64,000 nucleotides of DNA from Mesotoga infera (GTDB taxonomy: Bacteria > Thermotogota > Thermotogae > Petrotogales > Kosmotogaceae): assembly GCF_900157305.1 (NCBI RefSeq), contig NZ_LS974202.1, positions 186,001 through 250,000 on the forward strand, given 5' to 3'. Of this stretch, positions 1 to 64,000 are shown in pieces (the first letter of the stretch is position 1; the number at the start of each line of letters is the position of its first letter). Below the pieces are notes generated by a model. That model searched no databases, was not told where the DNA came from, and saw only the letters and a list, made by a program, of their open reading frames with translations. The translations under genes and the position numbers were made by a program.

Positions 1-1655
1 AGATACTAACCGGGCGGTACGGTTCCTTCAGATCTCTCAGAAAAAAGGGCGGTTTGAGCGGCTTTTTGAAAGTATCGGAAAGTCCTTACGATCGTTTTGG
101 CGCCGGTCACGTGGGAACGGCACTCCCCGCGGCACTCGGTATGGAGAAGTCAGACGAGCTCTTCAGAATCTCCAGAAATATTATCGTAGTGGCCGGTGAC
201 GGCGCCATTACTTCTGGAATGGCTCTGGAAGCATTGAATCAGATGAAGGATCTCGGTTCTAAAATAAAAGTAATAATGAACGACAACGGCATGAGTATAG
301 GAAAGAATGTAGGCAGTCTTTCATCGGCGATGGCCGAGATGAGACTCAACCCCTTCTACAGAGAGATCAAGGGAGATCTGAAAAACACGCTTGAAACGAT
401 GAGGCTCGGCGGCCTGGAGCAATTTCTTTCAAAGATAAAGAGCGGTCTCAAGGCCACCATTCTCGGCGGAAACGTTTTCGAAGATATGGGCTTGAACTAT
501 ATCGGACCGGTAGGAGGACATGATATTCAGGAGATGGAAACGCTTTTCAACGCGATAAAGGAGATCGATGAACCCTTCTTCGTGCATGTAGTTACGAAAA
601 AAGGAAAGGGACTCGAGTATGCAGAGAAGAATCCAACACGTTTTCACAGCGTAGGAAAGATAGATCCCGAAAGCGGCGAAAAGCTCTTCGACTCGGCGGA
701 GGTATCGTACAGCGATGTTTTTGGAAGAACCCTTACAGAGCTGGCTTCTCTCGATCCTTCGATCGTCGCCATTACTGCTGCTATGCCCGACGGAACGGGA
801 TTGTCCGGCTTCATGGAAAAGTTTCCCGCGCGTTTTTACGATCTTGGTATAACGGAGCAACTATGTACGACCTTCGCGGCCGGAATGGCAATCTCGCACA
901 GCAAACCCGTCTTCGCGGTTTATTCTACCTTTCTACAGAGAGCCTTTGACCAGCTTGCTCACGATGTGGCCCTTCAGGATCTGCCGGTGCTTTTCGCGAT
1001 CGATAGGGCCGGAATAGTTGGTCAGGATGGTCCGACCCATAACGGTATTTTCGATATTGCTTTTCTTTCCATGCTCCCTAACATGAGAGTTCTCTCTCCT
1101 TCGAGCGTCCAGGAACTCTCGAATATGCTGTACACCCTTCTTCTGAAGAAGGGTATGGAACATCCCACCGCCATAAGATATCCTAGAGAGGCCGAGATCA
1201 TCTCTCTAGAGGAAGTTCTATCATCCATGAAAGAGATAGATCTCTGGAAATGGGAAGAGATAATGCACGGCGAAGGAGGTACGATACTGGCTACCGGCTC
1301 AATGGTGTCGCGTAGTTATGAGGTCGCTTTGAAATACGGCTACTCGCTTTACAACTGTCGCTCGATAAAACCACTAGACGAAAGCACGCTCGAATACATA
1401 TTCGGCAAGTACGATACGATCGTCTGCGTCGAAGAGGGAATCAAAAGGGGTGGTTTCGGCTCCAGTATAGCTCTTGAAGCCATCGAACGCGGTTACACAG
1501 GTAAAATCGATATTGTGGCTATCGACGATTGTTTCTCGCCCCATGGAACCCGGGACGAGATTCTATCTGAACTGGGACTCGACGCCAGGGGAATAGAGAA
1601 AACTATCTCTAAACTGAGAGGTGAAAAAAATGCAAGTGACTACGGAATTCGGTAA
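1..1655 (+). CDS. dxs: 1-deoxy-D-xylulose-5-phosphate synthase (5' end cut off by window edge)
   Basis: This is a thiamine-diphosphate enzyme that joins pyruvate and glyceraldehyde 3-phosphate, the first step of the MEP isoprenoid pathway in the cytosol. The reading frame is open from the left edge, and the residues before the first possible start (ILTGR, then GGLSGF) already match the family, so roughly 80 N-terminal residues lie outside the window. Visible motifs are VAGDGAITSG (cofactor-binding GDG), NDNGMSIG, AMPDGTGL, AVYSTFLQRAFDQ and GQDGPTHNG. The family usually has EQHAV after the catalytic glutamate; here it reads EQLCT. The gene ends 26 nt inside the next gene, so the two are probably translationally coupled. 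Confidence 0.97.
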   Translation, partial: ILTGRYGSFRSLRKKGGLSGFLKVSESPYDRFGAGHVGTALPAALGMEKSDELFRISRNIIVVAGDGAITSGMALEALNQMKDLGSKIKVIMNDNGMSIGKNVGSLSSAMAEMRLNPFYREIKGDLKNTLETMRLGGLEQFLSKIKSGLKATILGGNVFEDMGLNYIGPVGGHDIQEMETLFNAIKEIDEPFFVHVVTKKGKGLEYAEKNPTRFHSVGKIDPESGEKLFDSAEVSYSDVFGRTLTELASLDPSIVAITAAMPDGTGLSGFMEKFPARFYDLGITEQLCTTFAAGMAISHSKPVFAVYSTFLQRAFDQLAHDVALQDLPVLFAIDRAGIVGQDGPTHNGIFDIAFLSMLPNMRVLSPSSVQELSNMLYTLLLKKGMEHPTAIRYPREAEIISLEEVLSSMKEIDLWKWEEIMHGEGGTILATGSMVSRSYEVALKYGYSLYNCRSIKPLDESTLEYIFGKYDTIVCVEEGIKRGGFGSSIALEAIERGYTGKIDIVAIDDCFSPHGTRDEILSELGLDARGIEKTISKLRGEKNASDYGIR

Positions 1656-1977
1656 AATCGATATTTCTCTTCAGGCAATCTGCTCAATAGTAAAGAAAGT
1701 AGTTTCCGAATCTTATGGACCGGTTAACGTAGGAGCACCACAGACTGGCTTTCTGGCCAAATTGTTTGGAACTGCCGAAGATACAAGAAAGGGAATTAAA
1801 GTAACCGAAGAGATCGATGGCACTCTGGAAATCGACGTGGATCTGATCCTCGAATACGGTGTGAGGATTCCTACTGTTGTGGAAAACATACAGGAGAACG
1901 TCTTCCATAAACTTAAGGAACTCACGGAAGCCACGAATATCAAAGTGAATATACATGTTGTTGGCTTACAGGATTGA
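1630..1977 (+). CDS. Asp23/Gls24 family protein
   Basis: A 115-residue Asp23/Gls24 family protein, a family of small alpha-beta proteins linked to envelope homeostasis in Gram-positive bacteria, with the exact role unknown. I chose the ATG at 1630 over an in-frame GTG at 1621 because a GAGGTG ribosome binding site lies about seven bases ahead of the ATG. The sequence has the family's N-terminal pattern (GKIDIS, then a VVSESYGPV stretch) and a C-terminal INIHVVGL-like strand (NIKVNIHVVGL). It lies directly upstream of the fakA-like gene, the same pairing as Bacillus yloU-yloV, which supports a shared role. The Bacillus comparison is from memory. Confidence 0.85.
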   Translation: MQVTTEFGKIDISLQAICSIVKKVVSESYGPVNVGAPQTGFLAKLFGTAEDTRKGIKVTEEIDGTLEIDVDLILEYGVRIPTVVENIQENVFHKLKELTEATNIKVNIHVVGLQD

Positions 1978-1992
1978 CAGGAGGCTTTAGCG

Positions 1993-3657
1993 ATGAAACG
2001 TATCAACGGCAAGTTCTTTGTCGCCGCCTTCCGGAAAGCCGCTGAACGTCTTCTGGCCAACAAGGATGAAATAAACGCTTTGAATGTCTTTCCCGTTCCA
2101 GACGGCGATACAGGTTCAAATATGTCCGCGGCCATGATAGAAGCCTGCGAGTATCTGGACAGGTTGAAAAAGGATGATCTGGTCAGCGTCCTCGAGTCCG
2201 TCAAGACCGGGATGTTGATGGGTGCCAGGGGTAACTCCGGTGTAATTCTATCTCAGATATTCAGAGGTTTTGCGGAAGGGATAGGAAACAGAAAGTTCGT
2301 AAGTACGAAGGCCTTCACCGAAGGGCTTATAAAGGCGAAGGAAATTGCATACAGGTCTGTCATGAAACCAGTAGAAGGGACCATGTTGACCGTCATGAAA
2401 GTCGTGGCTGAAACCGCCAATGAGCATTATACGGAGCTGGAGGATTTCGAAGAGTACTTCGATGAAATGGTGAAGACCGCCTTCGAAACTGTAGAAAAGA
2501 CACCCAATCTTCTACCGAAACTCAAAGAGGCCGGTGTAGTTGATTCCGGCGCCAAGGGTCTGGCCTATATCTTCGAAGGTTTTCAACTGGCTATAAAAGG
2601 AGAGTTAGAAGTCGATAGTCTGATACAGCAGATGCCACAGGCGATAGGCTCTTCGACAGAACGAATAGTGGAAATAGTAAGAGAAGAATTGAAATACACA
2701 TACTGTACCGAACTGATCGTCAACCTTTATGACAGCGAAAACCCCGAAGAAACTTCCGATGAATTGAAAGCTTTCCTTGAAGAGATGGGAGATTCGATCG
2801 TCATGGTCAATCAGGACGAGTTCATAAAGGTCCACGTGCACACCGATCATCCTGGAGACATTATCGAAAAGTTCCTGCACGTAGGTTTTCTCCAAAAGGT
2901 GAAGATAGACAACATGAAGGTTCAACATGAACACATTGTAGATATCCAGACGAAGACATCGGAACTCTTCGGAAAGGGCAAGAAACACGGAATAGTTGTC
3001 ATCTCCCCTGGGGAAGGCCTGGCCGATGTTTTAAAGAGTTTGGGAGTAGATTATACGGTAAGAGGCGGCCAGACCATGAATCCCAGCCTCAAAGATCTGT
3101 ACGAAGCGATAAGTCACATGGAACCGGACAAGGTCATTGTCCTGCCCAACAACCCCAATATTATACTCACGGCCAAAGAGGCAGCCAACGCTGTTCATGA
3201 CGAGAATCCCAAAAAGGAAGTGTATATCATTCCGACCCGAACGGTGCAAGAAGGTATCTCGGCCATGACGGTGTACAACGATGATTCCGATACTAAGGAA
3301 CTGATAGAGGAGATGACGCAGGCGGCCGACGCGGTTACACCTATTTCCATAACCTACGCCGTTCGTGACTCGAGTATGAAAGGCAAAAAAATAAAGAAAG
3401 GCGAGTACATCGCCATCGGAAAGGATGGGCTTCTTGGCTCCGGCAAAAAGCTGGACAAGCTCGTACAGGACTCGATAAAAGCGGTTATTGGAAAGGAAAG
3501 CAACAGAGAAGTCGTGACGGTGTTCTACGGGTCCGACGTTTCCGAAGAAACGGCAGCAAAGTTGGCCGAGACATTATCTTCAAATTTTTCCGATCTCGAA
3601 TTCGAGATCCACAGTGGCGGACAACCGTATTACTATTACCTGATTTCCATTGAATAA
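1993..3657 (+). CDS. fakA: Fatty acid kinase A-like protein (DAK2 domain, YloV family)
   Basis: This 554-residue protein has the YloV/FakA architecture: an N-terminal DhaL/DAK2 kinase domain, a middle linker domain and a C-terminal DegV-like portion. The nucleotide/metal motif DGDTGSNM is at residues 37-44 and the [13 protein letters not shown] motif follows near residue 75. FakA phosphorylates fatty acids carried by a DegV-family (FakB) partner, feeding acyl phosphate to phospholipid synthesis. A DegV-family gene is present at 38963-39799, so a candidate partner is in the window. It is preceded by AGGAGG and follows the Asp23 gene by 15 nt. The kinase assignment is by family; substrate is inferred. 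Confidence 0.88.
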
Positions 3658-3671
3658 TTCAGGAGGAGAAG

Positions 3672-4526
3672 ATGTACCTACAGAACGTAATAGCTAACCT
3701 CAACAACTACTGGTCATCCATGGGATGCATCATAGATCAGCCTTACGACGTTGAGATGGGTGCGGGGACCTTTCATCCATCCACCTTCTTGAGATCTCTG
3801 GGCAAGAAGCCGTGGAAGGTGGCCTTCATTCAACCAAGCAGACGACCAACAGATGGCCGTTACGGTGAAAACCCTATGAGAGTTCAGCGCTACTTCCAGT
3901 ATCAGGTGATAATCAAGCCAAATCCCGAGAATTCACAGGAGTTATACCTAGGATCTCTGCAAGCGTTGGGCATAAATCCCGTCGAGCACGATATTCGATT
4001 CGTGGAAGACAACTGGGAGTCACCCACACTCGGTGCCTGGGGAGTTGGTTGGGAGGTCTGGCTAGATGGAATGGAAGTGACCCAATTCACTTACTTCCAG
4101 CAGATTGGTGGTATCGACGTCGATCTGGTCTCCCTGGAAATAACCTACGGACTTGAAAGGATAACCATGTACCTACAAAAGAAAGATAACATATTCGATA
4201 TAGATTGGAATGGAGAATTCAAATACGGCGATGTCTTTCTGGAGAACGAGAAAGAGTTTTCAGCCTACAACTTCGATGTGGCAGATACCGCAAAACTCTT
4301 CGATTTCTACAGAATGTACCGCGACGAATTCGATCTCTGTTTGAAGAGCGGATTAATCAGACCTTCTTACGACTATATGATCAAATGCTCCCATGCTTTC
4401 AACCTTCTAGATGCGAGAAACGCCATAAGCGTCTCTCAGAGGCAGAGTTATATCAAATCTATAAGGGAGATGGCCCGGTCGGTGGCGCAGGCTTACGTTG
4501 ACAGGGAGGGTGAGAGCGATGCATAA
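3672..4526 (+). CDS. glyQ: Glycyl-tRNA synthetase alpha subunit
   Basis: This is the catalytic alpha chain of the bacterial tetrameric (alpha2 beta2) glycyl-tRNA synthetase. At 284 residues it has the usual length. It carries the family signature region [14 protein letters not shown] near the N terminus, the [16 protein letters not shown]-like segment (here [16 protein letters not shown]), and the [10 protein letters not shown] and [10 protein letters not shown] motifs. An AGGAGGAG ribosome binding site precedes the ATG. Its end overlaps the start of glyS by 8 nt, giving equal translation of the two subunits. It continues the operon running from dxs. Confidence 0.98.
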
Positions 4527-6555
4527 GCAAAAAGCGTTGCTTGAAATTGGAGTCGAAGAGCTCCCCTCTAGTGAAGTATCGGCGATAAGAAACCAACTAA
4601 GAGAGAAAATCGAGAAGAGCTTACAGGCTACTAGATTGGACTACGATGGACTCAAAGTCTTCACGGCCAGCAGAAGATTCGGATTGTACATCGACGGGCT
4701 CTCTCCAAAGCAACCCGATTACCTCGAAGAGAAGAAAGGTCCGTCGGAGAAGATAGCTTACAAAGATGGAGAGCCTTCCAGAGCCTTGATAGGCTTTCTC
4801 AAAAGCAACGGTGCAGGAATTGAAGATATAACCGTTAAAGACGGTTATGTTTATATAGAAAGGAATATACCGGGAAAATCGTCGCTGGAGATTCTGCCCG
4901 GTATATTCAGGCAGGCAGTTCTGTCGCTTGAGTTCAAAAAGCCTATGCGCTGGGGTGATGGAACGTACAGATTCGTCAGGCCCGTGAAATGGGTCGTATC
5001 CATGATAGACAAAACCGTTCTCGAGATGGAGCTCTTCGGAAAAAAAGCCTCCGATACGACTAAAGGCCACAGATTCTATTTTGATGAAATACGCGTCTCT
5101 CCCGAGGATTACTTTGAAAAATTGAGAGAGGCGCTTGTTATCGCTGACGGTTCGGAACGGGAGAGACGCGTCCTTTCGGAGATAGAGAAAACCGGAGAGC
5201 TCCTCCAGGGAAAGATACCTATCGACGGAGAGTTGCTCGAAGAAGTGGTCTCCCTCACAGAGTATCCAACGGCCGTTGTTGGACGTTTCATGGAGAAGTA
5301 TCTGTCACTACCGCCAGAGGTGATAATCGTCACGATAAAGCATCACCAGAGGACCTTCCCCGTGTACAGAGAAGGGGTGTTGACCAATAATTTCGTTGCA
5401 TTCCAGGACGGCCCGGGAGACCCTCTCGGGAATATCAAGCAAGGCTACGAAGACGTTATAAACGCACGACTCGAAGACGCCTTCTTCTATTACGAGAAGG
5501 ATCTCGAGAAACCTCTGGAAAGCTACGTGCCTGGTCTGGAAGAAATACTCTTTCAGAAAGGTCTCGGCTCGTTCATGGATAAATCGAAGAGAACGGCGGC
5601 GTTGGCACTCGAAATCGGAAAGCTTCTCAAGGCCAAGGGTGGAGAGCTGGAAAATATCGAAAGAACTGCTCTTCTGGGCAAGGCCGATCAGGTTACACGG
5701 GTTGTCCAGGAATTCCCGGAAGTCCAGGGAGTCATGGGAAGGATATACGCCGAAAAATCCGGTGAGAGCGAAGAGGTGGCTCTCGGGATCGAAGAACACT
5801 ATCATGACCAGAAAGTTCCCACGACCCTCAGTGGCGCAGTCGTGGGCGTTGCAGACAGGATAGATACAGTCGTCGGAAACTTCACGATCGGCAATGTTCC
5901 TTCGGCCTCGAAGGATCCCTATGCATTGAGGCGAAAGATGGCTTTTATATTCAGGACTATGAATTACCTGGGATGGAAGATCGATCTTGAAGGGCTTTTA
6001 AAGACGAGCGCCGGTATCCTCGGCGGTCAGGCGTTCGATACTTTGCAGTCTGTAGCCTCCTTCTGTCGTTCCCGGTATGAATCATACCTTCTCGAACAGG
6101 GTTTCTCGATCAACGTTACCAGGGCAGTCAGCGACTGGTGGAGACTCCCTTATCTGGGCGAGAGAGCCGCGAAAGCTATAACCGAATACATTGAAAAGGC
6201 TGAATTCACGGACCTTCTGATCGCTTACCAGAGGGTTCACAATATAAGTAAGAACCACGATTCCGACGCGTTCGAAGGCTCGAAGTTCATGGAACAGGCC
6301 GAGAGAGATCTCTTCAACAAATACCTCGAATGTTTAGAGAGTGTCAATTCGGCCCTTGAAAAAGACGATTTCGAAAAAGCGCTTCATCTCCTCACAGGAT
6401 TGAAATCATCGATAGACAGGTACTTCGACGATGTCTTCGTTATGGATAACCAGGAAGATATAAGGCTGAACAGGCTAGGCTTCCTCAAATCGCTAGATGG
6501 GCTCTTCCTGAAAGTAGGGGATCTCTCCCTGCTTCTGGAAGAAGAGAGAAAATGA
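4519..6555 (+). CDS. glyS: Glycyl-tRNA synthetase beta subunit
   Basis: This is the tRNA-binding beta chain that completes the alpha2 beta2 glycyl-tRNA synthetase, 678 residues. It begins with the family's [13 protein letters not shown] motif and has the conserved [17 protein letters not shown] region and, further on, [10 protein letters not shown] and the RIDTVVGNF / DPYALRRK segments typical of the HD-like domain. I chose the ATG at 4519 because it follows GGGAGGG by eight bases and starts right before the conserved motif; an in-frame start at 4498 lies inside glyQ and lacks a site. The gene ends in an ATGA overlap with era. Confidence 0.98.
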
Positions 6556-7460
6556 GCGAAATCTTCAAATCCGGGATAGTCGCCCTCGTTGGAAAGCCTA
6601 ACGTTGGCAAGTCATCGCTCATTAACCGAATAATCGGTGAAAAGATAGCCATAGTTTCCGATAAGCCGCAGACTACCAGAAACCGCATCGGTGGTATCTA
6701 CACGACCGAACACGGTCAGATAGTTTTCTACGACACTCCCGGAATACACAAGCCTCTACACAAACTCGGCCAGTACATACTGAAAGTTGCGACCTCCTCT
6801 CTGTTGGGCGTCGATCTTCTGCTGGTTATGGTCGATCCCACCGACGGACTCAGGGAATCTGACAGACTGGTAGCCACCCACGTCAATGGAAGCCGCGTCC
6901 CGGTTTTTCTGGTGATAAACAAAATAGATGCTTACAGTGACGGAAAACTCCTGCATAACTTCTCGGAAAACGCTTCCCGTCTTTTCGAGAATGTTCTGGA
7001 ACGCTTTTATATCTCCGCTGAAAAGGGTACTGGTGTCGATTCAATGATAGAGGCCATTTTCAAATTTCTTCCTTCTGGAAAGCTCCTCTTTCCCGAAGAT
7101 TACATAACCGATCGTTCCTCAAGATTCATGGCTTCGGAAATCGTCAGGGAGAAAGTCCTCCTGCATACTCACCAGGAAATCCCACATTCGGTCGGAGTCT
7201 CAGTTCAAGAGTTCAAGGATGAGGGCGAATTGTTGAGGATAAGGGCCGATATCGTTGTGGAGAGGAACAGCCAGAAACCCATAATACTCGGCAAAGGCGG
7301 TTCTATGATAAAACTCATTGGTAGCGACGCCCGAAGGGACATGGAGTACATCTTCGATCAGAAAGTCTTTCTCGATCTCTTCGTGAAAGTCAGAGAAAAG
7401 TGGAGAGATAAGGATTCAATGATACAGGAGTTCACCAATCTGAAAGACGAACTCAGTTGA
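6552..7460 (+). CDS. era: GTPase Era
   Basis: Era is an essential GTPase that binds the 3' end of 16S rRNA and helps mature the small ribosomal subunit. The 302-residue protein has the G1 motif GKPNVGKSS at residues 14-22, the DKPQTTRNR switch I segment, DTPG, and NKID, followed by a C-terminal KH domain with the GKGG-type loop (ILGKGGSMIK). Length and order match the family. The ATG overlaps the glyS stop codon, so it is the next cistron of the same operon. Confidence 0.98.
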   Translation: MSEIFKSGIVALVGKPNVGKSSLINRIIGEKIAIVSDKPQTTRNRIGGIYTTEHGQIVFYDTPGIHKPLHKLGQYILKVATSSLLGVDLLLVMVDPTDGLRESDRLVATHVNGSRVPVFLVINKIDAYSDGKLLHNFSENASRLFENVLERFYISAEKGTGVDSMIEAIFKFLPSGKLLFPEDYITDRSSRFMASEIVREKVLLHTHQEIPHSVGVSVQEFKDEGELLRIRADIVVERNSQKPIILGKGGSMIKLIGSDARRDMEYIFDQKVFLDLFVKVREKWRDKDSMIQEFTNLKDELS

Positions 7461-7476
7461 AACCGGGAGGGTTAGT

Positions 7477-8784
7477 ATGAAAAAGAGCCGTGCAAGGATT
7501 GTACTTTTTCTCATGCTCTTCATGATGGTTTTTCTCAATGCGGATCAAATGGTAATGTCTCCGAACATCGGAGAAATAGAGGCCGAATTCGCTATAACCA
7601 AGGCAGATATCGGTCTGATTCAGGGATCTTTCACGATCGTGGGCGCCCTGGTCTCGCTGGCCTGGGGTTTTCTGGCCGATAAGTACAATAGGAAGCTTCT
7701 ATTGTTGCTGAGCGTGCTGGTCGGAGAGATACCCTGTTTCCTCTCGGCCTTCGTCCAGAGCTTTCCACAGTTGTTCATAACCAGAGCCTTGACTGGAATC
7801 GGCGTTGGGGCACTCTTTCCGGTAGTTTTCTCCTTTGCGGGAGATACTTTTAAAGAATCGCACAGGCCAAAGGTCAACGCCTTTCTTTCGACAGCCATAT
7901 CGCTCGGGGCAATAGTGGGAATGGTTATAGCCGGCTTCACCGGTTCAACGCTGGGATGGCGCATTCCATTCATAATCGTCTCTCTTCCCAACATCTTTCT
8001 GGCCTTGGCCTTCTACTTCCTGGCCGAGGAACCCAGGAGAGGCGCCGCCGAGGTGGCCGTTGGAGATCTGGTAGATAAAGGTTACAGCTACACCGGCAGG
8101 GTGAAGCTCTCCGATTATCTCAACCTCTTCAGAGTCAGGACCAATCTGGTGCTCTTCATACAGGGAATACTGGGTACTATTCCCTGGGGTGCTATCCCTT
8201 ATTATCTGGTCAACTACTTCGAGACCTACAAAAACCTTTCGAAGGAATCGGCCACTCTTATCTTCATTTTTTTCGGCGTGGGGAACGTTCTCGGGATCTT
8301 TCTGGGCGGTCTGCTCGGAGGTTTGCTTTACAAAAGGAAGCCTTCCTACATGCCTCTTTTCAGCGGCGGTATGACTATCGCAGGAACATTTGTTGCCCTT
8401 GGTGCCCTGAACTTCCCGCCGGTTGAAGGTACAGGTGGTTTTTTCACACTTGGAATTCTTGGGATGGTTGCGGCAGCGACGGCCTCGATGACCGGTCCAA
8501 ATATGAAAACCATGCTTATGAACGTTAACGAGCCGGAAAGCAGGGGCAGGATCTTCTCGGTTTTCAACCTCACCGATTCTCTGGGCACGGGGTTCGGTCA
8601 GTTCTTCGCTGGCACTCTCGCCACCGCCGTCGGCTCTCTGGGCGTAGCCATGAACGCTTCGGCGCTCTTCTGGTTGCCCTGCGGGCTCGTTCTTCTCGTC
8701 GCCGCGTTGACCTTCCCGCGAGACATCGCCAGGCTACATACGAGGATGCAGGAAGTGGCGAAAACAATGGAAAGTTGTAAATGA
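7477..8784 (+). CDS. MFS transporter, spinster-like
   Basis: This 435-residue protein has about 12 hydrophobic segments and the major facilitator signature between helices 2 and 3 (GFLADKYNRKLLL). The N-terminal layout, with a NADQMVMSPNIG segment in helix 1 followed by a long hydrophilic stretch, resembles the spinster-like branch. It is an inner-membrane secondary transporter whose substrate cannot be read from the sequence. A GGGAGGG site precedes the ATG and the gene follows era by 16 nt, so it is the last gene of the dxs operon. A terminator lies 100 nt downstream. Confidence 0.85.
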   Translation: MKKSRARIVLFLMLFMMVFLNADQMVMSPNIGEIEAEFAITKADIGLIQGSFTIVGALVSLAWGFLADKYNRKLLLLLSVLVGEIPCFLSAFVQSFPQLFITRALTGIGVGALFPVVFSFAGDTFKESHRPKVNAFLSTAISLGAIVGMVIAGFTGSTLGWRIPFIIVSLPNIFLALAFYFLAEEPRRGAAEVAVGDLVDKGYSYTGRVKLSDYLNLFRVRTNLVLFIQGILGTIPWGAIPYYLVNYFETYKNLSKESATLIFIFFGVGNVLGIFLGGLLGGLLYKRKPSYMPLFSGGMTIAGTFVALGALNFPPVEGTGGFFTLGILGMVAAATASMTGPNMKTMLMNVNEPESRGRIFSVFNLTDSLGTGFGQFFAGTLATAVGSLGVAMNASALFWLPCGLVLLVAALTFPRDIARLHTRMQEVAKTMESCK

Positions 8785-8826
8785 AAGCTATCTGAAAAAT
8801 TTTTTATACCGAATGACTTCTCGATT

Positions 8827-8854
8827 TTGATTCTGGAGAAAAAAGTTGTATAAT
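8827..8854 (+). promoter_or_regulatory. Promoter ahead of a short terminator-ended transcript
   Basis: TTGATT at 8827-8832 and TATAAT at 8849-8854 are separated by 16 bases, a good sigma-A type promoter. It lies downstream of the MFS stop codon and faces right, but no gene starts before the terminator at 8886. The next genes on this side run in the opposite direction. Confidence 0.55.
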
Positions 8855-8860
8855 AAAGAT

Positions 8861-8915
8861 GCTGAAGTAACCCTCAGACCGCTTCGCTGCCCTCGAAAGG
8901 GGCAGCAATTTTTTT
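8861..8915 (+). ncRNA. Candidate small RNA of about 55 nt
   Basis: A promoter at 8827-8854 would begin transcription near 8861, and a strong intrinsic terminator ends at about 8915. The resulting transcript of about 55 nt contains no plausible ORF. It could pair CTGA/TCAG near its 5' end before the terminator hairpin. The alternative is that the hairpin simply terminates the MFS operon and the promoter match is chance. Confidence 0.3.
8886..8915 (+). terminator. Intrinsic terminator
   Basis: A 7-bp GC-rich stem (GCTGCCC at 8886-8892 with GGGCAGC at 8900-8906) and a 7-base loop are followed by a run of seven T's. It is oriented for the plus strand and closes the dxs-MFS operon and/or the candidate small RNA. 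Confidence 0.85.
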
Positions 8916-8947
8916 CGTTTTTGGTCTCTCTTCCTCATCTTCCGTGT

Positions 8948-10180
8948 TCAAGGCCTTCCCGATTTTGCTCGAATCGAGATTCCGGCCAGATAACCCGTCG
9001 AGAAAGCCGCCTGGAGATTGTATCCGCCCGTCTCTCCGTCGAAGTCAAGAACCTCGCCGGCGAAGAAGAGATTGGGAACCAGACGCGATTCCATGCTCCT
9101 GGAGTTAACCTCCGTGATTGAAATACCCCCTCTCGTCATCATGGCGGTGAGAAAGTCCCCGGTTTTGGAAACTTTCATCTCGAGACTTGTGAGAAGCCTC
9201 TCCAGTTTCTTCCTTTCCTGCTTTTTTATCTCAGCTCCCGTTCTCGCCGCTGCACCGGAGAGTTCCACAAGCTTTTCGATCAACCTCTCCGGCAGATCCA
9301 GATCGGCCAAGATATTCTTGACGTTCTTCTTGCCATTGATGGTCAATCTCTCCAAAAGAAGCCTGTCCGCATCTTCCCTCTTCCAACCGGCGAGGTTGAT
9401 AAGCAGAGTGTCTCCCGGGAGTATCTCTCTGGAGAGATGCAAGATCGCTGGGCCGGATAGTCCCGTATGGGTCAGCAGGAGATCCTCTCTTCTTTCGGCT
9501 ATCTTGCCCCCGTTCCTCCAGAGAGAGACTTTGGCCTGCTTTATGGAGATTCCCGAGAGGTCTGATAAGGGAAAGTCGTCTATATATACGGCTGAAAGTG
9601 CCGGCCTTGGCTCTTGAATAGTGTGTCCCATCTTTTGCGCGAAGAGGTAACCATCCCCCGACGAACCGGTGTAGGGATAGCTCCTGCCACCGGTCGTTAT
9701 GGCCAGGTAGTTGGCCTGAAAATCTCTCCCCGGAGTCTTGACAAGAAAGGTTCCGTCGTCTTTCCTATCGACGGATGTAACCCGACAGTTGCATTCGACG
9801 GTTATCCCTTGCTTTTCACACTCGGCCAGAAGTACTTCAAGTACATCCCTGGCGCTAAGTGTTGCAGGAAAGACTTTTCCGTCGTCTCTCACGGTCATCT
9901 TCAGCCCCCTCTTCTGAAAGAACTCGATCAGTCTGGAACTGTCAAAAGCCATAAGGGCTGGCTTGAGAAACCTTTCTGCTTCGATCCCGAAGTAATGCTT
10001 CAGCATTTGCTTCGGGGCCTTCAAGTTTGTGAGGTTGCATTGTCCCGAACCCGTCATCAGAAGCTTTTTGCCGGGCGAGTCGTTTTTATCGAGTACGGTG
10101 ACGTTTCTCCCCTCGGTCGTACAGCTTATGGCAGTGAAAAGGCCGGCCGGACCGGCACCTATAACCAATATATTCCTCAA
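8948..10180 (-). CDS. BaiN/YhiN-type FAD-dependent oxidoreductase
   Basis: A 410-residue flavoprotein of the HI0933/BaiN family, whose physiological substrates are mostly unknown. The N-terminal dinucleotide-binding loop is GAGPAGLF (near residue 8), followed by the family signature GKKLLMTGSGQCNLTN and, at the C terminus, FAGEVLDFDGETGGYNLQ. The start is a TTG at 10180, supported by AGGAGG eight bases upstream. It converges on the small RNA/terminator region and sits downstream of murJ on the same strand with a 56-base gap. The specific reaction is unknown. Confidence 0.9.
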   Translation of the reverse strand: MRNILVIGAGPAGLFTAISCTTEGRNVTVLDKNDSPGKKLLMTGSGQCNLTNLKAPKQMLKHYFGIEAERFLKPALMAFDSSRLIEFFQKRGLKMTVRDDGKVFPATLSARDVLEVLLAECEKQGITVECNCRVTSVDRKDDGTFLVKTPGRDFQANYLAITTGGRSYPYTGSSGDGYLFAQKMGHTIQEPRPALSAVYIDDFPLSDLSGISIKQAKVSLWRNGGKIAERREDLLLTHTGLSGPAILHLSREILPGDTLLINLAGWKREDADRLLLERLTINGKKNVKNILADLDLPERLIEKLVELSGAAARTGAEIKKQERKKLERLLTSLEMKVSKTGDFLTAMMTRGGISITEVNSRSMESRLVPNLFFAGEVLDFDGETGGYNLQAAFSTGYLAGISIRAKSGRP

Positions 10181-10236
10181 TTTGAAGACCTCCTATCGCA
10201 TCTGGCCGTCTTTTTCGAATGGGCGGATTTTTAAGC

Positions 10237-11730
10237 TCATGAACGTCTTATCGAGCGTATCCGGGAAAGACCGGCGATAATCTCACTCCGCGCGCTGAAC
10301 AGGAAGAACGCGAAGAAAACTGCGTTCCCCAGCAGTAGCCATAGCAGGGTGGTAGAAAAATACTTCAAGACGAAAACAAAAAGATAGAGAGCCACAGCAC
10401 AAATCAAAAGCAGTAAGATCCTCCTGAAGGGCATGAATTTCATTCCCTCCTTTTTCATGAGGAGATTGTAAATCACGGTCGAATTCAGTGAAACTAACGA
10501 GGTGCTGGCGGCTATGCCTGCGTGGCCGAGAGGCTCTAACAGTAACCAGTCGAAGAGAACATTGAGCATTATGGATATGAAGGATATAAGGGTTATGAAG
10601 CGAAGTTTTTTTCGAGCTATGAAGTAGCTAGAACAAGTATGCGATACGGGCGAAATAACTATGAGTGCGCCGTAACCTATCAAGGCCATGCTGACGAGCT
10701 TCGTCGAATCGGCGTCGAATTCTCCACGCTGGTATATGAATCTCACTAGAGGTTCGGCCATGGATATCACCCATACCGCGAGAGGTAGGGCGATGTTTAG
10801 CGAACTTGTGACGGTTTTTCGAAGTCTTTCGCGTGTCTTTTCGTGCTCTCCGGATACGACGAATTCGGAGAGCTCTGTGTAGGAAGTCATCAAAAAGGCC
10901 GTCACGATGAACGTGATCAATCCCAGAAGTGTGTGTGCGTACTGGAGAGAGGAGACCCTCCCGGGTGGAAGCAGAGACACGAAGGCTTTATCGACCATTC
11001 CATTTATCAGACTCAGACTTCCCGATAGAATCAAAGGCAGAGAAAGGGTGAGCGTCTCGATTATTCTTGTCCCCCTATCCAATTTCAACACGAAAAGGTC
11101 ACGCGATTGTAGAGCGTAGAGCAAAACCGTCAGAGCGTTTCCGACGATCCAAGCCAGTATATACGAGGCTTCCGAGAGAAAGGGGTAGGTGAAGAGGATA
11201 ACCGGTATGGCCACAACGTTGAAGATCAGCTGGGAGATGCCGAACTGTATGAACCTCCTGCTGGCCTTCAAAAGAGTTCCCAGAAGGTTCTCCAGTCCAC
11301 CTACTAATGGATATATCGAGAGAAATCTCAGCTTTCTAGAGGCATAGGCAATGGTTTCGTCGGAAAAACCAGGAGCGAAGAGCTTTATCACCAGATCGGG
11401 TATCAGCAAAAAAATAATGCCCATGGAGAGGAAAATAAGACTTCCCACCATAAACACAGTACCGGCGTATCTTTTCGAACGGAGGGCATCTTCTCTCTTT
11501 ATAGAGTGATAGATAGGTACGAAGATCGAGGCTAGAGCTCCGGCGACTATGCTGGAGAGAGTGGTGGCGGGCGTCATGGCGATGAATACTGCGTCGAGAT
11601 TGCCGGAAGTTCCGAAAAGACCGGCTATGAGCATCTCTCTGAAAAAGCCCATTCCCTTAGATATGATTGAGAATGTTAATATGGCCAGCGTCCCGACGGC
11701 AACCGAGCTGGATCTCGATATTTTTCGCAT
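10237..11730 (-). CDS. murJ: Lipid II flippase MurJ
   Basis: This 497-residue polytopic membrane protein belongs to the MviN/MurJ family, which moves lipid II across the inner membrane for peptidoglycan synthesis. The N-terminal helix region SKGMGFFREMLIAGLFG and the following DAVFIAMTPA segment are typical; about 14 hydrophobic segments follow. I placed the start at the ATG at 11730 because GGAGGA lies about five bases ahead, instead of the in-frame start at 11754. It is divergent from the lipoprotein gene at 11821. Confidence 0.93.
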   Translation of the reverse strand: MRKISRSSSVAVGTLAILTFSIISKGMGFFREMLIAGLFGTSGNLDAVFIAMTPATTLSSIVAGALASIFVPIYHSIKREDALRSKRYAGTVFMVGSLIFLSMGIIFLLIPDLVIKLFAPGFSDETIAYASRKLRFLSIYPLVGGLENLLGTLLKASRRFIQFGISQLIFNVVAIPVILFTYPFLSEASYILAWIVGNALTVLLYALQSRDLFVLKLDRGTRIIETLTLSLPLILSGSLSLINGMVDKAFVSLLPPGRVSSLQYAHTLLGLITFIVTAFLMTSYTELSEFVVSGEHEKTRERLRKTVTSSLNIALPLAVWVISMAEPLVRFIYQRGEFDADSTKLVSMALIGYGALIVISPVSHTCSSYFIARKKLRFITLISFISIMLNVLFDWLLLEPLGHAGIAASTSLVSLNSTVIYNLLMKKEGMKFMPFRRILLLLICAVALYLFVFVLKYFSTTLLWLLLGNAVFFAFFLFSARSEIIAGLSRIRSIRRS

Positions 11731-11820
11731 GCTTTCCTCCGATCTCCCTAACAAGTATATGATAGTTGTCGCTTTATTTCCTGCGTGGGTGCTAGAATTT
11801 CAGCGGGAGGTTCACGATAG

Positions 11821-13167
11821 ATGAGAAGGTCGGCGTTTATAGTAATTTTCATAGTGATTTTCCTGATTTCTTCATGCGTCAGGGTCTCTTCGGCTTCGCT
11901 GAGATATATAAGGTTCACTTTCTCGCCGTGGGAGCCTTTTCTGGAGATTGTTCCCGGCGTAAGGCTATCGCTGGAAGGGGCTGAAAAAACAGCGACACTA
12001 TCCTACGCGGTTCAAAGACTCTCCGGAGACAGTCTTTTGCTGGTCTTCGAGGAGGATAGGTCCCTTTCCGGAATAGTCATGGAGCTCTCTCACGAGTTGC
12101 TTGGAGTGGAAGTGTCGCAGGTGCTTATGGTACAGCCCCTGCTGAGAGATGGTGCCTTCTCGCTTGCCGATTCCGGTTACGAATTTTCTGTGAGCCGTGA
12201 TGCTCTAGAAACCGTGGTGAGGTTCACTCAGCTCCCTTACTGCCTGCTCATAAGCAGGGCCGACGCCCTTTACTTTGCCCAGCATCTTCCCGGAAAGTAC
12301 CTTCTCGAAGGAGATTTGCTTTATCACATAGGACCTAACTGGATCCCCTCGCATTCGGGCGTTTATCTCGGCGTCGATAGAGAGGCGGTCATGTCTAATG
12401 AAAACTACGGCTTCAACGACGGAGAGACCTTCGCCGATTCCTATCCCTACCAGACCCATGGTTTCAACCTCATCGAAGAGGGAGTCTTCGTCTTTCCAAA
12501 CGACCTCGATGGTTCGAAATATGTCAACCTTTTCAACTACGACACATATTCTTCGCGCTGGTTGAAATATTGGGCTTCTGCCTTCACCGGTCCAAGAAGA
12601 TACGTTGGAGAGCTCACCGGCGAGCAGAGAAGGAAGATCTCGAGGTATCTTTACAGGGTGTCCGATAACGGTGCTCTCTGGTCGGTTGGTCTGGCCTGGT
12701 CGGGTTACAGGGACCTTCCATTCACGAAAAGAGACCTTTACTCTTGCGTGGGTATTGTTGAAAAAGCTTACGAAAGCGCTGGAGCTAACATAGTACCTTT
12801 CTGGGACGACTGGTTCTATCTCAACTCCTTCGAAGAATTCTGCAGAACCATCGCAATCCCCTCGATCAGCGAGTACGAAGGCAATACGATCGAATTCAGG
12901 GTGAACACCCTATTGGCCGACTGGCAGTACGTTGGATCGACCGCATGGTACATTCCCGAATTCGCCTGGGTCTGGCGATCAACGGCCGAGGTCGAGCTGG
13001 TAGATTCTCCCGGAACCTTGACCAAAGAAGGAGATCACTGCATCTACAACTGGACTCCCACTCAGCCCGGAATGTACAAAGTGACCTTCAGATTTCACGG
13101 GCTTTTCGAGGGACATTCGGTTGAGAAGAGCCATACCCTTGAGATAAATGTGCTTCAAAAAAGATAG
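11821..13167 (+). CDS. Lipoprotein with permuted NlpC/P60-like fold and C-terminal Ig-like domain
   Basis: I do not recognise a named gene. The 448-residue protein has an N-terminal hydrophobic signal ending in a lipobox-like LISSC with Cys19, so it is probably a lipidated exported protein. A GDLLYHIGPNWIPSHSGVYL-type stretch puts a His at residue 178 in the H-first position, and YSCVGIVEKAYE puts a Cys at residue 309. His before Cys is the order of circularly permuted papain-like (YiiX/YaeF) proteins of the NlpC/P60 superfamily. The last ~100 residues look like an Ig-like beta domain. The fold call is inference from motif spacing. The ATG follows GGGAGG; the end overlaps the convergent ATL gene by 13 nt. 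Confidence 0.65.
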   Translation: MRRSAFIVIFIVIFLISSCVRVSSASLRYIRFTFSPWEPFLEIVPGVRLSLEGAEKTATLSYAVQRLSGDSLLLVFEEDRSLSGIVMELSHELLGVEVSQVLMVQPLLRDGAFSLADSGYEFSVSRDALETVVRFTQLPYCLLISRADALYFAQHLPGKYLLEGDLLYHIGPNWIPSHSGVYLGVDREAVMSNENYGFNDGETFADSYPYQTHGFNLIEEGVFVFPNDLDGSKYVNLFNYDTYSSRWLKYWASAFTGPRRYVGELTGEQRRKISRYLYRVSDNGALWSVGLAWSGYRDLPFTKRDLYSCVGIVEKAYESAGANIVPFWDDWFYLNSFEEFCRTIAIPSISEYEGNTIEFRVNTLLADWQYVGSTAWYIPEFAWVWRSTAEVELVDSPGTLTKEGDHCIYNWTPTQPGMYKVTFRFHGLFEGHSVEKSHTLEINVLQKR

Positions 13168-13490
13168 AGCTCCGGTCCATGCCAGCCATAAACGGAAAGA
13201 TCGACCGTGTCACTCTCGTCGAACTCGACGCCTTCGCGTTCCAGGATAGCTTTCTGAAGAGAGTAACCGGCATGATCGCGTATGCTGATCCTGCCTTTGG
13301 AGTTTATCACACGTTGCCAGGGGACTTCGAGGTCGCTCACTCCAGCCATTGCGTATCCCACCATTAGGGCTGTACACCCCCCGACCATCCTGGCTATCTG
13401 TCCATAAGTGGCAACTTTACCGGAAGGTATCATTTTGACTGTTTCATAGATCCTTTTGTAAATTGATATCTCTTTCTCGTCCATCATCAT
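13155..13490 (-). CDS. Alkyltransferase-like protein (ATL, MGMT homologue)
   Basis: A protein of about 111 residues homologous to the C-terminal domain of O6-alkylguanine-DNA alkyltransferase, with KVATYGQIARMVGG and the VPWQRVINSKGRIS region. The methyl-accepting Cys of PCHR is replaced by Trp and the His by Gln (PWQR), the hallmark of alkyltransferase-like proteins that bind alkylated guanine and hand the lesion to nucleotide excision repair. Three successive ATG codons (13490, 13487, 13484) are possible starts. GGGTG just upstream fits the last of them best. It converges on the lipoprotein gene with a 13-nt overlap. Confidence 0.88.
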   Translation of the reverse strand: MMMDEKEISIYKRIYETVKMIPSGKVATYGQIARMVGGCTALMVGYAMAGVSDLEVPWQRVINSKGRISIRDHAGYSLQKAILEREGVEFDESDTVDLSVYGWHGPELYLF

Positions 13491-13514
13491 CACCCAGAAA
13501 CTCCACAATTTTTT

Positions 13515-13552
13515 AAAGGAACCGGCAGCGGACAGGCAGCAACCGTTGCCGG
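13515..13552 (-). terminator. Probable terminator of the branched-chain acid operon
   Basis: On the minus strand a CCGGCA...TGCCGG stem (arms at 13522-13527 and 13547-13552, extended to ten pairs with one mismatch) is followed by a UUCCUUU tract. It lies 33 bases past the stop codon of the gamma-subunit gene. Confidence 0.5.
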
Positions 13553-13584
13553 GAGATCGTAAAGAGATAGCTGAGCCTTTGCCG

Positions 13585-14127
13585 TTACTGCTCTACGGCT
13601 TCCATTCCGGCCTTTACCGCCTGGATGTTGAGTTCTATGAGGGTCGCTTTCTCGCCCGTGAGTTTCTTCTCAAAGGCCTTTCTCACACCTTCGAGCGTAA
13701 CGGAGCCGGTCTTTGCGATATAGGCCCCAAGAACCACCATATTGGCCACTTTCATGTTTCCAAGCCTTTCTGCCACTGCACCGGCGTCGATCTTGACGAT
13801 TTCTATGTCTTTTCTCGTGGACTCTCTGTCCACAACCGAGGTGTTGATTATCATAACTCCACCGGGCTGTATCTGCTTCTCGAACTTTATCAACGAGGGG
13901 ATATTCATCACGATCAGCTCGTTGGGACTCTCGGTTATCGGAGAACCTATCGGTTCATCGTTTATTACTACCGTGCAGTTGGCTGTCCCTCCCCTCATCT
14001 CGGGCCCGTAGGAGGGGAGCCATGTGGTGTACTTTCCATCAAACATGCCTGCCGTCGCTATGACCTGACCCAGGAGCATCACTCCCTGTCCTCCGAATCC
14101 GGCAGCCACTAGAAGATGTTCTTTCAT
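13585..14127 (-). CDS. 2-oxoacid:ferredoxin oxidoreductase, gamma subunit
   Basis: This 180-residue subunit of the pyruvate/2-oxoacid ferredoxin oxidoreductase superfamily has the family's [13 protein letters not shown]-terminal motif and the [15 protein letters not shown] segment. The complex decarboxylates a 2-oxoacid to an acyl-CoA and passes electrons to ferredoxin. It is the last gene of a nine-gene minus-strand operon and starts with a 4-nt overlap on the beta-subunit gene. The neighbouring butyrate kinase/phosphate butyryltransferase genes suggest branched-chain or other C4-C5 2-oxoacids as substrates; this is inference. Confidence 0.93.
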
Positions 14128-14876
14128 TTCAGATCACCGACCTTATCGACAAAAACACCGAGAGGGTATTCCTTTTTCATGTTTTCGTTCAACCACTTTA
14201 TCGATTCGACCGGACTCAACCCCCAGTTCGTCGGACAGGTGGAAAGCACCTCGACCATCGCGAAGCCCAGACCCCTCAACTGAACCGTGAAAGCCTTCTT
14301 TATTGCTGCTTTTGCCTTTCGCACTTCCTGTGGAGAGCTAACCGCGACTCTTTCGAGATATATTATTCCGGCTGTCTCCTTTAGCAACTCCGATACGTGT
14401 AGCGGGAAGCCTTCGGTTTCGGATTTTCTCCCGTAAGGGGAAGTAGTGGTCTTCATCCCTAGCAGAGTGGTGGGAGCCATCTGGCCACCGGTCATTCCGT
14501 AGATCGCATTATTTACGAAGATGGTCGTTATCTTCTCTCCCCTGTTGGCGGCGTGAATTATTTCGGCCGTTCCGATGGCCGCAAGGTCACCGTCGCCCTG
14601 GTAGGTGAAGACCACTCTATCGGACAACGAGCGTTTCATCCCGGTGGCAACGGCCGGTGCCCTTCCGTGCGGCGCAACTGTACCGTCAACGTCGAAGAAC
14701 TCGTAGGCGAAGACTGAGCAGCCCACAGGTGCGACCATCAACGTCTTTTCTCTTATGTTCAACTCGTCTATTGTCTCGGCTACAAGGCGGTGTATTATAC
14801 CGTGATGGCATCCCGGACAGTATGAAAATTCCCTTTTTGCAAGCGATTCCGGTCTTTTGTAAGTCGCTTCAATCAT
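14124..14876 (-). CDS. 2-oxoacid:ferredoxin oxidoreductase, beta (thiamine diphosphate) subunit
   Basis: This 250-residue subunit binds thiamine diphosphate. It has CPGCHHG near the N terminus, [19 protein letters not shown] (the GDG cofactor motif) and [20 protein letters not shown] contributes conserved cysteines, but a separate ferredoxin-type subunit (15957-16181) carries the iron-sulfur clusters. The gene is 11 nt downstream of the alpha subunit and overlaps gamma by 4 nt, consistent with a four-subunit enzyme. The likely specificity is for 2-oxoacids such as 2-oxoisovalerate, from context. Confidence 0.95.
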
Positions 14877-14887
14877 ATATCATCACC

Positions 14888-15943
14888 TCATACATGTTTA
14901 AGTAGCTCTGCGAGGACTTCGTCGGGCGTTGGAACCATTCCGCCGGTTCTTCCATAGAACTCAACGGGGACGGAACCTTCGACGGCGAGCCTGACGTCTT
15001 CCACCATCTGGCCAGTTGACATCTCGACGGTAAGGATCGTTTTAACACCTTGCGCAGCTTTTTTCAGCTCGGCGTAAGGAAAGGGCCAAAGCGTGATCGG
15101 TCTGAAGAGGCCGACTTTTATGCCTTTATTTCGCGCTAGCTTCACGACACTGCCGAGGATTCTTCCCATGGTACCGTATCCCACGAGCATATACTCGGCG
15201 TCTTCAAGGGCGATCGCCTCGTACCTGACCTCTCTGACCTTAACTCTTTTGTAAATCTCTTGAATGAGCATGTTCATCTTTTCAAGATTCACGGGATCGA
15301 TGTCGAACGAAGTGACCTTATTGGCATTACGCCCTGTCGCTCCCCTGAGAGCCCAGGCCGAATGATCGTTTATCCCTTCCAGTTTGACGAATTCCGGGAA
15401 CTCGACTGGCTCCATCATCTGCCCGAGCATTCCGTCGGCCAGAATAAGTACGGGCATGCGGTACTCATCGGCCATTCGGAAGGCATCTTCCATAAGATCT
15501 ACTGACTCCTGAATACTGCCAGGCGCGAGGACTATAAGGTGGTAATCACCGTGAGCACCTCCCTTGGTTGCCTGGAAATAGTCGCTCTGGGCCGGTTGTA
15601 TATCTCCCAGCCCCGGACCTCCCCTCACAACGTTCACGAACACAGCCGGAAGCATGGCTCCGGCTATGTAGGAGACTCCCTCCTGCATCAAGCTGAAGCC
15701 TGGACTGGAAGTAGATGTCATCACCCGGTTTCCAGTGCAGGCAGCCCCGTAAACCATGTTGACGGCCGCGACCTCACTCTCGGACTGCAGGAATACACCA
15801 TTGACCTGTGGCATTCTACGGGCCATATATTCGGTGAACTCGGATTGGGGAGTTATGGGATATCCAAAATAAAGGCGGCAACCGGCCCTTACGGCGGCCT
15901 CGGCCATCGCTTCGTTTCCCTTGACCATTACTTTTTCGGCCAT
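14888..15943 (-). CDS. 2-oxoacid:ferredoxin oxidoreductase, alpha subunit
   Basis: A 351-residue alpha subunit with the GYPITPQSEFTEYMA motif that lines the 2-oxoacid/CoA site. It starts KVMVKGNEAMAEAA, a conserved pattern in the alpha subunits of the 2-oxoisovalerate and 2-oxoglutarate enzymes. It is the first of the three non-ferredoxin subunit genes, 13 nt after the ferredoxin gene. An ATG follows an AGGGAGG-type ribosome binding site. Substrate specificity (VOR- versus KOR-like) cannot be set from sequence alone, but the operon favours branched-chain 2-oxoacids. Confidence 0.95.
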   Translation of the reverse strand: MAEKVMVKGNEAMAEAAVRAGCRLYFGYPITPQSEFTEYMARRMPQVNGVFLQSESEVAAVNMVYGAACTGNRVMTSTSSPGFSLMQEGVSYIAGAMLPAVFVNVVRGGPGLGDIQPAQSDYFQATKGGAHGDYHLIVLAPGSIQESVDLMEDAFRMADEYRMPVLILADGMLGQMMEPVEFPEFVKLEGINDHSAWALRGATGRNANKVTSFDIDPVNLEKMNMLIQEIYKRVKVREVRYEAIALEDAEYMLVGYGTMGRILGSVVKLARNKGIKVGLFRPITLWPFPYAELKKAAQGVKTILTVEMSTGQMVEDVRLAVEGSVPVEFYGRTGGMVPTPDEVLAELLKHV

Positions 15944-15956
15944 GTTTATCCCTCCT

Positions 15957-16181
15957 TCAGACCTTCGCCGTATCTTTGAAGACGGTTATAGCTGTGTCAG
16001 GGCACATCATGTAGCAGAAACCGCATCCGATACAGTTGTCGGGATCGTGCTGTCTGGCTGGATGATAGCCCTTGCTATTGAACTTTTCGGAGAAACTGAG
16101 TACTTTCTTCGGACAGAAGTTAATGCAAAGGCCGCAACCTTTACAACGTTCTTCGTCGATTTTCACGAAATTCTTACTCAT
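15957..16181 (-). CDS. 2-oxoacid:ferredoxin oxidoreductase, delta (2[4Fe-4S] ferredoxin) subunit
   Basis: A 74-residue ferredoxin-like subunit with two complete CxxCxxCxxxCP motifs, at Cys13-16-19-23 and Cys50-53-56-60, so it binds two [4Fe-4S] clusters. It passes electrons from the catalytic subunits to soluble ferredoxin. The gene is 13 nt upstream of the alpha subunit and its start overlaps the end of the P-loop ATPase gene by 4 nt, so both are translationally coupled. Confidence 0.95.
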   Translation of the reverse strand: MSKNFVKIDEERCKGCGLCINFCPKKVLSFSEKFNSKGYHPARQHDPDNCIGCGFCYMMCPDTAITVFKDTAKV

Positions 16182-16849
16182 TCTCTACCCTCCCAAGGAT
16201 TTTTCATGTATTTGATTATACGAAACTCGTGATACCTTCCTTTCAGAAAATTTACACAATTCATGACGACGGTGAAGGCCACGGGTATTGCCGTTATTTT
16301 CGAGATCTTTTCGATAAAGTCCTCTCCGTACAGTATCTCTTTTTCAGTCGTTTCCGGGCCGATGTTGGAGTTGTTCACGAGAAAGTCTATCCTCATTCTC
16401 GATCTCTGCCCCAGTCTCTCGACGTGTGATACTGCGTTGGCGACCGTATCGTTGAAAGGTCTGTATGGATTCAAAACGTAGAAAGTTGTGCACCTCTCCA
16501 ACGGCAATCTCCGGCTCAGAGAGGATAGAACCACCGCACCGTCGTCGTTGCCACCAACATCTATTACAATTCTGTATTCGGGGTTTTCCACGTAACCAAA
16601 GACTTCAGGGGGTATGATCGGAAGATCTGCTTGGGCAAGCTTTCCCGCCGGCGCAATTATCTTTATGCCATCTTTTTCGAAGGTTTCCCTGAGATCTCTC
16701 GATCTGTAATAAGGGCTGACGGTATCTATATCGGCTAGCGCTACTCTCTGTCCGGACCTCGAAAGCGATTGTGCGAAATTGAGAGCGATCTCCGTCTTTC
16801 CACTTCCGAACATTCCCATGAATATCAGTATCTTACCGGGAAAGTCCAT
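16178..16849 (-). CDS. Uncharacterised SIMIBI-like P-loop ATPase in a 2-oxoacid oxidoreductase operon
   Basis: I do not recognise a named family. The 223-residue protein has a P-loop at residues 12-19 (GMFGSGKT), an ALADIDTVSPYYRS segment at 37-50 resembling the Walker A'/switch region of the MinD/CobB-like class, and IDVGGNDDG near residues 96-104 as a Walker B. No transmembrane segment is evident, so it should be cytosolic. It lies between a butyrate kinase gene (17-nt overlap) and the ferredoxin subunit gene (4-nt overlap), so it is tightly coupled to both. A role in assembly or maturation of the oxidoreductase, for example Fe-S or cofactor insertion, is a guess. Confidence 0.6.
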   Translation of the reverse strand: MDFPGKILIFMGMFGSGKTEIALNFAQSLSRSGQRVALADIDTVSPYYRSRDLRETFEKDGIKIIAPAGKLAQADLPIIPPEVFGYVENPEYRIVIDVGGNDDGAVVLSSLSRRLPLERCTTFYVLNPYRPFNDTVANAVSHVERLGQRSRMRIDFLVNNSNIGPETTEKEILYGEDFIEKISKITAIPVAFTVVMNCVNFLKGRYHEFRIIKYMKNPWEGRE

Positions 16850-17921
16850 CGTACTCTCTGGCCTCCTCTGAACCTTCTATAACCCTGAGACCGGCCATGG
16901 CGAGAGCCAGTTCTTCGTTCCCGCCCGGCACGATGTCTATCGGGGCTATGAAAGAAAGCTTTTCAGTGAGCCAGGGGATCATGAAATTCTTGTCGTAAGC
17001 TATACCACCGGTGATTATTATAGAATCCACTTCGCCTCTGAGAGCGGCGGCCATCTTTCCAGCCCATTTGATTATCTGATAGGCCATCGCTTTGTAAGCC
17101 ATCTTGCAGTTTTGGTCACCTTGACGAATGTACATCTGGACTTTCTGGCAATCTGTCGTACCGGTGTAGGCCATCAATCCGCCCTTGCCCTTTATAAGTT
17201 TTTTCATTTCGTCTTTTGTGTAAGTGCCGGAGAAACAGAGCTTTATAAGACCGGTCAGCGGTAGAGTCCCCGATCTTTCTGGGCTGAAAGGGCCATCACC
17301 GTCGAGCGCGTTGTTGACGTCGATGACCTTTCCCTTTCTGTGGGCACCTATTGAAATACCTCCACCCATGTGAATAACCACTAGATTCATCTCTTCATAC
17401 CTTTTACCATACCTTGCAGCTACCTGTCTTGCAACAGCCTTCTGGTTGAGCGCGTGGAATATCGATCTTCTCTTGAAGTCGGGATGGCCGGAATACTTGG
17501 CGAGCGGTTCCATCTCATCGACCACCACGGGATCGGCGATGAAGACCGGTATATCCCTGCCGCTCTCGCTTAAAAGTTCTCTGGCCAGTATTGCCCCGAG
17601 ATTCGAGGCGTGTTCTCCATACCGGGCTGTTTTCAGGTCCTCTATCATACTATCATTCACATAGTATGTACCACCCTGGAGAGGTTTGAGCATTCCACCC
17701 CTTCCGACTATCAGGTCAATTCTATCCAGCGGATAGCCGCTTTTCTGGAGAAATTCGACTATCAATTTCTTGCGAAAGATCCTCTGCTCGTAGAGAGTGT
17801 TGAACTGAGAGAGTTCCTCTGGCTGGTGTCTTATGGTGTGTTCCCTGATAAGCTCACGATCATTGAAAAGTGCGAGTTTGGTAGATGTGGAGCCGGGATT
17901 GATTACCAGAACAATCGGCAT
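16833..17921 (-). CDS. buk: Butyrate kinase (copy proximal to oxidoreductase)
   Basis: A 362-residue member of the acetate/butyrate kinase family. It begins with the phosphate-binding motif NPGSTSTKLALF and has the catalytic-site regions VGRGGMLKP and IHMGGGISIGAH, then DNNALDGDGPFSPERSG-type sequence (VNNALDGDGPFSPERSG). It converts an acyl phosphate plus ADP to the acid plus ATP, the energy-yielding step. It starts directly after ptb (no gap) and ends inside the P-loop ATPase gene. It is one of two non-identical copies in the operon; preference for butyryl, isobutyryl or isovaleryl phosphate is not predictable. Confidence 0.95.
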   Translation of the reverse strand: MPIVLVINPGSTSTKLALFNDRELIREHTIRHQPEELSQFNTLYEQRIFRKKLIVEFLQKSGYPLDRIDLIVGRGGMLKPLQGGTYYVNDSMIEDLKTARYGEHASNLGAILARELLSESGRDIPVFIADPVVVDEMEPLAKYSGHPDFKRRSIFHALNQKAVARQVAARYGKRYEEMNLVVIHMGGGISIGAHRKGKVIDVNNALDGDGPFSPERSGTLPLTGLIKLCFSGTYTKDEMKKLIKGKGGLMAYTGTTDCQKVQMYIRQGDQNCKMAYKAMAYQIIKWAGKMAAALRGEVDSIIITGGIAYDKNFMIPWLTEKLSFIAPIDIVPGGNEELALAMAGLRVIEGSEEAREYDGLSR

Positions 17922-18821
17922 TCATACCCCTCCCGCCAGTACGACGTTGAGTGCTATGGACTGGAGTTTCGTCCTCTCGGAGTCGGCTCTGGATGTCAAA
18001 ATTATTGGCACCTTTCCGCCGACTATCGTACTTGCCAGCTCTGCACCCGATAAAAAGGCCATCGCTTTGTAAAAGATGTTTCCGGCTTCGATATCGGGTA
18101 CTATAACTATGTCGGCGTCTCCCGCCACCGGGCTGACTATTCCCTTATGCTTCGCGGCTTCGGCCGAAATCGCGTTATCCAGGGCAAAGGGACCATCGAC
18201 CTCAACCGCACCAAGCTGACCACGGGCGGCCATTTGAGAGAGAACCGCCGCATCAATAGTAGCCGGCATCTTAGGATTAACGACTTCAACTGCCGCCAGC
18301 ACGGCCACCTTTGGCACTTCAATACCCAGAGCTCTGGCGACTGAAGCTGCATTCACGATGGAGTCGGCTTTCTGTTGGAGATCTGGAGATATAACCATTC
18401 CAGCGTCAGTAACCAGGAGGAGTTTGTGATACCTTTCCAGTTCGAAGATAGTCACCAGATTCATGGTTCTGCCTGTCTTTAGGTTGAAATCATCCTTGAG
18501 AAAGGCACTCAGAAGCTCCCCAGTCTTTATATACCCTTTCATGAGAAGCTGACTCTCACCTGAGCAGACCGAAAGTATCGCACCGGTTATTGATTCTGTT
18601 TTATTTTTGCAATCTATGATCGTGTAACCTTCTTTGAAATTCAAGGCCGAACACATCTCTTCTATCTTATCGGCCGAACCGTAGAAGCGGAAGGTGGCGA
18701 TTCCCTCGAGATAAGCCTCCTTCGCCGACGAGATAACCACCTCATCTTCGGCGGCAGCAACTGCAACTACTTTCGGATTTTTCTTTGCCAGTTTCACGAG
18801 CGTAGAAAGATTGGTTATCAA
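17922..18821 (-). CDS. ptb: Phosphate butyryltransferase
   Basis: A 299-residue phosphotransacylase of the phosphate acetyl/butyryltransferase family. It has the typical NPKVVAVAAAEDE start, the LVTDAGMVISPDLQQK segment, and the VSPVAGDADIVIVPDIEAGN region with the family's glycine pattern. The enzyme exchanges CoA for phosphate on a butyryl- or branched acyl-CoA, making acyl phosphate for the flanking butyrate kinases. Its start overlaps the distal buk by 4 nt and its stop touches the proximal buk start, so all three are translationally coupled. Confidence 0.95.
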   Translation of the reverse strand: MITNLSTLVKLAKKNPKVVAVAAAEDEVVISSAKEAYLEGIATFRFYGSADKIEEMCSALNFKEGYTIIDCKNKTESITGAILSVCSGESQLLMKGYIKTGELLSAFLKDDFNLKTGRTMNLVTIFELERYHKLLLVTDAGMVISPDLQQKADSIVNAASVARALGIEVPKVAVLAAVEVVNPKMPATIDAAVLSQMAARGQLGAVEVDGPFALDNAISAEAAKHKGIVSPVAGDADIVIVPDIEAGNIFYKAMAFLSGAELASTIVGGKVPIILTSRADSERTKLQSIALNVVLAGGV

Positions 18822-19879
18822 AGTACCACCTCCAGATGGAACTCTTTCGCTTTTTCAACACCGGAAAGCACACGCTCGGCTCCTAAGGCCAGCGACATGA
18901 GCTCATTCTCACCGGGTTCTATAACAACGAGAGCGAATCTGCTCACGTATCCTTTGATCATTTCTACGAAGCTGCTGTTGTAAGCCATGCCTCCCGTGAG
19001 AACTATCGCGTCTATCTGTCCACCTGCTACAGCGCACATTCCGCCTATCTCTTTGGCGATCCCGTAGGCCATGGCTTCGATCACTTCGCGTGCCTTTTCA
19101 TCGCTTCTGGCCATTTCCATGGCTACCCTTAGATCATCGGTACCCAGATAGGCGATCATTCCACCAGCTTTGGTGTACCGAGATAACAGCTCCTTTTCGG
19201 ATAGCCCGCTGCTGAAACAGGCTTCCACGATGCTTCCAACGGGCAGTTCTCCCGATCTCGTTGGACTGAAGGGGCCTTCATCGTTCGCGTTGTTTACATC
19301 GACCATCTTTCCTCTCAATTGAAGTCCAACGGATATCCCCCCTCCCAGATGTACCACCACCAGGTTGAGACTCTCGACATTTCTTCCAAATTCAGCCGCC
19401 ACCTGCCTCGCCGCCGCCTTCATGTTAAGCGCGTGCAAGAGTGAAACCCTGGGTATCTGTGGGAGACCCGAGTAGCGGGCCTCGGGCGAAAACTCATCAA
19501 CTGAAACCGGGTCGGTTATGAAGACAGGAATACTGCCGCGCGACAGCTCCATTCCTATTGGGGCAGCCAGATTTGCAGGGTGATCCATTTTGGAACTGTT
19601 AAGCAGATATTGGCACATCTCTTCATTCACCCTGTATGTACCGCTTTCCATGGGGGGAAGTATTCCTCCCCGGCAGGCAATCGCATCGAACTGCTCGAGA
19701 GGGATATCTTTGACAGCGAGATAACTCCGTATCTCCTCGGCTCTCGATGCCACTCCCTTATCGTTTGATGAATCCTCATGCTTCATGTGCTTCAAAGATT
19801 CGGCTACTATCAGCATAGAGTCTTCGAAAACACCTATTTTTGTGGAAGTCGACCCCGGATTAATAACCAGAACTTTCAT
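18818..19879 (-). CDS. buk: Butyrate kinase (second copy, upstream of ptb)
   Basis: A 353-residue acetate/butyrate kinase-family protein, clearly related to the copy at 16833 but distinct in sequence. It opens with NPGSTSTKIGVFED and has CRGGILPPMESGTY, VHLGGGISVGLQ and VNNANDEGPFSPTRSG. It would produce ATP from acyl phosphate. It comes second in the operon, 12 nt after the aminotransferase. Two kinases around one phosphotransacylase suggest either different chain-length preferences or a heteromeric form; this is inference. Confidence 0.94.
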   Translation of the reverse strand: MKVLVINPGSTSTKIGVFEDSMLIVAESLKHMKHEDSSNDKGVASRAEEIRSYLAVKDIPLEQFDAIACRGGILPPMESGTYRVNEEMCQYLLNSSKMDHPANLAAPIGMELSRGSIPVFITDPVSVDEFSPEARYSGLPQIPRVSLLHALNMKAAARQVAAEFGRNVESLNLVVVHLGGGISVGLQLRGKMVDVNNANDEGPFSPTRSGELPVGSIVEACFSSGLSEKELLSRYTKAGGMIAYLGTDDLRVAMEMARSDEKAREVIEAMAYGIAKEIGGMCAVAGGQIDAIVLTGGMAYNSSFVEMIKGYVSRFALVVIEPGENELMSLALGAERVLSGVEKAKEFHLEVVL

Positions 19880-19891
19880 AGTTTCACTCCC

Positions 19892-21121
19892 TCAAAGAAG
19901 ATTCCTTTCCTTGCCGTATTCCATAATAACCTTCTTCAATCTTCTAACTCCTTCTACTATGTCGTTTTTTGGAGGGAGACAGAAGGAGAGTCGCATCGAG
20001 TTCTTACAGGTATCGTCCAGTGAAAAAGCGATTCCCGGTACGAAGAGGATGTTTTCGGATTTTCCCATTTCAAGCATTTCATCTGTGTTGAAGCCTTCCG
20101 GAAGTGTGAACCATATGAAGAGACCCCCATCTGGCCTGGTCCAATGGAAACCTTCCATGTCACCGAAGTTTTTCTCCAGTTCTGCCAGCATCAGGTCTTT
20201 CTTCTCTTTGTAAAGGGCTATGGTCGGCTTAATCTGAGCCATGATGTCGTGTCTCTGAAGGTACCTGGCCGCCAGCCTCTGAGTCAAACTGGGTGTGCAG
20301 AGATCGGCCGCCTGTTTGGCCATGACCATCTTTCTAATAACATCGTGGTTACCGATAACAACTCCGAGTCTCAATCCGGGCGAGAGTATCTTGCTGAAAG
20401 TTTTGAGTAGCAGAACCCTGTCTTTTCCTCCAATTTTGAATATGGAATCTATGGGTTCGCCGTCGTATCTGAGATCTCCATATGGATCGTCTTCGACGAT
20501 CAGAACATCGTACTTTTCGGCTATTTCCACCAGCCGCTTTCTCTTGGCCAGAGAAATCGTGACTCCTCCTGGGTTGTGAAAGTTTGATATGACGTATATG
20601 AACTTGACCTTTCCTATATCTCCCCTTGTCTTAATCTCTTCAAGGCTCTGTTCCAATTCATCGAGATCTACGCCGTCTTCGGTGAGATTCATGTAAACGT
20701 ACTGTCTGGACCTCAACGAGAAGGTGCTGGCCGCTCCCAGATAGACTGGCTTGGATACGAAGTAGATGCTGTCCTCGTCAAGAAAGATTTTACTAACCAG
20801 ATCTAACGCACTCTGAGAACCAACGGTTATGAGAAGGTTGTCCAACTCCAGACCTTCGATCCCGTTCTCTCTCTTGAGAAGGGCGATGAACTCCTCTTTC
20901 AGTATCGGATCGCCTTCGGTAGATGCGTACTGCAATGTATATCTGTATTCGTTTTCCAGTATTTCTCTGGATATTTCCGCCATCTCGTGTCTTGGAAAGG
21001 TCTCCGGGTCTGGAACTCCCCCACCAAAGGAGATCATTCCGGGTTTGCCGGTGACTTTGAGTAACTCTCTTATAATATTAGACTTCATCCTTTTGGCGAT
21101 CTTGGAAAACTTATCCGTCAT
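19892..21121 (-). CDS. Class I/II PLP-dependent aminotransferase (LysN/2-aminoadipate type)
   Basis: A 409-residue fold-type I aminotransferase of the AraT/2-aminoadipate branch, with SFGGGVPDPETFP near the start, the YGDLRYDGEP segment and the PLP-lysine region LLKTFSKILSPGLRLG. It moves an amino group from an amino acid to a keto acceptor, producing the 2-oxoacid used downstream. I chose the ATG at 21121 over an upstream in-frame ATG at 21163 because GGGGGTG lies seven bases ahead of it. It is the first gene of the nine-gene operon. Which amino acids it uses cannot be told from sequence; branched-chain ones fit the context. Confidence 0.88.
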   Translation of the reverse strand: MTDKFSKIAKRMKSNIIRELLKVTGKPGMISFGGGVPDPETFPRHEMAEISREILENEYRYTLQYASTEGDPILKEEFIALLKRENGIEGLELDNLLITVGSQSALDLVSKIFLDEDSIYFVSKPVYLGAASTFSLRSRQYVYMNLTEDGVDLDELEQSLEEIKTRGDIGKVKFIYVISNFHNPGGVTISLAKRKRLVEIAEKYDVLIVEDDPYGDLRYDGEPIDSIFKIGGKDRVLLLKTFSKILSPGLRLGVVIGNHDVIRKMVMAKQAADLCTPSLTQRLAARYLQRHDIMAQIKPTIALYKEKKDLMLAELEKNFGDMEGFHWTRPDGGLFIWFTLPEGFNTDEMLEMGKSENILFVPGIAFSLDDTCKNSMRLSFCLPPKNDIVEGVRRLKKVIMEYGKERNLL

Positions 21122-21174
21122 TGTGGAACACCCCCTAATTGTGTTTTTCAACTTATGTTTCAATATTTTAGAAG

Positions 21175-21213
21175 CAAAAATATGCCAGACCGTTCACCAA
21201 AGCGAGTCTGGCA
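21175..21213 (-). terminator. Intrinsic terminator of the beta-barrel gene
   Basis: An 8-bp stem (TGCCAGAC at 21183-21190 with GTCTGGCA at 21206-21213) is followed, on the minus strand, by a T-rich tract (TATTTTTGC). It lies about 110 bases past the stop codon of the beta-barrel gene and separates it from the aminotransferase operon. Confidence 0.75.
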
Positions 21214-21258
21214 TTTATAGCTGATTATAGAATATCAAGTTACAGAGAAGCATATGTT

Positions 21259-21274
21259 GTGCAAGTATTTGCAC
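21259..21274. repeat. 16-bp inverted repeat in an intergenic region
   Basis: GTGCAA and TTGCAC flank a 4-base centre (GTAT). The repeat lies between the beta-barrel stop codon and its terminator, so on the minus strand it is in a 3' untranslated region. A DNA-binding site is possible, but nothing shows it. Confidence 0.3.
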
Positions 21275-21324
21275 GCAACCTTATTCAATTATGCAAACCT
21301 CTGCACTTATACACAGTAAGTAAC

Positions 21325-22707
21325 TTAAAAATCGAAGAACTTTCCGTATCCAACCTTGAAATTGAATCCCAGCTTCTCGCCTAACGAGAGCAACGACGAA
21401 AACAAAAACTCCTGTTTGCCCTCGGGGCTGTAGTGCAGATTGAAGCTCAGTAAGGTCTTTCCGGTGATCGGTTCGGCCAATCTGTACCATTCGTATTCGA
21501 AAGGTTCACCATAATAATCATCGATCTTGTAAACGCCCGACCTAAGATACTCGAGGCGGATTTCTGCCAGTAATTTCTCCGTTTCATAAGAGAGTGCGAG
21601 AAGGTCCAGAGTCACATCAGGACCGTAAGGAAATCCGTAAAAGCCGTTGACAACCACGTACTGTCCACCCTCGATGTCGCTGGCATTGAAGCGGATCGGA
21701 TTAGTGTACTTTCCCTCTTCGAAGTCTCTGTTGTAGAGGTAGGGGGTGCTGTGGTAATGTTCGTACTTCAGCTTCAGTCCTCCGGAGCTATCGAAAACCG
21801 TTTTTTCGCGGAGTGTGAACTGACTGTCCCACAGAAGAGGACCGGAGTAATTCCCCCCATCGATAAAAGTATATGTACCGCCAGCGTACCAACCCAGAGA
21901 AGTGGGGTTTTTCGTTCTGTCTCCCGGTATCAATATATCGTCGGCATACAGCAAACCATACATGTCGAAACGGTCGAGATCCAACTCCAGGAAGATACCG
22001 GCGTTCACATTTGAGTTCCGGGCGTAATTGTTGTGGAAGATGGTGAAGGGGCTGAGGTCTCTCAAGTCGGGAAAAGTTTTGCTAATCAGGTTGGTCTCTA
22101 CCAGGCCCAATCTCAGGAATTGGTTGCTGAAGCCAAAGGAGTGACCTATCAACGTTTTGGGACTGTTATAGACCGATCTATCGGAAGAGATGATAAAAAA
22201 GTTGTAGTAATATCTGCCGTAGGAGACTTCCGTGTTCAAATCGAACCATATATGTTCGAAGTAAGGAACAGTCTCCGACAACACAAAGTTGTATGTGGCC
22301 GGCCCGAAGTGTAGCTTTCTTTTGCCTACCGAAAGTCTGATTAGAGAGTTCTCGTATTCGGCCAGTCCGACCCTGGGCAAATCGGTATCGATGTAGAGAG
22401 AATTTTTGTTTGGATCGAGCGGTAAGTTGGACCAGCCTCTACCCCGAAGATAGGCCGAAAGATCCTGCCTAAAATCGAATCTCAAGAGCGCCCTGTAAGA
22501 GGAGCCAGATAATTCGACTCCGAAAGTCGCGAAGGCAGGATATTTGAAATAGTCGTACATATCGTACATAGTCGGTCGGTAGTCTCTATCGTGCACCGGT
22601 AGATTGTTGTACGAAAGCACCGGGAAGAAACTGATGAAGAATCCCGGACTGGAAAAGGCAAAAACCGTCACTACCGAGAACATCAAGATCAGAAAGAGCC
22701 TCTTCAT
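21325..22707 (-). CDS. Probable outer-membrane (toga) beta-barrel protein
   Basis: I do not recognise a named gene. The 460-residue protein has a cleavable-looking signal peptide (MKRLFLILMFSVVTVFAFSS) followed by many alternating-hydrophobicity strands rich in Tyr, Phe and Gly, and it ends in a terminal Phe (GKFFDF), as is typical of outer-membrane beta-barrels. It resembles Wzi/capsule-assembly type barrels only in general character. In Thermotogota such proteins are expected in the outer toga sheath. It is a single-gene unit with its own terminator. Confidence 0.7.
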   Translation of the reverse strand: MKRLFLILMFSVVTVFAFSSPGFFISFFPVLSYNNLPVHDRDYRPTMYDMYDYFKYPAFATFGVELSGSSYRALLRFDFRQDLSAYLRGRGWSNLPLDPNKNSLYIDTDLPRVGLAEYENSLIRLSVGKRKLHFGPATYNFVLSETVPYFEHIWFDLNTEVSYGRYYYNFFIISSDRSVYNSPKTLIGHSFGFSNQFLRLGLVETNLISKTFPDLRDLSPFTIFHNNYARNSNVNAGIFLELDLDRFDMYGLLYADDILIPGDRTKNPTSLGWYAGGTYTFIDGGNYSGPLLWDSQFTLREKTVFDSSGGLKLKYEHYHSTPYLYNRDFEEGKYTNPIRFNASDIEGGQYVVVNGFYGFPYGPDVTLDLLALSYETEKLLAEIRLEYLRSGVYKIDDYYGEPFEYEWYRLAEPITGKTLLSFNLHYSPEGKQEFLFSSLLSLGEKLGFNFKVGYGKFFDF

Positions 22708-22767
22708 TTCGAACTACCTCCCATAAGCTACAGAGTTGGATTTATCGTTAACTAACCCATCTTTCGT

Positions 22768-23379
22768 TCATCCGTTGATTATCGCTTCGATATCTCTCAT
22801 CACCGTATCCAGCTGGCCGGGGTTAGTCACAATATCGACTATTCTGGCATCGATCCTGTACACGGGAGAGCGGTTGTAACTGCTTATCCAGTCGGAGTAA
22901 AGCCTATCCAGCTGCTCCCAATATGCAATCGGCACGGCCAGCTCCATTTCGCGGCCTCTTCTCCTGATACGCGTGAGAATCGTGTCGATATCTGCATCGA
23001 TATAGACCAGAAGGTCGGGATTCTTCAGATAGTTGATCATCGCATAGAACATTGTCGTATAGGCATCATATTCTCTACGGGACATTTTTCCGGTTTCGAA
23101 GAGGTTGCGTGCGAAGATTTCTGCGTCTTCGTAGATAGAACGATCGAAAACCATGTTTTCGTTTGCCTCAGCGTGTTTAAGTGAACAGTATCTGTGATAG
23201 AGAAAGTAAGTTTGCAGATGGTACGACCACCTCTTCTGATCGTAATAAAAATCTTCCAGAAAGGGGTTATCGGAAACGGATTCGAAATGGACTCCGTATC
23301 TCAATCTCTCGGCCACAGCTCCGGCAATCGTGGATTTTCCGGCACCGACATTTCCCGCAAAGACGATTATTCTTCCCAA
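22768..23379 (-). CDS. Deoxynucleoside kinase (dGK/dAK type)
   Basis: A 203-residue P-loop kinase of the deoxynucleoside kinase family with the Walker A loop GNVGAGKST (residues 8-16), the FDRSIYEDAEIFA segment carrying the ERS/DRS-type motif, and a C-terminal lid region RIRRRGREME. It phosphorylates a deoxynucleoside, probably deoxyadenosine or deoxyguanosine, for salvage; the exact base cannot be told. The start is an ATG at 23379, though the ribosome binding site is weak. It is divergent from the secreted-protein gene at 23636. Confidence 0.85.
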   Translation of the reverse strand: MGRIIVFAGNVGAGKSTIAGAVAERLRYGVHFESVSDNPFLEDFYYDQKRWSYHLQTYFLYHRYCSLKHAEANENMVFDRSIYEDAEIFARNLFETGKMSRREYDAYTTMFYAMINYLKNPDLLVYIDADIDTILTRIRRRGREMELAVPIAYWEQLDRLYSDWISSYNRSPVYRIDARIVDIVTNPGQLDTVMRDIEAIING

Positions 23380-23635
23380 AGCGTATCTCTCCCAGTCATC
23401 GCAAAGTGTACTGGCAAGACAAAGTCGGCATAATTACCTTATAAAAGATTCTATCATCAATGGCCTGCAAAGAAAACAGCAGCGCTCTAAAACATAAATT
23501 ACGAGAGTACAGATCGGCTGGTAGATTGTTCAGTGCGACTGAGATGTTCAGTTGATAGTTTAAGGGGAAGCGTTGTTGTATAATTTCTTAAGGAACTCCG
23601 GTTGAGTTCGCACAAAACACTTAGGAGGGATAGAG

Positions 23636-24091
23636 ATGAAGAAATTGCTTTTGCTGTTCGTGGTTCTTGGACTGGCTGTAGCGCTTTTCTCAGAGCCTTT
23701 GATCGTATGGCCTGATAAAGCGCACGGAAAACCCCTGGTGGCCGGGTTGCATTCCCCCGTTTACGGAGAGGCAAAACTGGATGTTTTTGGAAACATAACA
23801 GGCTGGATCGGGCCCAACCTTGGACTGGGCTGGACCTGGAAGACCTATTTCAGTCCTCTGGAATTGCAGAAGGTCAATTTCTACTATGAATTTGGGACTA
23901 ACCTCGTGATCTTCCCCTACGTCGGTGCGGGGTTCGATTATGCCCTGGTTCTCCAGAACAACCAAACTCTTCTGCTTGGAGCGGGTGTGGCCGCTTCACC
24001 GCTTCAGATTTTGTCTGCGGTTCTCGCTCCCACCACAATTCCTGCAAGCATAATTTCGGCGGTGAAGCTGAGTATCGCCGTCGTATTCTGA
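23636..24091 (+). CDS. Small secreted protein, paralogue of 24683-25051
   Basis: Function unknown. The 151-residue protein has a signal peptide (MKKLLLLFVVLGLAVALFSEP) and a largely beta-strand body ending in VVF. It shares with the protein at 24683 the motif YG-x4-6-GNITG followed by two similar aromatic strands: KTYFSPLELQKVNFYYEF here aligns with STYYEKPITPNEVNAFTF there. This suggests a small outer-sheath family in this lineage. AGGAGGG precedes the ATG; a TATAAT at 23579-23584 is a possible -10. A terminator follows at 24118. Confidence 0.7.
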   Translation: MKKLLLLFVVLGLAVALFSEPLIVWPDKAHGKPLVAGLHSPVYGEAKLDVFGNITGWIGPNLGLGWTWKTYFSPLELQKVNFYYEFGTNLVIFPYVGAGFDYALVLQNNQTLLLGAGVAASPLQILSAVLAPTTIPASIISAVKLSIAVVF

Positions 24092-24117
24092 AAAATCCGA
24101 GCGTAACCGATATAATA

Positions 24118-24140
24118 GACCCCGAAAGGGGTCTTTTTAT
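24118..24140 (+). terminator. Intrinsic terminator
   Basis: A perfect 6-bp GACCCC/GGGGTC stem with a GAAA loop (24118-24133) is followed by TTTTT. It ends the transcript of the small secreted protein and overlaps the likely ribosome-binding region of the next gene. A TATAAT lies immediately upstream at 24111. Confidence 0.75.
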
Positions 24141-24553
24141 TGAGTGGAAATTTTTCTATTAACCCGGAACATGACAGTGAAGTAAGGTCGATAGTTACCA
24201 AGTACTCTATAATCATGGTTATAGTCCTCGCGATAATACTGATGCTTCTTTCTACCAGAGGACGGGTGGAGAGCTTCAGCCCGGAAAGCATGATTGGTAC
24301 GATAGAGAAGACCGCGGAACTATTCATAAGAGAGAGATTGCTTGACAAGGGTGAAAGTCTGCAGAGAGTTGAAGTGGTCGAATCGAATTATTCCACCGTT
24401 GAATGGGGAGAGTACACTTACGATGCCACCATCCAGTACAGAACGTTATCGAGAGAGGAAATACTTTTCACCCGCTGGAAGTACTCGGTGAAAAACGACA
24501 GCCTCGACCTCCTTACCTACTCCAGGGAGGACGGTTCGCCTGAAGAACCGTAG
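24140..24553 (+). CDS. Hypothetical single-pass membrane protein
   Basis: No family recognised. The ORF of 137 codons starts at a TTG that lies within the end of the terminator-like hairpin. One transmembrane helix is visible at about residues 22-39 (IIMVIVLAIILMLLS), preceded by a short hydrophilic N terminus and followed by about 95 residues of charged soluble domain. AAGGGG in the hairpin is a possible ribosome binding site. Start and expression are uncertain. It lies between two paralogous secreted-protein genes. Confidence 0.5.
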   Translation: MSGNFSINPEHDSEVRSIVTKYSIIMVIVLAIILMLLSTRGRVESFSPESMIGTIEKTAELFIRERLLDKGESLQRVEVVESNYSTVEWGEYTYDATIQYRTLSREEILFTRWKYSVKNDSLDLLTYSREDGSPEEP

Positions 24554-24604
24554 CGTTTTGAAGATTACGGGCCTGACAATTCGATCTCAGAGATGAACAA
24601 GAGA

Positions 24605-24634
24605 TTGACTTAAGGCATGGAATGAGTGTAAAAT
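24605..24634 (+). promoter_or_regulatory. Promoter of the second small secreted-protein gene
   Basis: TTGACT at 24605-24610 and TAAAAT at 24629-24634 are separated by 18 bases. A ribosome binding site AAAGGGGG and the ATG at 24683 follow. Confidence 0.6.
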
Positions 24635-24682
24635 CTAATTATGTTTGAGATGCTCTAGAAATCCATAAAAGGGGGTATTCAC

Positions 24683-25051
24683 ATGAAGAAGCTGCTTATT
24701 CTGGTTGCAGTGCTTATGGTTGCTTCGATCTTCGTTGCAGCTCCAAAAAACTTCATTCTCGGTCAGGGTCTCTACGGAGATGTCGTGTACGATATGATGG
24801 GTAATATCACCGGTTTCGAGGGGATGGACTTCTTCCTTTTCCAGGCTAGCACCTATTACGAGAAACCGATAACACCAAACGAAGTGAACGCCTTTACGTT
24901 CGACGGAAAGTTCCTGTTTTTCATTCCCGTCTTCGGTAGAGGCTGGGAATTTCTGCTGAGACCTGCGGACAGTTTGATATTGAGTGCGGGCCTGAGCCTT
25001 TTGTACAATTTCCTGCCAGGTGTGTATTTGAACCTAACGATCCTTCTATAA
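24683..25051 (+). CDS. Small secreted protein, paralogue of 23636-24091
   Basis: Function unknown. The 122-residue protein has a signal peptide (MKKLLILVAVLMVASIFVAA) and short beta-strand segments with the YG...DMMGNITGFEG motif shared with 23636-24091. It is monocistronic, with a promoter at 24605-24634 and a strong terminator at 25064. The AGGGGG site lies just ahead of the ATG. Its hydrophobic, aromatic strands fit an envelope-associated protein. Confidence 0.65.
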   Translation: MKKLLILVAVLMVASIFVAAPKNFILGQGLYGDVVYDMMGNITGFEGMDFFLFQASTYYEKPITPNEVNAFTFDGKFLFFIPVFGRGWEFLLRPADSLILSAGLSLLYNFLPGVYLNLTILL

Positions 25052-25063
25052 GACAAACCTTCT

Positions 25064-25101
25064 AACAAAAGAAGCGGTGATCTCTCACCGCTTCTTTTGT
25101 T
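25064..25101. terminator. Strong symmetrical intrinsic terminator
   Basis: A perfect 17-bp stem (AACAAAAGAAGCGGTGA with its complement) encloses a 4-base TCTC loop. It is flanked by A's and T's on both sides, so it can work in either direction. It ends the secreted-protein transcript. Confidence 0.85.
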
Positions 25102-25220
25102 CTGATAAACCTGTACCAAAGCTTTATAATTCAGGAGATGTAGTTCGATTGTTCCTCTCCTAGTGAGCTTTCTGACCACCGAAGTAAGACGGCAAACTCT
25201 TAAATTTGAGGTGATAGACA

Positions 25221-26462
25221 GTGAACAATATAAAAGACGATGCACGATATATAGTTGAGAGATCAATAGAAACCGTACTGCCGGAAAAGGCGGTTTGCGA
25301 TTCTTTGGAGGGTCTGCACTTACCCGGGAAGACTTTCCTGTTGGCTATCGGAAAAGCCGCCTGGAGGATGGCGAAGGCGGTGAGAGAGAAGCTCGGTCGG
25401 TCTATCACGACCGGAGTGGTAATCACCAAGTACGGACACGTCGAAGGCGATATTCCGGACATCGATTGCATGGAAGCCGGACACCCCCTTCCTGACGACA
25501 ACACAATCGCCGCAACGACAAAAGCACTGGAAATGATAGGTACCATCAAGCCAGACAATATATTGTTTCTGGTTTCCGGAGGCGGTTCGGCACTCTTCGA
25601 AAAGCCAGTGGAGGGAGTCTCTCTGGAAGACCTGGTTGCTATAAACAACCGCTTATTGAGGTCGGGAGCGAACATCGTCGAGATCAATACTATTAGAAAG
25701 CGTCTATCGGCAGTAAAGGGCGGACGTTTCGCGAAGATGTTCGCTCAAACCACAATACATTCACTGGTACTCTCCGATGTTCTTGGAGACAGACTGGATT
25801 CGATAGCCTCCGGTCCGGCATATCCCGACAGCAGTACCTGCGAGGAGGCTCTATCCATAATCGACAGGTACGGTCTGACCCTTAGGCCGGAACTCCGTGA
25901 GATCTTAAAGAAAGAGACACCGCATCTTCTAGGTAACGTTCAGACCAGGATTATAGGAAGCATAGGCAGAGCCTGCGAAGCTGCCAGCATCTTTGCCAGA
26001 GAACTCGGTTATGAACCAATGATATTAACCACAACTCTCGATTGCGAGGCCAGAGAAGCGGGGACCTTTCTAGCGGCGATAGCCAGGGAAGAGATGTACG
26101 ATCGGCCACTGAAGAGACCGTGCGCGATAATCCTCGGAGGAGAGACCGTAGTCCACGTCAAGGGGACGGGACTGGGCGGCAGAAACCAGGAACTGGCTCT
26201 TTCATTTGCTATTGCATCTGATGGACTGGACAAAGTTGCTCTGGCCAGTGTCGGAACGGATGGGACGGACGGTCCAACAGACGCCGCAGGTGCGATAGTG
26301 GATGGCGATAGTGCCAAAGAGATGATCGAGCGGGGAATAGATCCGTACATCTACCTTCTGGACAACGACTCATATCACGCGCTGGAAACATCTGGCGAAC
26401 TTCTCAAAACCGGCCCTACCGGAACTAACGTCAACGATCTTATAGTTCTGCTTTGCCAGTGA
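25221..26462 (+). CDS. gck: Glycerate 2-kinase (MOFRL/GckA family)
   Basis: A 413-residue class II glycerate kinase that phosphorylates D-glycerate to 2-phosphoglycerate. The N-terminal domain has LAIGKAAWRMAKAV, the LVSGGGSALFEKP and VNTIRKRLSAVKGGR-type segments, and the C-terminal MOFRL domain has LGGETVVHVKGTGLGGRNQELAL and SVGTDGTDGPTDAAGA. The GTG at 25221 is supported by GAGGTGA about six bases ahead. Stand-alone transcript; the pth gene converges from the right. It would connect serine/glycerate breakdown to glycolysis. Confidence 0.93.
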   Translation: MNNIKDDARYIVERSIETVLPEKAVCDSLEGLHLPGKTFLLAIGKAAWRMAKAVREKLGRSITTGVVITKYGHVEGDIPDIDCMEAGHPLPDDNTIAATTKALEMIGTIKPDNILFLVSGGGSALFEKPVEGVSLEDLVAINNRLLRSGANIVEINTIRKRLSAVKGGRFAKMFAQTTIHSLVLSDVLGDRLDSIASGPAYPDSSTCEEALSIIDRYGLTLRPELREILKKETPHLLGNVQTRIIGSIGRACEAASIFARELGYEPMILTTTLDCEAREAGTFLAAIAREEMYDRPLKRPCAIILGGETVVHVKGTGLGGRNQELALSFAIASDGLDKVALASVGTDGTDGPTDAAGAIVDGDSAKEMIERGIDPYIYLLDNDSYHALETSGELLKTGPTGTNVNDLIVLLCQ

Positions 26463-26523
26463 GATATTAAGGAAATCATAAAAGTAATAGTTTTTCCTTC
26501 GCCATCGGTTTTTTTGCGGGGAA

Positions 26524-27090
26524 TCATATTTCCATTCCGTTGTATTTCGACATGACTTTTTTGAAGTCGCCGGCTACTATTTCTCGCGCAGACTGAACGG
26601 CTAGGTTTATCGCTTTGCTCACTGTTCTGTAATCCTCATCTGAAAACTGTCCGAGTACGTAATCGATCATATCCCGATTCTCCGGTAGGGGTCCAACGCC
26701 TATGCGGATGCGTGGAAAGTTCTTCGTTCCCAGTTCGGTGATTATCGATTTGAGACCGTTATGGCCTCCATCTGAGCCATTCTCCCTGATCCTTATCTTT
26801 CCAAGAGGGATCCAGATATCATCATAGACTATAACCACAGTATCCTCGCCTGTGAAGTTAAGGTCAGTGATCATACTCTTCACTGCGATACCGCTGAGAT
26901 TCATAAAGGTAAGCGGTTTTGCCAGATAGATCTTGGGTTCTCCATCCAGTAGATAGGCTTCATAAGTCTTCTTTTTGAAGGTCTTTCGGACTCCGCCCCT
27001 GATCATCTCGTCCACGAAGAGAAAACCCACGTTATGTCTGGTAAGAACATAACGTGGGCCGGGATTTCCCAGACCTACAAAGAGGAACAC
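26524..27090 (-). CDS. pth: Peptidyl-tRNA hydrolase
   Basis: A 188-residue enzyme that cleaves peptidyl-tRNA released from stalled ribosomes. It begins [20 protein letters not shown] with the catalytic-region His, and has [12 protein letters not shown] and [27 protein letters not shown]-like segments, all typical. It lies four bases after rplY on the same strand, the last gene of the glmU operon. The 5' end of its coding sequence contains an 11-bp perfect hairpin (27026-27058). Confidence 0.97.
   Translation of the reverse strand: [188 protein letters not shown]
27026..27058. repeat. 11-bp perfect inverted repeat inside the 5' end of pth
   Basis: CCCACGTTATG (27026-27036) and CATAACGTGGG (27048-27058) are perfect complements with an 11-base loop. 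The repeat lies in the codons of the conserved N terminus of Pth; its strand position would allow an mRNA hairpin just after the start codon. Confidence 0.5.
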
Positions 27091-27093
27091 CTT

Positions 27094-27735
27094 TTATTCC
27101 TCTTCTTCCTCTTTCTTCCCCTTGTTTATAACTTCGGGCTCGGTCTCCTCTTTTTCTTCCGGTGCTTCTTCTACCTCGGCCCCTCTGGCTGCCCTTGGAA
27201 GTTCTATAACGAGAACCGGCTCTTCACCGTCAACAAGAGGCTTCATTCCTTCGGGAATAGGAAGGTCTTTGACTCTCAGTATTTTGCCGACATCGAAAGA
27301 AGAGATATCGACATCTATTGATTCAACGATATCCTTTGGAAGTACTGAGACGGGGAGTTCATTGATTATATGCTCTACGATTCCACCTTTTTCAATGCCG
27401 ATCGGCTTTCCGTTCAACCTTATCGGAATATGAATCTCCATTCTGTGACCTTTTGATGGAGAGTAGAAATCCAGATGTATAATCGCGTCGGTCACCTTGT
27501 TTCTTTGAACGGATTTAAGGAAGACGTGGTGTTCTTTGCCGTCCAGGGATAGAATGACAGAAGTTGTTTCGGCAATCTTGTTTATATTTCTGAGCACCTC
27601 AACTTTGTCGAGGCTTACAGAGAAAGTCTCAACTTCTGGTCCGTAAACTACCGCTGGAATCTTTCCCTGATTCAGCAGGTTCTTTGCTTTGGTTTCTCCG
27701 CTGCGAATTTCAGCAACGAAATTTATCTCGTGCAT
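27094..27735 (-). CDS. rplY: 50S ribosomal protein L25/general stress protein Ctc
   Basis: A 213-residue L25/Ctc family protein that binds 5S rRNA. The N-terminal L25 domain is followed by the TL5/Ctc beta-domain (EHIINELPVSVLPKDIVESIDVDISS) and an acidic C-terminal tail of Glu and Lys. The long form with a charged tail is common in Thermotogota and other bacteria. It follows prs by 13 nt and precedes pth by 3 nt in one operon. A GGAGGG site precedes its ATG. Confidence 0.95.
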   Translation of the reverse strand: MHEINFVAEIRSGETKAKNLLNQGKIPAVVYGPEVETFSVSLDKVEVLRNINKIAETTSVILSLDGKEHHVFLKSVQRNKVTDAIIHLDFYSPSKGHRMEIHIPIRLNGKPIGIEKGGIVEHIINELPVSVLPKDIVESIDVDISSFDVGKILRVKDLPIPEGMKPLVDGEEPVLVIELPRAARGAEVEEAPEEKEETEPEVINKGKKEEEEE

Positions 27736-27748
27736 TTGTTTCCCTCCT

Positions 27749-28696
27749 CTATCTGAACAGAATACTCACCGAGAGATTTTTCCTGACACGCGTCAAAGCC
27801 TCTGCCAGAAGAGGAGCTATAGACAACATCCTTATGTTTTCCGGCAGATCGTCGTGGTGAATCGTATCGGTTATGAAGACCTTCTCCAGTTCGGAACCGG
27901 CAATTATCTCTTTGGCCTCTCCCGACAGGACACCGTGAGTCGCACAGGCGAATATCCTCTGAGCGCCGTTGGATTTTAGCATCTTGGACGCTTCCACAAG
28001 TGAACGACCGGTGTCAATTATATCATCAAAGATTATGGCTGTCTTACCCTCCACCTCACCAATTATGTGCACCATCTCGGCCACGTTGTCCCTAGGTCTC
28101 CTCTTGTCGAGAATCGCCAGGGGAACACCGAGTTTGGAGGCGAATTTACTGGCCCTTTTCACTCCGCCGATATCTGGTGAAACTACCACCGTCTCATCCT
28201 TATTGAAAGAGCGTCCGCTGAAGAACTTAGAAAAAACAGGAAAAGACCAAAGGTTGTCCACGGGGATATCGAAGAAACCCTGAATCTGTTCGGCATGAAG
28301 GTCGATCGTTATTATTCTGCTTGCTCCCGCTGTGGTAATGAGGTTTGCAACTAGTTTGGCCGTTATCGGGTCTCTTCCTCTGGCCTTTCTATCCTGACGC
28401 GCGTAACCGTAGTAGGGGATCACTACCGAGATCGAGTGGGCCGAAGCCCTTCTGAATGCATCTATCATGATCAGCAGTTCCATCAGGTTTTCGTTCGCGG
28501 GGCTGCACGTAGACTGAATTACGAATATGTCGTGACCTCTGACGGTTTCATCGATCTTGAGGTTTATTTCGCCATCCGAAAACCTCTTCGTATGACAGTC
28601 TCCGAGGTGAACTCCAAGATAATCGGCAATGCTCTTCGATAGATCTAGACTGGCCGAACCCGCAAAGATCTTCATCTCGTTCGTCTGATATGGCAT
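27749..28696 (-). CDS. prs: Ribose-phosphate pyrophosphokinase
   Basis: This 315-residue enzyme makes PRPP from ribose 5-phosphate and ATP for nucleotide, histidine and tryptophan synthesis. It has the family's FSDGEINLKI-ETVRG segment, the YYGYARQDRKARGR loop and the PRPP-binding motif TAIIFDDIIDTGRSLVEA. Its ATG overlaps the glmU stop codon by 1 nt. It is the second gene of the glmU-prs-rplY-pth operon. Confidence 0.97.
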   Translation of the reverse strand: MPYQTNEMKIFAGSASLDLSKSIADYLGVHLGDCHTKRFSDGEINLKIDETVRGHDIFVIQSTCSPANENLMELLIMIDAFRRASAHSISVVIPYYGYARQDRKARGRDPITAKLVANLITTAGASRIITIDLHAEQIQGFFDIPVDNLWSFPVFSKFFSGRSFNKDETVVVSPDIGGVKRASKFASKLGVPLAILDKRRPRDNVAEMVHIIGEVEGKTAIIFDDIIDTGRSLVEASKMLKSNGAQRIFACATHGVLSGEAKEIIAGSELEKVFITDTIHHDDLPENIRMLSIAPLLAEALTRVRKNLSVSILFR

Positions 28697-30039
28697 CAGT
28701 CCTTCTCCTCCCGGTTCTTTTTATATTTGCCCTCTTTGTTGATCTGTCTGGCCCTTCCGAGTGCCAGTGAGTACGGGGGCACATCGTCGGTAATGACCGA
28801 GCCTGCGGCCGTTACCGATCCTTCACCAATCTCGACCGGTGCGACCAACGAGGAGTTACTCCCGATGAAGGCTCTGTCGCCGATACTGGTTTTGAATTTG
28901 TTTTTGCCATCGTAGTTGCACGTAATTGTTCCAGCGCCTATATTGGCATCTTCGCCTATGGTGGTGTCACCTAGATATGTGAGATGGTTGGCTTTCGATC
29001 TTTTGCCGAGGATCGATTTCTTGAGTTCCACGAAGTTACCGACATGAGCCTGTTCCATGATCACCGCTCCCGGCCTCAGGCGTGAGTAAGGCCCAACTCT
29101 GGCTCCTTCCCTTACATCGGCTTCCAGTACTTCCGAACGCACAATTTCGACATTGTCAGCAATTTTCGAATCCTGTATCCTTGACATCGGCCCTATAAGA
29201 CAGTTCTGACCTATCGTAGTCTGACCGTAAATAAAGGTCATGGGTTCTATTACGCTGTCGATACCGATCTTCACGTTTGGTCCTATGTATGTTGTTTCTG
29301 GATCGACTATCGTCACACCGGCTTCCATGAGAGCGTTATTTATCCTCTTTCTTGCGATTCTAGCCACCTGTGCAAGCTGTGCCCTGTTGTTAATACCAAG
29401 AACTTCTTCGGCATCGGCTATAATCATTGTATCGGCTCTGGCCGCCATGCCTACCGTATCGGTCAGATAGTACTCACCCTGTTCGTTGTTGCTTCTCAGA
29501 CTACCTATCGAATCACTAATGAAAGATCCTCTGAAGGCATAGATACCGGTGTTGACTTCCTTTATGTTCCTAATCTCTTCGCTGGCATCTCTCTCTTCGA
29601 CGATCTCAACCTTTCCATCACGCTTCACGACTCTGCCGTATCCGGAAGGATCAGGTGGAAACATCGTTAGAAAAAGTACATCCAGATCGGCCTCTCTCCT
29701 TCTGCGGACCATCTCCCGAAGAGTCGAAGGCTTTATCAACGGCTCATCTCCAGCCACAACCACGACATCCTCGTCGTCGAGAAAATCTTTGGCCATCATG
29801 ACGGCGTGTCCTGTACCCAGCTGTTCATTCTGTCTAACGGTCAGTATATCGCTTTCCAGAAGAGATTCTATTATCTCGGCCCTGTAGCCTGTTACGACCA
29901 CCACCCTATCGACTCCGGCCTCTTTCAGTGATGAAATCACCCAGTTAACCATTGGCCGATCGATAATCATATGTGCAGCTTTCGGCAGGTTCGACCTCAT
30001 TCTCTTGCCAAGACCGGCGGCAAGAACTATTCCAGTCAC
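28696..30039 (-). CDS. glmU: Bifunctional GlmU (GlcNAc-1-P uridyltransferase/glucosamine-1-P acetyltransferase)
   Basis: A 447-residue cytosolic enzyme that makes UDP-GlcNAc for peptidoglycan. The N-terminal nucleotidyltransferase domain has [18 protein letters not shown] and later GDEPLI, with [11 protein letters not shown]. The C-terminal half is a left-handed beta-helix of hexapeptide repeats with [27 protein letters not shown]. Length is normal. It is the first gene of the operon, behind a promoter at 30097-30124. Confidence 0.97.
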
Positions 30040-30096
30040 TCAATATCCCCCCTTGAGTTCAGATCGTCTGCGCTCTTTCACCAGTATTCCCGCATA

Positions 30097-30124
30097 ATTA
30101 TATAGCAGCATAGTTAATATTCAA
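30097..30124 (-). promoter_or_regulatory. Promoter of the glmU-prs-rplY-pth operon
   Basis: On the minus strand TTGAAT (30119-30124) and TATAAT (30097-30102) are 16 bases apart. Transcription would start just ahead of the glmU start codon at 30039. Confidence 0.65.
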
Positions 30125-30131
30125 TGGCCCG

Positions 30132-30164
30132 GTAAATAAAAAGTGTGACTCCCGGAGTCACACT
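30132..30164 (-). terminator. Intrinsic terminator of the aldo/keto reductase gene
   Basis: An AGTGTGACTC/GAGTCACACT stem (30142-30164) is followed on the minus strand by TTTTATTTAC. It starts nine bases past the reductase stop codon. Confidence 0.85.
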
Positions 30165-30172
30165 CTGTATAG

Positions 30173-31297
30173 TTATTCGAGAAGTGCGGCAACTTCTTTG
30201 AGCTTCTCTATTATGGGTATTTTCTGTGGACAGAGTTCCTCGCATCTCCCACACTCGATGCACTTGGATGCCCTGTTTTCGGGTTTGAAGAAGTTGTTGT
30301 AAGCCCTTCTCGCACCTTCCACATCATCGAACATCGCGGCGTCGTTGTAAATCTCAAAAGAATCGGGTATAGCCACGTTGTTGGGACAGGGCATGCAGTA
30401 GCCGCAGGCGGTGCAATTGATCTTTATCCGGCTTATGTATATCTCTCTGACCCGGGATATAAGGGAGAGTTCCTGAGAGGTCAATGAATTTGGAAGAGCC
30501 GCGTCGGCTATCTCCAGATTCTGCTCCACTTGCTCCATGCTCGACATACCGCTTAGCACGACCCCGACAGCCGGGTTGTTCCACACCCATCTGAGTGCCC
30601 ACTCGACGGCCGATCTCTTCTGTGGAGCTAAATCCCATATCTTCTGCACGTCTCCTGGAACACGCCTGACCAGCTTGCCCCCCCTGAGAGGCTCCATCAC
30701 TATAACACCCATCTCCCTTTTGTACGCATAGTTGAGCCCTTCTGTTCCGGCCTGGTGGTCGGTGTCGAGAAAGTTGTACTGTATCTGGCAGAACTCCCAG
30801 TCGTACGCATCGACGATCTTCTTGAAGGTCTCCAGCGTATCGTGAAAGGAAAACCCGATATGCTTTATTCTACCGCTACTTTTTGCCCTGTCCATAAAAT
30901 CGAAGACATTGTTCTTCACGAGGTTGTCCCAGAATCTTTTGTTCAGGGCGTGAAGTAGGTAGAAGTCTATAACATCTGTCTGGAGTCTCTTTAATTGCTC
31001 GTCGAGATAGTGATCCATGTCTTCGCGACTCTTGATGAGCCAGCTTGGGAGTTTCGTGGCAAGATTGACCTTTTCCCTGTATCCTTCTTTGAGAGCTTCA
31101 CCCACGAACGGTTCGCTCTGGCCGTTATGATAACCCCAGGCCGTATCTACATAATCGACGCCATTATCGATTGCATGTCTCAACATACGCGTCGCTTGAG
31201 GTATATCTATGCCGTTGTCGAGCGTGGGCAACCTCATACAGCCGAATCCCAGGGCAGATACCTTTTCTCCGGTCTTTCCCATCTCTCTATAAACCAT
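30173..31297 (-). CDS. Aldo/keto reductase with C-terminal 4Fe-4S domain
   Basis: This 374-residue protein has an aldo/keto reductase TIM barrel with the GFGCMRLP start, the DTAWGYHNGQSE motif (Asp/Tyr of the active site) and EPLRGGKL. The last ~90 residues add a ferredoxin-like domain with CTACGYCMPCP and CIECGRCEELCPQ motifs, placing four Cys in each of two clusters. Proteins of this type are common in anaerobes and are thought to couple NAD(P)H to Fe-S electron transfer; the substrate is unknown. It is monocistronic. Confidence 0.93.
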   Translation of the reverse strand: MVYREMGKTGEKVSALGFGCMRLPTLDNGIDIPQATRMLRHAIDNGVDYVDTAWGYHNGQSEPFVGEALKEGYREKVNLATKLPSWLIKSREDMDHYLDEQLKRLQTDVIDFYLLHALNKRFWDNLVKNNVFDFMDRAKSSGRIKHIGFSFHDTLETFKKIVDAYDWEFCQIQYNFLDTDHQAGTEGLNYAYKREMGVIVMEPLRGGKLVRRVPGDVQKIWDLAPQKRSAVEWALRWVWNNPAVGVVLSGMSSMEQVEQNLEIADAALPNSLTSQELSLISRVREIYISRIKINCTACGYCMPCPNNVAIPDSFEIYNDAAMFDDVEGARRAYNNFFKPENRASKCIECGRCEELCPQKIPIIEKLKEVAALLE

Positions 31298-31391
31298 TTT
31301 ATACCTCCGGAAGAATATTGAAGATTCTTGAAAGCCACACTATATTCTACAATATCTGCTCCCGATTTTCGACCCGGTATATGATCAACTC

Positions 31392-32582
31392 CTAGAGAGC
31401 GTCATAGATCCTTTTTTCGCCTTCCAGCTCTCTTAGAGGTGCGATATTCTGTGTCACTTCGAGCGTTCCTATGTACCTTTTCTGTGCATCTCTGAGGGCT
31501 ATGTATCTAATATAGACCATTTTTGGGCCAAGGTTGAGCCAGAAGTCAGCAAAATCACGTTCACCGGCCTTGAAATCAGCGAGGATTTTGTTGACGACAT
31601 TCACGCTTTTTTGCGGATGGCAGTTCTGAACTTTCCGCCCTATGATCGCACGCGTTCTCAAGAAGATTCTGTCAGGTCCTTCGCTGAAAAAACGAACAGT
31701 ATCGTCAGCATCCACAAAGGTTATGTCTAATGGTAAAGAGCTCATCATAGTTCTCAGTTGATCGACAGTCAGGTAACCGCTACCCAGGTTCAAAAGGCCT
31801 TCGTTACCGGAAGTTTGTATTACCGATTCCGAAAGTGAAAACTCGAAAGGCATCGGTCGGTATGCAAAATAGCCAATCTCGTCGAACTGTATCCTTGTGT
31901 CGTGCCACTCTTCCGGTGAGAGCAGTTTCAAAGCCGATGGGAAGAGTATCTTATGTTCTTTGTATATATGATTGGAAAAGATCTCCCCTATACCTATCGA
32001 GAGATCGAAAACCTTTGCTGGTTCGATCGTACCGTTGTCTATTATCTCTCTCAGCTTCTTTCGCAATTCACGTATTTCATCGTGTTCTTTCCACATGATC
32101 GCGGGCGGCTGTACCAGTCCATGCCTTTCCAGATAGGGAAAGAGCACGTTCTCCTCCTTGAGGAAATATTTCTCTACCTCATCCATATAGTCGAGCAAAT
32201 TGGCCATAGCCTGGATGTCGCTTTGTGTGAGATCACCGTTTTTTATACGACCGGCTCTACCGCGCAGTTCTTTAGACCTGTTGAGGATGTCTCTGTGTTC
32301 CTCGACGAGTATGTGGAGAGGGTGCCACGGTTCAACATCGATCTCATCTTCGCTAAGCGCCTCTTTGAAAACATCGAGGTGAATATTACACATGAGTTGG
32401 ATACTCTCGGCGGGCATACCCTCGTTGACTAGTTCCTGTTCGATCTTCGCGACCTCTATAGGAGTCATCTCTCTGACGATTCTCATGAAGTCCTCTTTCA
32501 CCTTCTCAAGGTTTTCCGGATCATCGTGTATTCTCTTTATAAGATTCTTGAGGAAATCTTCCCTGTTGAACAGTTCGCTCAT
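31392..32582 (-). CDS. DUF438 protein with hemerythrin and PAS domains
   Basis: A 396-residue protein of three parts: an N-terminal DUF438 domain (residues ~1-80), a hemerythrin HHE domain with HPLHILVEEHRDIL, EENVLFPYLERHG and EHDEIRELRKKL, and a C-terminal PAS-like domain ending in TRAIIGRKVQNCHPQKSV, the signature of the redox/metabolite-sensing PAS in this family. I chose the ATG at 32582 rather than GTG at 32588, as GGAGGT lies six bases before it. A perfect 16-bp palindrome at 32636-32651 lies about 50 bases upstream. A role in redox or metal sensing is inferred. Confidence 0.85.
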   Translation of the reverse strand: MSELFNREDFLKNLIKRIHDDPENLEKVKEDFMRIVREMTPIEVAKIEQELVNEGMPAESIQLMCNIHLDVFKEALSEDEIDVEPWHPLHILVEEHRDILNRSKELRGRAGRIKNGDLTQSDIQAMANLLDYMDEVEKYFLKEENVLFPYLERHGLVQPPAIMWKEHDEIRELRKKLREIIDNGTIEPAKVFDLSIGIGEIFSNHIYKEHKILFPSALKLLSPEEWHDTRIQFDEIGYFAYRPMPFEFSLSESVIQTSGNEGLLNLGSGYLTVDQLRTMMSSLPLDITFVDADDTVRFFSEGPDRIFLRTRAIIGRKVQNCHPQKSVNVVNKILADFKAGERDFADFWLNLGPKMVYIRYIALRDAQKRYIGTLEVTQNIAPLRELEGEKRIYDAL

Positions 32583-32635
32583 TTTCACACCTCCATCTTC
32601 TAAACTAAATGATACTTCAGTGTGAAAGAGAGGAC

Positions 32636-32651
32636 GGTAACATATGTTACC
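32636..32651. promoter_or_regulatory. Perfect 16-bp palindrome upstream of the DUF438 gene
   Basis: GGTAACATATGTTACC is its own complement. It is 54 bases ahead of the DUF438 start and 12 bases from the stop of the SDR gene. Such a perfect palindrome in an 80-base gap is a likely repressor or activator site; a short transcription terminator is less likely as there is no T run. Confidence 0.4.
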
Positions 32652-32662
32652 TCAGCGGTAGA

Positions 32663-33424
32663 TTATCTGGCCGTGTACCCACCGTCGACCATGATCGATT
32701 CCCCGTGTATGAAGGAAGCACCGTCGCTGGCGAGGAAGAGAACTACACTGGTGACTTCCCGGGGTTCTCCAAACCTGCCTACTGGATGTAGAGCCACCAT
32801 CATCTCGTAGGCCGGCGAAGATTGGACCATACCGGCCGATTCCAGCAGGGGAGTTTTAATGAAGGCCGGGTTGATTGCGTTTATTCTTATATTCCTGCTG
32901 GCATATTCGAGCGCCGCTGCCTTTGTCAATCCTACCACGCCATGCTTGGAGGCCGTGTATGCCGAAGCGTTGCTGAATCCAACTTTTCCGAGAATCGAAG
33001 AGTTGTTTATTATGGCTCCTCCGCCCTGCTTAAGCATCTGTTCGATTTCGTATTTCATTGAGTAAAAGACTCCGCTCAGGTTTACAGAGATTATTTTTTC
33101 CCATGAGTCAACTGGGTACTCGGCCACCGGAATCGAAGGGCCGCTTATGCCTGCGTTGTTGAAGGCTATGTCAAGTCTTCCGAATTTCTCCACAATTGCT
33201 TTAACGACTTTTTCCGTCTCTTCGACATTAGAAACATCGTGCTTCAAAAAGATCGCCCTACCGCCCTCGCTATTTATCTCTTCTACGAGTTTTCTACCTT
33301 TCTCCTCATCAATATCTGTGACGACCACAGTCGCACCTTCCCGCGCAAAGGCAGCAGCTGTATCGGCACCTATTCCGGAACCTCCACCAGTAACCATCGC
33401 AATCTTTCCTTCGAACCTTTTCAT
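32663..33424 (-). CDS. Short-chain dehydrogenase/reductase (SDR)
   Basis: A 253-residue classical SDR with the NAD(P) motif TGGGSGIGADTA (TGxxxGxG) and the catalytic YTASKHG (Tyr-x3-Lys), preceded by NNAGIS and NNSSILG. An Asp at the end of beta-2 (VTDIDEE) suggests NAD over NADP. It could act as a 3-oxoacyl-reductase or sugar/alcohol dehydrogenase; substrate unknown. Its upstream region has an extended -10 promoter and an operator-like palindrome. Confidence 0.85.
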   Translation of the reverse strand: MKRFEGKIAMVTGGGSGIGADTAAAFAREGATVVVTDIDEEKGRKLVEEINSEGGRAIFLKHDVSNVEETEKVVKAIVEKFGRLDIAFNNAGISGPSIPVAEYPVDSWEKIISVNLSGVFYSMKYEIEQMLKQGGGAIINNSSILGKVGFSNASAYTASKHGVVGLTKAAALEYASRNIRINAINPAFIKTPLLESAGMVQSSPAYEMMVALHPVGRFGEPREVTSVVLFLASDGASFIHGESIMVDGGYTAR

Positions 33425-33451
33425 AGTTATTCCTCCCTTCTTTCATCTAAA

Positions 33452-33468
33452 CCGATATAAGATATCGG
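33452..33468. promoter_or_regulatory. Operator-like palindrome near the start of the SDR transcript
   Basis: CCGATAT and ATATCGG with a 3-base centre, positioned just downstream of the probable -10 (33477-33482), so it overlaps the first transcribed bases. This is the usual place for a repressor site. No regulator gene is adjacent. Confidence 0.4.
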
Positions 33469-33473
33469 CTATA

Positions 33474-33485
33474 TTTATTATATCA
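33474..33485 (-). promoter_or_regulatory. Extended -10 promoter of the SDR gene
   Basis: On the minus strand TGATATAAT reads as an extended -10 (TGnTATAAT), with the hexamer at 33477-33482. A clear -35 is missing, as is common with extended -10 promoters. Confidence 0.45.
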
Positions 33486-33640
33486 CAATGCCTCGAAGGG
33501 TTCCGGTCCGTGATTATTCTTAAGTTCTTAAGCTTTTCAGGTTGTACGACAAGAGAGGCCAGAATATGAAGAACGAAAGATTTTCAAACCTCGTTCTCCT
33601 TAACTCCAGTATTGTGCCTGGCACAAAAGGCAGAAGAGAG

Positions 33641-34279
33641 TTATCCTCCAGGGATGTATAGGTTGAAGGCATCTTTCAGATTGGTGACTTCTACTCCCGG
33701 CATTTTGGAGAGCTTTCCCGAATCGAAACCGAAGAATATTAGATATACCGACTCGGGTACGCCGGTTCTTATGTAGGCATCTTTGTTCAGTATTACCGTG
33801 TATTTGGTTTCTATCTCAGGGTTTTTAAGGTAGTAAAACTTCTCCTGAGACAGACCCGGTTTGAAGTTCTTCTGGAAGTAGTACGCCGAGTCGCTAGAAC
33901 TCTTCTTCATTCCAATCCAGACTTCCTTGGTGCCAGTCACGAAGACTCTGAAATAAGGCCTGTCACTCTGATGCTGCATTTCTGTCAGTATCGCGTCAAG
34001 ATCTACGCCTGTATTGGAAAGAAAGTTTTTGGCCACTATGTATTTCTCCAGTGTGCCGCCTCCTCCCAATAATTTCTCTATACTTGTTAATTTGGTCTGG
34101 AAATCGGCCTCCATCTTCTCTATCTGTCTTTCGTAAGAGTTTTTCAGTTCGGTCATCTCTCTCTTAATCTGCCCAACACGGTTCACGGCCATCAACGAGA
34201 AGACAAATCCCACTATTGAGGCCAGTATCAATGTCAATCCAATTATCATCGCCGGTGATTGTTTACGTCTCTTCGCCAT
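33641..34279 (-). CDS. Hypothetical single-pass membrane protein with coiled coil
   Basis: No family recognised. The 212-residue protein has a short basic N terminus, one transmembrane helix at about residues 11-32, a charged coiled-coil-like stretch (REMTELKNSYERQIEKMEADFQ region), and a C-terminal globular domain. I chose the ATG at 34279, which follows AGAGGTAG; an in-frame ORF extends upstream but overlaps the methyltransferase gene. The gap to the upstream methyltransferase gene is 4 nt, so they form an operon. Confidence 0.6.
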   Translation of the reverse strand: MAKRRKQSPAMIIGLTLILASIVGFVFSLMAVNRVGQIKREMTELKNSYERQIEKMEADFQTKLTSIEKLLGGGGTLEKYIVAKNFLSNTGVDLDAILTEMQHQSDRPYFRVFVTGTKEVWIGMKKSSSDSAYYFQKNFKPGLSQEKFYYLKNPEIETKYTVILNKDAYIRTGVPESVYLIFFGFDSGKLSKMPGVEVTNLKDAFNLYIPGG

Positions 34280-34283
34280 GTTT

Positions 34284-35054
34284 CTACCTCTTGATTGCAC
34301 AGAAGAACAGGTGCTCGGATCTTGAGAAGGTCTCTTTCTGTCTGCAATAACGATATTCCCACTCGCAGGCTTTAGAGATGTTCGACGCCAGCGAGACTTC
34401 GTTGTAGGGATAAAAGGCAATGAGAGAAGCCATATCGACCAGTTCGAAGCCGCTGGATCTTAAGATGCCGCTCATCTCTCCGGGGAAGTAAGGACGGGAA
34501 AGAAAATCTTTTTTACTCACCGACCTGTCGCCTATCGGAATCTTCCTCTCGTCCAGCAACTTCTGGGCCATCGAATATTCAGCAAGGGAGAGAAAGTCCT
34601 GGAGGAAAGCCCAGGCATTATCGACACTCGCGAGGAGTTTACCACCTTTTTTGAGTACTTCACCAACTTTTTTCAAAACCTTTTCCGGCTCCACAGCATA
34701 AGAGAGCACATCCCCCATTGCCAGAACGCTATCGAAGTAAGCTTTCTCAAAAGGAAGGTTCTCTCCACCGACTTCTAGAAACTCGATCTTCAATTCAGCC
34801 AACTCGGCCTTCATCCGGGCCACTTTCAACATCTCCCCGGCCGGATCTACGCCGATGACATCGTGCCCGTCTTCGGCCATTCTTAACGCCCATCTTCCTG
34901 TTCCGGTGCCGAGGTCGAGCACTCTGGAACGGTGAGTTATATGATCATCCACCAGCCTTTCCACGAGCATGTGGTAAAGTTGCCAGTAAGGCTCCTCGTA
35001 CATGTAATCGTATCTAGTTGCGATATCGTTGTAATATTCCCACGACTCCCTCAA
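34284..35054 (-). CDS. Class I SAM-dependent methyltransferase
   Basis: A 256-residue class I methyltransferase with the SAM-binding motif I LDLGTGTGRWA, motif post-I acidic residue in IGVDPAGEML, and motif VLAMGDVLSY. It has a methyltransferase-11/UbiE-like arrangement but the acceptor is unknown. The start is a TTG at 35054; AGAGGTG lies eight bases ahead. It is the first gene of a two-gene unit with the coiled-coil membrane protein at 33641-34279. Confidence 0.8.
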   Translation of the reverse strand: MRESWEYYNDIATRYDYMYEEPYWQLYHMLVERLVDDHITHRSRVLDLGTGTGRWALRMAEDGHDVIGVDPAGEMLKVARMKAELAELKIEFLEVGGENLPFEKAYFDSVLAMGDVLSYAVEPEKVLKKVGEVLKKGGKLLASVDNAWAFLQDFLSLAEYSMAQKLLDERKIPIGDRSVSKKDFLSRPYFPGEMSGILRSSGFELVDMASLIAFYPYNEVSLASNISKACEWEYRYCRQKETFSRSEHLFFCAIKR

Positions 35055-35220
35055 ACCTCATACACCTCTCGTCAAACAATGAAGGGTTATCTCAATGTCC
35101 CGAATGCCCAAAAAAACTTAGAGCTCAGGTCAATCCTAGTATAATACATATTCGATGAGAACAAATCTCCGGTCGATTTTGCCTGACTAAAGAGAAAGGA
35201 GAACTGAGAAGGTGTGTTAA

Positions 35221-35245
35221 CAAAACCGGGGAATCTATCCCCGGT
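35221..35245 (-). terminator. Intrinsic terminator of the sugar ABC operon
   Basis: An 8-bp stem (ACCGGGGA/TCCCCGGT) at 35225-35245 with a 5-base loop is followed on the minus strand by TTTTG. Its upstream arm overlaps the stop codon of the permease gene. Confidence 0.75.
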
Positions 35246-36075
35246 CACTTTTCTTCTTTCAAGCTGAAGCCGCTCATGAAAGTCTTCTGGAAAATCAAAA
35301 GCATTACGAGAGGTACTATCATGGCCGTTATCGTTCCTGCCATTATGATGTTCCATTCCGCAGCCTGGGCTTCACTGGCCAGCAACATCTTGATACCGAT
35401 CTGGACGACTCTCATGTCGTTTGTGGTCGTTATTATGAGAGGCCATAGGTACTCGTTCCAGATGAAGTTGAACTCTATCAGAAAGAGCGCACCCATGTTG
35501 GTCTTTGAAAGGGGAAGAAGGACGTTGAAAAGGAACCTCATAGGTCCGGCGCCATCTATTCTCGCCGCGTCGGAGAGCGATGTAGGGACGGTAAGAAACA
35601 ACTGGCGGAAGAGAAGTGTCCCCGTCGCGCTGGCGAAGAAGGGTATCGTAAGAGCATAATAAGTGTTTATCCAGTCGAAGCTCTTCATAAGTTCATAAGT
35701 CGGCAAAATCCTTACAGGAAGCGGAAGCATGTGTGTTATGAGTATCATGCCAAAAAAGAAGAACTTTCCCCTGAAGTCACCGAAGTAAGTGAAGGCAAAG
35801 GCTGCTAAAATCGCAAAACCTATTTTTCCTGTGGCAACGACGAAGGCGGTAAAACCGCTGTTGAGCATGAGTCTGCCCATGTTCACAGTCTTCCAGGCCG
35901 TTACGTAGTTTTCAAATATATTCTTTCCAGGTATGAAACGGGGTGGATAACTGTAGGATTCGGCTGCCGTGAGTGTGCTCATGCTAAAGGCGTAGTAGAT
36001 TGGGAACATCACCACCAGCGCCATAAAAGTAAGCACCAGGTATATCACCAATTTTTTAAGGTTTTTCTTCTTCAT
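35245..36075 (-). CDS. Sugar ABC transporter permease (MalG/UgpE type)
   Basis: A 276-residue inner-membrane permease of the carbohydrate-uptake-1 class, with six predicted helices starting LVIYLVLTFMALVVMF and the cytoplasmic EAA loop PTSLSDAARIDGAGPMRFLFNVLLP. It pairs with the permease at 36095-36976 to form the channel for the binding protein at 37042. No ATPase gene is in the cluster. It is the last gene of the operon and the stop codon forms part of its terminator. Confidence 0.92.
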   Translation of the reverse strand: MKKKNLKKLVIYLVLTFMALVVMFPIYYAFSMSTLTAAESYSYPPRFIPGKNIFENYVTAWKTVNMGRLMLNSGFTAFVVATGKIGFAILAAFAFTYFGDFRGKFFFFGMILITHMLPLPVRILPTYELMKSFDWINTYYALTIPFFASATGTLLFRQLFLTVPTSLSDAARIDGAGPMRFLFNVLLPLSKTNMGALFLIEFNFIWNEYLWPLIITTTNDMRVVQIGIKMLLASEAQAAEWNIIMAGTITAMIVPLVMLLIFQKTFMSGFSLKEEK

Positions 36076-36094
36076 GCTTATCCATCCTCATCCA

Positions 36095-36976
36095 TCATCC
36101 GTAAAAGACTTTTCTTTCTGTGTATTTAAACTGGAGGACTGTCAGAATAGCGACAAAAATGAAGAGAACGACTGATTGCGCAGAGGCAAAACCGGTGTTC
36201 ATGCTTATGAAGCCGTCCCTGTAAAGCTTATATACTAGCAGCTCGGTTGCGTCGCCCGGGCCGCCTTTAGTCATAATATCTATAATTCCAAAGACGTCAA
36301 AAAAAGCGTACAGCATGTTCATGATCAGAAGAAAGAAGGTTGTCGGCGAAAGGAGCGGCAGTATGATCTTAAAGAATTTCGTCACGCCTGAAGCACCATC
36401 TATAGAGGCAGATTCTAAAAGTTCTTCGGGAATTGCCTGCAGTCCGGCCAGATAGAAAATTATGTTGTAGCCCATCATCTTCCATGAAGCGGCTATGACA
36501 ACTACCGCCAGAGCAAGGTTTCTATCGGTCATCCAGTTGATTCCTATCCCCGTTATACTTCTTATTATATAAACTATCGGACCACTCGACGGGTTGAACA
36601 TAAGCGCCCATATGGTCCCGGCAATGGCCGGTGAGATGGCGTAGGTCCAGATGAAAAAAGTCCTGTAAATGAAGAGACCGCGCAGCTTCTGGTTCAGCAA
36701 TGCGGCTATAACAGTTCCCAGCGACAGGCCGATGAGAACCACCAATACGGCAAAGATAAGGGTAATTATTAGGCTGTGCAGATAGGCTGACGACTGAAAG
36801 AGTCTGGTGAAGTTCTCGAAACCAACGAAGAATTTTCTATCGCCGAAGGGCGAAACCCTGAAGAAGCTCATGTATATTGATTGAACGGTCGGTACGATGA
36901 GAAAGATAATGACTATAACAATCGAGGGAGAAAGTAAGATGTACGGAAGCACTCGATTGGGAAATCTTCTCTGCAT
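36095..36976 (-). CDS. Sugar ABC transporter permease (MalF/UgpA type)
   Basis: A 293-residue permease with six predicted helices and the EAA loop IPEELLESASIDGASGVTKFFKIILPLL. The ATG at 36976 was chosen since AGGCGGTG lies about nine bases ahead; an upstream GTG at 36988 is possible. It sits 65 nt downstream of the binding-protein gene, with the reverse-order partner permease 19 nt after it. Together they form a CUT1-type importer of the inner membrane. Confidence 0.92.
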   Translation of the reverse strand: MQRRFPNRVLPYILLSPSIVIVIIFLIVPTVQSIYMSFFRVSPFGDRKFFVGFENFTRLFQSSAYLHSLIITLIFAVLVVLIGLSLGTVIAALLNQKLRGLFIYRTFFIWTYAISPAIAGTIWALMFNPSSGPIVYIIRSITGIGINWMTDRNLALAVVVIAASWKMMGYNIIFYLAGLQAIPEELLESASIDGASGVTKFFKIILPLLSPTTFFLLIMNMLYAFFDVFGIIDIMTKGGPGDATELLVYKLYRDGFISMNTGFASAQSVVLFIFVAILTVLQFKYTERKVFYG

Positions 36977-37041
36977 TTTTTCTTTCACCGCCTGAAAGTA
37001 GATTAAGGGGAGGGGAAAACCCCTCCCCGTCGAAAAGCGAA

Positions 37042-38337
37042 TCAATCACCGTACAGTTGAATGTACTCTCTCAATATATTGTTGCACTCTTTTGCCGCAT
37101 CATCGAGAATCCTCTTGGCTTCCTTTTCGTAGTCCTTTCCCTTGTACTGAACGGCCTTTTCGACAGCCGAATCGACTACGTCCCTTATCGCAACGAAATT
37201 ACCCAGTCTGACCCCCTGTGCTTCGGGAATGTTTGATCCGCTGAGAATCTGCAAAAAGGCGGTCAGGTGATTTGGCTGAGAAGCGAACCAACCTTCATCC
37301 ATGAGCAGCTTGACGGTTGTGTTGCTTGAGGGGAAGTAACCGGTACTCTTATGCCATTGCAGCGAGATTTCGGGTCTTATGATGTACTTCAGGAATTCCC
37401 AGACGGCCTTGTTTTCAGCCTCGGACTTTCCCTTGAGAACCCATATCGTGGCGCCTCCTATAACTGAGTTACCTCTGGGGTACCCTTCCATTCTCGGCAG
37501 AAAGGAAGTCCCGACGTTGAAAGAGGCTGTCTTCTGGATGGAGCCAACCGAGGAAGTCGACTGGATCAACATAGCAACCTGCCCTGTGAGGAAAGCCGTG
37601 TTGGCGCTGTATTCTCTTCCACCATAGACGAAGACGTTATCTTGCGCCCACTTCATCCACTCGACGAAAACTTTCTGGCCGAACTCTCCGTTGAATAGAA
37701 CCTGGGAAGCCTTGGCCTTTCTACCGTTTTCATTGTTGGCATAGAATTGCGCATGAGTTGCGTGCATCTGCTCGAAAACCCATGCCGGCCAGCCAAAAGA
37801 TATACCTCCTTGAGACGCACCTGACTGTACTATCTTTTTGCCCATTTCGTACAGCTCGTCGAAGGTTGACGGTGGCTTGTTGGGGTCAAGCCCGGCCGCC
37901 GCGAAAATGTCTTTGTTGTAGTATAGGATGGCAGTCGAGGAGTTGAAGGGCATAGAGTAGAGTTTACCGTTCACCGAATAGTAGTTCAGGATTGGAGTGA
38001 CAACGTCTCCCCAATCAAAACCCGGCTCGGCAAGCTGATAGACCGGAAGAATAGCCCCACTGTCAAGCATGGTCTGAAGCCCTACTTCGTAAACCTGTAC
38101 GATGTGGGGATGTGTTCCAGTTCTATAAGCGGCTATCGCTTTGGTGAGAGTTTCGGCGTAACTCCCGGTGAATTGAGCAACCACTTCGATCTCGTTCTGG
38201 CTTTCGTTGAATCCCTTGACAATGTTATCAACGGCGGTTAGGTTGCTTCCGCTCATCGCGTGCCAGAAAGTGATTGTTGTTTTGGAAAAGGCCAAGACCG
38301 AGAGAAGAACCAGAACAACGACTAGAACCTTTTTCAT
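37042..38337 (-). CDS. Sugar ABC transporter substrate-binding protein
   Basis: A 431-residue extracellular solute-binding protein (family 1). It starts MKKVLVVVLVLLSVLAFSKTTI, a signal peptide, followed by TFWHAMSGSN, the classic N-terminal strand of this family. The AAGGAGG site lies directly ahead of the ATG at 38337, so the longer in-frame start at 38508 is rejected. It binds an unknown sugar. First gene of a three-gene operon (binding protein, MalF-type, MalG-type). A TATAAT at 38384-38389 on the minus strand is a likely -10. Confidence 0.92.
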   Translation of the reverse strand: MKKVLVVVLVLLSVLAFSKTTITFWHAMSGSNLTAVDNIVKGFNESQNEIEVVAQFTGSYAETLTKAIAAYRTGTHPHIVQVYEVGLQTMLDSGAILPVYQLAEPGFDWGDVVTPILNYYSVNGKLYSMPFNSSTAILYYNKDIFAAAGLDPNKPPSTFDELYEMGKKIVQSGASQGGISFGWPAWVFEQMHATHAQFYANNENGRKAKASQVLFNGEFGQKVFVEWMKWAQDNVFVYGGREYSANTAFLTGQVAMLIQSTSSVGSIQKTASFNVGTSFLPRMEGYPRGNSVIGGATIWVLKGKSEAENKAVWEFLKYIIRPEISLQWHKSTGYFPSSNTTVKLLMDEGWFASQPNHLTAFLQILSGSNIPEAQGVRLGNFVAIRDVVDSAVEKAVQYKGKDYEKEAKRILDDAAKECNNILREYIQLYGD

Positions 38338-38383
38338 ACAAACGCCTCCTTGTCGAAAAATGGGTTCGATGGATCGCAAAATG

Positions 38384-38389
38384 ATTATA
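38384..38389 (-). promoter_or_regulatory. Probable -10 of the sugar ABC operon
   Basis: TATAAT on the minus strand, 47 bases ahead of the binding-protein start codon. The -35 match is weak. A short CGAT-GG-ATCG repeat (38367-38376) overlaps the expected transcription start and could be an operator. Confidence 0.4.
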
Positions 38390-38404
38390 ACACCCACTAC
38401 TCTC

Positions 38405-38433
38405 GATAAAAAACCTTCAGCATGAGCTGAAGG
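38405..38433 (-). terminator. Intrinsic terminator after the 36-aa peptide gene
   Basis: CCTTCAGC (38414-38421) and GCTGAAGG (38426-38433) form an 8-bp stem with a 4-base loop, followed on the minus strand by TTTTTTATC. It lies between the peptide gene and the binding-protein gene and would separate them into two transcripts, or act as an attenuator for readthrough. Confidence 0.8.
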
Positions 38434-38476
38434 GTAATAGGACCTTTTGAAGATGTAAGGAAATGTATACGGTCTT

Positions 38477-38587
38477 TTATTTTGCGCTTCTCTTGATTCT
38501 CCTGTCACCTACTCCTTCTATTATTTCTACAAATACTCTGTCAACCAACAGAATCACGAGAAAGCAGAATCCAAAGAATTTTCTCAT
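38477..38587 (-). CDS. Small hydrophobic 36-residue membrane peptide
   Basis: This ORF is too short for usual gene callers. A strong AGGAGGG site lies seven bases ahead of the ATG at 38587. The peptide is hydrophobic at its N-terminal half (MRKFFGFCFLVILLV), then acidic, then basic at the end (RRIKRSAK), so it should insert in the membrane once. It has its own terminator at 38405-38433 and a possible -10 (TATAAT on the minus strand at 38659-38664) and so is an independent unit directly upstream of a sugar ABC operon. Function unknown; a regulatory or transporter-associated peptide is possible. Confidence 0.5.
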   Translation of the reverse strand: MRKFFGFCFLVILLVDRVFVEIIEGVGDRRIKRSAK

Positions 38588-38962
38588 AATCGATCCCTCC
38601 TGAAAATTGTATTATTTTTACTAGATACTCAAATAATTTTATCTATTAGTACATATATATTATAGTGGATCACAATAAATTGTGTTACGCAGATATTTAA
38701 TCGATGAAAAGAAGATAATTGATCAATTTTACTCATAAAATGGGTTTATTGAATCAAATAATGTGATTGTTGAATTCAGTATTTAAAAATACACATCTGG
38801 GAATTCTCAAAAGGCAAGATAGCGTGGATGTATCACCGGGAAACGCTTTAAAGTTGCGCGGAGGGCAACCATAACTTCTGGAAAAAACCAATCGCCACTT
38901 ATCGATATTCCGACTTTATGGTCTATAATTGAGCAATCTAGTCTGAAAGGAGGGTTTGATTT
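38588..38962. other. 375-bp intergenic region between divergent genes
   Basis: AT-rich gap with no ORF worth calling. It contains a possible -10 (TATAAT, minus strand, 38659-38664) beside a CACAAT-AA-ATTGTG inverted repeat (38671-38684), a GC-rich block at about 38827-38873 that may fold (GTTGC/GCAAC pair), and a TATAAT at 38924-38929 on the plus strand ahead of the degV gene. Confidence 0.5.
38671..38684. promoter_or_regulatory. 14-bp inverted repeat, operator candidate
   Basis: CACAAT and ATTGTG with a 2-base centre. It lies 7 bases upstream of the probable -10 for the 36-residue peptide gene, in the spacer of that promoter, so a bound protein would block RNA polymerase. Confidence 0.35.
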
Positions 38963-39799
38963 ATGAAAATAGGCATAGTCACAGACAATACGTGCAACCT
39001 TAAACCCGGCGATATTGAGAAGCTGGGAGTAAATATAGTATCTCTCTACGTCAACAGGTCCGGTAAATACACCAGAGCAATAGATCTCGATCTCGATTCC
39101 TATTACAACGAGCTAGGGTCTGTCGCAGAACTTCCAACCACTTCGCAGCCCTCTCCCCAGGATTTCATGGAGGCCTTCGGCAGGGCTCTACAAAATTTCG
39201 ATGTTCTCGTTGTTCCTTTGATTTCAGGTAAGCTGAGTGGCACTTTCGTTTCGGCGAGCATAGCGTCAAGGGATTTTGACATGCCCATTCACGTCATCGA
39301 TACTTTGCTGACGGAAAACGGTCTGGGAATGCTGGTTAAGAACCTGTCGAAAATGATCGCGAACGGAAGCGATACCGATGCTCTTGTCAAGTATGCCACC
39401 GATTTTCATAAGAAAATCCGCACAATCTTTTCTGTGGATGACCTGAACTATCTCTACAAGGGCGGAAGAATCGGAAAGGCTAAAGCCCTTATGGGAAACC
39501 TTCTGAAAATGAAGCCCGTTTTACAGCTTGAAGATGGTGAATTGAAACCCGTCGAAAACATCAGAGGCAACAAAAAACTCCTCCAGAGTATGGTGGATCA
39601 CACCCTGAAAGGTAAGGATCCGGCCGATCTCAAGAAAGTTGAAATCGTATACATAAAGAGAAATGAGGATGCCGAAGAATTGAAGAGAATACTGCTGGAA
39701 AGGGTGCCGAATATCGAAGTTGAGATCTCGTTGATCGAACCTGTGATAGGCACGCATCTAGGTCCGGAGGGGATCGGTATAATCAGCGAATGGGCATAG
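38963..39799 (+). CDS. DegV family protein (fatty-acid-binding, FakB-like)
   Basis: A 278-residue DegV family protein with the TTSQPSPQDFMEAF segment and LISGKLSGTFVSA, conserved in the fatty-acid-binding members. In bacteria that use FakA, a DegV/FakB protein presents the fatty acid for phosphorylation. The fakA-like gene at 1993-3657 is therefore a probable partner, although the two are 35 kb apart. AAAGGAGGG precedes the ATG by a few bases. Confidence 0.9.
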   Translation: MKIGIVTDNTCNLKPGDIEKLGVNIVSLYVNRSGKYTRAIDLDLDSYYNELGSVAELPTTSQPSPQDFMEAFGRALQNFDVLVVPLISGKLSGTFVSASIASRDFDMPIHVIDTLLTENGLGMLVKNLSKMIANGSDTDALVKYATDFHKKIRTIFSVDDLNYLYKGGRIGKAKALMGNLLKMKPVLQLEDGELKPVENIRGNKKLLQSMVDHTLKGKDPADLKKVEIVYIKRNEDAEELKRILLERVPNIEVEISLIEPVIGTHLGPEGIGIISEWA

Positions 39800-39899
39800 T
39801 CTGATTTCGAAATCTGTCGGTGATTCGAGCGCTTGGATTTTGAAGCGCTTGAATTGCTCATTTTTATATGGTTAACTATCAAGGACTGGGGGTGTACAG

Positions 39900-40970
39900 G
39901 TGAAAACGATCGATAGAGTCGAAACAAGAAAGGGAAGAATCTACGATTTTTTACCGGGGATATACAGACTTACAAACAACGAAAGATTGGTCGAACATTT
40001 CAAAGAACTGACGCCGGGCTACAGACCCGTCGGCGAGATAGCCGAATGGGTAAATATCACTCTAAAAAAGCTGCCTGAGCCGATACTGGAAAAGATGGAT
40101 CTATACTTCAACTGGCAAACACCACTGGCCATGAGATTGAGTCCGATCATAAGTGAAAATTGTCTCAAGACGGTTGACGAGTTCTTTAAAGCCCTGCGAG
40201 CAGTATCTCCGGAAGATCTGCTGAGGGATTTCCTCCTGATCGGTCTTGGTCCGAGGGCTGTAGGCTTCGATGAGAGTATAATCTCGCAGATGCTTGGCGA
40301 CCAGCGAAAAGCACTAGTTTTTTTGGTCGAGAAAGCCGTGCTGACACCCCATCAGAAAGCCGTTATGTTGGATTTCTTCTCCAATCCAATTTCAATGAAA
40401 GATGACTTTGTCTATCTTCTGGAATGGTACGCCGAGCACATTTTCCCCACAATCCCCTTCGATGAAGGTGCTCTGGAAGAGAGCGAAAGAGATCTGATCC
40501 TAAACCTCCAGTCTAGAGGTGAGGATTACCTTCTTAAGCTCATAGACAATATGCGTTACGATGAGCTGGAGGACAGAAGGAAGATACTGCTGGCCATCTC
40601 GTATTTCGTGGAGAACGCCCAGGGTGGGGTTTTCCATCCAAAAGCGAAAAATGACCTCTTCGTCGTAGGATACAGATTCGTGAATTCAGTTCTCGAAGAC
40701 GATCCCCTTAATCAGGCCGCGGCGAGGTACAGGGCTATGGGAGAACCCAGACGTATAAAACTTTTGCGAATGCTTTTTGGAAAGCGCTACACCGGCTATG
40801 ACATTTCCAGAAAGTTGAAGATGTCCAATGCAGAAGTTACCGAGACTTTCAGCAATCTGATCGCCTGCAACCTCATAAAGACCTACCGCACAAAAGAAGG
40901 GGTTTACTTCACCGCCGACCGCGATGAAGTGATAGATCTGTTGATAGAACAGCTTTCAGAAAGCGACTAG
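39900..40970 (+). CDS. ArsR-like winged-helix regulator with long N-terminal domain
   Basis: A 356-residue protein with a large N-terminal region of unknown function and a C-terminal winged helix. The wing region MGEPRRIKLLRMLFGKRYTGYDISRKLKMSNAEVTE is typical of ArsR-type DNA-binding domains. The GTG at 39900 follows a GGGGGTG-like site (GACTGGGGGTGTACAG). Related proteins are putative transcription factors of uncharacterised target. It converges on the molybdopterin gene with a 23-base gap. Confidence 0.75.
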   Translation: MKTIDRVETRKGRIYDFLPGIYRLTNNERLVEHFKELTPGYRPVGEIAEWVNITLKKLPEPILEKMDLYFNWQTPLAMRLSPIISENCLKTVDEFFKALRAVSPEDLLRDFLLIGLGPRAVGFDESIISQMLGDQRKALVFLVEKAVLTPHQKAVMLDFFSNPISMKDDFVYLLEWYAEHIFPTIPFDEGALEESERDLILNLQSRGEDYLLKLIDNMRYDELEDRRKILLAISYFVENAQGGVFHPKAKNDLFVVGYRFVNSVLEDDPLNQAAARYRAMGEPRRIKLLRMLFGKRYTGYDISRKLKMSNAEVTETFSNLIACNLIKTYRTKEGVYFTADRDEVIDLLIEQLSESD

Positions 40971-40993
40971 AACGGCTAAAGCGTCTGCAATGG

Positions 40994-41689
40994 CTAGCGC
41001 AGCTCCTTTCCACCGGAACTCTCCGGTTTGTCGTATCTTTCGAACATCGGCTTGTCCAGGCTACCGTTGTTGCTGTATCCAAGGACCTCCCAGTATCCTC
41101 GGTAAGTCTCATCGTCCGAAAGCTCTATTTCTTCGACCCAGCGAGCCCACTTATAGCCCCATTTATCTTCCGCTACCACTATGAAAGGAAAACCCTGCGC
41201 TGGGGGAAGTTTTATACCGTTAAGTCTGTCGGCGAGTATTATGTTCCTTTCCTTAATGTAATCCAGACTCAGGCTGGTAGTGTAGCCGTCGGTAGATTTG
41301 AAGATCACGTTATCCACCTCCGCCATCGGACCGGCCTTTTCTATCAGTTCCACGAGCGGTATCCCTCCCCACAGCATTTTGGCGGTCCATCCCTCGACAC
41401 AAAAGAGGGTCACGACTTTCTCTGTGTGTTCCAGTTCCTGAAGAGTGGAGTAGCTCATCTCGTAAGGCCTTTCGACAAGCCCGCCTACCCTGAGAATGTA
41501 ATTCTCTTCGCTGACGTACTGTACACCCTTTATGGAGTTCTCTCTGAAAGCAGTTAGGTCATCAAGCTTTATTCCCTGGTAATCTTTCACCAGTATCTCC
41601 TGCACATTTTTTTGCGGTGCGTTATTTATTCCAAAGACTATAACTGTAACTACGATTGCGCATAAGATTATGAAAAGCAGAACCTTCAC
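40994..41689 (-). CDS. Molybdopterin-dependent oxidoreductase (sulfite oxidase/YedY-like catalytic domain)
   Basis: A 231-residue protein containing the sulfite oxidase-type molybdopterin domain with the molybdenum-ligand-region Cys97 in FCVEGW, followed by WGGIPLVELIEKAG and the later KWGYKWARWVEEIEL segment. It has an N-terminal hydrophobic helix (residues 3-20), so it is likely anchored facing outward, but no twin-arginine motif, which is unusual for a cofactor-loaded enzyme. Substrate unknown. An AGGTG site precedes the ATG at 41689. Confidence 0.8.
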   Translation of the reverse strand: MKVLLFIILCAIVVTVIVFGINNAPQKNVQEILVKDYQGIKLDDLTAFRENSIKGVQYVSEENYILRVGGLVERPYEMSYSTLQELEHTEKVVTLFCVEGWTAKMLWGGIPLVELIEKAGPMAEVDNVIFKSTDGYTTSLSLDYIKERNIILADRLNGIKLPPAQGFPFIVVAEDKWGYKWARWVEEIELSDDETYRGYWEVLGYSNNGSLDKPMFERYDKPESSGGKELR

Positions 41690-41770
41690 CGGTTAACACC
41701 TCCAACGACTTATCTGGTATCGTTAAAATTAGACATCGACGCTTAATTTATAGTTCGCCACTCTGGCAAA

Positions 41771-41797
41771 GAAAAGCCCGGAGAAAACTCTCCGGGC
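41771..41797 (-). terminator. Intrinsic terminator of the transglutaminase-like gene
   Basis: A perfect 9-bp stem (GCCCGGAGA at 41776-41784 with TCTCCGGGC at 41789-41797) and 4-base loop are followed by TTTTCTTT on the minus strand. A second hairpin with 9-bp arms lies closer to the gene at 41810-41844. Confidence 0.85.
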
Positions 41798-41871
41798 AGG
41801 GTGGTAGGAGAAGAAGTCTTGTCAAGCAAAACTATGACTTCTTCAACCTTTAGAAAGTTCAGATCTAAACT

Positions 41872-43260
41872 TCATCTGAGCAAAATCGTCTTCATCTCAA
41901 AGGAATCCAGTATCGTCATCGTGACTCCGAGATTCTCGTTTCCAAACTCACTTTCGATAAATGGGCTTTGAAGCGTAATCTCCAGGAACTGAGCGTCGGC
42001 CGGTCTCTCATCGGGCATAAAATCCACAGAATTCTGGACAACAAATCTCAGCGGGTCCTGATTACCGAAAAAGTAATCTATAAAATTCTGTCGCTCATCT
42101 TCGGTGATACCCAAGGTGTAGGTCGCAATCTGGCCAGCAGAGGTATCTACCGGAACCCATCCGTAGTTTGGCAGGTAGAACTCGGCCCAGAAATGCGACC
42201 CGAGCTGGCCTGTGAAGATCTGAAAGCCTCCCGGTGCCCTAGCCGGTATGCCGATAGATCTGCAGAGTGCAGAGAAGATAATGGACTGAGTTCCACAGTC
42301 TCCGTAACCGTGTTCGAATGAGTAAACACTTTCGGGTATGCCTTCAGCTTCGATCGCAACGTGAGCCATATAACTATACAGGATGTTTTCTACGACATAA
42401 TGGTATATTTTCTTCGCCTGGAGGTATGGGTTCGTCTCTTCTCCGACGATTTTCCTAGCCAGCTTTTCGAAACTTTCATCAAAGAAGATACTGCCTTCGG
42501 ATTTTGTGTAATTCTTATACAGTGAACTTTCGGTGTCGTATTCGCCCACCTTTTCCGGATCTATATCGAACTGCTGCTGATAGTGTCTGAAAGTGAACTT
42601 CACCGAGATGTTCAAATCTTCTTTTAGATCAGAAAGATCGAATTCAAGCAGAACATAAGCAATATCACCATCGATTCTGGGGACTCCGACCACCGCTTCT
42701 TCTGGAGTCACCTCCAGGATATAGATGTTCTCCTGTGTAGCCGTCTGTAAGGGAAGAGGGAACCAGATCTTCAGAGAGCCCTTTTCAGGCAGCAAGGATC
42801 TTTCGGTGTTTACCGTATATTCGACAAGATAGTCTTTTGGGTTGAAATAAGGGCTAAAGGCAGGTTTGAAATTGGCAAAAGGTGTCTGCCGGGGTCCATA
42901 CTCACTTAGAAGGTATTTGACCAGCAGGGTATTGGCGGCTGACCATTCGGGTTCGCGCTTTACCAGTTCGGGGTCGCGGGTGAAAAGATTGTGTTCGAAT
43001 TCTCCAAAATACATTTCAACACCGTCAATGGTACGTCGCTGAATATCTCTATCCACTATGAATCTTCTTACTTCTTCATCACTCTTGAGTTCAGGATAGT
43101 GCTTCATAATGATATCTCTGGCCTCTTCGAAAGTCAGGAAGAATTCAACCGCGAGTTTGACCTCATTCTGTCTTTGAAGATATTCATCGGATCTTTGAAG
43201 CGTGGTTCCGAGAACTATTGTAGATATTAGAACGACAAAAAGAATCAGTTTCGCTTTCAC
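41872..43260 (-). CDS. Secreted transglutaminase-like protein
   Basis: A 462-residue protein with a signal peptide (KAKLILFVVLISTIVLG) and a C-terminal transglutaminase-like domain whose catalytic triad is visible: Cys322 in GYGDCGTQS, His356 in SHFWAE and Asp372 in VPVDTS. The N-terminal ~280 residues form a separate beta-rich domain. It is probably exported and may act as a protease or crosslinker in the envelope. The GTG at 43260 follows GGGGGG; upstream in-frame ATGs at 43275 and beyond lack a site. A terminator follows at 41776. Confidence 0.82.
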   Translation of the reverse strand: MKAKLILFVVLISTIVLGTTLQRSDEYLQRQNEVKLAVEFFLTFEEARDIIMKHYPELKSDEEVRRFIVDRDIQRRTIDGVEMYFGEFEHNLFTRDPELVKREPEWSAANTLLVKYLLSEYGPRQTPFANFKPAFSPYFNPKDYLVEYTVNTERSLLPEKGSLKIWFPLPLQTATQENIYILEVTPEEAVVGVPRIDGDIAYVLLEFDLSDLKEDLNISVKFTFRHYQQQFDIDPEKVGEYDTESSLYKNYTKSEGSIFFDESFEKLARKIVGEETNPYLQAKKIYHYVVENILYSYMAHVAIEAEGIPESVYSFEHGYGDCGTQSIIFSALCRSIGIPARAPGGFQIFTGQLGSHFWAEFYLPNYGWVPVDTSAGQIATYTLGITEDERQNFIDYFFGNQDPLRFVVQNSVDFMPDERPADAQFLEITLQSPFIESEFGNENLGVTMTILDSFEMKTILLR

Positions 43261-43564
43261 ACCTATACCCCCCATCTTGTCTTTCAAGAAGACACTATAC
43301 ATGAAGTATATAACTTCATACCTATAATTCAAACATAATATGTTATCTTATGACTTAGAGTCTAATTTTTTGCATTGATGTTCATTCAATTATTATCATC
43401 GTAGATTGAGAACATATGATTGTACCGATAGATTACATATCTGCGAAGAACTTTTCAGCTTAAGTCGGCAATCTCTTTTTATGTACTAATACAGGAATGC
43501 CAAAAAAATGGATATGGTTTTCTAACATCGACCGTGATAATATCTTTGCGGAGGTCGAGAAGTT

Positions 43565-44632
43565 ATGGCCAAAAGCAAGCTTTTCACAAAGAGGAAACCG
43601 CCTTCGGGATCCGTACCGGGCACCCTTAGCATAGACGATTCCTCGCCTTTTCCGGTGATGAAACTGATAACTTTCAACGAGAAGGAGATGGAAGAGATCA
43701 CCGTCGAAGATCCCTCGTTGCTTGAGAAGCACATTTTCGAAAAGGGGCGGGTAAACTGGATTGACGTTCAGGGTCTGGGCGACGAGAAAACATTGAGAAG
43801 GCTGGGAGAGATCTTCAAGCTCCATCCACTTGCTCTGGAGGATATCACCAATGTTCCGCAGATCCCGAAAGTAGAAGAGTACGAAAATGGCCTTTTCATC
43901 TGTCTTCGCATGATAAGACTCGAAGAGAAGGAAGTGATCTCCGAACAGGTCAGCTTTTTCGTTGGTGAGACTTTCGTCTTGACTTTCCAGGAAAGGTATG
44001 GGGATGTTTTCGACCCAGTAAGGCAGAGGATGCGCCGTGGATCCACCATAAGGAAACTCGGCAATGACTTCACGGTTTATGCTCTTATAGATACCATCAT
44101 AGACAATTACTTCCCTGTGCTCCAGGAAACTGGGAGTTCTCTGGAAGCACTCGAGGATGAGATGATCCTCAAAATCAACAAAGAAAAACTCCAGAAACTT
44201 TACGAACTCAAGCATGGTCTCGCCGAACTGAAGAGAATTCTCTGGCCGACTAGAGACGCGATAGGTCAGCTGGCGAGAAATGAAAACCGTTATATAGATG
44301 GGAAGACGGCACTGTATTTTCGAGATGTGTACGATCATGTCATACAGTCCATAGATATGCTCGACCTTTACAGGGAACTGGCCTCCGAGCTCATGAACGT
44401 TTATCTTTCTTCCATGAGCAACAGAATGAATGAAATCATGAAAGTCCTCACCATAATATCCACGATTTTCATACCGCTTTCCTTCGTGGCTGGTGTTTAT
44501 GGAATGAACTTCCACTTCATGCCGGAACTTGAGCTGAAATGGGCCTATCCGATTGTATTATTAGCGATGGTCGCCATCGCTGGAGCCATGCTGTACTTCT
44601 TCCATAAAAAAGGCTGGTTCAGGAAAGATTGA
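43565..44632 (+). CDS. corA: Magnesium/cobalt transport protein CorA
   Basis: A 355-residue CorA channel for Mg2+ uptake, with an acidic N-terminal cytosolic domain, a long helix and two C-terminal transmembrane helices separated by the signature YGMNFHFMPELE loop (GMN motif near residue 312). The final residues are basic (KKGWFRKD). A GCGGAGGTC site precedes the ATG. An insertion sequence starts 17 bases past its stop codon. A long minus-strand ORF covering this gene is a shadow. Confidence 0.97.
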   Translation: MAKSKLFTKRKPPSGSVPGTLSIDDSSPFPVMKLITFNEKEMEEITVEDPSLLEKHIFEKGRVNWIDVQGLGDEKTLRRLGEIFKLHPLALEDITNVPQIPKVEEYENGLFICLRMIRLEEKEVISEQVSFFVGETFVLTFQERYGDVFDPVRQRMRRGSTIRKLGNDFTVYALIDTIIDNYFPVLQETGSSLEALEDEMILKINKEKLQKLYELKHGLAELKRILWPTRDAIGQLARNENRYIDGKTALYFRDVYDHVIQSIDMLDLYRELASELMNVYLSSMSNRMNEIMKVLTIISTIFIPLSFVAGVYGMNFHFMPELELKWAYPIVLLAMVAIAGAMLYFFHKKGWFRKD

Positions 44633-44648
44633 AGCGATATCAATATAT

Positions 44649-44664
44649 ACTCACGAAGTGCGTG
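44649..44664. repeat. Left terminal inverted repeat of the insertion sequence
   Basis: ACTCACGAAGTGCGTG, the exact complement of 45661-45676. An AAAGTAAC sequence follows inside. Confidence 0.75.
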
Positions 44665-44807
44665 AAAGTAACGGAGAAATGAATCAGAGAGGCAAGAAAG
44701 AGGAAAAAGGTCATTGAAAAAGGAATAGAGATGGGGAGAATAGAAAACCGGACGCTCCGGATGTAGAATAATTTGTCCAGACAAACCGCACAAAGGAGCG
44801 ACCGGTT

Positions 44808-45650
44808 ATGAATATTCTTGCATCAATTGAGCATTTTGTCCAGCTACGCTTTGGTGATTTCTTCTCTTCAATAGAGGCCTTCTATCTCAAGGATATACTG
44901 ATTCTTATACAGGGAATACTGGAGCTTGGCCATCATTCGATCTCCTCAATAGCTAGAGACCCTTTGAACAAGGTGGCTCATACAACCCTTACCAGGTTTT
45001 TCAACGGTAATCCTAACTTCTGGAAGAACCTTGAGAAGCTGATCCAGAAGGTTATTCTCTCAACCTCTTCTGAGAAGATGATACTGGTTGTGGTTGATAC
45101 TCAACTGGCCAGAAGGAGTAAGAAGATACCTTCCACCACTCCGACGTACGATCACAATCAGAAGCGGTATTGCCAGGTACAGGTTCTCCTTACCGTTGGT
45201 AGAGTCAGCGATGGTTTCTTTCCTCTGGAGATGATGTTCTCGAATTCGAATGGAGGTCCCACCAAGATTGAAAGACTTATAGATTGGCTGAAAGAGAACG
45301 AGATAAGGGATGCAGTACTTCTTGGAGACTCCTGGTACACCAACAGCCATGTGGTAGAGTCCTACTTCAAGACTGCTAAACAACACTTCTCGCTCGGTAA
45401 AGCCGCACTCTCAACTGAAGATGGCCACAAGCATTGGACTATCCTGGTTATTCTTGCCTATCTGATTTTCAATGACCTTCACCGATTTATTCTCGAGAAG
45501 ACTAAGTCAGAAACAAAGAGGTACAAAGTGTTCGAAACAATCCAAAGAGCGATCTCCATGCTCAGGTCTTTACTCCTGGAACAGGTCAAAATCGACTTCC
45601 ATCTCCTCGATTCCTGTTTCCGATCCTTTTCTCTTCTTCCTTTCTATTAA
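44808..45650 (+). pseudogene. DDE transposase with internal deletion (IS4/IS701-like)
   Basis: A 280-codon ORF whose N-terminal half and C-terminal third match a DDE transposase of the IS4/IS701 type. First catalytic Asp is Asp97 (VVVDTQ), second Asp174 (LGDSWYT), and Glu184 sits 7 residues before Lys191 (E-SYFKTA-K), the E-(6)-K signature. Only 10 residues separate the second Asp and the Glu, whereas the family has an insertion of roughly 100 or more. The copy therefore appears to have lost an in-frame internal block and cannot be active. The ORF is otherwise open, suggesting a recent deletion. Confidence 0.75.
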
Positions 45651-45660
45651 CTGTTACATA

Positions 45661-45676
45661 CACGCACTTCGTGAGT
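45661..45676. repeat. Right terminal inverted repeat of the insertion sequence
   Basis: CACGCACTTCGTGAGT, the exact complement of 44649-44664. TGTTACATA lies just inside. Confidence 0.75.
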
Positions 45677-45806
45677 TCATAAGAGAAGATTTGTCCTATA
45701 AAGAGAGGACGGCTTCTTAATTATTGAAACCCGGGATCTTTTCTATTCCATTTTTAGCGATAATCAGCTCATAACACTCTTCCAAGGTCGGTTCTTCTCA
45801 TTACTT

Positions 45807-46682
45807 TTAGAACTGTCCTGTCAACTCCCTCAGAAAGTTTGGCAACGCGAAGGCCGCGGTGTGAATTTCGCTGTTGTAGTATCTCAAAGGAGCATTGAAA
45901 TCCAGGACTCTTTCTTCATCGAAGTCCTTGATTGGGTCGAAGGTTTTTGAACCGATTGTGTAGGTCCACATACCTGACGGGTAAGTGGTCATGAAACTCG
46001 TGTACATCCTGCATATGGGAAAAACCGAAGAGATCCTGTTGAAGGCTATGGCGACCCAACCCTTGTCGTAGAAGGGGTCCTCCGTTTCGGCGCAGAAGAC
46101 ACCATCCTTTCTCAGCGCGGCGTAGCAATTCACATAGAACTCTTTGGTAAAGAGATGTCCACCCTCACCGGCAGTGGGATCGGTCGAATCGACTACAATG
46201 ACATCGAAGCGGTCTTTGAATTTTCTTACGTAATCCGCACCGTTTTCATTCACCAAGGTAGCTCTGGGGTTGTCAAGTTCGATCGACATTTCCTTCAAAT
46301 ATTTCCTTGAAGCCTCTATCACATAAGGGTCCACTTCACAAAGCACTGCTTCTTCAACGGAGTTATGCTTCAAGACTTCTCTCAAGCTTCCACCGTCTCC
46401 TCCACCTATTATCAAAACTCTTTTGGGATCGGGATGGGTGAATATAGGGACATGAACCAGCATCTCATGGTACATGAATTCGTCGGCTTCGGTGAACATG
46501 GTTATCCCATCTAGAACCAGGACCATCCCGAATTCGGGATGCTCGAAGATATCTATTCTTTGATAAGGGCTCTGATACGAGTAAACGAGTCGCTTCATTT
46601 TCATAAACAGACCGGCATTTCCACCGGTATAGTGTTCCATAAAGAGCATGTGGTTCAAGGTTCTCAGTTCACGGTCTTCCAT
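45807..46682 (-). CDS. speE: Spermidine synthase (polyamine aminopropyltransferase)
   Basis: A 291-residue aminopropyltransferase that moves an aminopropyl group from decarboxylated SAM to putrescine or a related amine. It has the family's MVLVLDGITMFTEADEFMYHEM start, the SAM-site loop GGGDGGSLREVL, CEVDPYVIEASRKYL and VDSTDPTAGEGGHLF. I took the ATG at 46682 because GGAGGTG lies about nine bases ahead; an in-frame start at 46763 lacks a site. The IS flanks its 3' end. Substrate may include longer polyamines, which thermophilic relatives make. Confidence 0.96.
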   Translation of the reverse strand: MEDRELRTLNHMLFMEHYTGGNAGLFMKMKRLVYSYQSPYQRIDIFEHPEFGMVLVLDGITMFTEADEFMYHEMLVHVPIFTHPDPKRVLIIGGGDGGSLREVLKHNSVEEAVLCEVDPYVIEASRKYLKEMSIELDNPRATLVNENGADYVRKFKDRFDVIVVDSTDPTAGEGGHLFTKEFYVNCYAALRKDGVFCAETEDPFYDKGWVAIAFNRISSVFPICRMYTSFMTTYPSGMWTYTIGSKTFDPIKDFDEERVLDFNAPLRYYNSEIHTAAFALPNFLRELTGQF

Positions 46683-47161
46683 ATAATCTACACCTCCAGG
46701 TCGTATATGATAATTGTTCAATTCCTCTCCAAGGATATAATACATCCACGCGGGCAAAAACATCTAATGATATCAAACCCGAGCTTAGGCTTCACGCGAA
46801 TGCGGAAAACACATAAAATCAGGACAGCAAAGTAGATTGTATCACTTTGCAGGAAGAATAGTCAAATTTTGGCTCAGATTTTCACGAAATTGCGGCCCTT
46901 CCGACTGTAGACAGGAAGCCTGGTTTTTCTCTCGATCAAAGGGTGGTAGAATTGTAGCAAACGATTCTCTCTGCAGGAGGATTCGGTTTATGTTCTTCGA
47001 AAAGGATACCTGTATCGATAAGCCCTTACGTCAGGAACCACGATCTAGACCAAAATGATAATTTTATTCCTCGAGGTATTCACTACTCTTGCTCTCTGGC
47101 AGTTGCAATATACAGTTTCGACAACAACGACTAAAAATAGCGTACTTGGGAGGTCGAGTAT
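46683..47161. other. 479-bp intergenic region between divergent genes
   Basis: No convincing gene. It contains a 22-codon plus-strand ORF at 46990-47058 with an AGGAGG site about nine bases ahead of the ATG, ending about 100 bases before the PBP2 start, and a weak hairpin CTTCC...GGAAG near 46900 followed by T's. The rest is AT-rich and unstructured to my reading. Confidence 0.4.
46990..47058 (+). CDS. Possible 22-codon leader peptide upstream of the PBP2 gene
   Basis: A short ORF with a strong AGGAGG site but no recognisable product; charged and proline-containing C terminus (QEPRSRPK). It could be a leader peptide for the PBP2 gene or a chance ORF. Confidence 0.2.
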   Translation: MFFEKDTCIDKPLRQEPRSRPK

Positions 47162-48823
47162 TTGAAGAGTAAAAGGTTCGATCTTTTTTTCATTCTCTTC
47201 TTGGCCGCAATGGTCTTCTTCGTTTACAGGCTTTACGGCTACCAGGTGAAGAATAATGAGAAGTACGTCCAGCAAGTCGAGAACATGAGCCTGAGATCCA
47301 TTAAGACTTTGTCCACCCGCGGGAGCATACTGGACAGGTACTCCACACCGCTGGCCTGGGACGCACCGATTTATACCGTCAGGAAGAAGGTTGTATTCCT
47401 GGCCGACGATCTGAAGCGTACGGTTATCAATGGTTTTGAAGATAGAGACAGAGCCGAATCATTTATCAGGAGACTCGAGATGTATGGCAGCATCGAAACG
47501 GATCTCCCGGTCGTGCTAGCCGACCGTTTGAAAGAGTATCCCGAGCTCGAAGTGAGCGAAAGGATAATAAGGTATTACATCGAAAATCCCGGACTGGCAC
47601 ACGTGCTGGGTTACCTGCGAGGAGACGGTGAGGCGGTCATGGGTGTCGAGAAGCAGTACAACGATCTACTTACAGGAACTCCCGGAGAAAAAGTGATCAG
47701 GGTAGATAGCAGGGGAAACACCGTAGCGGTCGAGAGCGAGAGCTCTCCCCTTCCAGGAGATAACGTCATGCTGACGATAGACGCCCAACTGAGCATGTTC
47801 GCTTACGATAGATTGCTCGCCACAGGAAAGAACGGGGCGGCGGTAGTCATGAAGACCAACGGCGAGGTCCTGGCGTTGGTGTCGGTTCCCAGTTTCAACA
47901 ATAATCTCTTCTCCAGAAGGATTTCGGATAGAGACTGGTTGAGAATGAATCTCGATCCCTCAACACCGCTGATAAACAGGGCGATCACCCCTTTCTCTCC
48001 CGGTTCTGTGATCAAGCCCTTTATAGCCATGGTAGCCCTGGCCGAAGGGTACGATCCCTCGATCGAAGTGATCTGCGGGGGTAGTTTCCAGTATAAGAAT
48101 ACCAGTGGCGAAGTTCAGGGAATTTATAGGGACTGGTTTCTCTACGGCCACGGTGTAACAGGACTGTCGAAAGCCATAACCGTCTCCTGCAACGTTTACT
48201 TCTACCAGCTTGGTCTCGAGCTCGAGATAGAGACTATGAACGTTTACGGCAAAAAATGGGGAATCTTCGAACCTACAGGTATAGATCTTCCGGGAGAGGG
48301 AACCGGGTTGCTCCCTTCTCCGGCCTGGAAAAAGGAAAAGACCGGTGAAGGATGGTTTCCCGGCGATACTATACTGACTTCTATCGGCCAGGGATATCTC
48401 AGTATCACTCCGCTCCAGCTGGCAAGGATGACGGCAGAGATAGCCATCAGAGGGGCCGAGGTTCTACCGTTCATCTGCCGGGAAAGATCGAGCGAGAGAG
48501 TTGTGATCGACCTGAATGAAGAGAGCTGGGATCTCATGATCAACGCGATGAAGGATGTTATAAGCAAAGGCGGAGCCGCCGCCGAAAGTGGAACGGCATA
48601 CACCGCCTTCAGAAATTTCCAGTGGCCCGTGGCCGGCAAGACAGGAACGGCAGAACAGGGAGGTTCGTTGCCTACCCATTCCTGGTTCACAGGATTCACG
48701 CCCGTCGAAGATCCCGAGATAGTAGTTTCTGTCTTCGTTCAGGATGGCGGTTACGGTTCGGGACTGGCCTCCGAAGTATCGAGAGATATCATGGAGTTCT
48801 ACTACGAAAACCGGAATCGATAG
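47162..48823 (+). CDS. mrdA: Penicillin-binding protein 2 (cell-wall transpeptidase)
   Basis: A 553-residue class B PBP with one N-terminal transmembrane helix (residues 8-25), a dimerization domain beginning at RGSILDR, and the transpeptidase domain with Ser282-x-x-Lys285 (SVIK), Ser342-Cys-Asn344 (SCN) and Lys493-Thr-Gly (KTGTAEQ). It crosslinks peptidoglycan on the outer face of the inner membrane. The start is a TTG at 47162 preceded by GGGAGG. PBP2 in the SEDS-linked elongation complex is most likely; PBP3 would be the alternative. RodA is not in this window. Confidence 0.92.
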   Translation: MKSKRFDLFFILFLAAMVFFVYRLYGYQVKNNEKYVQQVENMSLRSIKTLSTRGSILDRYSTPLAWDAPIYTVRKKVVFLADDLKRTVINGFEDRDRAESFIRRLEMYGSIETDLPVVLADRLKEYPELEVSERIIRYYIENPGLAHVLGYLRGDGEAVMGVEKQYNDLLTGTPGEKVIRVDSRGNTVAVESESSPLPGDNVMLTIDAQLSMFAYDRLLATGKNGAAVVMKTNGEVLALVSVPSFNNNLFSRRISDRDWLRMNLDPSTPLINRAITPFSPGSVIKPFIAMVALAEGYDPSIEVICGGSFQYKNTSGEVQGIYRDWFLYGHGVTGLSKAITVSCNVYFYQLGLELEIETMNVYGKKWGIFEPTGIDLPGEGTGLLPSPAWKKEKTGEGWFPGDTILTSIGQGYLSITPLQLARMTAEIAIRGAEVLPFICRERSSERVVIDLNEESWDLMINAMKDVISKGGAAAESGTAYTAFRNFQWPVAGKTGTAEQGGSLPTHSWFTGFTPVEDPEIVVSVFVQDGGYGSGLASEVSRDIMEFYYENRNR

Positions 48824-48824
48824 G

Positions 48825-49457
48825 TTACTCTCCTGCTGGAAACGGCATCTCCATCTCAGAACCTTTCTCGTATCCAATCCTTCTCTCGTCCAGCAAGCCT
48901 GTGACTCTGGACCAGTTTTCCTCAATAACTAAGAGGACCGCGGAAACATCACCGGCGTAATCTATGCTTACAGCCGTATAATCTTTTCCCTCGCTCAAAA
49001 GGCGGGTGAAATCATTCCAGCGGCTATAGTCGAGCCGGAGTTTCAGCTCGAAGCTCCGGCAATAATCGACTATGCCCGCCTTTTTAAGAGTTTCGAGAGC
49101 CGTGTTACCGTAAGCGTCTATTAAACCTCTCACTCCGAGTTTGATCCCACCAAAGTAACGTGTCACGACAACGGTCACATCGCTCAATCCGAGGTGATCG
49201 ATAGCCCCCAGTATAGGCATACCGGCCGAACCGTGAGGCTCTCCGGCGTCTGAATAGTTGGCCACTTCCCTTCCGGTGGACGAGATTCTGTAAGCCCAGC
49301 AATTGTGACTGGCATCGGGAAAGATCGCCGAAATCTCTTTAATGAAAGACCGAGCGCTTTCCTCGTCTCTGACTCGGACGCAGTTACCTATGAATCTTGA
49401 TCTCTTAACGTTGATCTCGAACGTCGCCCTCTCTCTCAACGATCTAATGCAACCCAT
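48825..49457 (-). CDS. yigZ: YigZ/IMPACT family protein
   Basis: A 210-residue member of the UPF0029/YigZ family: an N-terminal domain with FEINVKRSRFIGNCVRV, the SHNCWAYRI segment and SDAGEPHGSAGMPIL, followed by the ferredoxin-like C-terminal domain. YigZ-family proteins are linked to translation control but have no settled enzymatic function. Its ATG touches the hflC stop codon on the same strand; the gene converges on PBP2 with a one-base gap. Confidence 0.9.
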   Translation of the reverse strand: MGCIRSLRERATFEINVKRSRFIGNCVRVRDEESARSFIKEISAIFPDASHNCWAYRISSTGREVANYSDAGEPHGSAGMPILGAIDHLGLSDVTVVVTRYFGGIKLGVRGLIDAYGNTALETLKKAGIVDYCRSFELKLRLDYSRWNDFTRLLSEGKDYTAVSIDYAGDVSAVLLVIEENWSRVTGLLDERRIGYEKGSEMEMPFPAGE

Positions 49458-50314
49458 TACTCTCCTCTCAAGAGCTTGTCTATGAACTCCATCGAAGGAC
49501 CGAGGATGTATTTGCCGTCGATGAGCGTACCCTCGTAAACTTCGAGTCTTTTCATGAATTCATAGAAACTGGGGTCCTGATTATATGCTTCGGCGTATAT
49601 GGCAAGAGCGGAGGCGTCTCCAGTGCCTATAATTATATCGGCCTCCTTCTGGGCTTCGGCAATGAGTATCTGTGCCTGCTTATCGGCCTCGGCCATCAAC
49701 TTTCTGGCTTCTCTGTCGCCTTCGGCCCTTATGAGCGAGGCCTCCTGTATTCTCTCAGACTTCATACGGTTGAAAACGGCGTTCCTGTTCTCATCGGGTA
49801 GATCGGCCCTCTTCACCCTGACCGCGACGATCTCCAGACCGAAGTCGGCCATATCTCTGGCGGAAAGTCTGGTTATCTCATCTAGAACGTCCTTCCTCTG
49901 GCCCGAGATTATATCGTCGAAATCTAGTTTGCCAAAGGCGTTTCTCACGTTCGAATAGACGACGTCGTCTATTCTTGTTAAGGCTATCTGTTCCGACTTC
50001 ATAGTCTCGATGAATTTCTGGGGATCAACTATCTTCCATAGCGCGTAGGTATCCATCAGGATAGTCTTCTTATCCCTGGAGTAGATCCTTTCGGCATCGA
50101 CATCGTATATCTGAAGTCTTTTGTCGAACTTCCTGACCGTATCCACGAAGGGGGTCTTCAAGTACAACCCCGGTTCGGTAATAGAGTTACGGATCTCTCC
50201 GAACCTCAATACAACGGCTTGTTCGGTTTCGTCTATGGTGAAGAAGAAGCTTGGCAGCAAAACCAGGATGAGAATCGCAACGACCGCGATCGGTATAATC
50301 CACTTGTACTTCAT
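49457..50314 (-). CDS. hflC: HflC-type SPFH protein
   Basis: A 285-residue stomatin/prohibitin (SPFH) protein that with HflK forms a membrane complex controlling FtsH. It has an N-terminal transmembrane helix (IIPIAVVAILILVLLPSFF), the ETEQAVVLRFGEI and PGLYLKTPFVDTV motifs, and the coiled-coil REARKLMAEADKQAQILIAEAQKEAD. An ATG at 50314 overlaps the hflK stop codon; a GTG at 50317 is possible. It is the second gene of the hflKC pair. Confidence 0.95.
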   Translation of the reverse strand: MKYKWIIPIAVVAILILVLLPSFFFTIDETEQAVVLRFGEIRNSITEPGLYLKTPFVDTVRKFDKRLQIYDVDAERIYSRDKKTILMDTYALWKIVDPQKFIETMKSEQIALTRIDDVVYSNVRNAFGKLDFDDIISGQRKDVLDEITRLSARDMADFGLEIVAVRVKRADLPDENRNAVFNRMKSERIQEASLIRAEGDREARKLMAEADKQAQILIAEAQKEADIIIGTGDASALAIYAEAYNQDPSFYEFMKRLEVYEGTLIDGKYILGPSMEFIDKLLRGE

Positions 50315-51297
50315 CACTTACCACTCCCTTCCAGATCAAGGAGTTTCAAAATCCCGCTGTCATCAAGGACTATGTACTTATCGTTGCCTTTGAGTATCTT
50401 ATTGAGTGTCTCCAAATACAATCTGGTCCGCGTCACTTCCGGCGCCTTCGAATACTCCTTCAATATCGCCAGGAACTTCTCGGCCTCGCCTTCGGCCTTG
50501 AGTATCCTCTCCTGAGCGTAACCTTCTGCTACCCTGGTGAGCTGGGCCGCTTCTCCCTCGGCCTTGGGGATGAGGTCGTTTCTGTATTTCTCGGCCTCAT
50601 AGATCAACTTTTCTTTATCCTGTTTAGCGCTGTTGACATCGTCGAAGGCTGTTATAACCTGCTGTGGCGGTGCCACCTCCTGTAAAAAGACGTTCTTGAC
50701 AGTAATACCGGTCTTCAGATTATCCAATTCTGCCTGGACTCTGGTGGCCGTTTTCAAGGATATCGCATCCCTTTCGGTTGTGAGTATGGCGTCGATTGTG
50801 TTGGCCGCAACTTCTTCCCTGAGTACGGATTCAGTCGTAAATTTTACTATATCGCTATCACTGACGATGTTGAAGGCGTATTTCTCAGGCTCACCTATGT
50901 AGTACTGTATCACCAGCTCCACCGAAACGATATTTCCGTCGCCCGTAAGCATAAGCGATTCGTTCGCTACAGACTGGTAAGTGCCCGTTCTGATTGTTCT
51001 GAAACCTATCTCTTGTTTTCGAAGGTTAGAGGTATCCACCACCACGGCGCTCTCTATCGGGTAAGGTAGATGATAACCCAATCCCGGCCCCACAGTACGC
51101 ACATACTTGCCAAATCTCTTTATGAGTCCAACCTGATCGGGTCCCACCAGGAAGAAACCGCTCAGGAAGTAAATCGCAACCACTGCCAGTATTACCAGTA
51201 AACTTATCAATCCAGTCCAACGAAAATTCTTTCCTCTATTGGGTGTCATGGATCCGGAAAACCCGTTGTCCGGTTCTTCGATTCTTACATCGACCAT
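50314..51297 (-). CDS. hflK: HflK-type SPFH protein
   Basis: A 327-residue SPFH partner of HflC, with one transmembrane helix (residues ~31-49), DQVGLIKRFGKYVRTVGPGLGYHLP and the QEVAPPQQVITAFDDVNSAKQDKEKLIYEAE coiled-coil region ending the SPFH domain. It is inner-membrane anchored and forms a ring complex with HflC. Its ATG overlaps the murB stop region by one base, so it follows murB in a minus-strand cluster, though murB and hflK have no obvious common role. Confidence 0.95.
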   Translation of the reverse strand: MVDVRIEEPDNGFSGSMTPNRGKNFRWTGLISLLVILAVVAIYFLSGFFLVGPDQVGLIKRFGKYVRTVGPGLGYHLPYPIESAVVVDTSNLRKQEIGFRTIRTGTYQSVANESLMLTGDGNIVSVELVIQYYIGEPEKYAFNIVSDSDIVKFTTESVLREEVAANTIDAILTTERDAISLKTATRVQAELDNLKTGITVKNVFLQEVAPPQQVITAFDDVNSAKQDKEKLIYEAEKYRNDLIPKAEGEAAQLTRVAEGYAQERILKAEGEAEKFLAILKEYSKAPEVTRTRLYLETLNKILKGNDKYIVLDDSGILKLLDLEGSGK

Positions 51298-52214
51298 TAT
51301 TCAACCTCCCTCCATAATTCTATCTCGGTACTGAGAGTCACCCCGGTCGCTTCGAATACTGATTCTTTTAGCCTTTCAATCAGAAGCACGACATCGGTGT
51401 AACTCGCCTTTCCCCTGTTGACTATGAAGCCGGCGTGTTTGCTCGAAACTTGCGCATCGCCGACCGAAAGCGTTTTAAGGCCTAACTTCTCAATGGTAGA
51501 ACCCACAAAGAAGTCCTGATAAGGTCTTACAAAGACGCTCCCGGCGCTCGGAAGATCCAGGGGCTGTTTTTCGAGACGTTTCCTCAACATCTCGCCCATC
51601 TTGCTCTCTATAGCTTCTCTTTTACCCTTCGCAAGAGAGAATTCAACGTTCATTATTTTATAGCCACGTTCTTTGAAGAGACTGTACCTGTATCCAAACT
51701 GGCATAAAGAACCCTCTATCGAATGTAAATCGTAGTTCTCATCTATGTACTCAACAGATTTCACCAGAGAGCCTATCTCGCCACCGAAGGCGCCTGCGTT
51801 CATATACACGGCACCTCCAACTGTACCGGGAAGACCGGTCAGAAATTCCATACCGGTAAGGCCTTCAGAAAGGCAAAGCCATATAAGGGTGTTGACAGGC
51901 ACCCCAGCCTGGGCCGTAACGGATGTACCGTCGATCTTAACGGCGTTTAGGTGAGCGGTAGAAAGAACGATTCCCCCGTAATGCTCCGGGCAGACAACGT
52001 TTGAACCTCCTCCGATGAGCCTGTTAGGTATCTTCTCATTTTCCATCATTTTCAGTATCTTTACCATGGAATCGATCGAATAGGGACTCACGAAAAGCGG
52101 GACTCTTCCCCCTATCCTTATGGTGGTGTGCCAGCTCATAGGTTCTTCCAGTCTGATATCGGCACCTTGCATGTAAAGATCGCCGAAGTATCTTCTCAGA
52201 TCTCTTTTTGCCAT
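51297..52214 (-). CDS. murB: UDP-N-acetylenolpyruvoylglucosamine reductase
   Basis: A 305-residue FAD enzyme that reduces UDP-enolpyruvyl-GlcNAc to UDP-N-acetylmuramate in wall synthesis. The FAD-binding region has WHTTIRIGG, then LIGGGSNVV and GMEFLTGLPGTVGGAVYMNAGAFGGE, with the family's catalytic-region FVRPYQDFFVGSTIEKLGL near the C terminus. The start overlaps the HEAT-repeat protein gene by 19 nt. Length is typical. Confidence 0.97.
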   Translation of the reverse strand: MAKRDLRRYFGDLYMQGADIRLEEPMSWHTTIRIGGRVPLFVSPYSIDSMVKILKMMENEKIPNRLIGGGSNVVCPEHYGGIVLSTAHLNAVKIDGTSVTAQAGVPVNTLIWLCLSEGLTGMEFLTGLPGTVGGAVYMNAGAFGGEIGSLVKSVEYIDENYDLHSIEGSLCQFGYRYSLFKERGYKIMNVEFSLAKGKREAIESKMGEMLRKRLEKQPLDLPSAGSVFVRPYQDFFVGSTIEKLGLKTLSVGDAQVSSKHAGFIVNRGKASYTDVVLLIERLKESVFEATGVTLSTEIELWREVE

Positions 52215-52810
52215 ATATAAAGCCTTTCGATTATTTCCTTTCCGTTGTCGATTTCAAGCAGAATATCTTTCAATTTGGCATTTGAAGAGAGCAACATATG
52301 GAGACCTTCTAACACGAAGGCCCTGGTAGATTTGTCGAGCTTTGTATCGGAATACATACGGGCCAGAGTTTTCACTCCTTCCGGAGAAGCGGTCTGGCTG
52401 ATGGCCATAATCAACTGATCTCTGGCGCTTTCATCGCCACCCTCCTGCAAAAGCAGTGAAAGGATGCCGGCCACCTTCGAACCTTCGCCCAATCGGGCGA
52501 GAGCCTCGTATATTACCGCCTGTGACCCCTCTTCATCGAAGTGTCTAAGTAGATCGTAAAGGTAAGGCACGGCCCTTTTGTCTCCCAATTCCCCCGCAAG
52601 ATCGGCCAAATACAGCATGGAGATATCCTCGCCACCTTCTCTAAGTCTCTTCAACAATTCAGGAGAGGTTCTTTCACCCAGCTGGAGGAGTGCTTCAAAA
52701 CAGATCTGTGCCGTTTCATCGTCTTCGCTCACCATGAGATCCATTAGAAGCGGCACGGCCTCTGCCCCCTTTTCCTCAACTATTCTATCTATAAGTTCTT
52801 GCCTTTCCAC
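52196..52810 (-). CDS. HEAT-repeat protein
   Basis: No named family. The 204-residue acidic protein is made of about five to six HEAT-like helical repeats (for example AVPLLMDLMVSEDDETAQICFEALLQLG and KRAVPYLYDLLRHFDEEGSQAVIYEALARLG), so it is a scaffolding or binding protein. It lies between recN (22-nt overlap) and murB (19-nt overlap), so its production is coupled to RecN. A role with RecN or with wall synthesis is not shown by sequence. Confidence 0.7.
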   Translation of the reverse strand: MERQELIDRIVEEKGAEAVPLLMDLMVSEDDETAQICFEALLQLGERTSPELLKRLREGGEDISMLYLADLAGELGDKRAVPYLYDLLRHFDEEGSQAVIYEALARLGEGSKVAGILSLLLQEGGDESARDQLIMAISQTASPEGVKTLARMYSDTKLDKSTRAFVLEGLHMLLSSNAKLKDILLEIDNGKEIIERLYIWQKEI

Positions 52811-54402
52811 GCTTCACCTCTCAAGCCACTCATTTCGACGAGCTCTCTCTCTCTTTTCTCTCCGGAAAGCTCCTCTATTGTAGATATTGTATCAAGTTCA
52901 AATTGCTCTTTCCTTACAGCAAAGTGCCTTTCTGCTCTCGAAGCTATCTGGGGAAGATGTGTGATAACTATCGATTGCACCTTCGAAGAGATCTCCAGCA
53001 GCTTCTCGGCTACCACCTGACCCAGACGTTGTCCCACTCCGGAATCGACTTCGTCGAAGACGATGGTTCTTATTTCAAGCTGGTCTTTAAGTGTCGATTC
53101 GAGTGCCAACAGGCACCTGGAAAGCTCACCTCCGGAGGCTACGCTACCAATTTCCATGAACTCCATACCGGGGTTCGTCTTGACCATGATAGAGACCCTG
53201 GAGGTTCCATAGAATTTCGGTTCCTCCTCCTGGAACAGTCGAAACTCGAGTTCAGCGCCCTTCATTTTCAAGTCTTCAAGATGGATGCGTATGTCCCGGG
53301 CCATCTCGATTGCCCTTTTCTCCCTTACACCATCCAAAACCCTGCCGACTTCTCTCAGTTTCTGAAGATAAATCGATTCCTCTTTTCGTAATTTCTCTTC
53401 ACGCTTTTGAAGCTCTTGAAGAGACTTTAGCTTGTTTTTGAACTCATCACAGCTTTGAAGAATATCGCTCACCGTCCGGCCGTATTTTCTTTTCAACCCC
53501 TGAATCAAGGAGATGCGCGCTTCAATAGCCCTGAATTCTTCCTCATCTATATCTAAACCGTTGCTTTCCTCACTAACGAGGTTGTATAGTCCTTCCAATT
53601 CCTCAAGCGCTAGTTGAATATGTGAAAGCCACCGGGAGTATCCGAAGCTCTCGACCTTCGTGATCAGAGATAGAATATCGTTTAATGAGTTGTAAACAGA
53701 TTCGTCGCCATCCTTCAGACGATCCATGAGCTCCCGGAAGGTTTGCACCAGGAACTTCCCATTTTTATATTTCCTGTATCTCGTCTCGAGCAGACCGTCC
53801 TCGTCCGTCTTCAGTTCAGCCTGTTCTATCTCTTTTATTTCGAAAGTGAGGAAGTCCTTCTCTCTCTCGATCTGTGAAGGATCCACCACGAGCGAATCCA
53901 GCTCCCTCTTTATACTGGAATATTTTTCATAAAGCTCTCTGTACTCCTCCAGAGATCTCTCACCCTGGAGGGCGTGATCGAGTATCTGATAGTGTCTGTT
54001 AGAATCCAGCAGGGCTACACTGCTGTGCTGCGAATGGATCTCTATAAGGTCTTTGAAAAGCATCTGGATCATCTGCCTGGGCACCATTCTGCCGTTCAAT
54101 CTGTATATAGTTCTCTGACCGGTGAAATTGACGCTCACCAACAGTTGATTGCCGTCTCCAATCTCTATTCCAAGCTCTCCGATCCTCTTTAGAATCGAGT
54201 CCTCCACGGAGAAATTGGCCTCTATGTTTCCAGACTCTTCACCGGACCAGGGCGGAGGGAAACCAATGGCAGTCCACAGCGCCTTCAGGAAGATGGTCTT
54301 CCCGGCACCGGATTCTCCAGTGATGGCATTCATTCCCCTAGAGAACTCGACATAGAACTCTCTGAAAGTGAAGAAATTCCTTCCCGCCAGCGAAAGTAAC
54401 AT
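52789..54402 (-). CDS. recN: DNA repair protein RecN
   Basis: A 537-residue SMC-like ATPase for double-strand break repair, with the Walker A GESGAGKTIFLKAL at the N terminus, long coiled coils in the middle, and the C-terminal ABC signature (GSVASGGELSRCLLALES), Walker B (VFDEVDSGVGQR) and ITHLPQIASRA. GGGGGA precedes the ATG at 54402 by about five bases. It is the first gene of the recN-HEAT-murB-hflK-hflC-yigZ run. Confidence 0.95.
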   Translation of the reverse strand: MLLSLAGRNFFTFREFYVEFSRGMNAITGESGAGKTIFLKALWTAIGFPPPWSGEESGNIEANFSVEDSILKRIGELGIEIGDGNQLLVSVNFTGQRTIYRLNGRMVPRQMIQMLFKDLIEIHSQHSSVALLDSNRHYQILDHALQGERSLEEYRELYEKYSSIKRELDSLVVDPSQIEREKDFLTFEIKEIEQAELKTDEDGLLETRYRKYKNGKFLVQTFRELMDRLKDGDESVYNSLNDILSLITKVESFGYSRWLSHIQLALEELEGLYNLVSEESNGLDIDEEEFRAIEARISLIQGLKRKYGRTVSDILQSCDEFKNKLKSLQELQKREEKLRKEESIYLQKLREVGRVLDGVREKRAIEMARDIRIHLEDLKMKGAELEFRLFQEEEPKFYGTSRVSIMVKTNPGMEFMEIGSVASGGELSRCLLALESTLKDQLEIRTIVFDEVDSGVGQRLGQVVAEKLLEISSKVQSIVITHLPQIASRAERHFAVRKEQFELDTISTIEELSGEKRERELVEMSGLRGEAWKGKNL

Positions 54403-54627
54403 CACATTCCCCCATTTTCGAAAATAGGCTAAACCACCCGACGGAGATCACTGATATTATACTATCCTGTGTGTCAAGAGGCGCAGGTCGTTTTATTGAT
54501 CAGTCCACAAGAAGAATGAAGGAAGACTCCGGGTAAGACGACGAATGAGAACTGTAACTGTACCAATCGACATCATTTACAGCGGTTATTTTGTGCATTC
54601 CATAAATCCGAAACTAGTTGAGCCGAT

Positions 54628-55458
54628 TCATGTTTCGGAACTGTCAGATCGATAAGAACCCAGAAATTTGAAGTAACTGCAACGGTTTCTGATTGATTCG
54701 ATAGCCTCTTCTACTTTCCTTGCAGCAATAGTTCCTTCGAAGTCAACGAAGAAGAGATAGTGCCACATCTCCCTTTTGAAAGGCCTTGATTCTATCTTTG
54801 TAAGATTCAGATTGCGATTCGACAACTCTCCAAGAACCCTGAACAAGGCGCCTGGTAGATGTTCCGTAGTGAACATTATTGATGTTTTGCATCCCTCAGT
54901 GCATTTCACAGCTTCTCTTCCCATTAAGAAGAACCTCGTCGAATTGGTTTCCATGTCTTCGAAATTTCTACTCAAAATATCCAGCCCGTAGGTTTTCGCT
55001 GCAAGTTCACTTGCTATTGCTGCCGTGAATGGCACCTCCGAAGTTGCCAGATCTCTTGCTGCACCTGCCGTGTCATAGTATTCCTTCGGCTCAAATCCCT
55101 TTTCTTTTATATGTTCTGAACACTGTGCCAGAGCCTGATGATGAGAAATAACATATTTTATCTCCTCGATTGACCTCCCCTTTGGAGCCATGAGGAAGTG
55201 CTCAATTCGAAGAATGACTTCAGCCTGGACAAGGAGATCGCTCTCTATAAGGGCATCGTAAGCAGGAATTACTGTACCGGCCAGGGAGTTTTCCACCGGT
55301 AGAATAGCATAGTCTGCCTCTCCTTCATTCACAAAATCCAGCATCTCCTGGAACGATCTGCACGGTAGTGTAACAGGCGTTTCTCCTAAAAGCTTTCTTA
55401 TGGCCTGCTCTGAATAAGCCCCATGTTCCCCCTGAAAGGCGACGATATTTCTCTCCAA
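54628..55458 (-). CDS. pheA: Prephenate dehydratase
   Basis: A 276-residue monofunctional prephenate dehydratase that makes phenylpyruvate for phenylalanine. The PDT domain has FQGEHGAYSEQA, ILPVENSLAGTVI and the active-site NSTRFFLM; a C-terminal ACT domain with the ESRPFKREMWHYLFFVDF segment binds phenylalanine for feedback control. An ATG at 55458 is used. The nearby rpmH promoter faces the other way. Confidence 0.95.
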   Translation of the reverse strand: MERNIVAFQGEHGAYSEQAIRKLLGETPVTLPCRSFQEMLDFVNEGEADYAILPVENSLAGTVIPAYDALIESDLLVQAEVILRIEHFLMAPKGRSIEEIKYVISHHQALAQCSEHIKEKGFEPKEYYDTAGAARDLATSEVPFTAAIASELAAKTYGLDILSRNFEDMETNSTRFFLMGREAVKCTEGCKTSIMFTTEHLPGALFRVLGELSNRNLNLTKIESRPFKREMWHYLFFVDFEGTIAARKVEEAIESIRNRCSYFKFLGSYRSDSSET

Positions 55459-55690
55459 AGGAATTTACCTCACTTTATTAGAGAATTGTTTGCTCAATTG
55501 CTCTCAATTTTACCAGCAAAAAAATCGAATTTTGAAACGAGAGGCCCAAAGAGATGTTACGAAGACCTTGTCTGTTAATATGCAGCTCGATTTTTCTCTT
55601 CATCTTTTTCCTGTTCATTTGGAGCAAGATTAAGTAGATAGGTGAGGATGGGGTTCTCTCCGCCGGAAAGCAATTGTTATCTTTTCTGCC

Positions 55691-55719
55691 TTGACAGTAC
55701 GGTTGCCACTCCGTATAAT
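55691..55719 (+). promoter_or_regulatory. Near-consensus promoter of the rpmH operon
   Basis: TTGACA at 55691-55696, a 17-base spacer and TATAAT at 55714-55719, a perfect sigma-A consensus. The start codon of rpmH lies at 55756. Ribosomal protein and RNase P production would be high. Confidence 0.85.
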
Positions 55720-55755
55720 CTTCACTGTGATGTTTATTCTGGAGGTAATGTTATT

Positions 55756-55890
55756 ATGAAAAGGACATATCAGCCATCGAAGGTCAAGAGGAACAGGACT
55801 CATGGTTTTCTTGTGAGATCCCGTACGGTTGGCGGTAGAAAGGTTCTCGCCAGCAGAAGAAGAAAGGGAAGAAAGAGACTCGCTGTGTGA
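55756..55890 (+). CDS. rpmH: 50S ribosomal protein L34
   Basis: The 44-residue basic protein starts [18 protein letters not shown], the invariant start of L34. I took the ATG at 55756 since GGAGGTAA lies close ahead; a longer in-frame ORF from 55642 covers the promoter. It is the first gene of the rpmH-rnpA-yidD-yidC-khpB order conserved across bacteria. The stop overlaps the rnpA GTG start. Confidence 0.98.
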
Positions 55891-56300
55891 AATCAGAGGA
55901 TCAGTCCCTGAAAAAAACAGAGATTATAAGAAGGAAGGCAGACTTTGACAGGGTTTTCAAAAAGGGAAAATCGATAGTTGACCCTTTTTTTGTTGCCTTA
56001 TTTGTTCAGAACGGTCTGCCTTTTTCTCGTATCGGTGTATCGGTAAAGCGCAAGTTCGGCAGGGCGACTTTAAGAAACAGGCTCAGACGACTCGTTAAAG
56101 AGGTTTACCGGACGGGAAAAGAGGACTTTCCCAGAGGTTATGATATACTCTTCATTGCAAGAAAGGATTTATCAGACCTGTTTAGACAAAGAGAAGTTTC
56201 GTTTTTTGAGATTCAAAGGGTTTTGAAAAGAATCGCTGACAAAATTGGAGAAATGCCCGATGAAAAAGATTGTACTTTTCCTGATAGATTTCTACCGTAA
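55887..56300 (+). CDS. rnpA: Ribonuclease P protein component
   Basis: A 137-residue RNase P protein subunit with the RNR motif region [17 protein letters not shown], the signature of this family, and an N-terminal [12 protein letters not shown]. It helps the RNA subunit process tRNA 5' ends. GTG start at 55887 overlaps the rpmH stop. The C-terminal end is followed by yidD, whose start at 56260 overlaps it. Confidence 0.95.
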
Positions 56301-56502
56301 AAAGATCTCTCCAAGGACCCGCCCCCGATGCAGGTTCTATCCCACGTGTTCTTCGTATACTTACGAGGCTGTCGAGAGATTCGGCGCTTTCAAGGGCCTG
56401 ATTCTCGGCACATGGAGAATTATGCGTTGTAACCCCTTCAATCCCGGCGGGATCGATGAAGTTCCAGACCATTTTACATTAATTAGGAGGCACGAAAGAT
56501 GA
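56260..56502 (+). CDS. yidD: Membrane protein insertion efficiency factor YidD
   Basis: An 80-residue YidD/UPF0161 protein with YRKKISP, the [23 protein letters not shown] motif and [14 protein letters not shown], all signature elements of the family. It assists YidC-dependent insertion at the inner membrane. I took the ATG at 56260; GGAG lies about nine bases ahead. It overlaps rnpA by 41 nt and yidC by 4 nt, giving coupled translation. Confidence 0.95.
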
Positions 56503-57845
56503 GAAAAACATTGACAATGTTTGTCCTACTTCTCTCAATTTTCACACTTTCGCTCATGGGCGCAGACCTGATTACTCAAGAGGGAACCAACACCCTAATC
56601 GTGTCTGGAAAGACGCTGAGAATAGTCATAGACATCGAAAAGGGGCTTCTCACGGGTGTAACCAGCTTCGCGGACAATAAAGGGGTCGAGTTCTACGCAT
56701 ACAATGAAAGCCTGGGAAAAGATGGCTTCAATATCTTCGATCAGCAGGGCAACGAACTTCTACCCCAGTCATTCTCGCGCACAACTGACGCAGAAGGCAA
56801 CGTAATAGTGGATTTCTTCTACCAACAGGGTCGGAAAAGCTTCATCATACTCAACAGCCCGTATTACGATTTCAACGTCGTAGTAGATTTCAACCAAACC
56901 GTCGAGGTCGCTTTACCCTTCATATCTTACAATAACCAGACGCTAGGTCCCAATTCGAGTTACTATCTGACCTACGACAAATTCAGCGGTCAGAAGACTC
57001 TCTTCGCCATTGCCTCGCAACAGGGCTCTTTCAAATTCCAGCGATATGTCAGCGATGGAGGCAAAGGCGTTCTAGAGGTTTTCGCCGGTCCTATGAGGCT
57101 GATTCACGTCAAAGAGGCTCTCCCCGATTATTACGGTGCTCTCGTCAAAGACCTCGAAGGTTTTGGTGCAGTCAATTTCTTTTCCTGGATCTATCACGGT
57201 ATAGTTTATTTTCTCTTCTGGCTTTACCAGTGGTCGGGTAACTTCGGATGGGCACTGATACTTTTCACGATAGCCACCAGGTTTATACTCTATCCGCTTT
57301 ACCACATACAGACGAAGTCCATGCTGATGATGAGAATGCTTCAGCCGGAGATCGAGAAGATAAAAAATAGATACAAAGATCCCAGGAGACAACAGGAAGC
57401 CATGATGGCCCTCTACAAGGAAAAAGGTTACAATCCAGCTTCCGGTTGTTTCCCGATCTTAATTCAATTGCCGATTCTGATAATTCTATACAACGCGATA
57501 CGCTATTTCAGCGAAGTTATGGCTTACACGCCAGGCTTCCTTATATGGAGCGATCTTTCCGTCGGTGATTTCATCCAGAACATCCCATTCATAATCATTA
57601 CCATCGTGGTCGGCGTATTCAGTTCGCTCCTCACTGCACAGGATGCACGTTCGGCCAGATCGGGCGTGATTATGCAGCTCATCTTTCCGATCCTCTTCGC
57701 GACCTTTCCATCTGGTCTGCTTCTCTACTGGACTACCCAGAGTGTTCTTCAGCTTCTCATAAGCTGGGTGGTTTACAAGCGACATGGAATAAAGGGTCTC
57801 ACGTTGAGGCAGATGCTGGGACTGCCTGAAAAACCGGCGAAATAG
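56499..57845 (+). CDS. yidC: Membrane protein insertase YidC
   Basis: A 448-residue YidC/Oxa1 family insertase. It has a signal-like N-terminal helix, a large extracytoplasmic domain (residues ~30-230), then five helices with [61 protein letters not shown], and [19 protein letters not shown]. The long periplasmic domain resembles the Gram-negative form. The ATG overlaps the yidD stop; an AGGAGG site sits just ahead. Confidence 0.96.
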
Positions 57846-57874
57846 TATTCAGTTGCTCTCATGGAGGTGTTAAT

Positions 57875-58588
57875 GTGAAATCGTACCAATTCAAGGCCGA
57901 TTCTGTCGAGGAAGCGATCCAACTGGCCCGCAGGGAACTGGACGCTTACGAAGACGAACTGGATATAAAGATTATCGAAAAGGGTTCCAAGGGCTTTCTA
58001 GGAATCTTCGGCACGAAAGAATCGGTAATTGAAGTCTCTCTTCACGACAGTCATTCGGAAAGAAAACTGTACGAATATTTGAAGGGTATTTTAAGTAGCT
58101 TCGACGAAGAGGTACTATCGGAAGTCAAGCTGGTTGGAAGAACCTACAAAGTAAAAATAGAGGGCGAGAAGATCTCAAGGCTGATAGGCAAGCACGGGAA
58201 GACTGTGGCCGCCCTTCAGCATATTCTCAATATCTACGCCAACAGAATGGCGCAGATAAAGGTCAACGTCACCGTCGATGTGGGCGACTATCGCTATGAG
58301 AGAAAGAAACTAGTCGAAGAGATAGCCCACAGGACGGCCAAGTCGGCACTATCGAAGAAGGGCAAGATAGTCATGGAGCCCATGTTCTCTTTCGAGAGGA
58401 GACTGGTACACGAGGTTATATCTCAGTACCACGATTTGAAGAGTTATTCGGTCGGTTTTGAACCATACAGAAAAGTGGTTGTCGAGTACAGCGAACGAAA
58501 ATATAAAGAAGATCGCAGAAAAAGCGACCCGATCAAAAGGAGGGGGTACGGAGATGCCGGACAACGTCCAAGTAGGCAGAGCGCATGA
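57875..58588 (+). CDS. khpB: KhpB/Jag RNA-binding protein
   Basis: A 237-residue protein with the Jag N-terminal domain, a KH domain containing RLIGKHGKTVAALQHILN, and a R3H domain near the C terminus (FERRLVHEVISQ), the SpoIIIJ-associated/KhpB arrangement. It binds RNA with KhpA and influences cell division and wall synthesis in other bacteria. The GTG at 57875 follows GGAGGT. The cupin gene begins inside its last codons. Confidence 0.93.
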   Translation: MKSYQFKADSVEEAIQLARRELDAYEDELDIKIIEKGSKGFLGIFGTKESVIEVSLHDSHSERKLYEYLKGILSSFDEEVLSEVKLVGRTYKVKIEGEKISRLIGKHGKTVAALQHILNIYANRMAQIKVNVTVDVGDYRYERKKLVEEIAHRTAKSALSKKGKIVMEPMFSFERRLVHEVISQYHDLKSYSVGFEPYRKVVVEYSERKYKEDRRKSDPIKRRGYGDAGQRPSRQSA

Positions 58589-58916
58589 GGTAAAACCCCA
58601 GTTAATTGACAACGAAAAGGTCAGAAAAGTGCAGAAGAGGGTGCTCATAGGTAAGGCAAAAGGAGCGAAAAATTTCGTGATGAGGCTTTTCACTGTCGAA
58701 GAGGGGGGCTACAGTCCTCTCCACAGTCATCCCTGGGAACACGAGGTTTATATAGTGTCAGGCAATGCGACAGTTGTCACAAATAATGGTGAGCAACCGG
58801 CACAGGCGGGAAGCTATGTTTTCGTTCCCGCCAACGCGTTGCATCAATTCAAGAATACCGGAAAAGGTAACCTCGAGTTTATCTGTGTTATTCCAAATAC
58901 GGCCGAAGAGGAATAG
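58554..58916 (+). CDS. Cupin domain protein
   Basis: A 120-residue single-cupin protein with metal-binding motif 1 PLHSHPWEHEVYIVSG (two His and a Glu) and motif 2 FVPANALHQFKN (His). Such proteins often bind a metal and a small ligand or catalyse isomerisation; the substrate is unknown. I took the ATG at 58554, preceded by GGAGGGGG. It overlaps the 3' end of khpB by 35 nt, unusual but within the same strand. Confidence 0.85.
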   Translation: MPDNVQVGRAHEVKPQLIDNEKVRKVQKRVLIGKAKGAKNFVMRLFTVEEGGYSPLHSHPWEHEVYIVSGNATVVTNNGEQPAQAGSYVFVPANALHQFKNTGKGNLEFICVIPNTAEEE

Positions 58917-58963
58917 AATATTAATGCATAAGAAGTAATTTGAGACACAAGGAGGGACCAGCC

Positions 58964-59188
58964 ATGCCGTTTTATATGTATGAATGCAAAGATTGTGGTA
59001 AGACAACGGAAGCCTTCCAGAAAATGTCAGATGAGCCGTTAAAGGTCTGTCCATCGTGCGGGGGACATCTAAAGAAATTGTTAAGCAATGTAGGAGTAGT
59101 CTTCAAGGGCGGTGGATATTATTCGACCGATTCCAAGAAAACTTCGAGTTTGAGCAGCACTTCAACGGTTCCTTCGAAAAAAGACTGA
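58964..59188 (+). CDS. FmdB-type zinc ribbon protein
   Basis: A 74-residue zinc-ribbon protein with YECKDCGK near the N terminus and VCPSCGGHLKKLL, giving two CxxC pairs for a structural zinc, and an S/T-rich tail. It belongs to the FmdB/CxxC_CXXC_SSSS family, putative regulators or adaptors. I took the ATG at 58964, which follows AAGGAGGG. It converges on tsaD. Confidence 0.8.
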   Translation: MPFYMYECKDCGKTTEAFQKMSDEPLKVCPSCGGHLKKLLSNVGVVFKGGGYYSTDSKKTSSLSSTSTVPSKKD

Positions 59189-60181
59189 TCAGAAGACATC
59201 TAGAGACAGATATGGAACAGCGTTTGTGGAGAGGGGAGAGTAAAGTCTCCTCTTCGCTTTTTCATAGGCCGCGACTGCTATCATCGCAGCGTTGTCCGTA
59301 CACATGTCTATCGGGGGAAAGAAAACCCGTATTCCACGTTTAGAAGCCATTTCAATAGCTCTCTCTCTGAGCAGAAAATTGGCGGCCACGCCACCTGCAA
59401 AGGCGATTTTATCCACTGCCAGATTTTGTGCGGCGTCGAAGGTTTTTGTCACCAGCGAATCTACTATGGCCTCTTGTGCCGAAGCGGCCACATCTTCAAC
59501 AGAAACTCCGGGATTCCTTTGGAGAAAGTAGAGAACGGACGTTTTCAGGCCGCTGAAGGAAAAATCGTAATTCCCCTTCTCTTGCAATGGACGGGGAAAA
59601 CTATAAATGGGTGAGCCGCCTCTAGCGGCTTTCTCTATCTCGGGACCGCCAGGATATCCCAGGCCCAGCAGTCTGGAAATCTTGTCGAAAGCTTCCCCTG
59701 CGGCATCATCTCGCGTTTTTCCGACCATTTCAACTGTATTCCATTCCTCCATGAGCAGTATCTCAGTATGCCCTCCGGAAACCAAGAGCACTATGAAAGG
59801 CTGTCTTAGCTCGGGATACGAGATCAGGTTGGCGTAAACGTGGCCGTAAAGGTGGTTCACGCCTATGAATGGCCTGTTCAACGAAATTGCCAGCCCTTTG
59901 GCCACCGAAAGACCTATCAGTAGCGATCCGACGAGCCCCGGTCCCATCGTTGCGGCGAAGATGTCTATTTCTTCAAGTGTCAGGTCGGTCTCTTCCATGG
60001 CTTGGAGGACCAAGCGATCGACTATCTCCAGATGCTTTCTGGAAGCTATCTCCGGCACTACGCCACCGTACTTTTTGTGAATATCTATCTGCGAAGATAC
60101 CAGCGAAGAAAGAACATGGCCATCTTCAACGATGGCCACGGCCGTTTCATCGCAGGAACTCTCTATGGCTAGGATTTTCAT
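59189..60181 (-). CDS. tsaD: tRNA N6-threonylcarbamoyladenosine transferase TsaD
   Basis: A 330-residue ASKHA-fold protein for t6A37 tRNA modification, with AIESSCDETAVAI, the metal-binding NHLYGHVYANL (HxxxH), LLVSGGHTEIL and GGPEIEKAA, FSFSGLKTSV. Start and length are typical. Its ATG overlaps the clpX stop codon by one base (both at 60181), so it is the second gene of a clpX-tsaD unit. Confidence 0.97.
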   Translation of the reverse strand: MKILAIESSCDETAVAIVEDGHVLSSLVSSQIDIHKKYGGVVPEIASRKHLEIVDRLVLQAMEETDLTLEEIDIFAATMGPGLVGSLLIGLSVAKGLAISLNRPFIGVNHLYGHVYANLISYPELRQPFIVLLVSGGHTEILLMEEWNTVEMVGKTRDDAAGEAFDKISRLLGLGYPGGPEIEKAARGGSPIYSFPRPLQEKGNYDFSFSGLKTSVLYFLQRNPGVSVEDVAASAQEAIVDSLVTKTFDAAQNLAVDKIAFAGGVAANFLLRERAIEMASKRGIRVFFPPIDMCTDNAAMIAVAAYEKAKRRLYSPLSTNAVPYLSLDVF

Positions 60182-61392
60182 CAGGCCGATTCTCTCGAGA
60201 TTATCTTTGGAGAGGCGTTATTGCTTATGACATCCTCGTTTATGACGACCTTTTCGACGTTGGTCATGGCGGGTATGTCGTACATGATGTCCAGCATCAC
60301 CTGCTCGATTACACTCTTGAGGGCACGCGCCCCAGTTCCCCTTTTCATGGCTTTGGCGGCGATGGCCGTCATTGCTGCATCAGTGAATTCAAGTTCCACT
60401 CCGTCAAGTCCGAGAAGTTTCTGGTACTGTTTGAGTATGGCGTTTCGTGGTTCGCTCATGATCCTTTTCAAGTCTTCCGCGTTCAGGTCATTCAGAGTCG
60501 CCAGAACCGGGAAACGTCCCACGAACTCGGGAATGAGGCCGTACTGTATCAGATCGTCGGGAATGGCTTCCTGAAGTATCTGACCGAGTCTCAATTGGTT
60601 CTTGCTTTTCACCTCGGCGCCGAAGCCCATCGATGAATCGAGAACACGCTGCTTTATTATGCTGTCCAGACCGTCAAAGGCACCTCCCACAATGAACAGG
60701 ATGTTGCTTGTATCAACTTTTATGAACTCCTGATAGGGATGTTTCCTTCCCCCCTGTGGCGGGACGTTGGCCACCGTGCCCTCGACTATCTTGAGCAAAG
60801 CCTGCTGAACGCCCTCGCCCGATACGTCTCTGGTTATCGATGGGTTGGGAGATTTCCTGGCGATCTTGTCTATTTCGTCTATGTATATTATTCCCAACTG
60901 GGCCTTTTCGACGTCGAAGTTTGAAGACTGGAGGAGTCTTAAAACTATGTTTTCAACATCCTCCCCCACATAACCTGCTTCGGTCAGCGGCGTGGCGTCG
61001 GCTATCGCGAAGGGAACATCGAGTATCCGGGCCAAGATGCGAGCAATCAACGTCTTTCCCGATCCGGTGGGCCCGACCATCATGATGTTAGATTTCTCTA
61101 TCTCAACATCCTCGACATCGTTGAAGACTCTCTTGTAGTGGTTGTACACTGAAACGGAGATAATCTTCTTGGCTTTTTCCTGACCGATCACGTATTTGTC
61201 CAGTTCCATTTTGATATCGGCCGGAGTCGGCAGTTTTCTCCCCGGCCCTTTTTTGGCCTTTTGATCTTGCTGTATTATATCGTGGAATAGATCGACACAC
61301 TCGTTACAGATATAACCTTCCGTTCCCGATATCAATTTTTTGACCTGCGAGGACGGTCTTCCACAAAATGAACAATGTCTTTCGAACGGCAA
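60181..61392 (-). CDS. clpX: ATP-dependent Clp protease ATP-binding subunit ClpX
   Basis: A 403-residue AAA+ unfoldase that feeds substrates to ClpP. The N-terminal zinc domain has [14 protein letters not shown] and [10 protein letters not shown]; the AAA+ core has GPTGSGKT (Walker A) and [13 protein letters not shown] (Walker B), and a [10 protein letters not shown] loop. I chose the TTG at 61392 because GGAGGG lies six bases ahead; TTG at 61407 or GTG at 61395 are possible. It is the first gene of the clpX-tsaD unit. Confidence 0.95.
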
Positions 61393-61464
61393 CACTTTCC
61401 CTCCCAATATTTGCTGTTTTTATTATACACTGTAATAGAAATGCACGCATCAAGGAGGATATTT

Positions 61465-63105
61465 GTGAAAGCCTTGATCGTTGATGGTTATATAGATGAA
61501 CCGGCCGCCTTTGGTGTGCCCCCGTACATTTCACCGAAAATAAGAGTAGTTGCCGGCGCCTTTTTTCTGAAAGGCGTAGATGTTGACTATCTCACAATAG
61601 ACTCGGTGAGAGAGGGGGACCTATGGAGCAGGTGCCTCGACTACGATTATCTGGTCATTCACGGAGGCACAACCACACCGGGAAGGTATCTGGGAGGCAC
61701 TCCGATTTCCAGCACGGAGGTCTCACGGCTTCTAAATCTTTGCGACGGACCGGTGAGAATAGTGGCCGGCCCCATAGTTTCGGCAGGATACACGCCCAGG
61801 GGCGGTACAACAGCTTTCAATCCTGATTTCAGTGAGGCCGAACACCTCTTGAAAGACGAGAGGGAACTGTTGAAAATACTGGATCTTCGCCTGGGGGGTG
61901 CGAGATACGATGTACTCAATCCTCTCTACTCCGCCGGTGCGGAAGTAATAAAACAACATCCCTCGTATCCCGACGTCATGGTGGAGTTCGATATCTCATC
62001 GGGCTGTGAAAGGATCGACGGCTTCTGCAGTTTTTGTACAGAATCGCTCCTATACGGTAACTTTCTCTGGCGCGATATGGAGGGTATAGAGGGAGAACTG
62101 AAAGCCCTGAAAGAAGTTGGCGTCAAGGCTTTGAGGTTCGGCCGGAGTGCCAACGTTACGGCCTACGGGTACGATCGGGTGCTTGACAGACTAGATCCCG
62201 GAGCTATAGAGAGGCTCTTTTCGACTACCAGAGATATACTCGATCCAGAAGTGCTCCACATAGACAACGGTAATCCGATTTTCATCACCCATCATGAAAG
62301 AGAGGCAAGAAAAGCTCTCGAAAGCATAGTCAGGTACAACACCTGCGGTGATACGATCTCCTTCGGCGTTGAAAGCTTCGATACAAGGGTACGGGAATTA
62401 AACAACCTCGGTGGCAGTGTGGAAGAGATTTACAGAGCCATAGAGCTGGTGAACGAAATAGGTGGCCAAAGGGTGGATGGAATCCCAAAGCTCCTGCCGG
62501 GCGTGAATTTGTTGTACGGACTTCCCGGGCACAGCAGCGCGAGTTACAAAATCGATTTCGAAGAGCTGGCGGCTATTCTGGACAGCGGTCTTGTGCTCAG
62601 AAGAATAAATATACGTCAAGTAATGATCTTTCCGGGAACACCACTATCGCGAATGGAAAAACCGAAGGTCGATCACAGATTGTACGAAAAACATAGACAA
62701 AAGATAAGGACCGAGATAGATTATCAGATGCTTAAGAAGGTCTTCCCGGTCGGTTCGATAATTAAAGGCGTGATCCCCGCTTTCAACGAAGGCCAGATCT
62801 TCTTCGGCAGACCGCTAGGCACTTATCCGATTCTAGTGGGATCGCCCGTCTCTTTTAAGGAAAAGACGGACATTGTCGTCATCGATCACGGGATGAGATC
62901 GATCACGGGTCTTCCGCTGGGAACAGATATCAACTCGCTGGGTGAGAGGGAGCTGAGATACATACCTGGCATCGGCAGAGATCGCGCCAGAACGATTGTT
63001 TTCAAGAGACCTTCGGGTACAGGGGAACTTGCGGAGATAGTCGGAAATGATACAATCAAGACGATGTCGAAACTCGGACTTAAACTGGGGGGTAAGGAAA
63101 TTTGA
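61465..63105 (+). CDS. Radical SAM protein with C-terminal helix-hairpin-helix (COG1031 type)
   Basis: A 546-residue radical SAM enzyme. The cluster-binding cysteines are Cys181, Cys188 and Cys191 (CERIDGFCSFC), spaced CX6CX2C instead of the usual CX3CX2C. The N-terminal ~170 residues look like a B12-binding-type Rossmann domain, and the C terminus (YIPGIGRDRARTIVF) is a helix-hairpin-helix. These features match the COG1031 class, found mainly in archaea and some thermophiles, of unknown function. I chose the GTG at 61465, as AGGAGG lies six bases ahead; the longer ORF from 61375 would overlap clpX. Confidence 0.78.
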   Translation: MKALIVDGYIDEPAAFGVPPYISPKIRVVAGAFFLKGVDVDYLTIDSVREGDLWSRCLDYDYLVIHGGTTTPGRYLGGTPISSTEVSRLLNLCDGPVRIVAGPIVSAGYTPRGGTTAFNPDFSEAEHLLKDERELLKILDLRLGGARYDVLNPLYSAGAEVIKQHPSYPDVMVEFDISSGCERIDGFCSFCTESLLYGNFLWRDMEGIEGELKALKEVGVKALRFGRSANVTAYGYDRVLDRLDPGAIERLFSTTRDILDPEVLHIDNGNPIFITHHEREARKALESIVRYNTCGDTISFGVESFDTRVRELNNLGGSVEEIYRAIELVNEIGGQRVDGIPKLLPGVNLLYGLPGHSSASYKIDFEELAAILDSGLVLRRINIRQVMIFPGTPLSRMEKPKVDHRLYEKHRQKIRTEIDYQMLKKVFPVGSIIKGVIPAFNEGQIFFGRPLGTYPILVGSPVSFKEKTDIVVIDHGMRSITGLPLGTDINSLGERELRYIPGIGRDRARTIVFKRPSGTGELAEIVGNDTIKTMSKLGLKLGGKEI

Positions 63106-64000
63106 AAGGTAAAGTGGTAATCATAACTACGGGCGGAACGATCGCCATGATCACCGACCCGGTTTCAGGCGCATCGATACCGGCGCAAGGGATCAACAAG
63201 CATGTGGCGAACATAAAAGGTCTTGACGAAATTGCCGATGTTGAACATATAGAGTTTTCAAACATCCCCAGCCCTTACATAAATCCCGATACTATGTGGA
63301 AGCTCTCGAGGCTAGTTTATAAAACCTTGAGCAGAGACGATGTAACGGGCGTCGTGATAACCCATGGAACAGACACTCTCGAGGAGACGGCGTACTTCCT
63401 GGATCTCACCGTAAACAGCGAAAAACCAGTCGTTTGCACCGCAGCGATGAGAAATATAGACGAGATGGGAACGGATGGTCCCAGAAACGTCCTGGCTTCG
63501 GTGAGGGTCGTTCTCAACTCCTTGGCTATAGGCATGGGAACTACCGTCTGTCTCAATGAAGAGATACACGCCGCGCGAGAAGTTACCAAGACCTATACCA
63601 GCAATGTGGCCACTTTCGATTCACCCGGACACGGACCGCTGGGGATAGTGGATGAGGACACGGTCATCTTTTTTAGGAAGCCTCTTCTGAGGGCAACTTT
63701 CAACGTTGAAAGGATTGAAAACAGAGTAGCTCTTGTCAAAACCTTCACCGGAGACGATGGCTCGATATTGAAGTCTCTGCCCGAACTGGGATATAAAGGG
63801 GTCGTCCTCGAAAGTTTTGGAAGGGGTAACGTGCCGGTTGAGGTCTATCACGTAGTAAAATATCTGATAGAGGAAAGGGGTATGCCGGTAATTATAACCT
63901 CGAGGTGTTTCAAAGGTCGTGTTCTAGGAGTTTACGGTTACATCGGTGGTGGAAAAAGCCTCGCCGATATCGGAGCTATATTCGCGCAGGAACTATCTTC
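63102..64000 (+). CDS. ansA: L-asparaginase (3' end cut off by window edge)
   Basis: The visible 299 residues have both active-site motifs of the asparaginase family: TTGGTIAM with the first catalytic Thr near the N terminus and THGTDTLEETAYFLDLT (HGTDT) further on. No signal peptide is visible, so this is probably the cytosolic form. TTG start at 63102 overlaps the radical SAM stop codon; GGGGGGT precedes it. The frame is open to the window edge. The enzyme releases ammonia from asparagine, supporting amino acid use. Confidence 0.9.
   Translation, partial: MKGKVVIITTGGTIAMITDPVSGASIPAQGINKHVANIKGLDEIADVEHIEFSNIPSPYINPDTMWKLSRLVYKTLSRDDVTGVVITHGTDTLEETAYFLDLTVNSEKPVVCTAAMRNIDEMGTDGPRNVLASVRVVLNSLAIGMGTTVCLNEEIHAAREVTKTYTSNVATFDSPGHGPLGIVDEDTVIFFRKPLLRATFNVERIENRVALVKTFTGDDGSILKSLPELGYKGVVLESFGRGNVPVEVYHVVKYLIEERGMPVIITSRCFKGRVLGVYGYIGGGKSLADIGAIFAQELS

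Follow-up and report, generated by a model that had tools for sequence, protein, structure and literature searches.

We examined a small ORF of 36 codons in the window, that is, the whole stretch of 64,000 nucleotides analysed here, which comes from a genome consisting of one contig of 2,965,660 bases (G000). The ORF lies on the minus strand and runs from 38587 to 38477, from ATG to TAA (MRKFFGFCFLVILLVDRVFVEIIEGVGDRRIKRSAK). It is situated upstream of a transporter operon on the same strand, coding for a substrate-binding protein and two permeases, and diverges from a DegV-family gene. The features of the locus are given below together with their state in a relative, G003 (MAG UBA1373).

38963-39799, plus strand: DegV-family gene
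38683-38688, minus strand: weak -35-like hexamer GTAACA (identical place in G003, 18-nt spacer)
38671-38684, minus strand: operator-like palindrome CACAAT-TT-ATTGTG, 14 bases, seen by eye (arms CACAA/TTGTG kept in G003)
38659-38664, minus strand: -10 hexamer TATAAT from a two-hexamer scan (TATAGT in G003, place kept)
38595-38601, minus strand: Shine-Dalgarno sequence AGGAGGG, 7-nt spacer to the ATG (38603-38585 identical to G003)
38477-38587, minus strand: putative small protein gene, 36 codons (open frame kept, dN 0.074, dS 0.565, conservative replacements)
38408-38433, minus strand: intrinsic terminator of the small gene, 8-bp stem, 4-nt loop, T6 (scan and folding; kept in G003)
38384-38392, minus strand: TGTTATAAT, extended -10 promoter belonging to the transporter operon and not to the small gene (TGYTATAAT in orthologous regions)
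37042-38337, minus strand: UgpB-like substrate-binding protein gene (SBP_bac_8, profile searches), first of the transporter operon

The original prediction had placed the ORF directly ahead of a sugar ABC operon. The transporter operon is indeed directly downstream; however, the word 'sugar' could not be established, since the binding protein, which came closest in NCBIfam to UgpB (sn-glycerol-3-phosphate), scored 317 bits against a curated cut-off of 411. The minus-strand stretch 35245-38337 holds the UgpB-like binding protein and the two permeases. No ATPase was seen among the neighbouring genes examined, so that a shared one is likely to be encoded elsewhere.

Other genes of the window were also noted. 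After the DegV gene, at 39900-40970 on the plus strand, a 356-aa protein is encoded in which an ArsR-like HTH is confined to the C-terminal region (residues 274-347; HTH_metalloreg of NCBIfam at E 6.2e-8, which is under the curated cut-off). A DDE-type transposase-like gene (DDE_5) was found at 44808-45650 (plus), and another short gene, preceded by AGGAGG and encoding a 74-aa zinc-ribbon protein (Zn_ribbon_8), at 58964-59188 (plus). The block 38815-38905, between the small gene and DegV, was rejected as an RNA structure as it folded no better than shuffles.

The sequence ahead of the start codon is TCAGGAGGGATCGATT-ATG, with the AGGAGGG separated from the ATG by 7 nt. We observed 18 starts in the window that were preceded by AGGAGG and opened frames of at least 15 aa, and 11 of these were gene-length frames. 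The small ORF ranked fourth among the 18 in 15-residue hydrophobicity (2.39), after three gene-length frames (3.20, 3.15 and 2.74). The predicted transcript folds pair part of the Shine-Dalgarno sequence, which counts against reading the locus as a gene.

We further evaluated the coding potential by comparison with G003, which has a copy of the ORF at the same locus (83% identity, E 1.2e-16, no indel). The two ORFs differ by 15 substitutions in 108 bases, ten at third codon positions, three at first and two at second. Six residues are replaced (L14V, I22M, V26I, I31V, K32R and A35V), all with BLOSUM62 scores of 0 to 3, and the dS resembles that of the flanking genes (0.47 for the binding protein, 0.58 for DegV). 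As few replacements were obtained in 1.1-2.0% of neutral simulation runs, and a BLOSUM replacement cost as low in 0 of 20000. Mismatches between the genomes amounted to 0 of 19 bases from the Shine-Dalgarno sequence to the start, 23.3% after the stop and 21.6% in the middle of the intergenic region. Within the ORF 13.5% of the bases were mismatched, as against 7.6-12.6% in the promoter stretches on either side; since these stretches are conserved as well as the ORF, raw DNA conservation is by itself no proof of coding. The substitution pattern of the two genomes, on the other hand, points to purifying selection on the short ORF as a protein. We regard the coding evidence as good, if not final, since the sequences available for the test are two and differ at 15 sites.

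We also considered the opposite strand, where a plus frame of 46 codons (38463-38603) could be the gene and the minus frame its shadow. The plus frame is free of stops in G000 and G003 alike (dN 0.068, dS 0.485), can be extended in G003 to 110 codons from a TTG and, when codon position is not corrected for, was better kept than neutral (1.3-1.5% of runs). However, its ATG is GTC in G003, it has no usable Shine-Dalgarno sequence (an AAGGAA abuts the ATG), no plus-strand terminator-like site follows it, and its last codons are unchanged exactly opposite the minus-strand Shine-Dalgarno sequence and start. When the codon-position pattern was held fixed, a replacement cost as low was reached in 0.9% of simulations for the minus frame and in 40.5% for the antisense frame. 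We therefore set the antisense frame aside: the start is not conserved, a usable Shine-Dalgarno sequence is missing and the replacements are not conservative beyond chance. A gene on that strand appears highly improbable. Its openness probably reflects shadow conservation, the two frames having their third positions in common.

The pairing of an early with a late part of the ORF in a stem could be accounted for by a small regulatory RNA, acting alone or alongside the peptide (dual function). A long hairpin inside the ORF was predicted in both genomes, with a z of -2.40 for a 91-nt piece of G000; yet a 124-nt piece of G003 gave only -0.95, and among codon shuffles preserving the protein sequence 4.8% (G000) and 11.8% (G003) had an equally good fold, so the structure is not clearly beyond codon shuffles. 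In the window no Rfam match reached the gathering score (the three obtained up to E 5 fell short of it), and the substitutions follow the pattern of a protein. It is very doubtful that the locus acts through such an RNA.

The signals around the minus frame were examined in the same two genomes. The promoter of G003 reads GTAACA-18-TATAGT, with the hexamer places and spacer as in G000. The scan of 37400-39600 found four promoter-like sites, a number no higher than in shuffles (mean 3.1), and for this reason the promoter call for the small gene rests on the conservation in G003. The final two bases of GTAACA belong to the palindrome, the rest of which lies inside the -35/-10 spacer. As a 15-base pattern, allowing at most one mismatch, it occurs a single time, at this promoter, both in G000 and in G003. 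A regulon for the palindrome was rejected on this basis, and, the pattern being unique in both genomes, we can only infer that it is a repressor site.

The terminator stem-loop extends from 38433 to 38414, its stem starting 44 bases beyond the final base of the stop codon, and TTTTTT follows it. The fold had an energy of -13.8 kcal/mol, not equalled by any of 200 shuffles, in a 36-nt piece cut around the stem. In G003 the terminator has 10 pairs (-17.3 kcal/mol in a 51-nt piece), and the pairing is kept, with one A-U pair changed to G-C in a compensatory manner. Terminator-like sites as such were not in excess in 37400-39600 (one found, shuffle mean 2.2). These observations bear out much of the original prediction. 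Its coordinates for the ORF (38477-38587) were right, and the strand, which it had left unstated, is minus; the AGGAGGG at good spacing and the rho-independent terminator proper to the ORF were found as it had described them, the possible -10 and inverted repeat that it had seen upstream are kept in part in G003, and the frame, whose loss in relatives would have refuted the prediction, is conserved in G003. Taken together, the conserved frame, Shine-Dalgarno sequence, promoter and terminator make it very likely that the small ORF is a translated monocistronic small gene.

The original prediction had also offered a leader whose terminator attenuates the operon. An ORF of this length, with a terminator after it and a transporter gene next downstream in the same orientation, is indeed the arrangement expected of a leader peptide of this type. 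The operon, however, has an extended -10 of its own downstream of the terminator. TGYTATAAT was kept in all eight orthologous upstream regions long enough to show it, six of them without the ORF, and in eight of nine aligned sequences TGTTATAAT or TGCTATAAT was found about equally far from the start codon (the ninth, from G007, is too short). The two-hexamer scan had missed this promoter because it has no good -35. In a study on Thermotoga maritima, extended -10 promoters are given as those of highest information for 63% of transcription units (PMC3636130). No terminator-like site was seen ahead of the -10 in the six upstream regions that lack the ORF, over a scan of about 400 bases. Four of them (G001, G002, G004 and G009) have a weak terminator-like hairpin of 5-6 bp just after the -10, in the operon's own leader, while the other two (G005 and G006) showed no terminator-like site in that scan. 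These four hairpins, each followed by T-rich sequence, sit at the likely 5' end of the ugpB-like mRNA (1457-1471 in L021 and L022, 1458-1470 in L023, 1459-1471 in L030).

In a fold of the 251-nt transcript, of a terminator and a competing antiterminator only the terminator stem appeared, and the fold as a whole did not stand out from shuffles (z -0.57; 49 of 200 did as well). Inspection by eye revealed no stretch of a single regulatory amino acid in the peptide. As far as the sequence goes, this is not an operon that lacks its own promoter and depends on reading through a leader terminator, and we consider attenuation very improbable. The operon promoter lies past the terminator and is conserved even in genomes that lack the ORF, which speaks for separate units; by this mark a neighbouring gene can be told from an attenuator. 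Two transcription units, with the terminator closing the small one, would be the simplest reading. Some read-through from the small gene into the operon is possible.

We then looked at the occurrence of the peptide. In a search of 61 genomes (G000 and 60 relatives), strong matches were obtained in G000 and G003 only, with ten more weak matches in nine genomes including G000. A two-row profile run against 103 genomes of the phylum again gave G000 and G003, plus seven weak matches. None of the weak matches inspected (nine of the ten from the peptide search, all but L010; L040-L044 and L006 of the seven from the profile, the seventh, L045, having two stops inside) was a short ORF with a start and a Shine-Dalgarno sequence. 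One weak match (L011) was the signal-peptide end of a 412-codon frame. A candidate paralogue in G000, one of the ten weak matches of the peptide search (C1:773514; 39% identity over part, E 0.024), was rejected, being a 64-codon frame with no ATG, GTG or TTG before the match. At the DNA level, the intergenic region was found in two of ten genomes of the genus, G003 matching at 84%. A genome contig collection gave 552 candidate stretches, of which one, the G003 locus, was confirmed (G000 itself is possibly not included), and none of 74 candidate stretches for the peptide in viral contigs was confirmed.

The flanking genes are more widespread. The binding-protein gene matched at E 1e-60 in nine of the ten genus genomes, five more distant matches (40-41%, L025-L029) being excluded from the orthologue count. 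Its upstream region was covered in eight genomes, namely G000, G003, G001, G002, G004, G005, G006 and G009, and in the last six no such ORF was present among the Shine-Dalgarno-preceded frames of the 800 bases upstream. DegV matches were obtained in eight of ten (G000, G003, G001, G002, G004, G005, G008 and G009), and again no such ORF lay upstream of DegV in the last six. Seven genomes thus lack the small ORF at one or both flanks. The G007 contig stops 43 bases short of the binding-protein gene, and DegV had no match in G007 at that threshold. In G004, the binding-protein gene matched in two separate pieces (L024 and L030; contig C11 32843-34196), so it is broken or misassembled there. As orthologous transporters occur without the ORF in six genomes, the transporter is unlikely to be an obligate partner of the peptide, and the proposal of a transport-associated small protein found no support, although some association with the transporter is possible.

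The hydrophobic part of the peptide comprises residues 5-23 (mean Kyte-Doolittle 2.29) but contains D16, R17 and E21; with three charged residues within the stretch, a full membrane span is uncertain. AlphaFold2 gave a single helix over residues 2-35, with a mean pLDDT of 84 for residues 1-10 and 91 for 11-20; the model was made from a two-row alignment, has a pTM of 0.40 and falls to a pLDDT of about 50 at the C-terminal end. The helix is thus confident only over about the first 20-25 residues, and the charged, net-basic C-terminal tail is of low confidence. Apart from a single weak hit with the copy from G003 (E 0.022, in the Pfam, NCBIfam and PHROGs searches), the peptide had no match in Pfam, NCBIfam, PHROGs, PDB sequences, phages or plasmids, which agrees with its original description as an uncatalogued small peptide of membrane type. 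It is likeliest to be a lineage-restricted, small membrane-associated protein with a putative role only, and looks to be an ordinary, overlooked small protein and not a switch for the transporter.

The size and shape of the peptide (a hydrophobic N-terminal half and a charged tail in 36 aa), its own promoter and terminator and its restricted lineage would also suit the toxin of a type I toxin-antitoxin pair, which, like TimP, would damage the membrane when its antisense RNA is lost. The gene, however, is single-copy apart from the weak partial match above, the peptide belongs to no protein family searched, and on the plus strand the scans showed neither a promoter-like site inside the gene nor, anywhere in 37400-39600, a terminator-like one. 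With no plus-strand signals by consensus scan, no antitoxin RNA is visible, although such a scan can miss one, as it missed the extended -10 of the operon. We consider a toxin unlikely.

Together, these studies lead us to believe that the locus is probably a genuine, independently transcribed and lineage-restricted small gene making a membrane-seeking peptide. The sigma-A-type promoter with its operator-like palindrome (38688-38659) would drive a short monocistronic mRNA, of about 240 nt if it starts near 38652. The strong Shine-Dalgarno sequence would load ribosomes to make the 36-residue peptide, and the intrinsic terminator would stop transcription ahead of the UgpB-like transporter operon and its separate promoter. 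The hydrophobic N-terminal half may insert in, or lie on, the inner membrane, leaving the net-basic tail at the C-terminus. Like other small membrane proteins, the peptide would most likely attach to some larger membrane protein or directly to the membrane, and the factor that binds the palindrome would determine when. A more speculative idea, to which we give distinctly less weight, is that the peptide is an orphan membrane microprotein that arose recently under a regulated promoter of its own, is confined to one branch of the genus and tunes an envelope process there; its gene was possibly born in the DegV-ugpB intergenic region once both genes had become neighbours. Among the Mesotoga papers listed in our literature searches, no title or opening of an abstract concerned this gene, and none of the titles was on small proteins of this bacterial group. 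The analysis adds a well-delimited, probably translated small gene, short enough for the usual annotation to skip.

The locus can be compared with three known systems. Attenuating leader peptides of the trp/his type consist of a short ORF followed by a terminator, upstream of a biosynthetic operon. The short ORF, terminator and operon occur here in the same order, but a -10 belonging to the operon itself lies past the terminator, there is no regulatory codon run, and the ORF and this terminator are absent from six orthologous operons. TimP of Salmonella is an inner-membrane toxin of 38 aa that is kept in check by the antisense sRNA TimR (PMC7667032). Our peptide resembles TimP in length and in having its hydrophobic residues mainly at the N-terminus, and differs in that no antisense RNA signals were seen by consensus scan and there was no Rfam match. 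CydX, KdpF, AcrZ, MgtS and Prli42 are examples of single-helix small membrane proteins. The peptide differs from these in that no sequence similarity was found to any profile searched and in that its gene does not stand together with one for a potential partner. Like them, it is short (36 aa), with one predicted helix, a hydrophobic N-terminal half, a charged tail, its own Shine-Dalgarno sequence and a length below that usually annotated. Bacterial single-helix small membrane proteins have been described as a class (PMC10903887).
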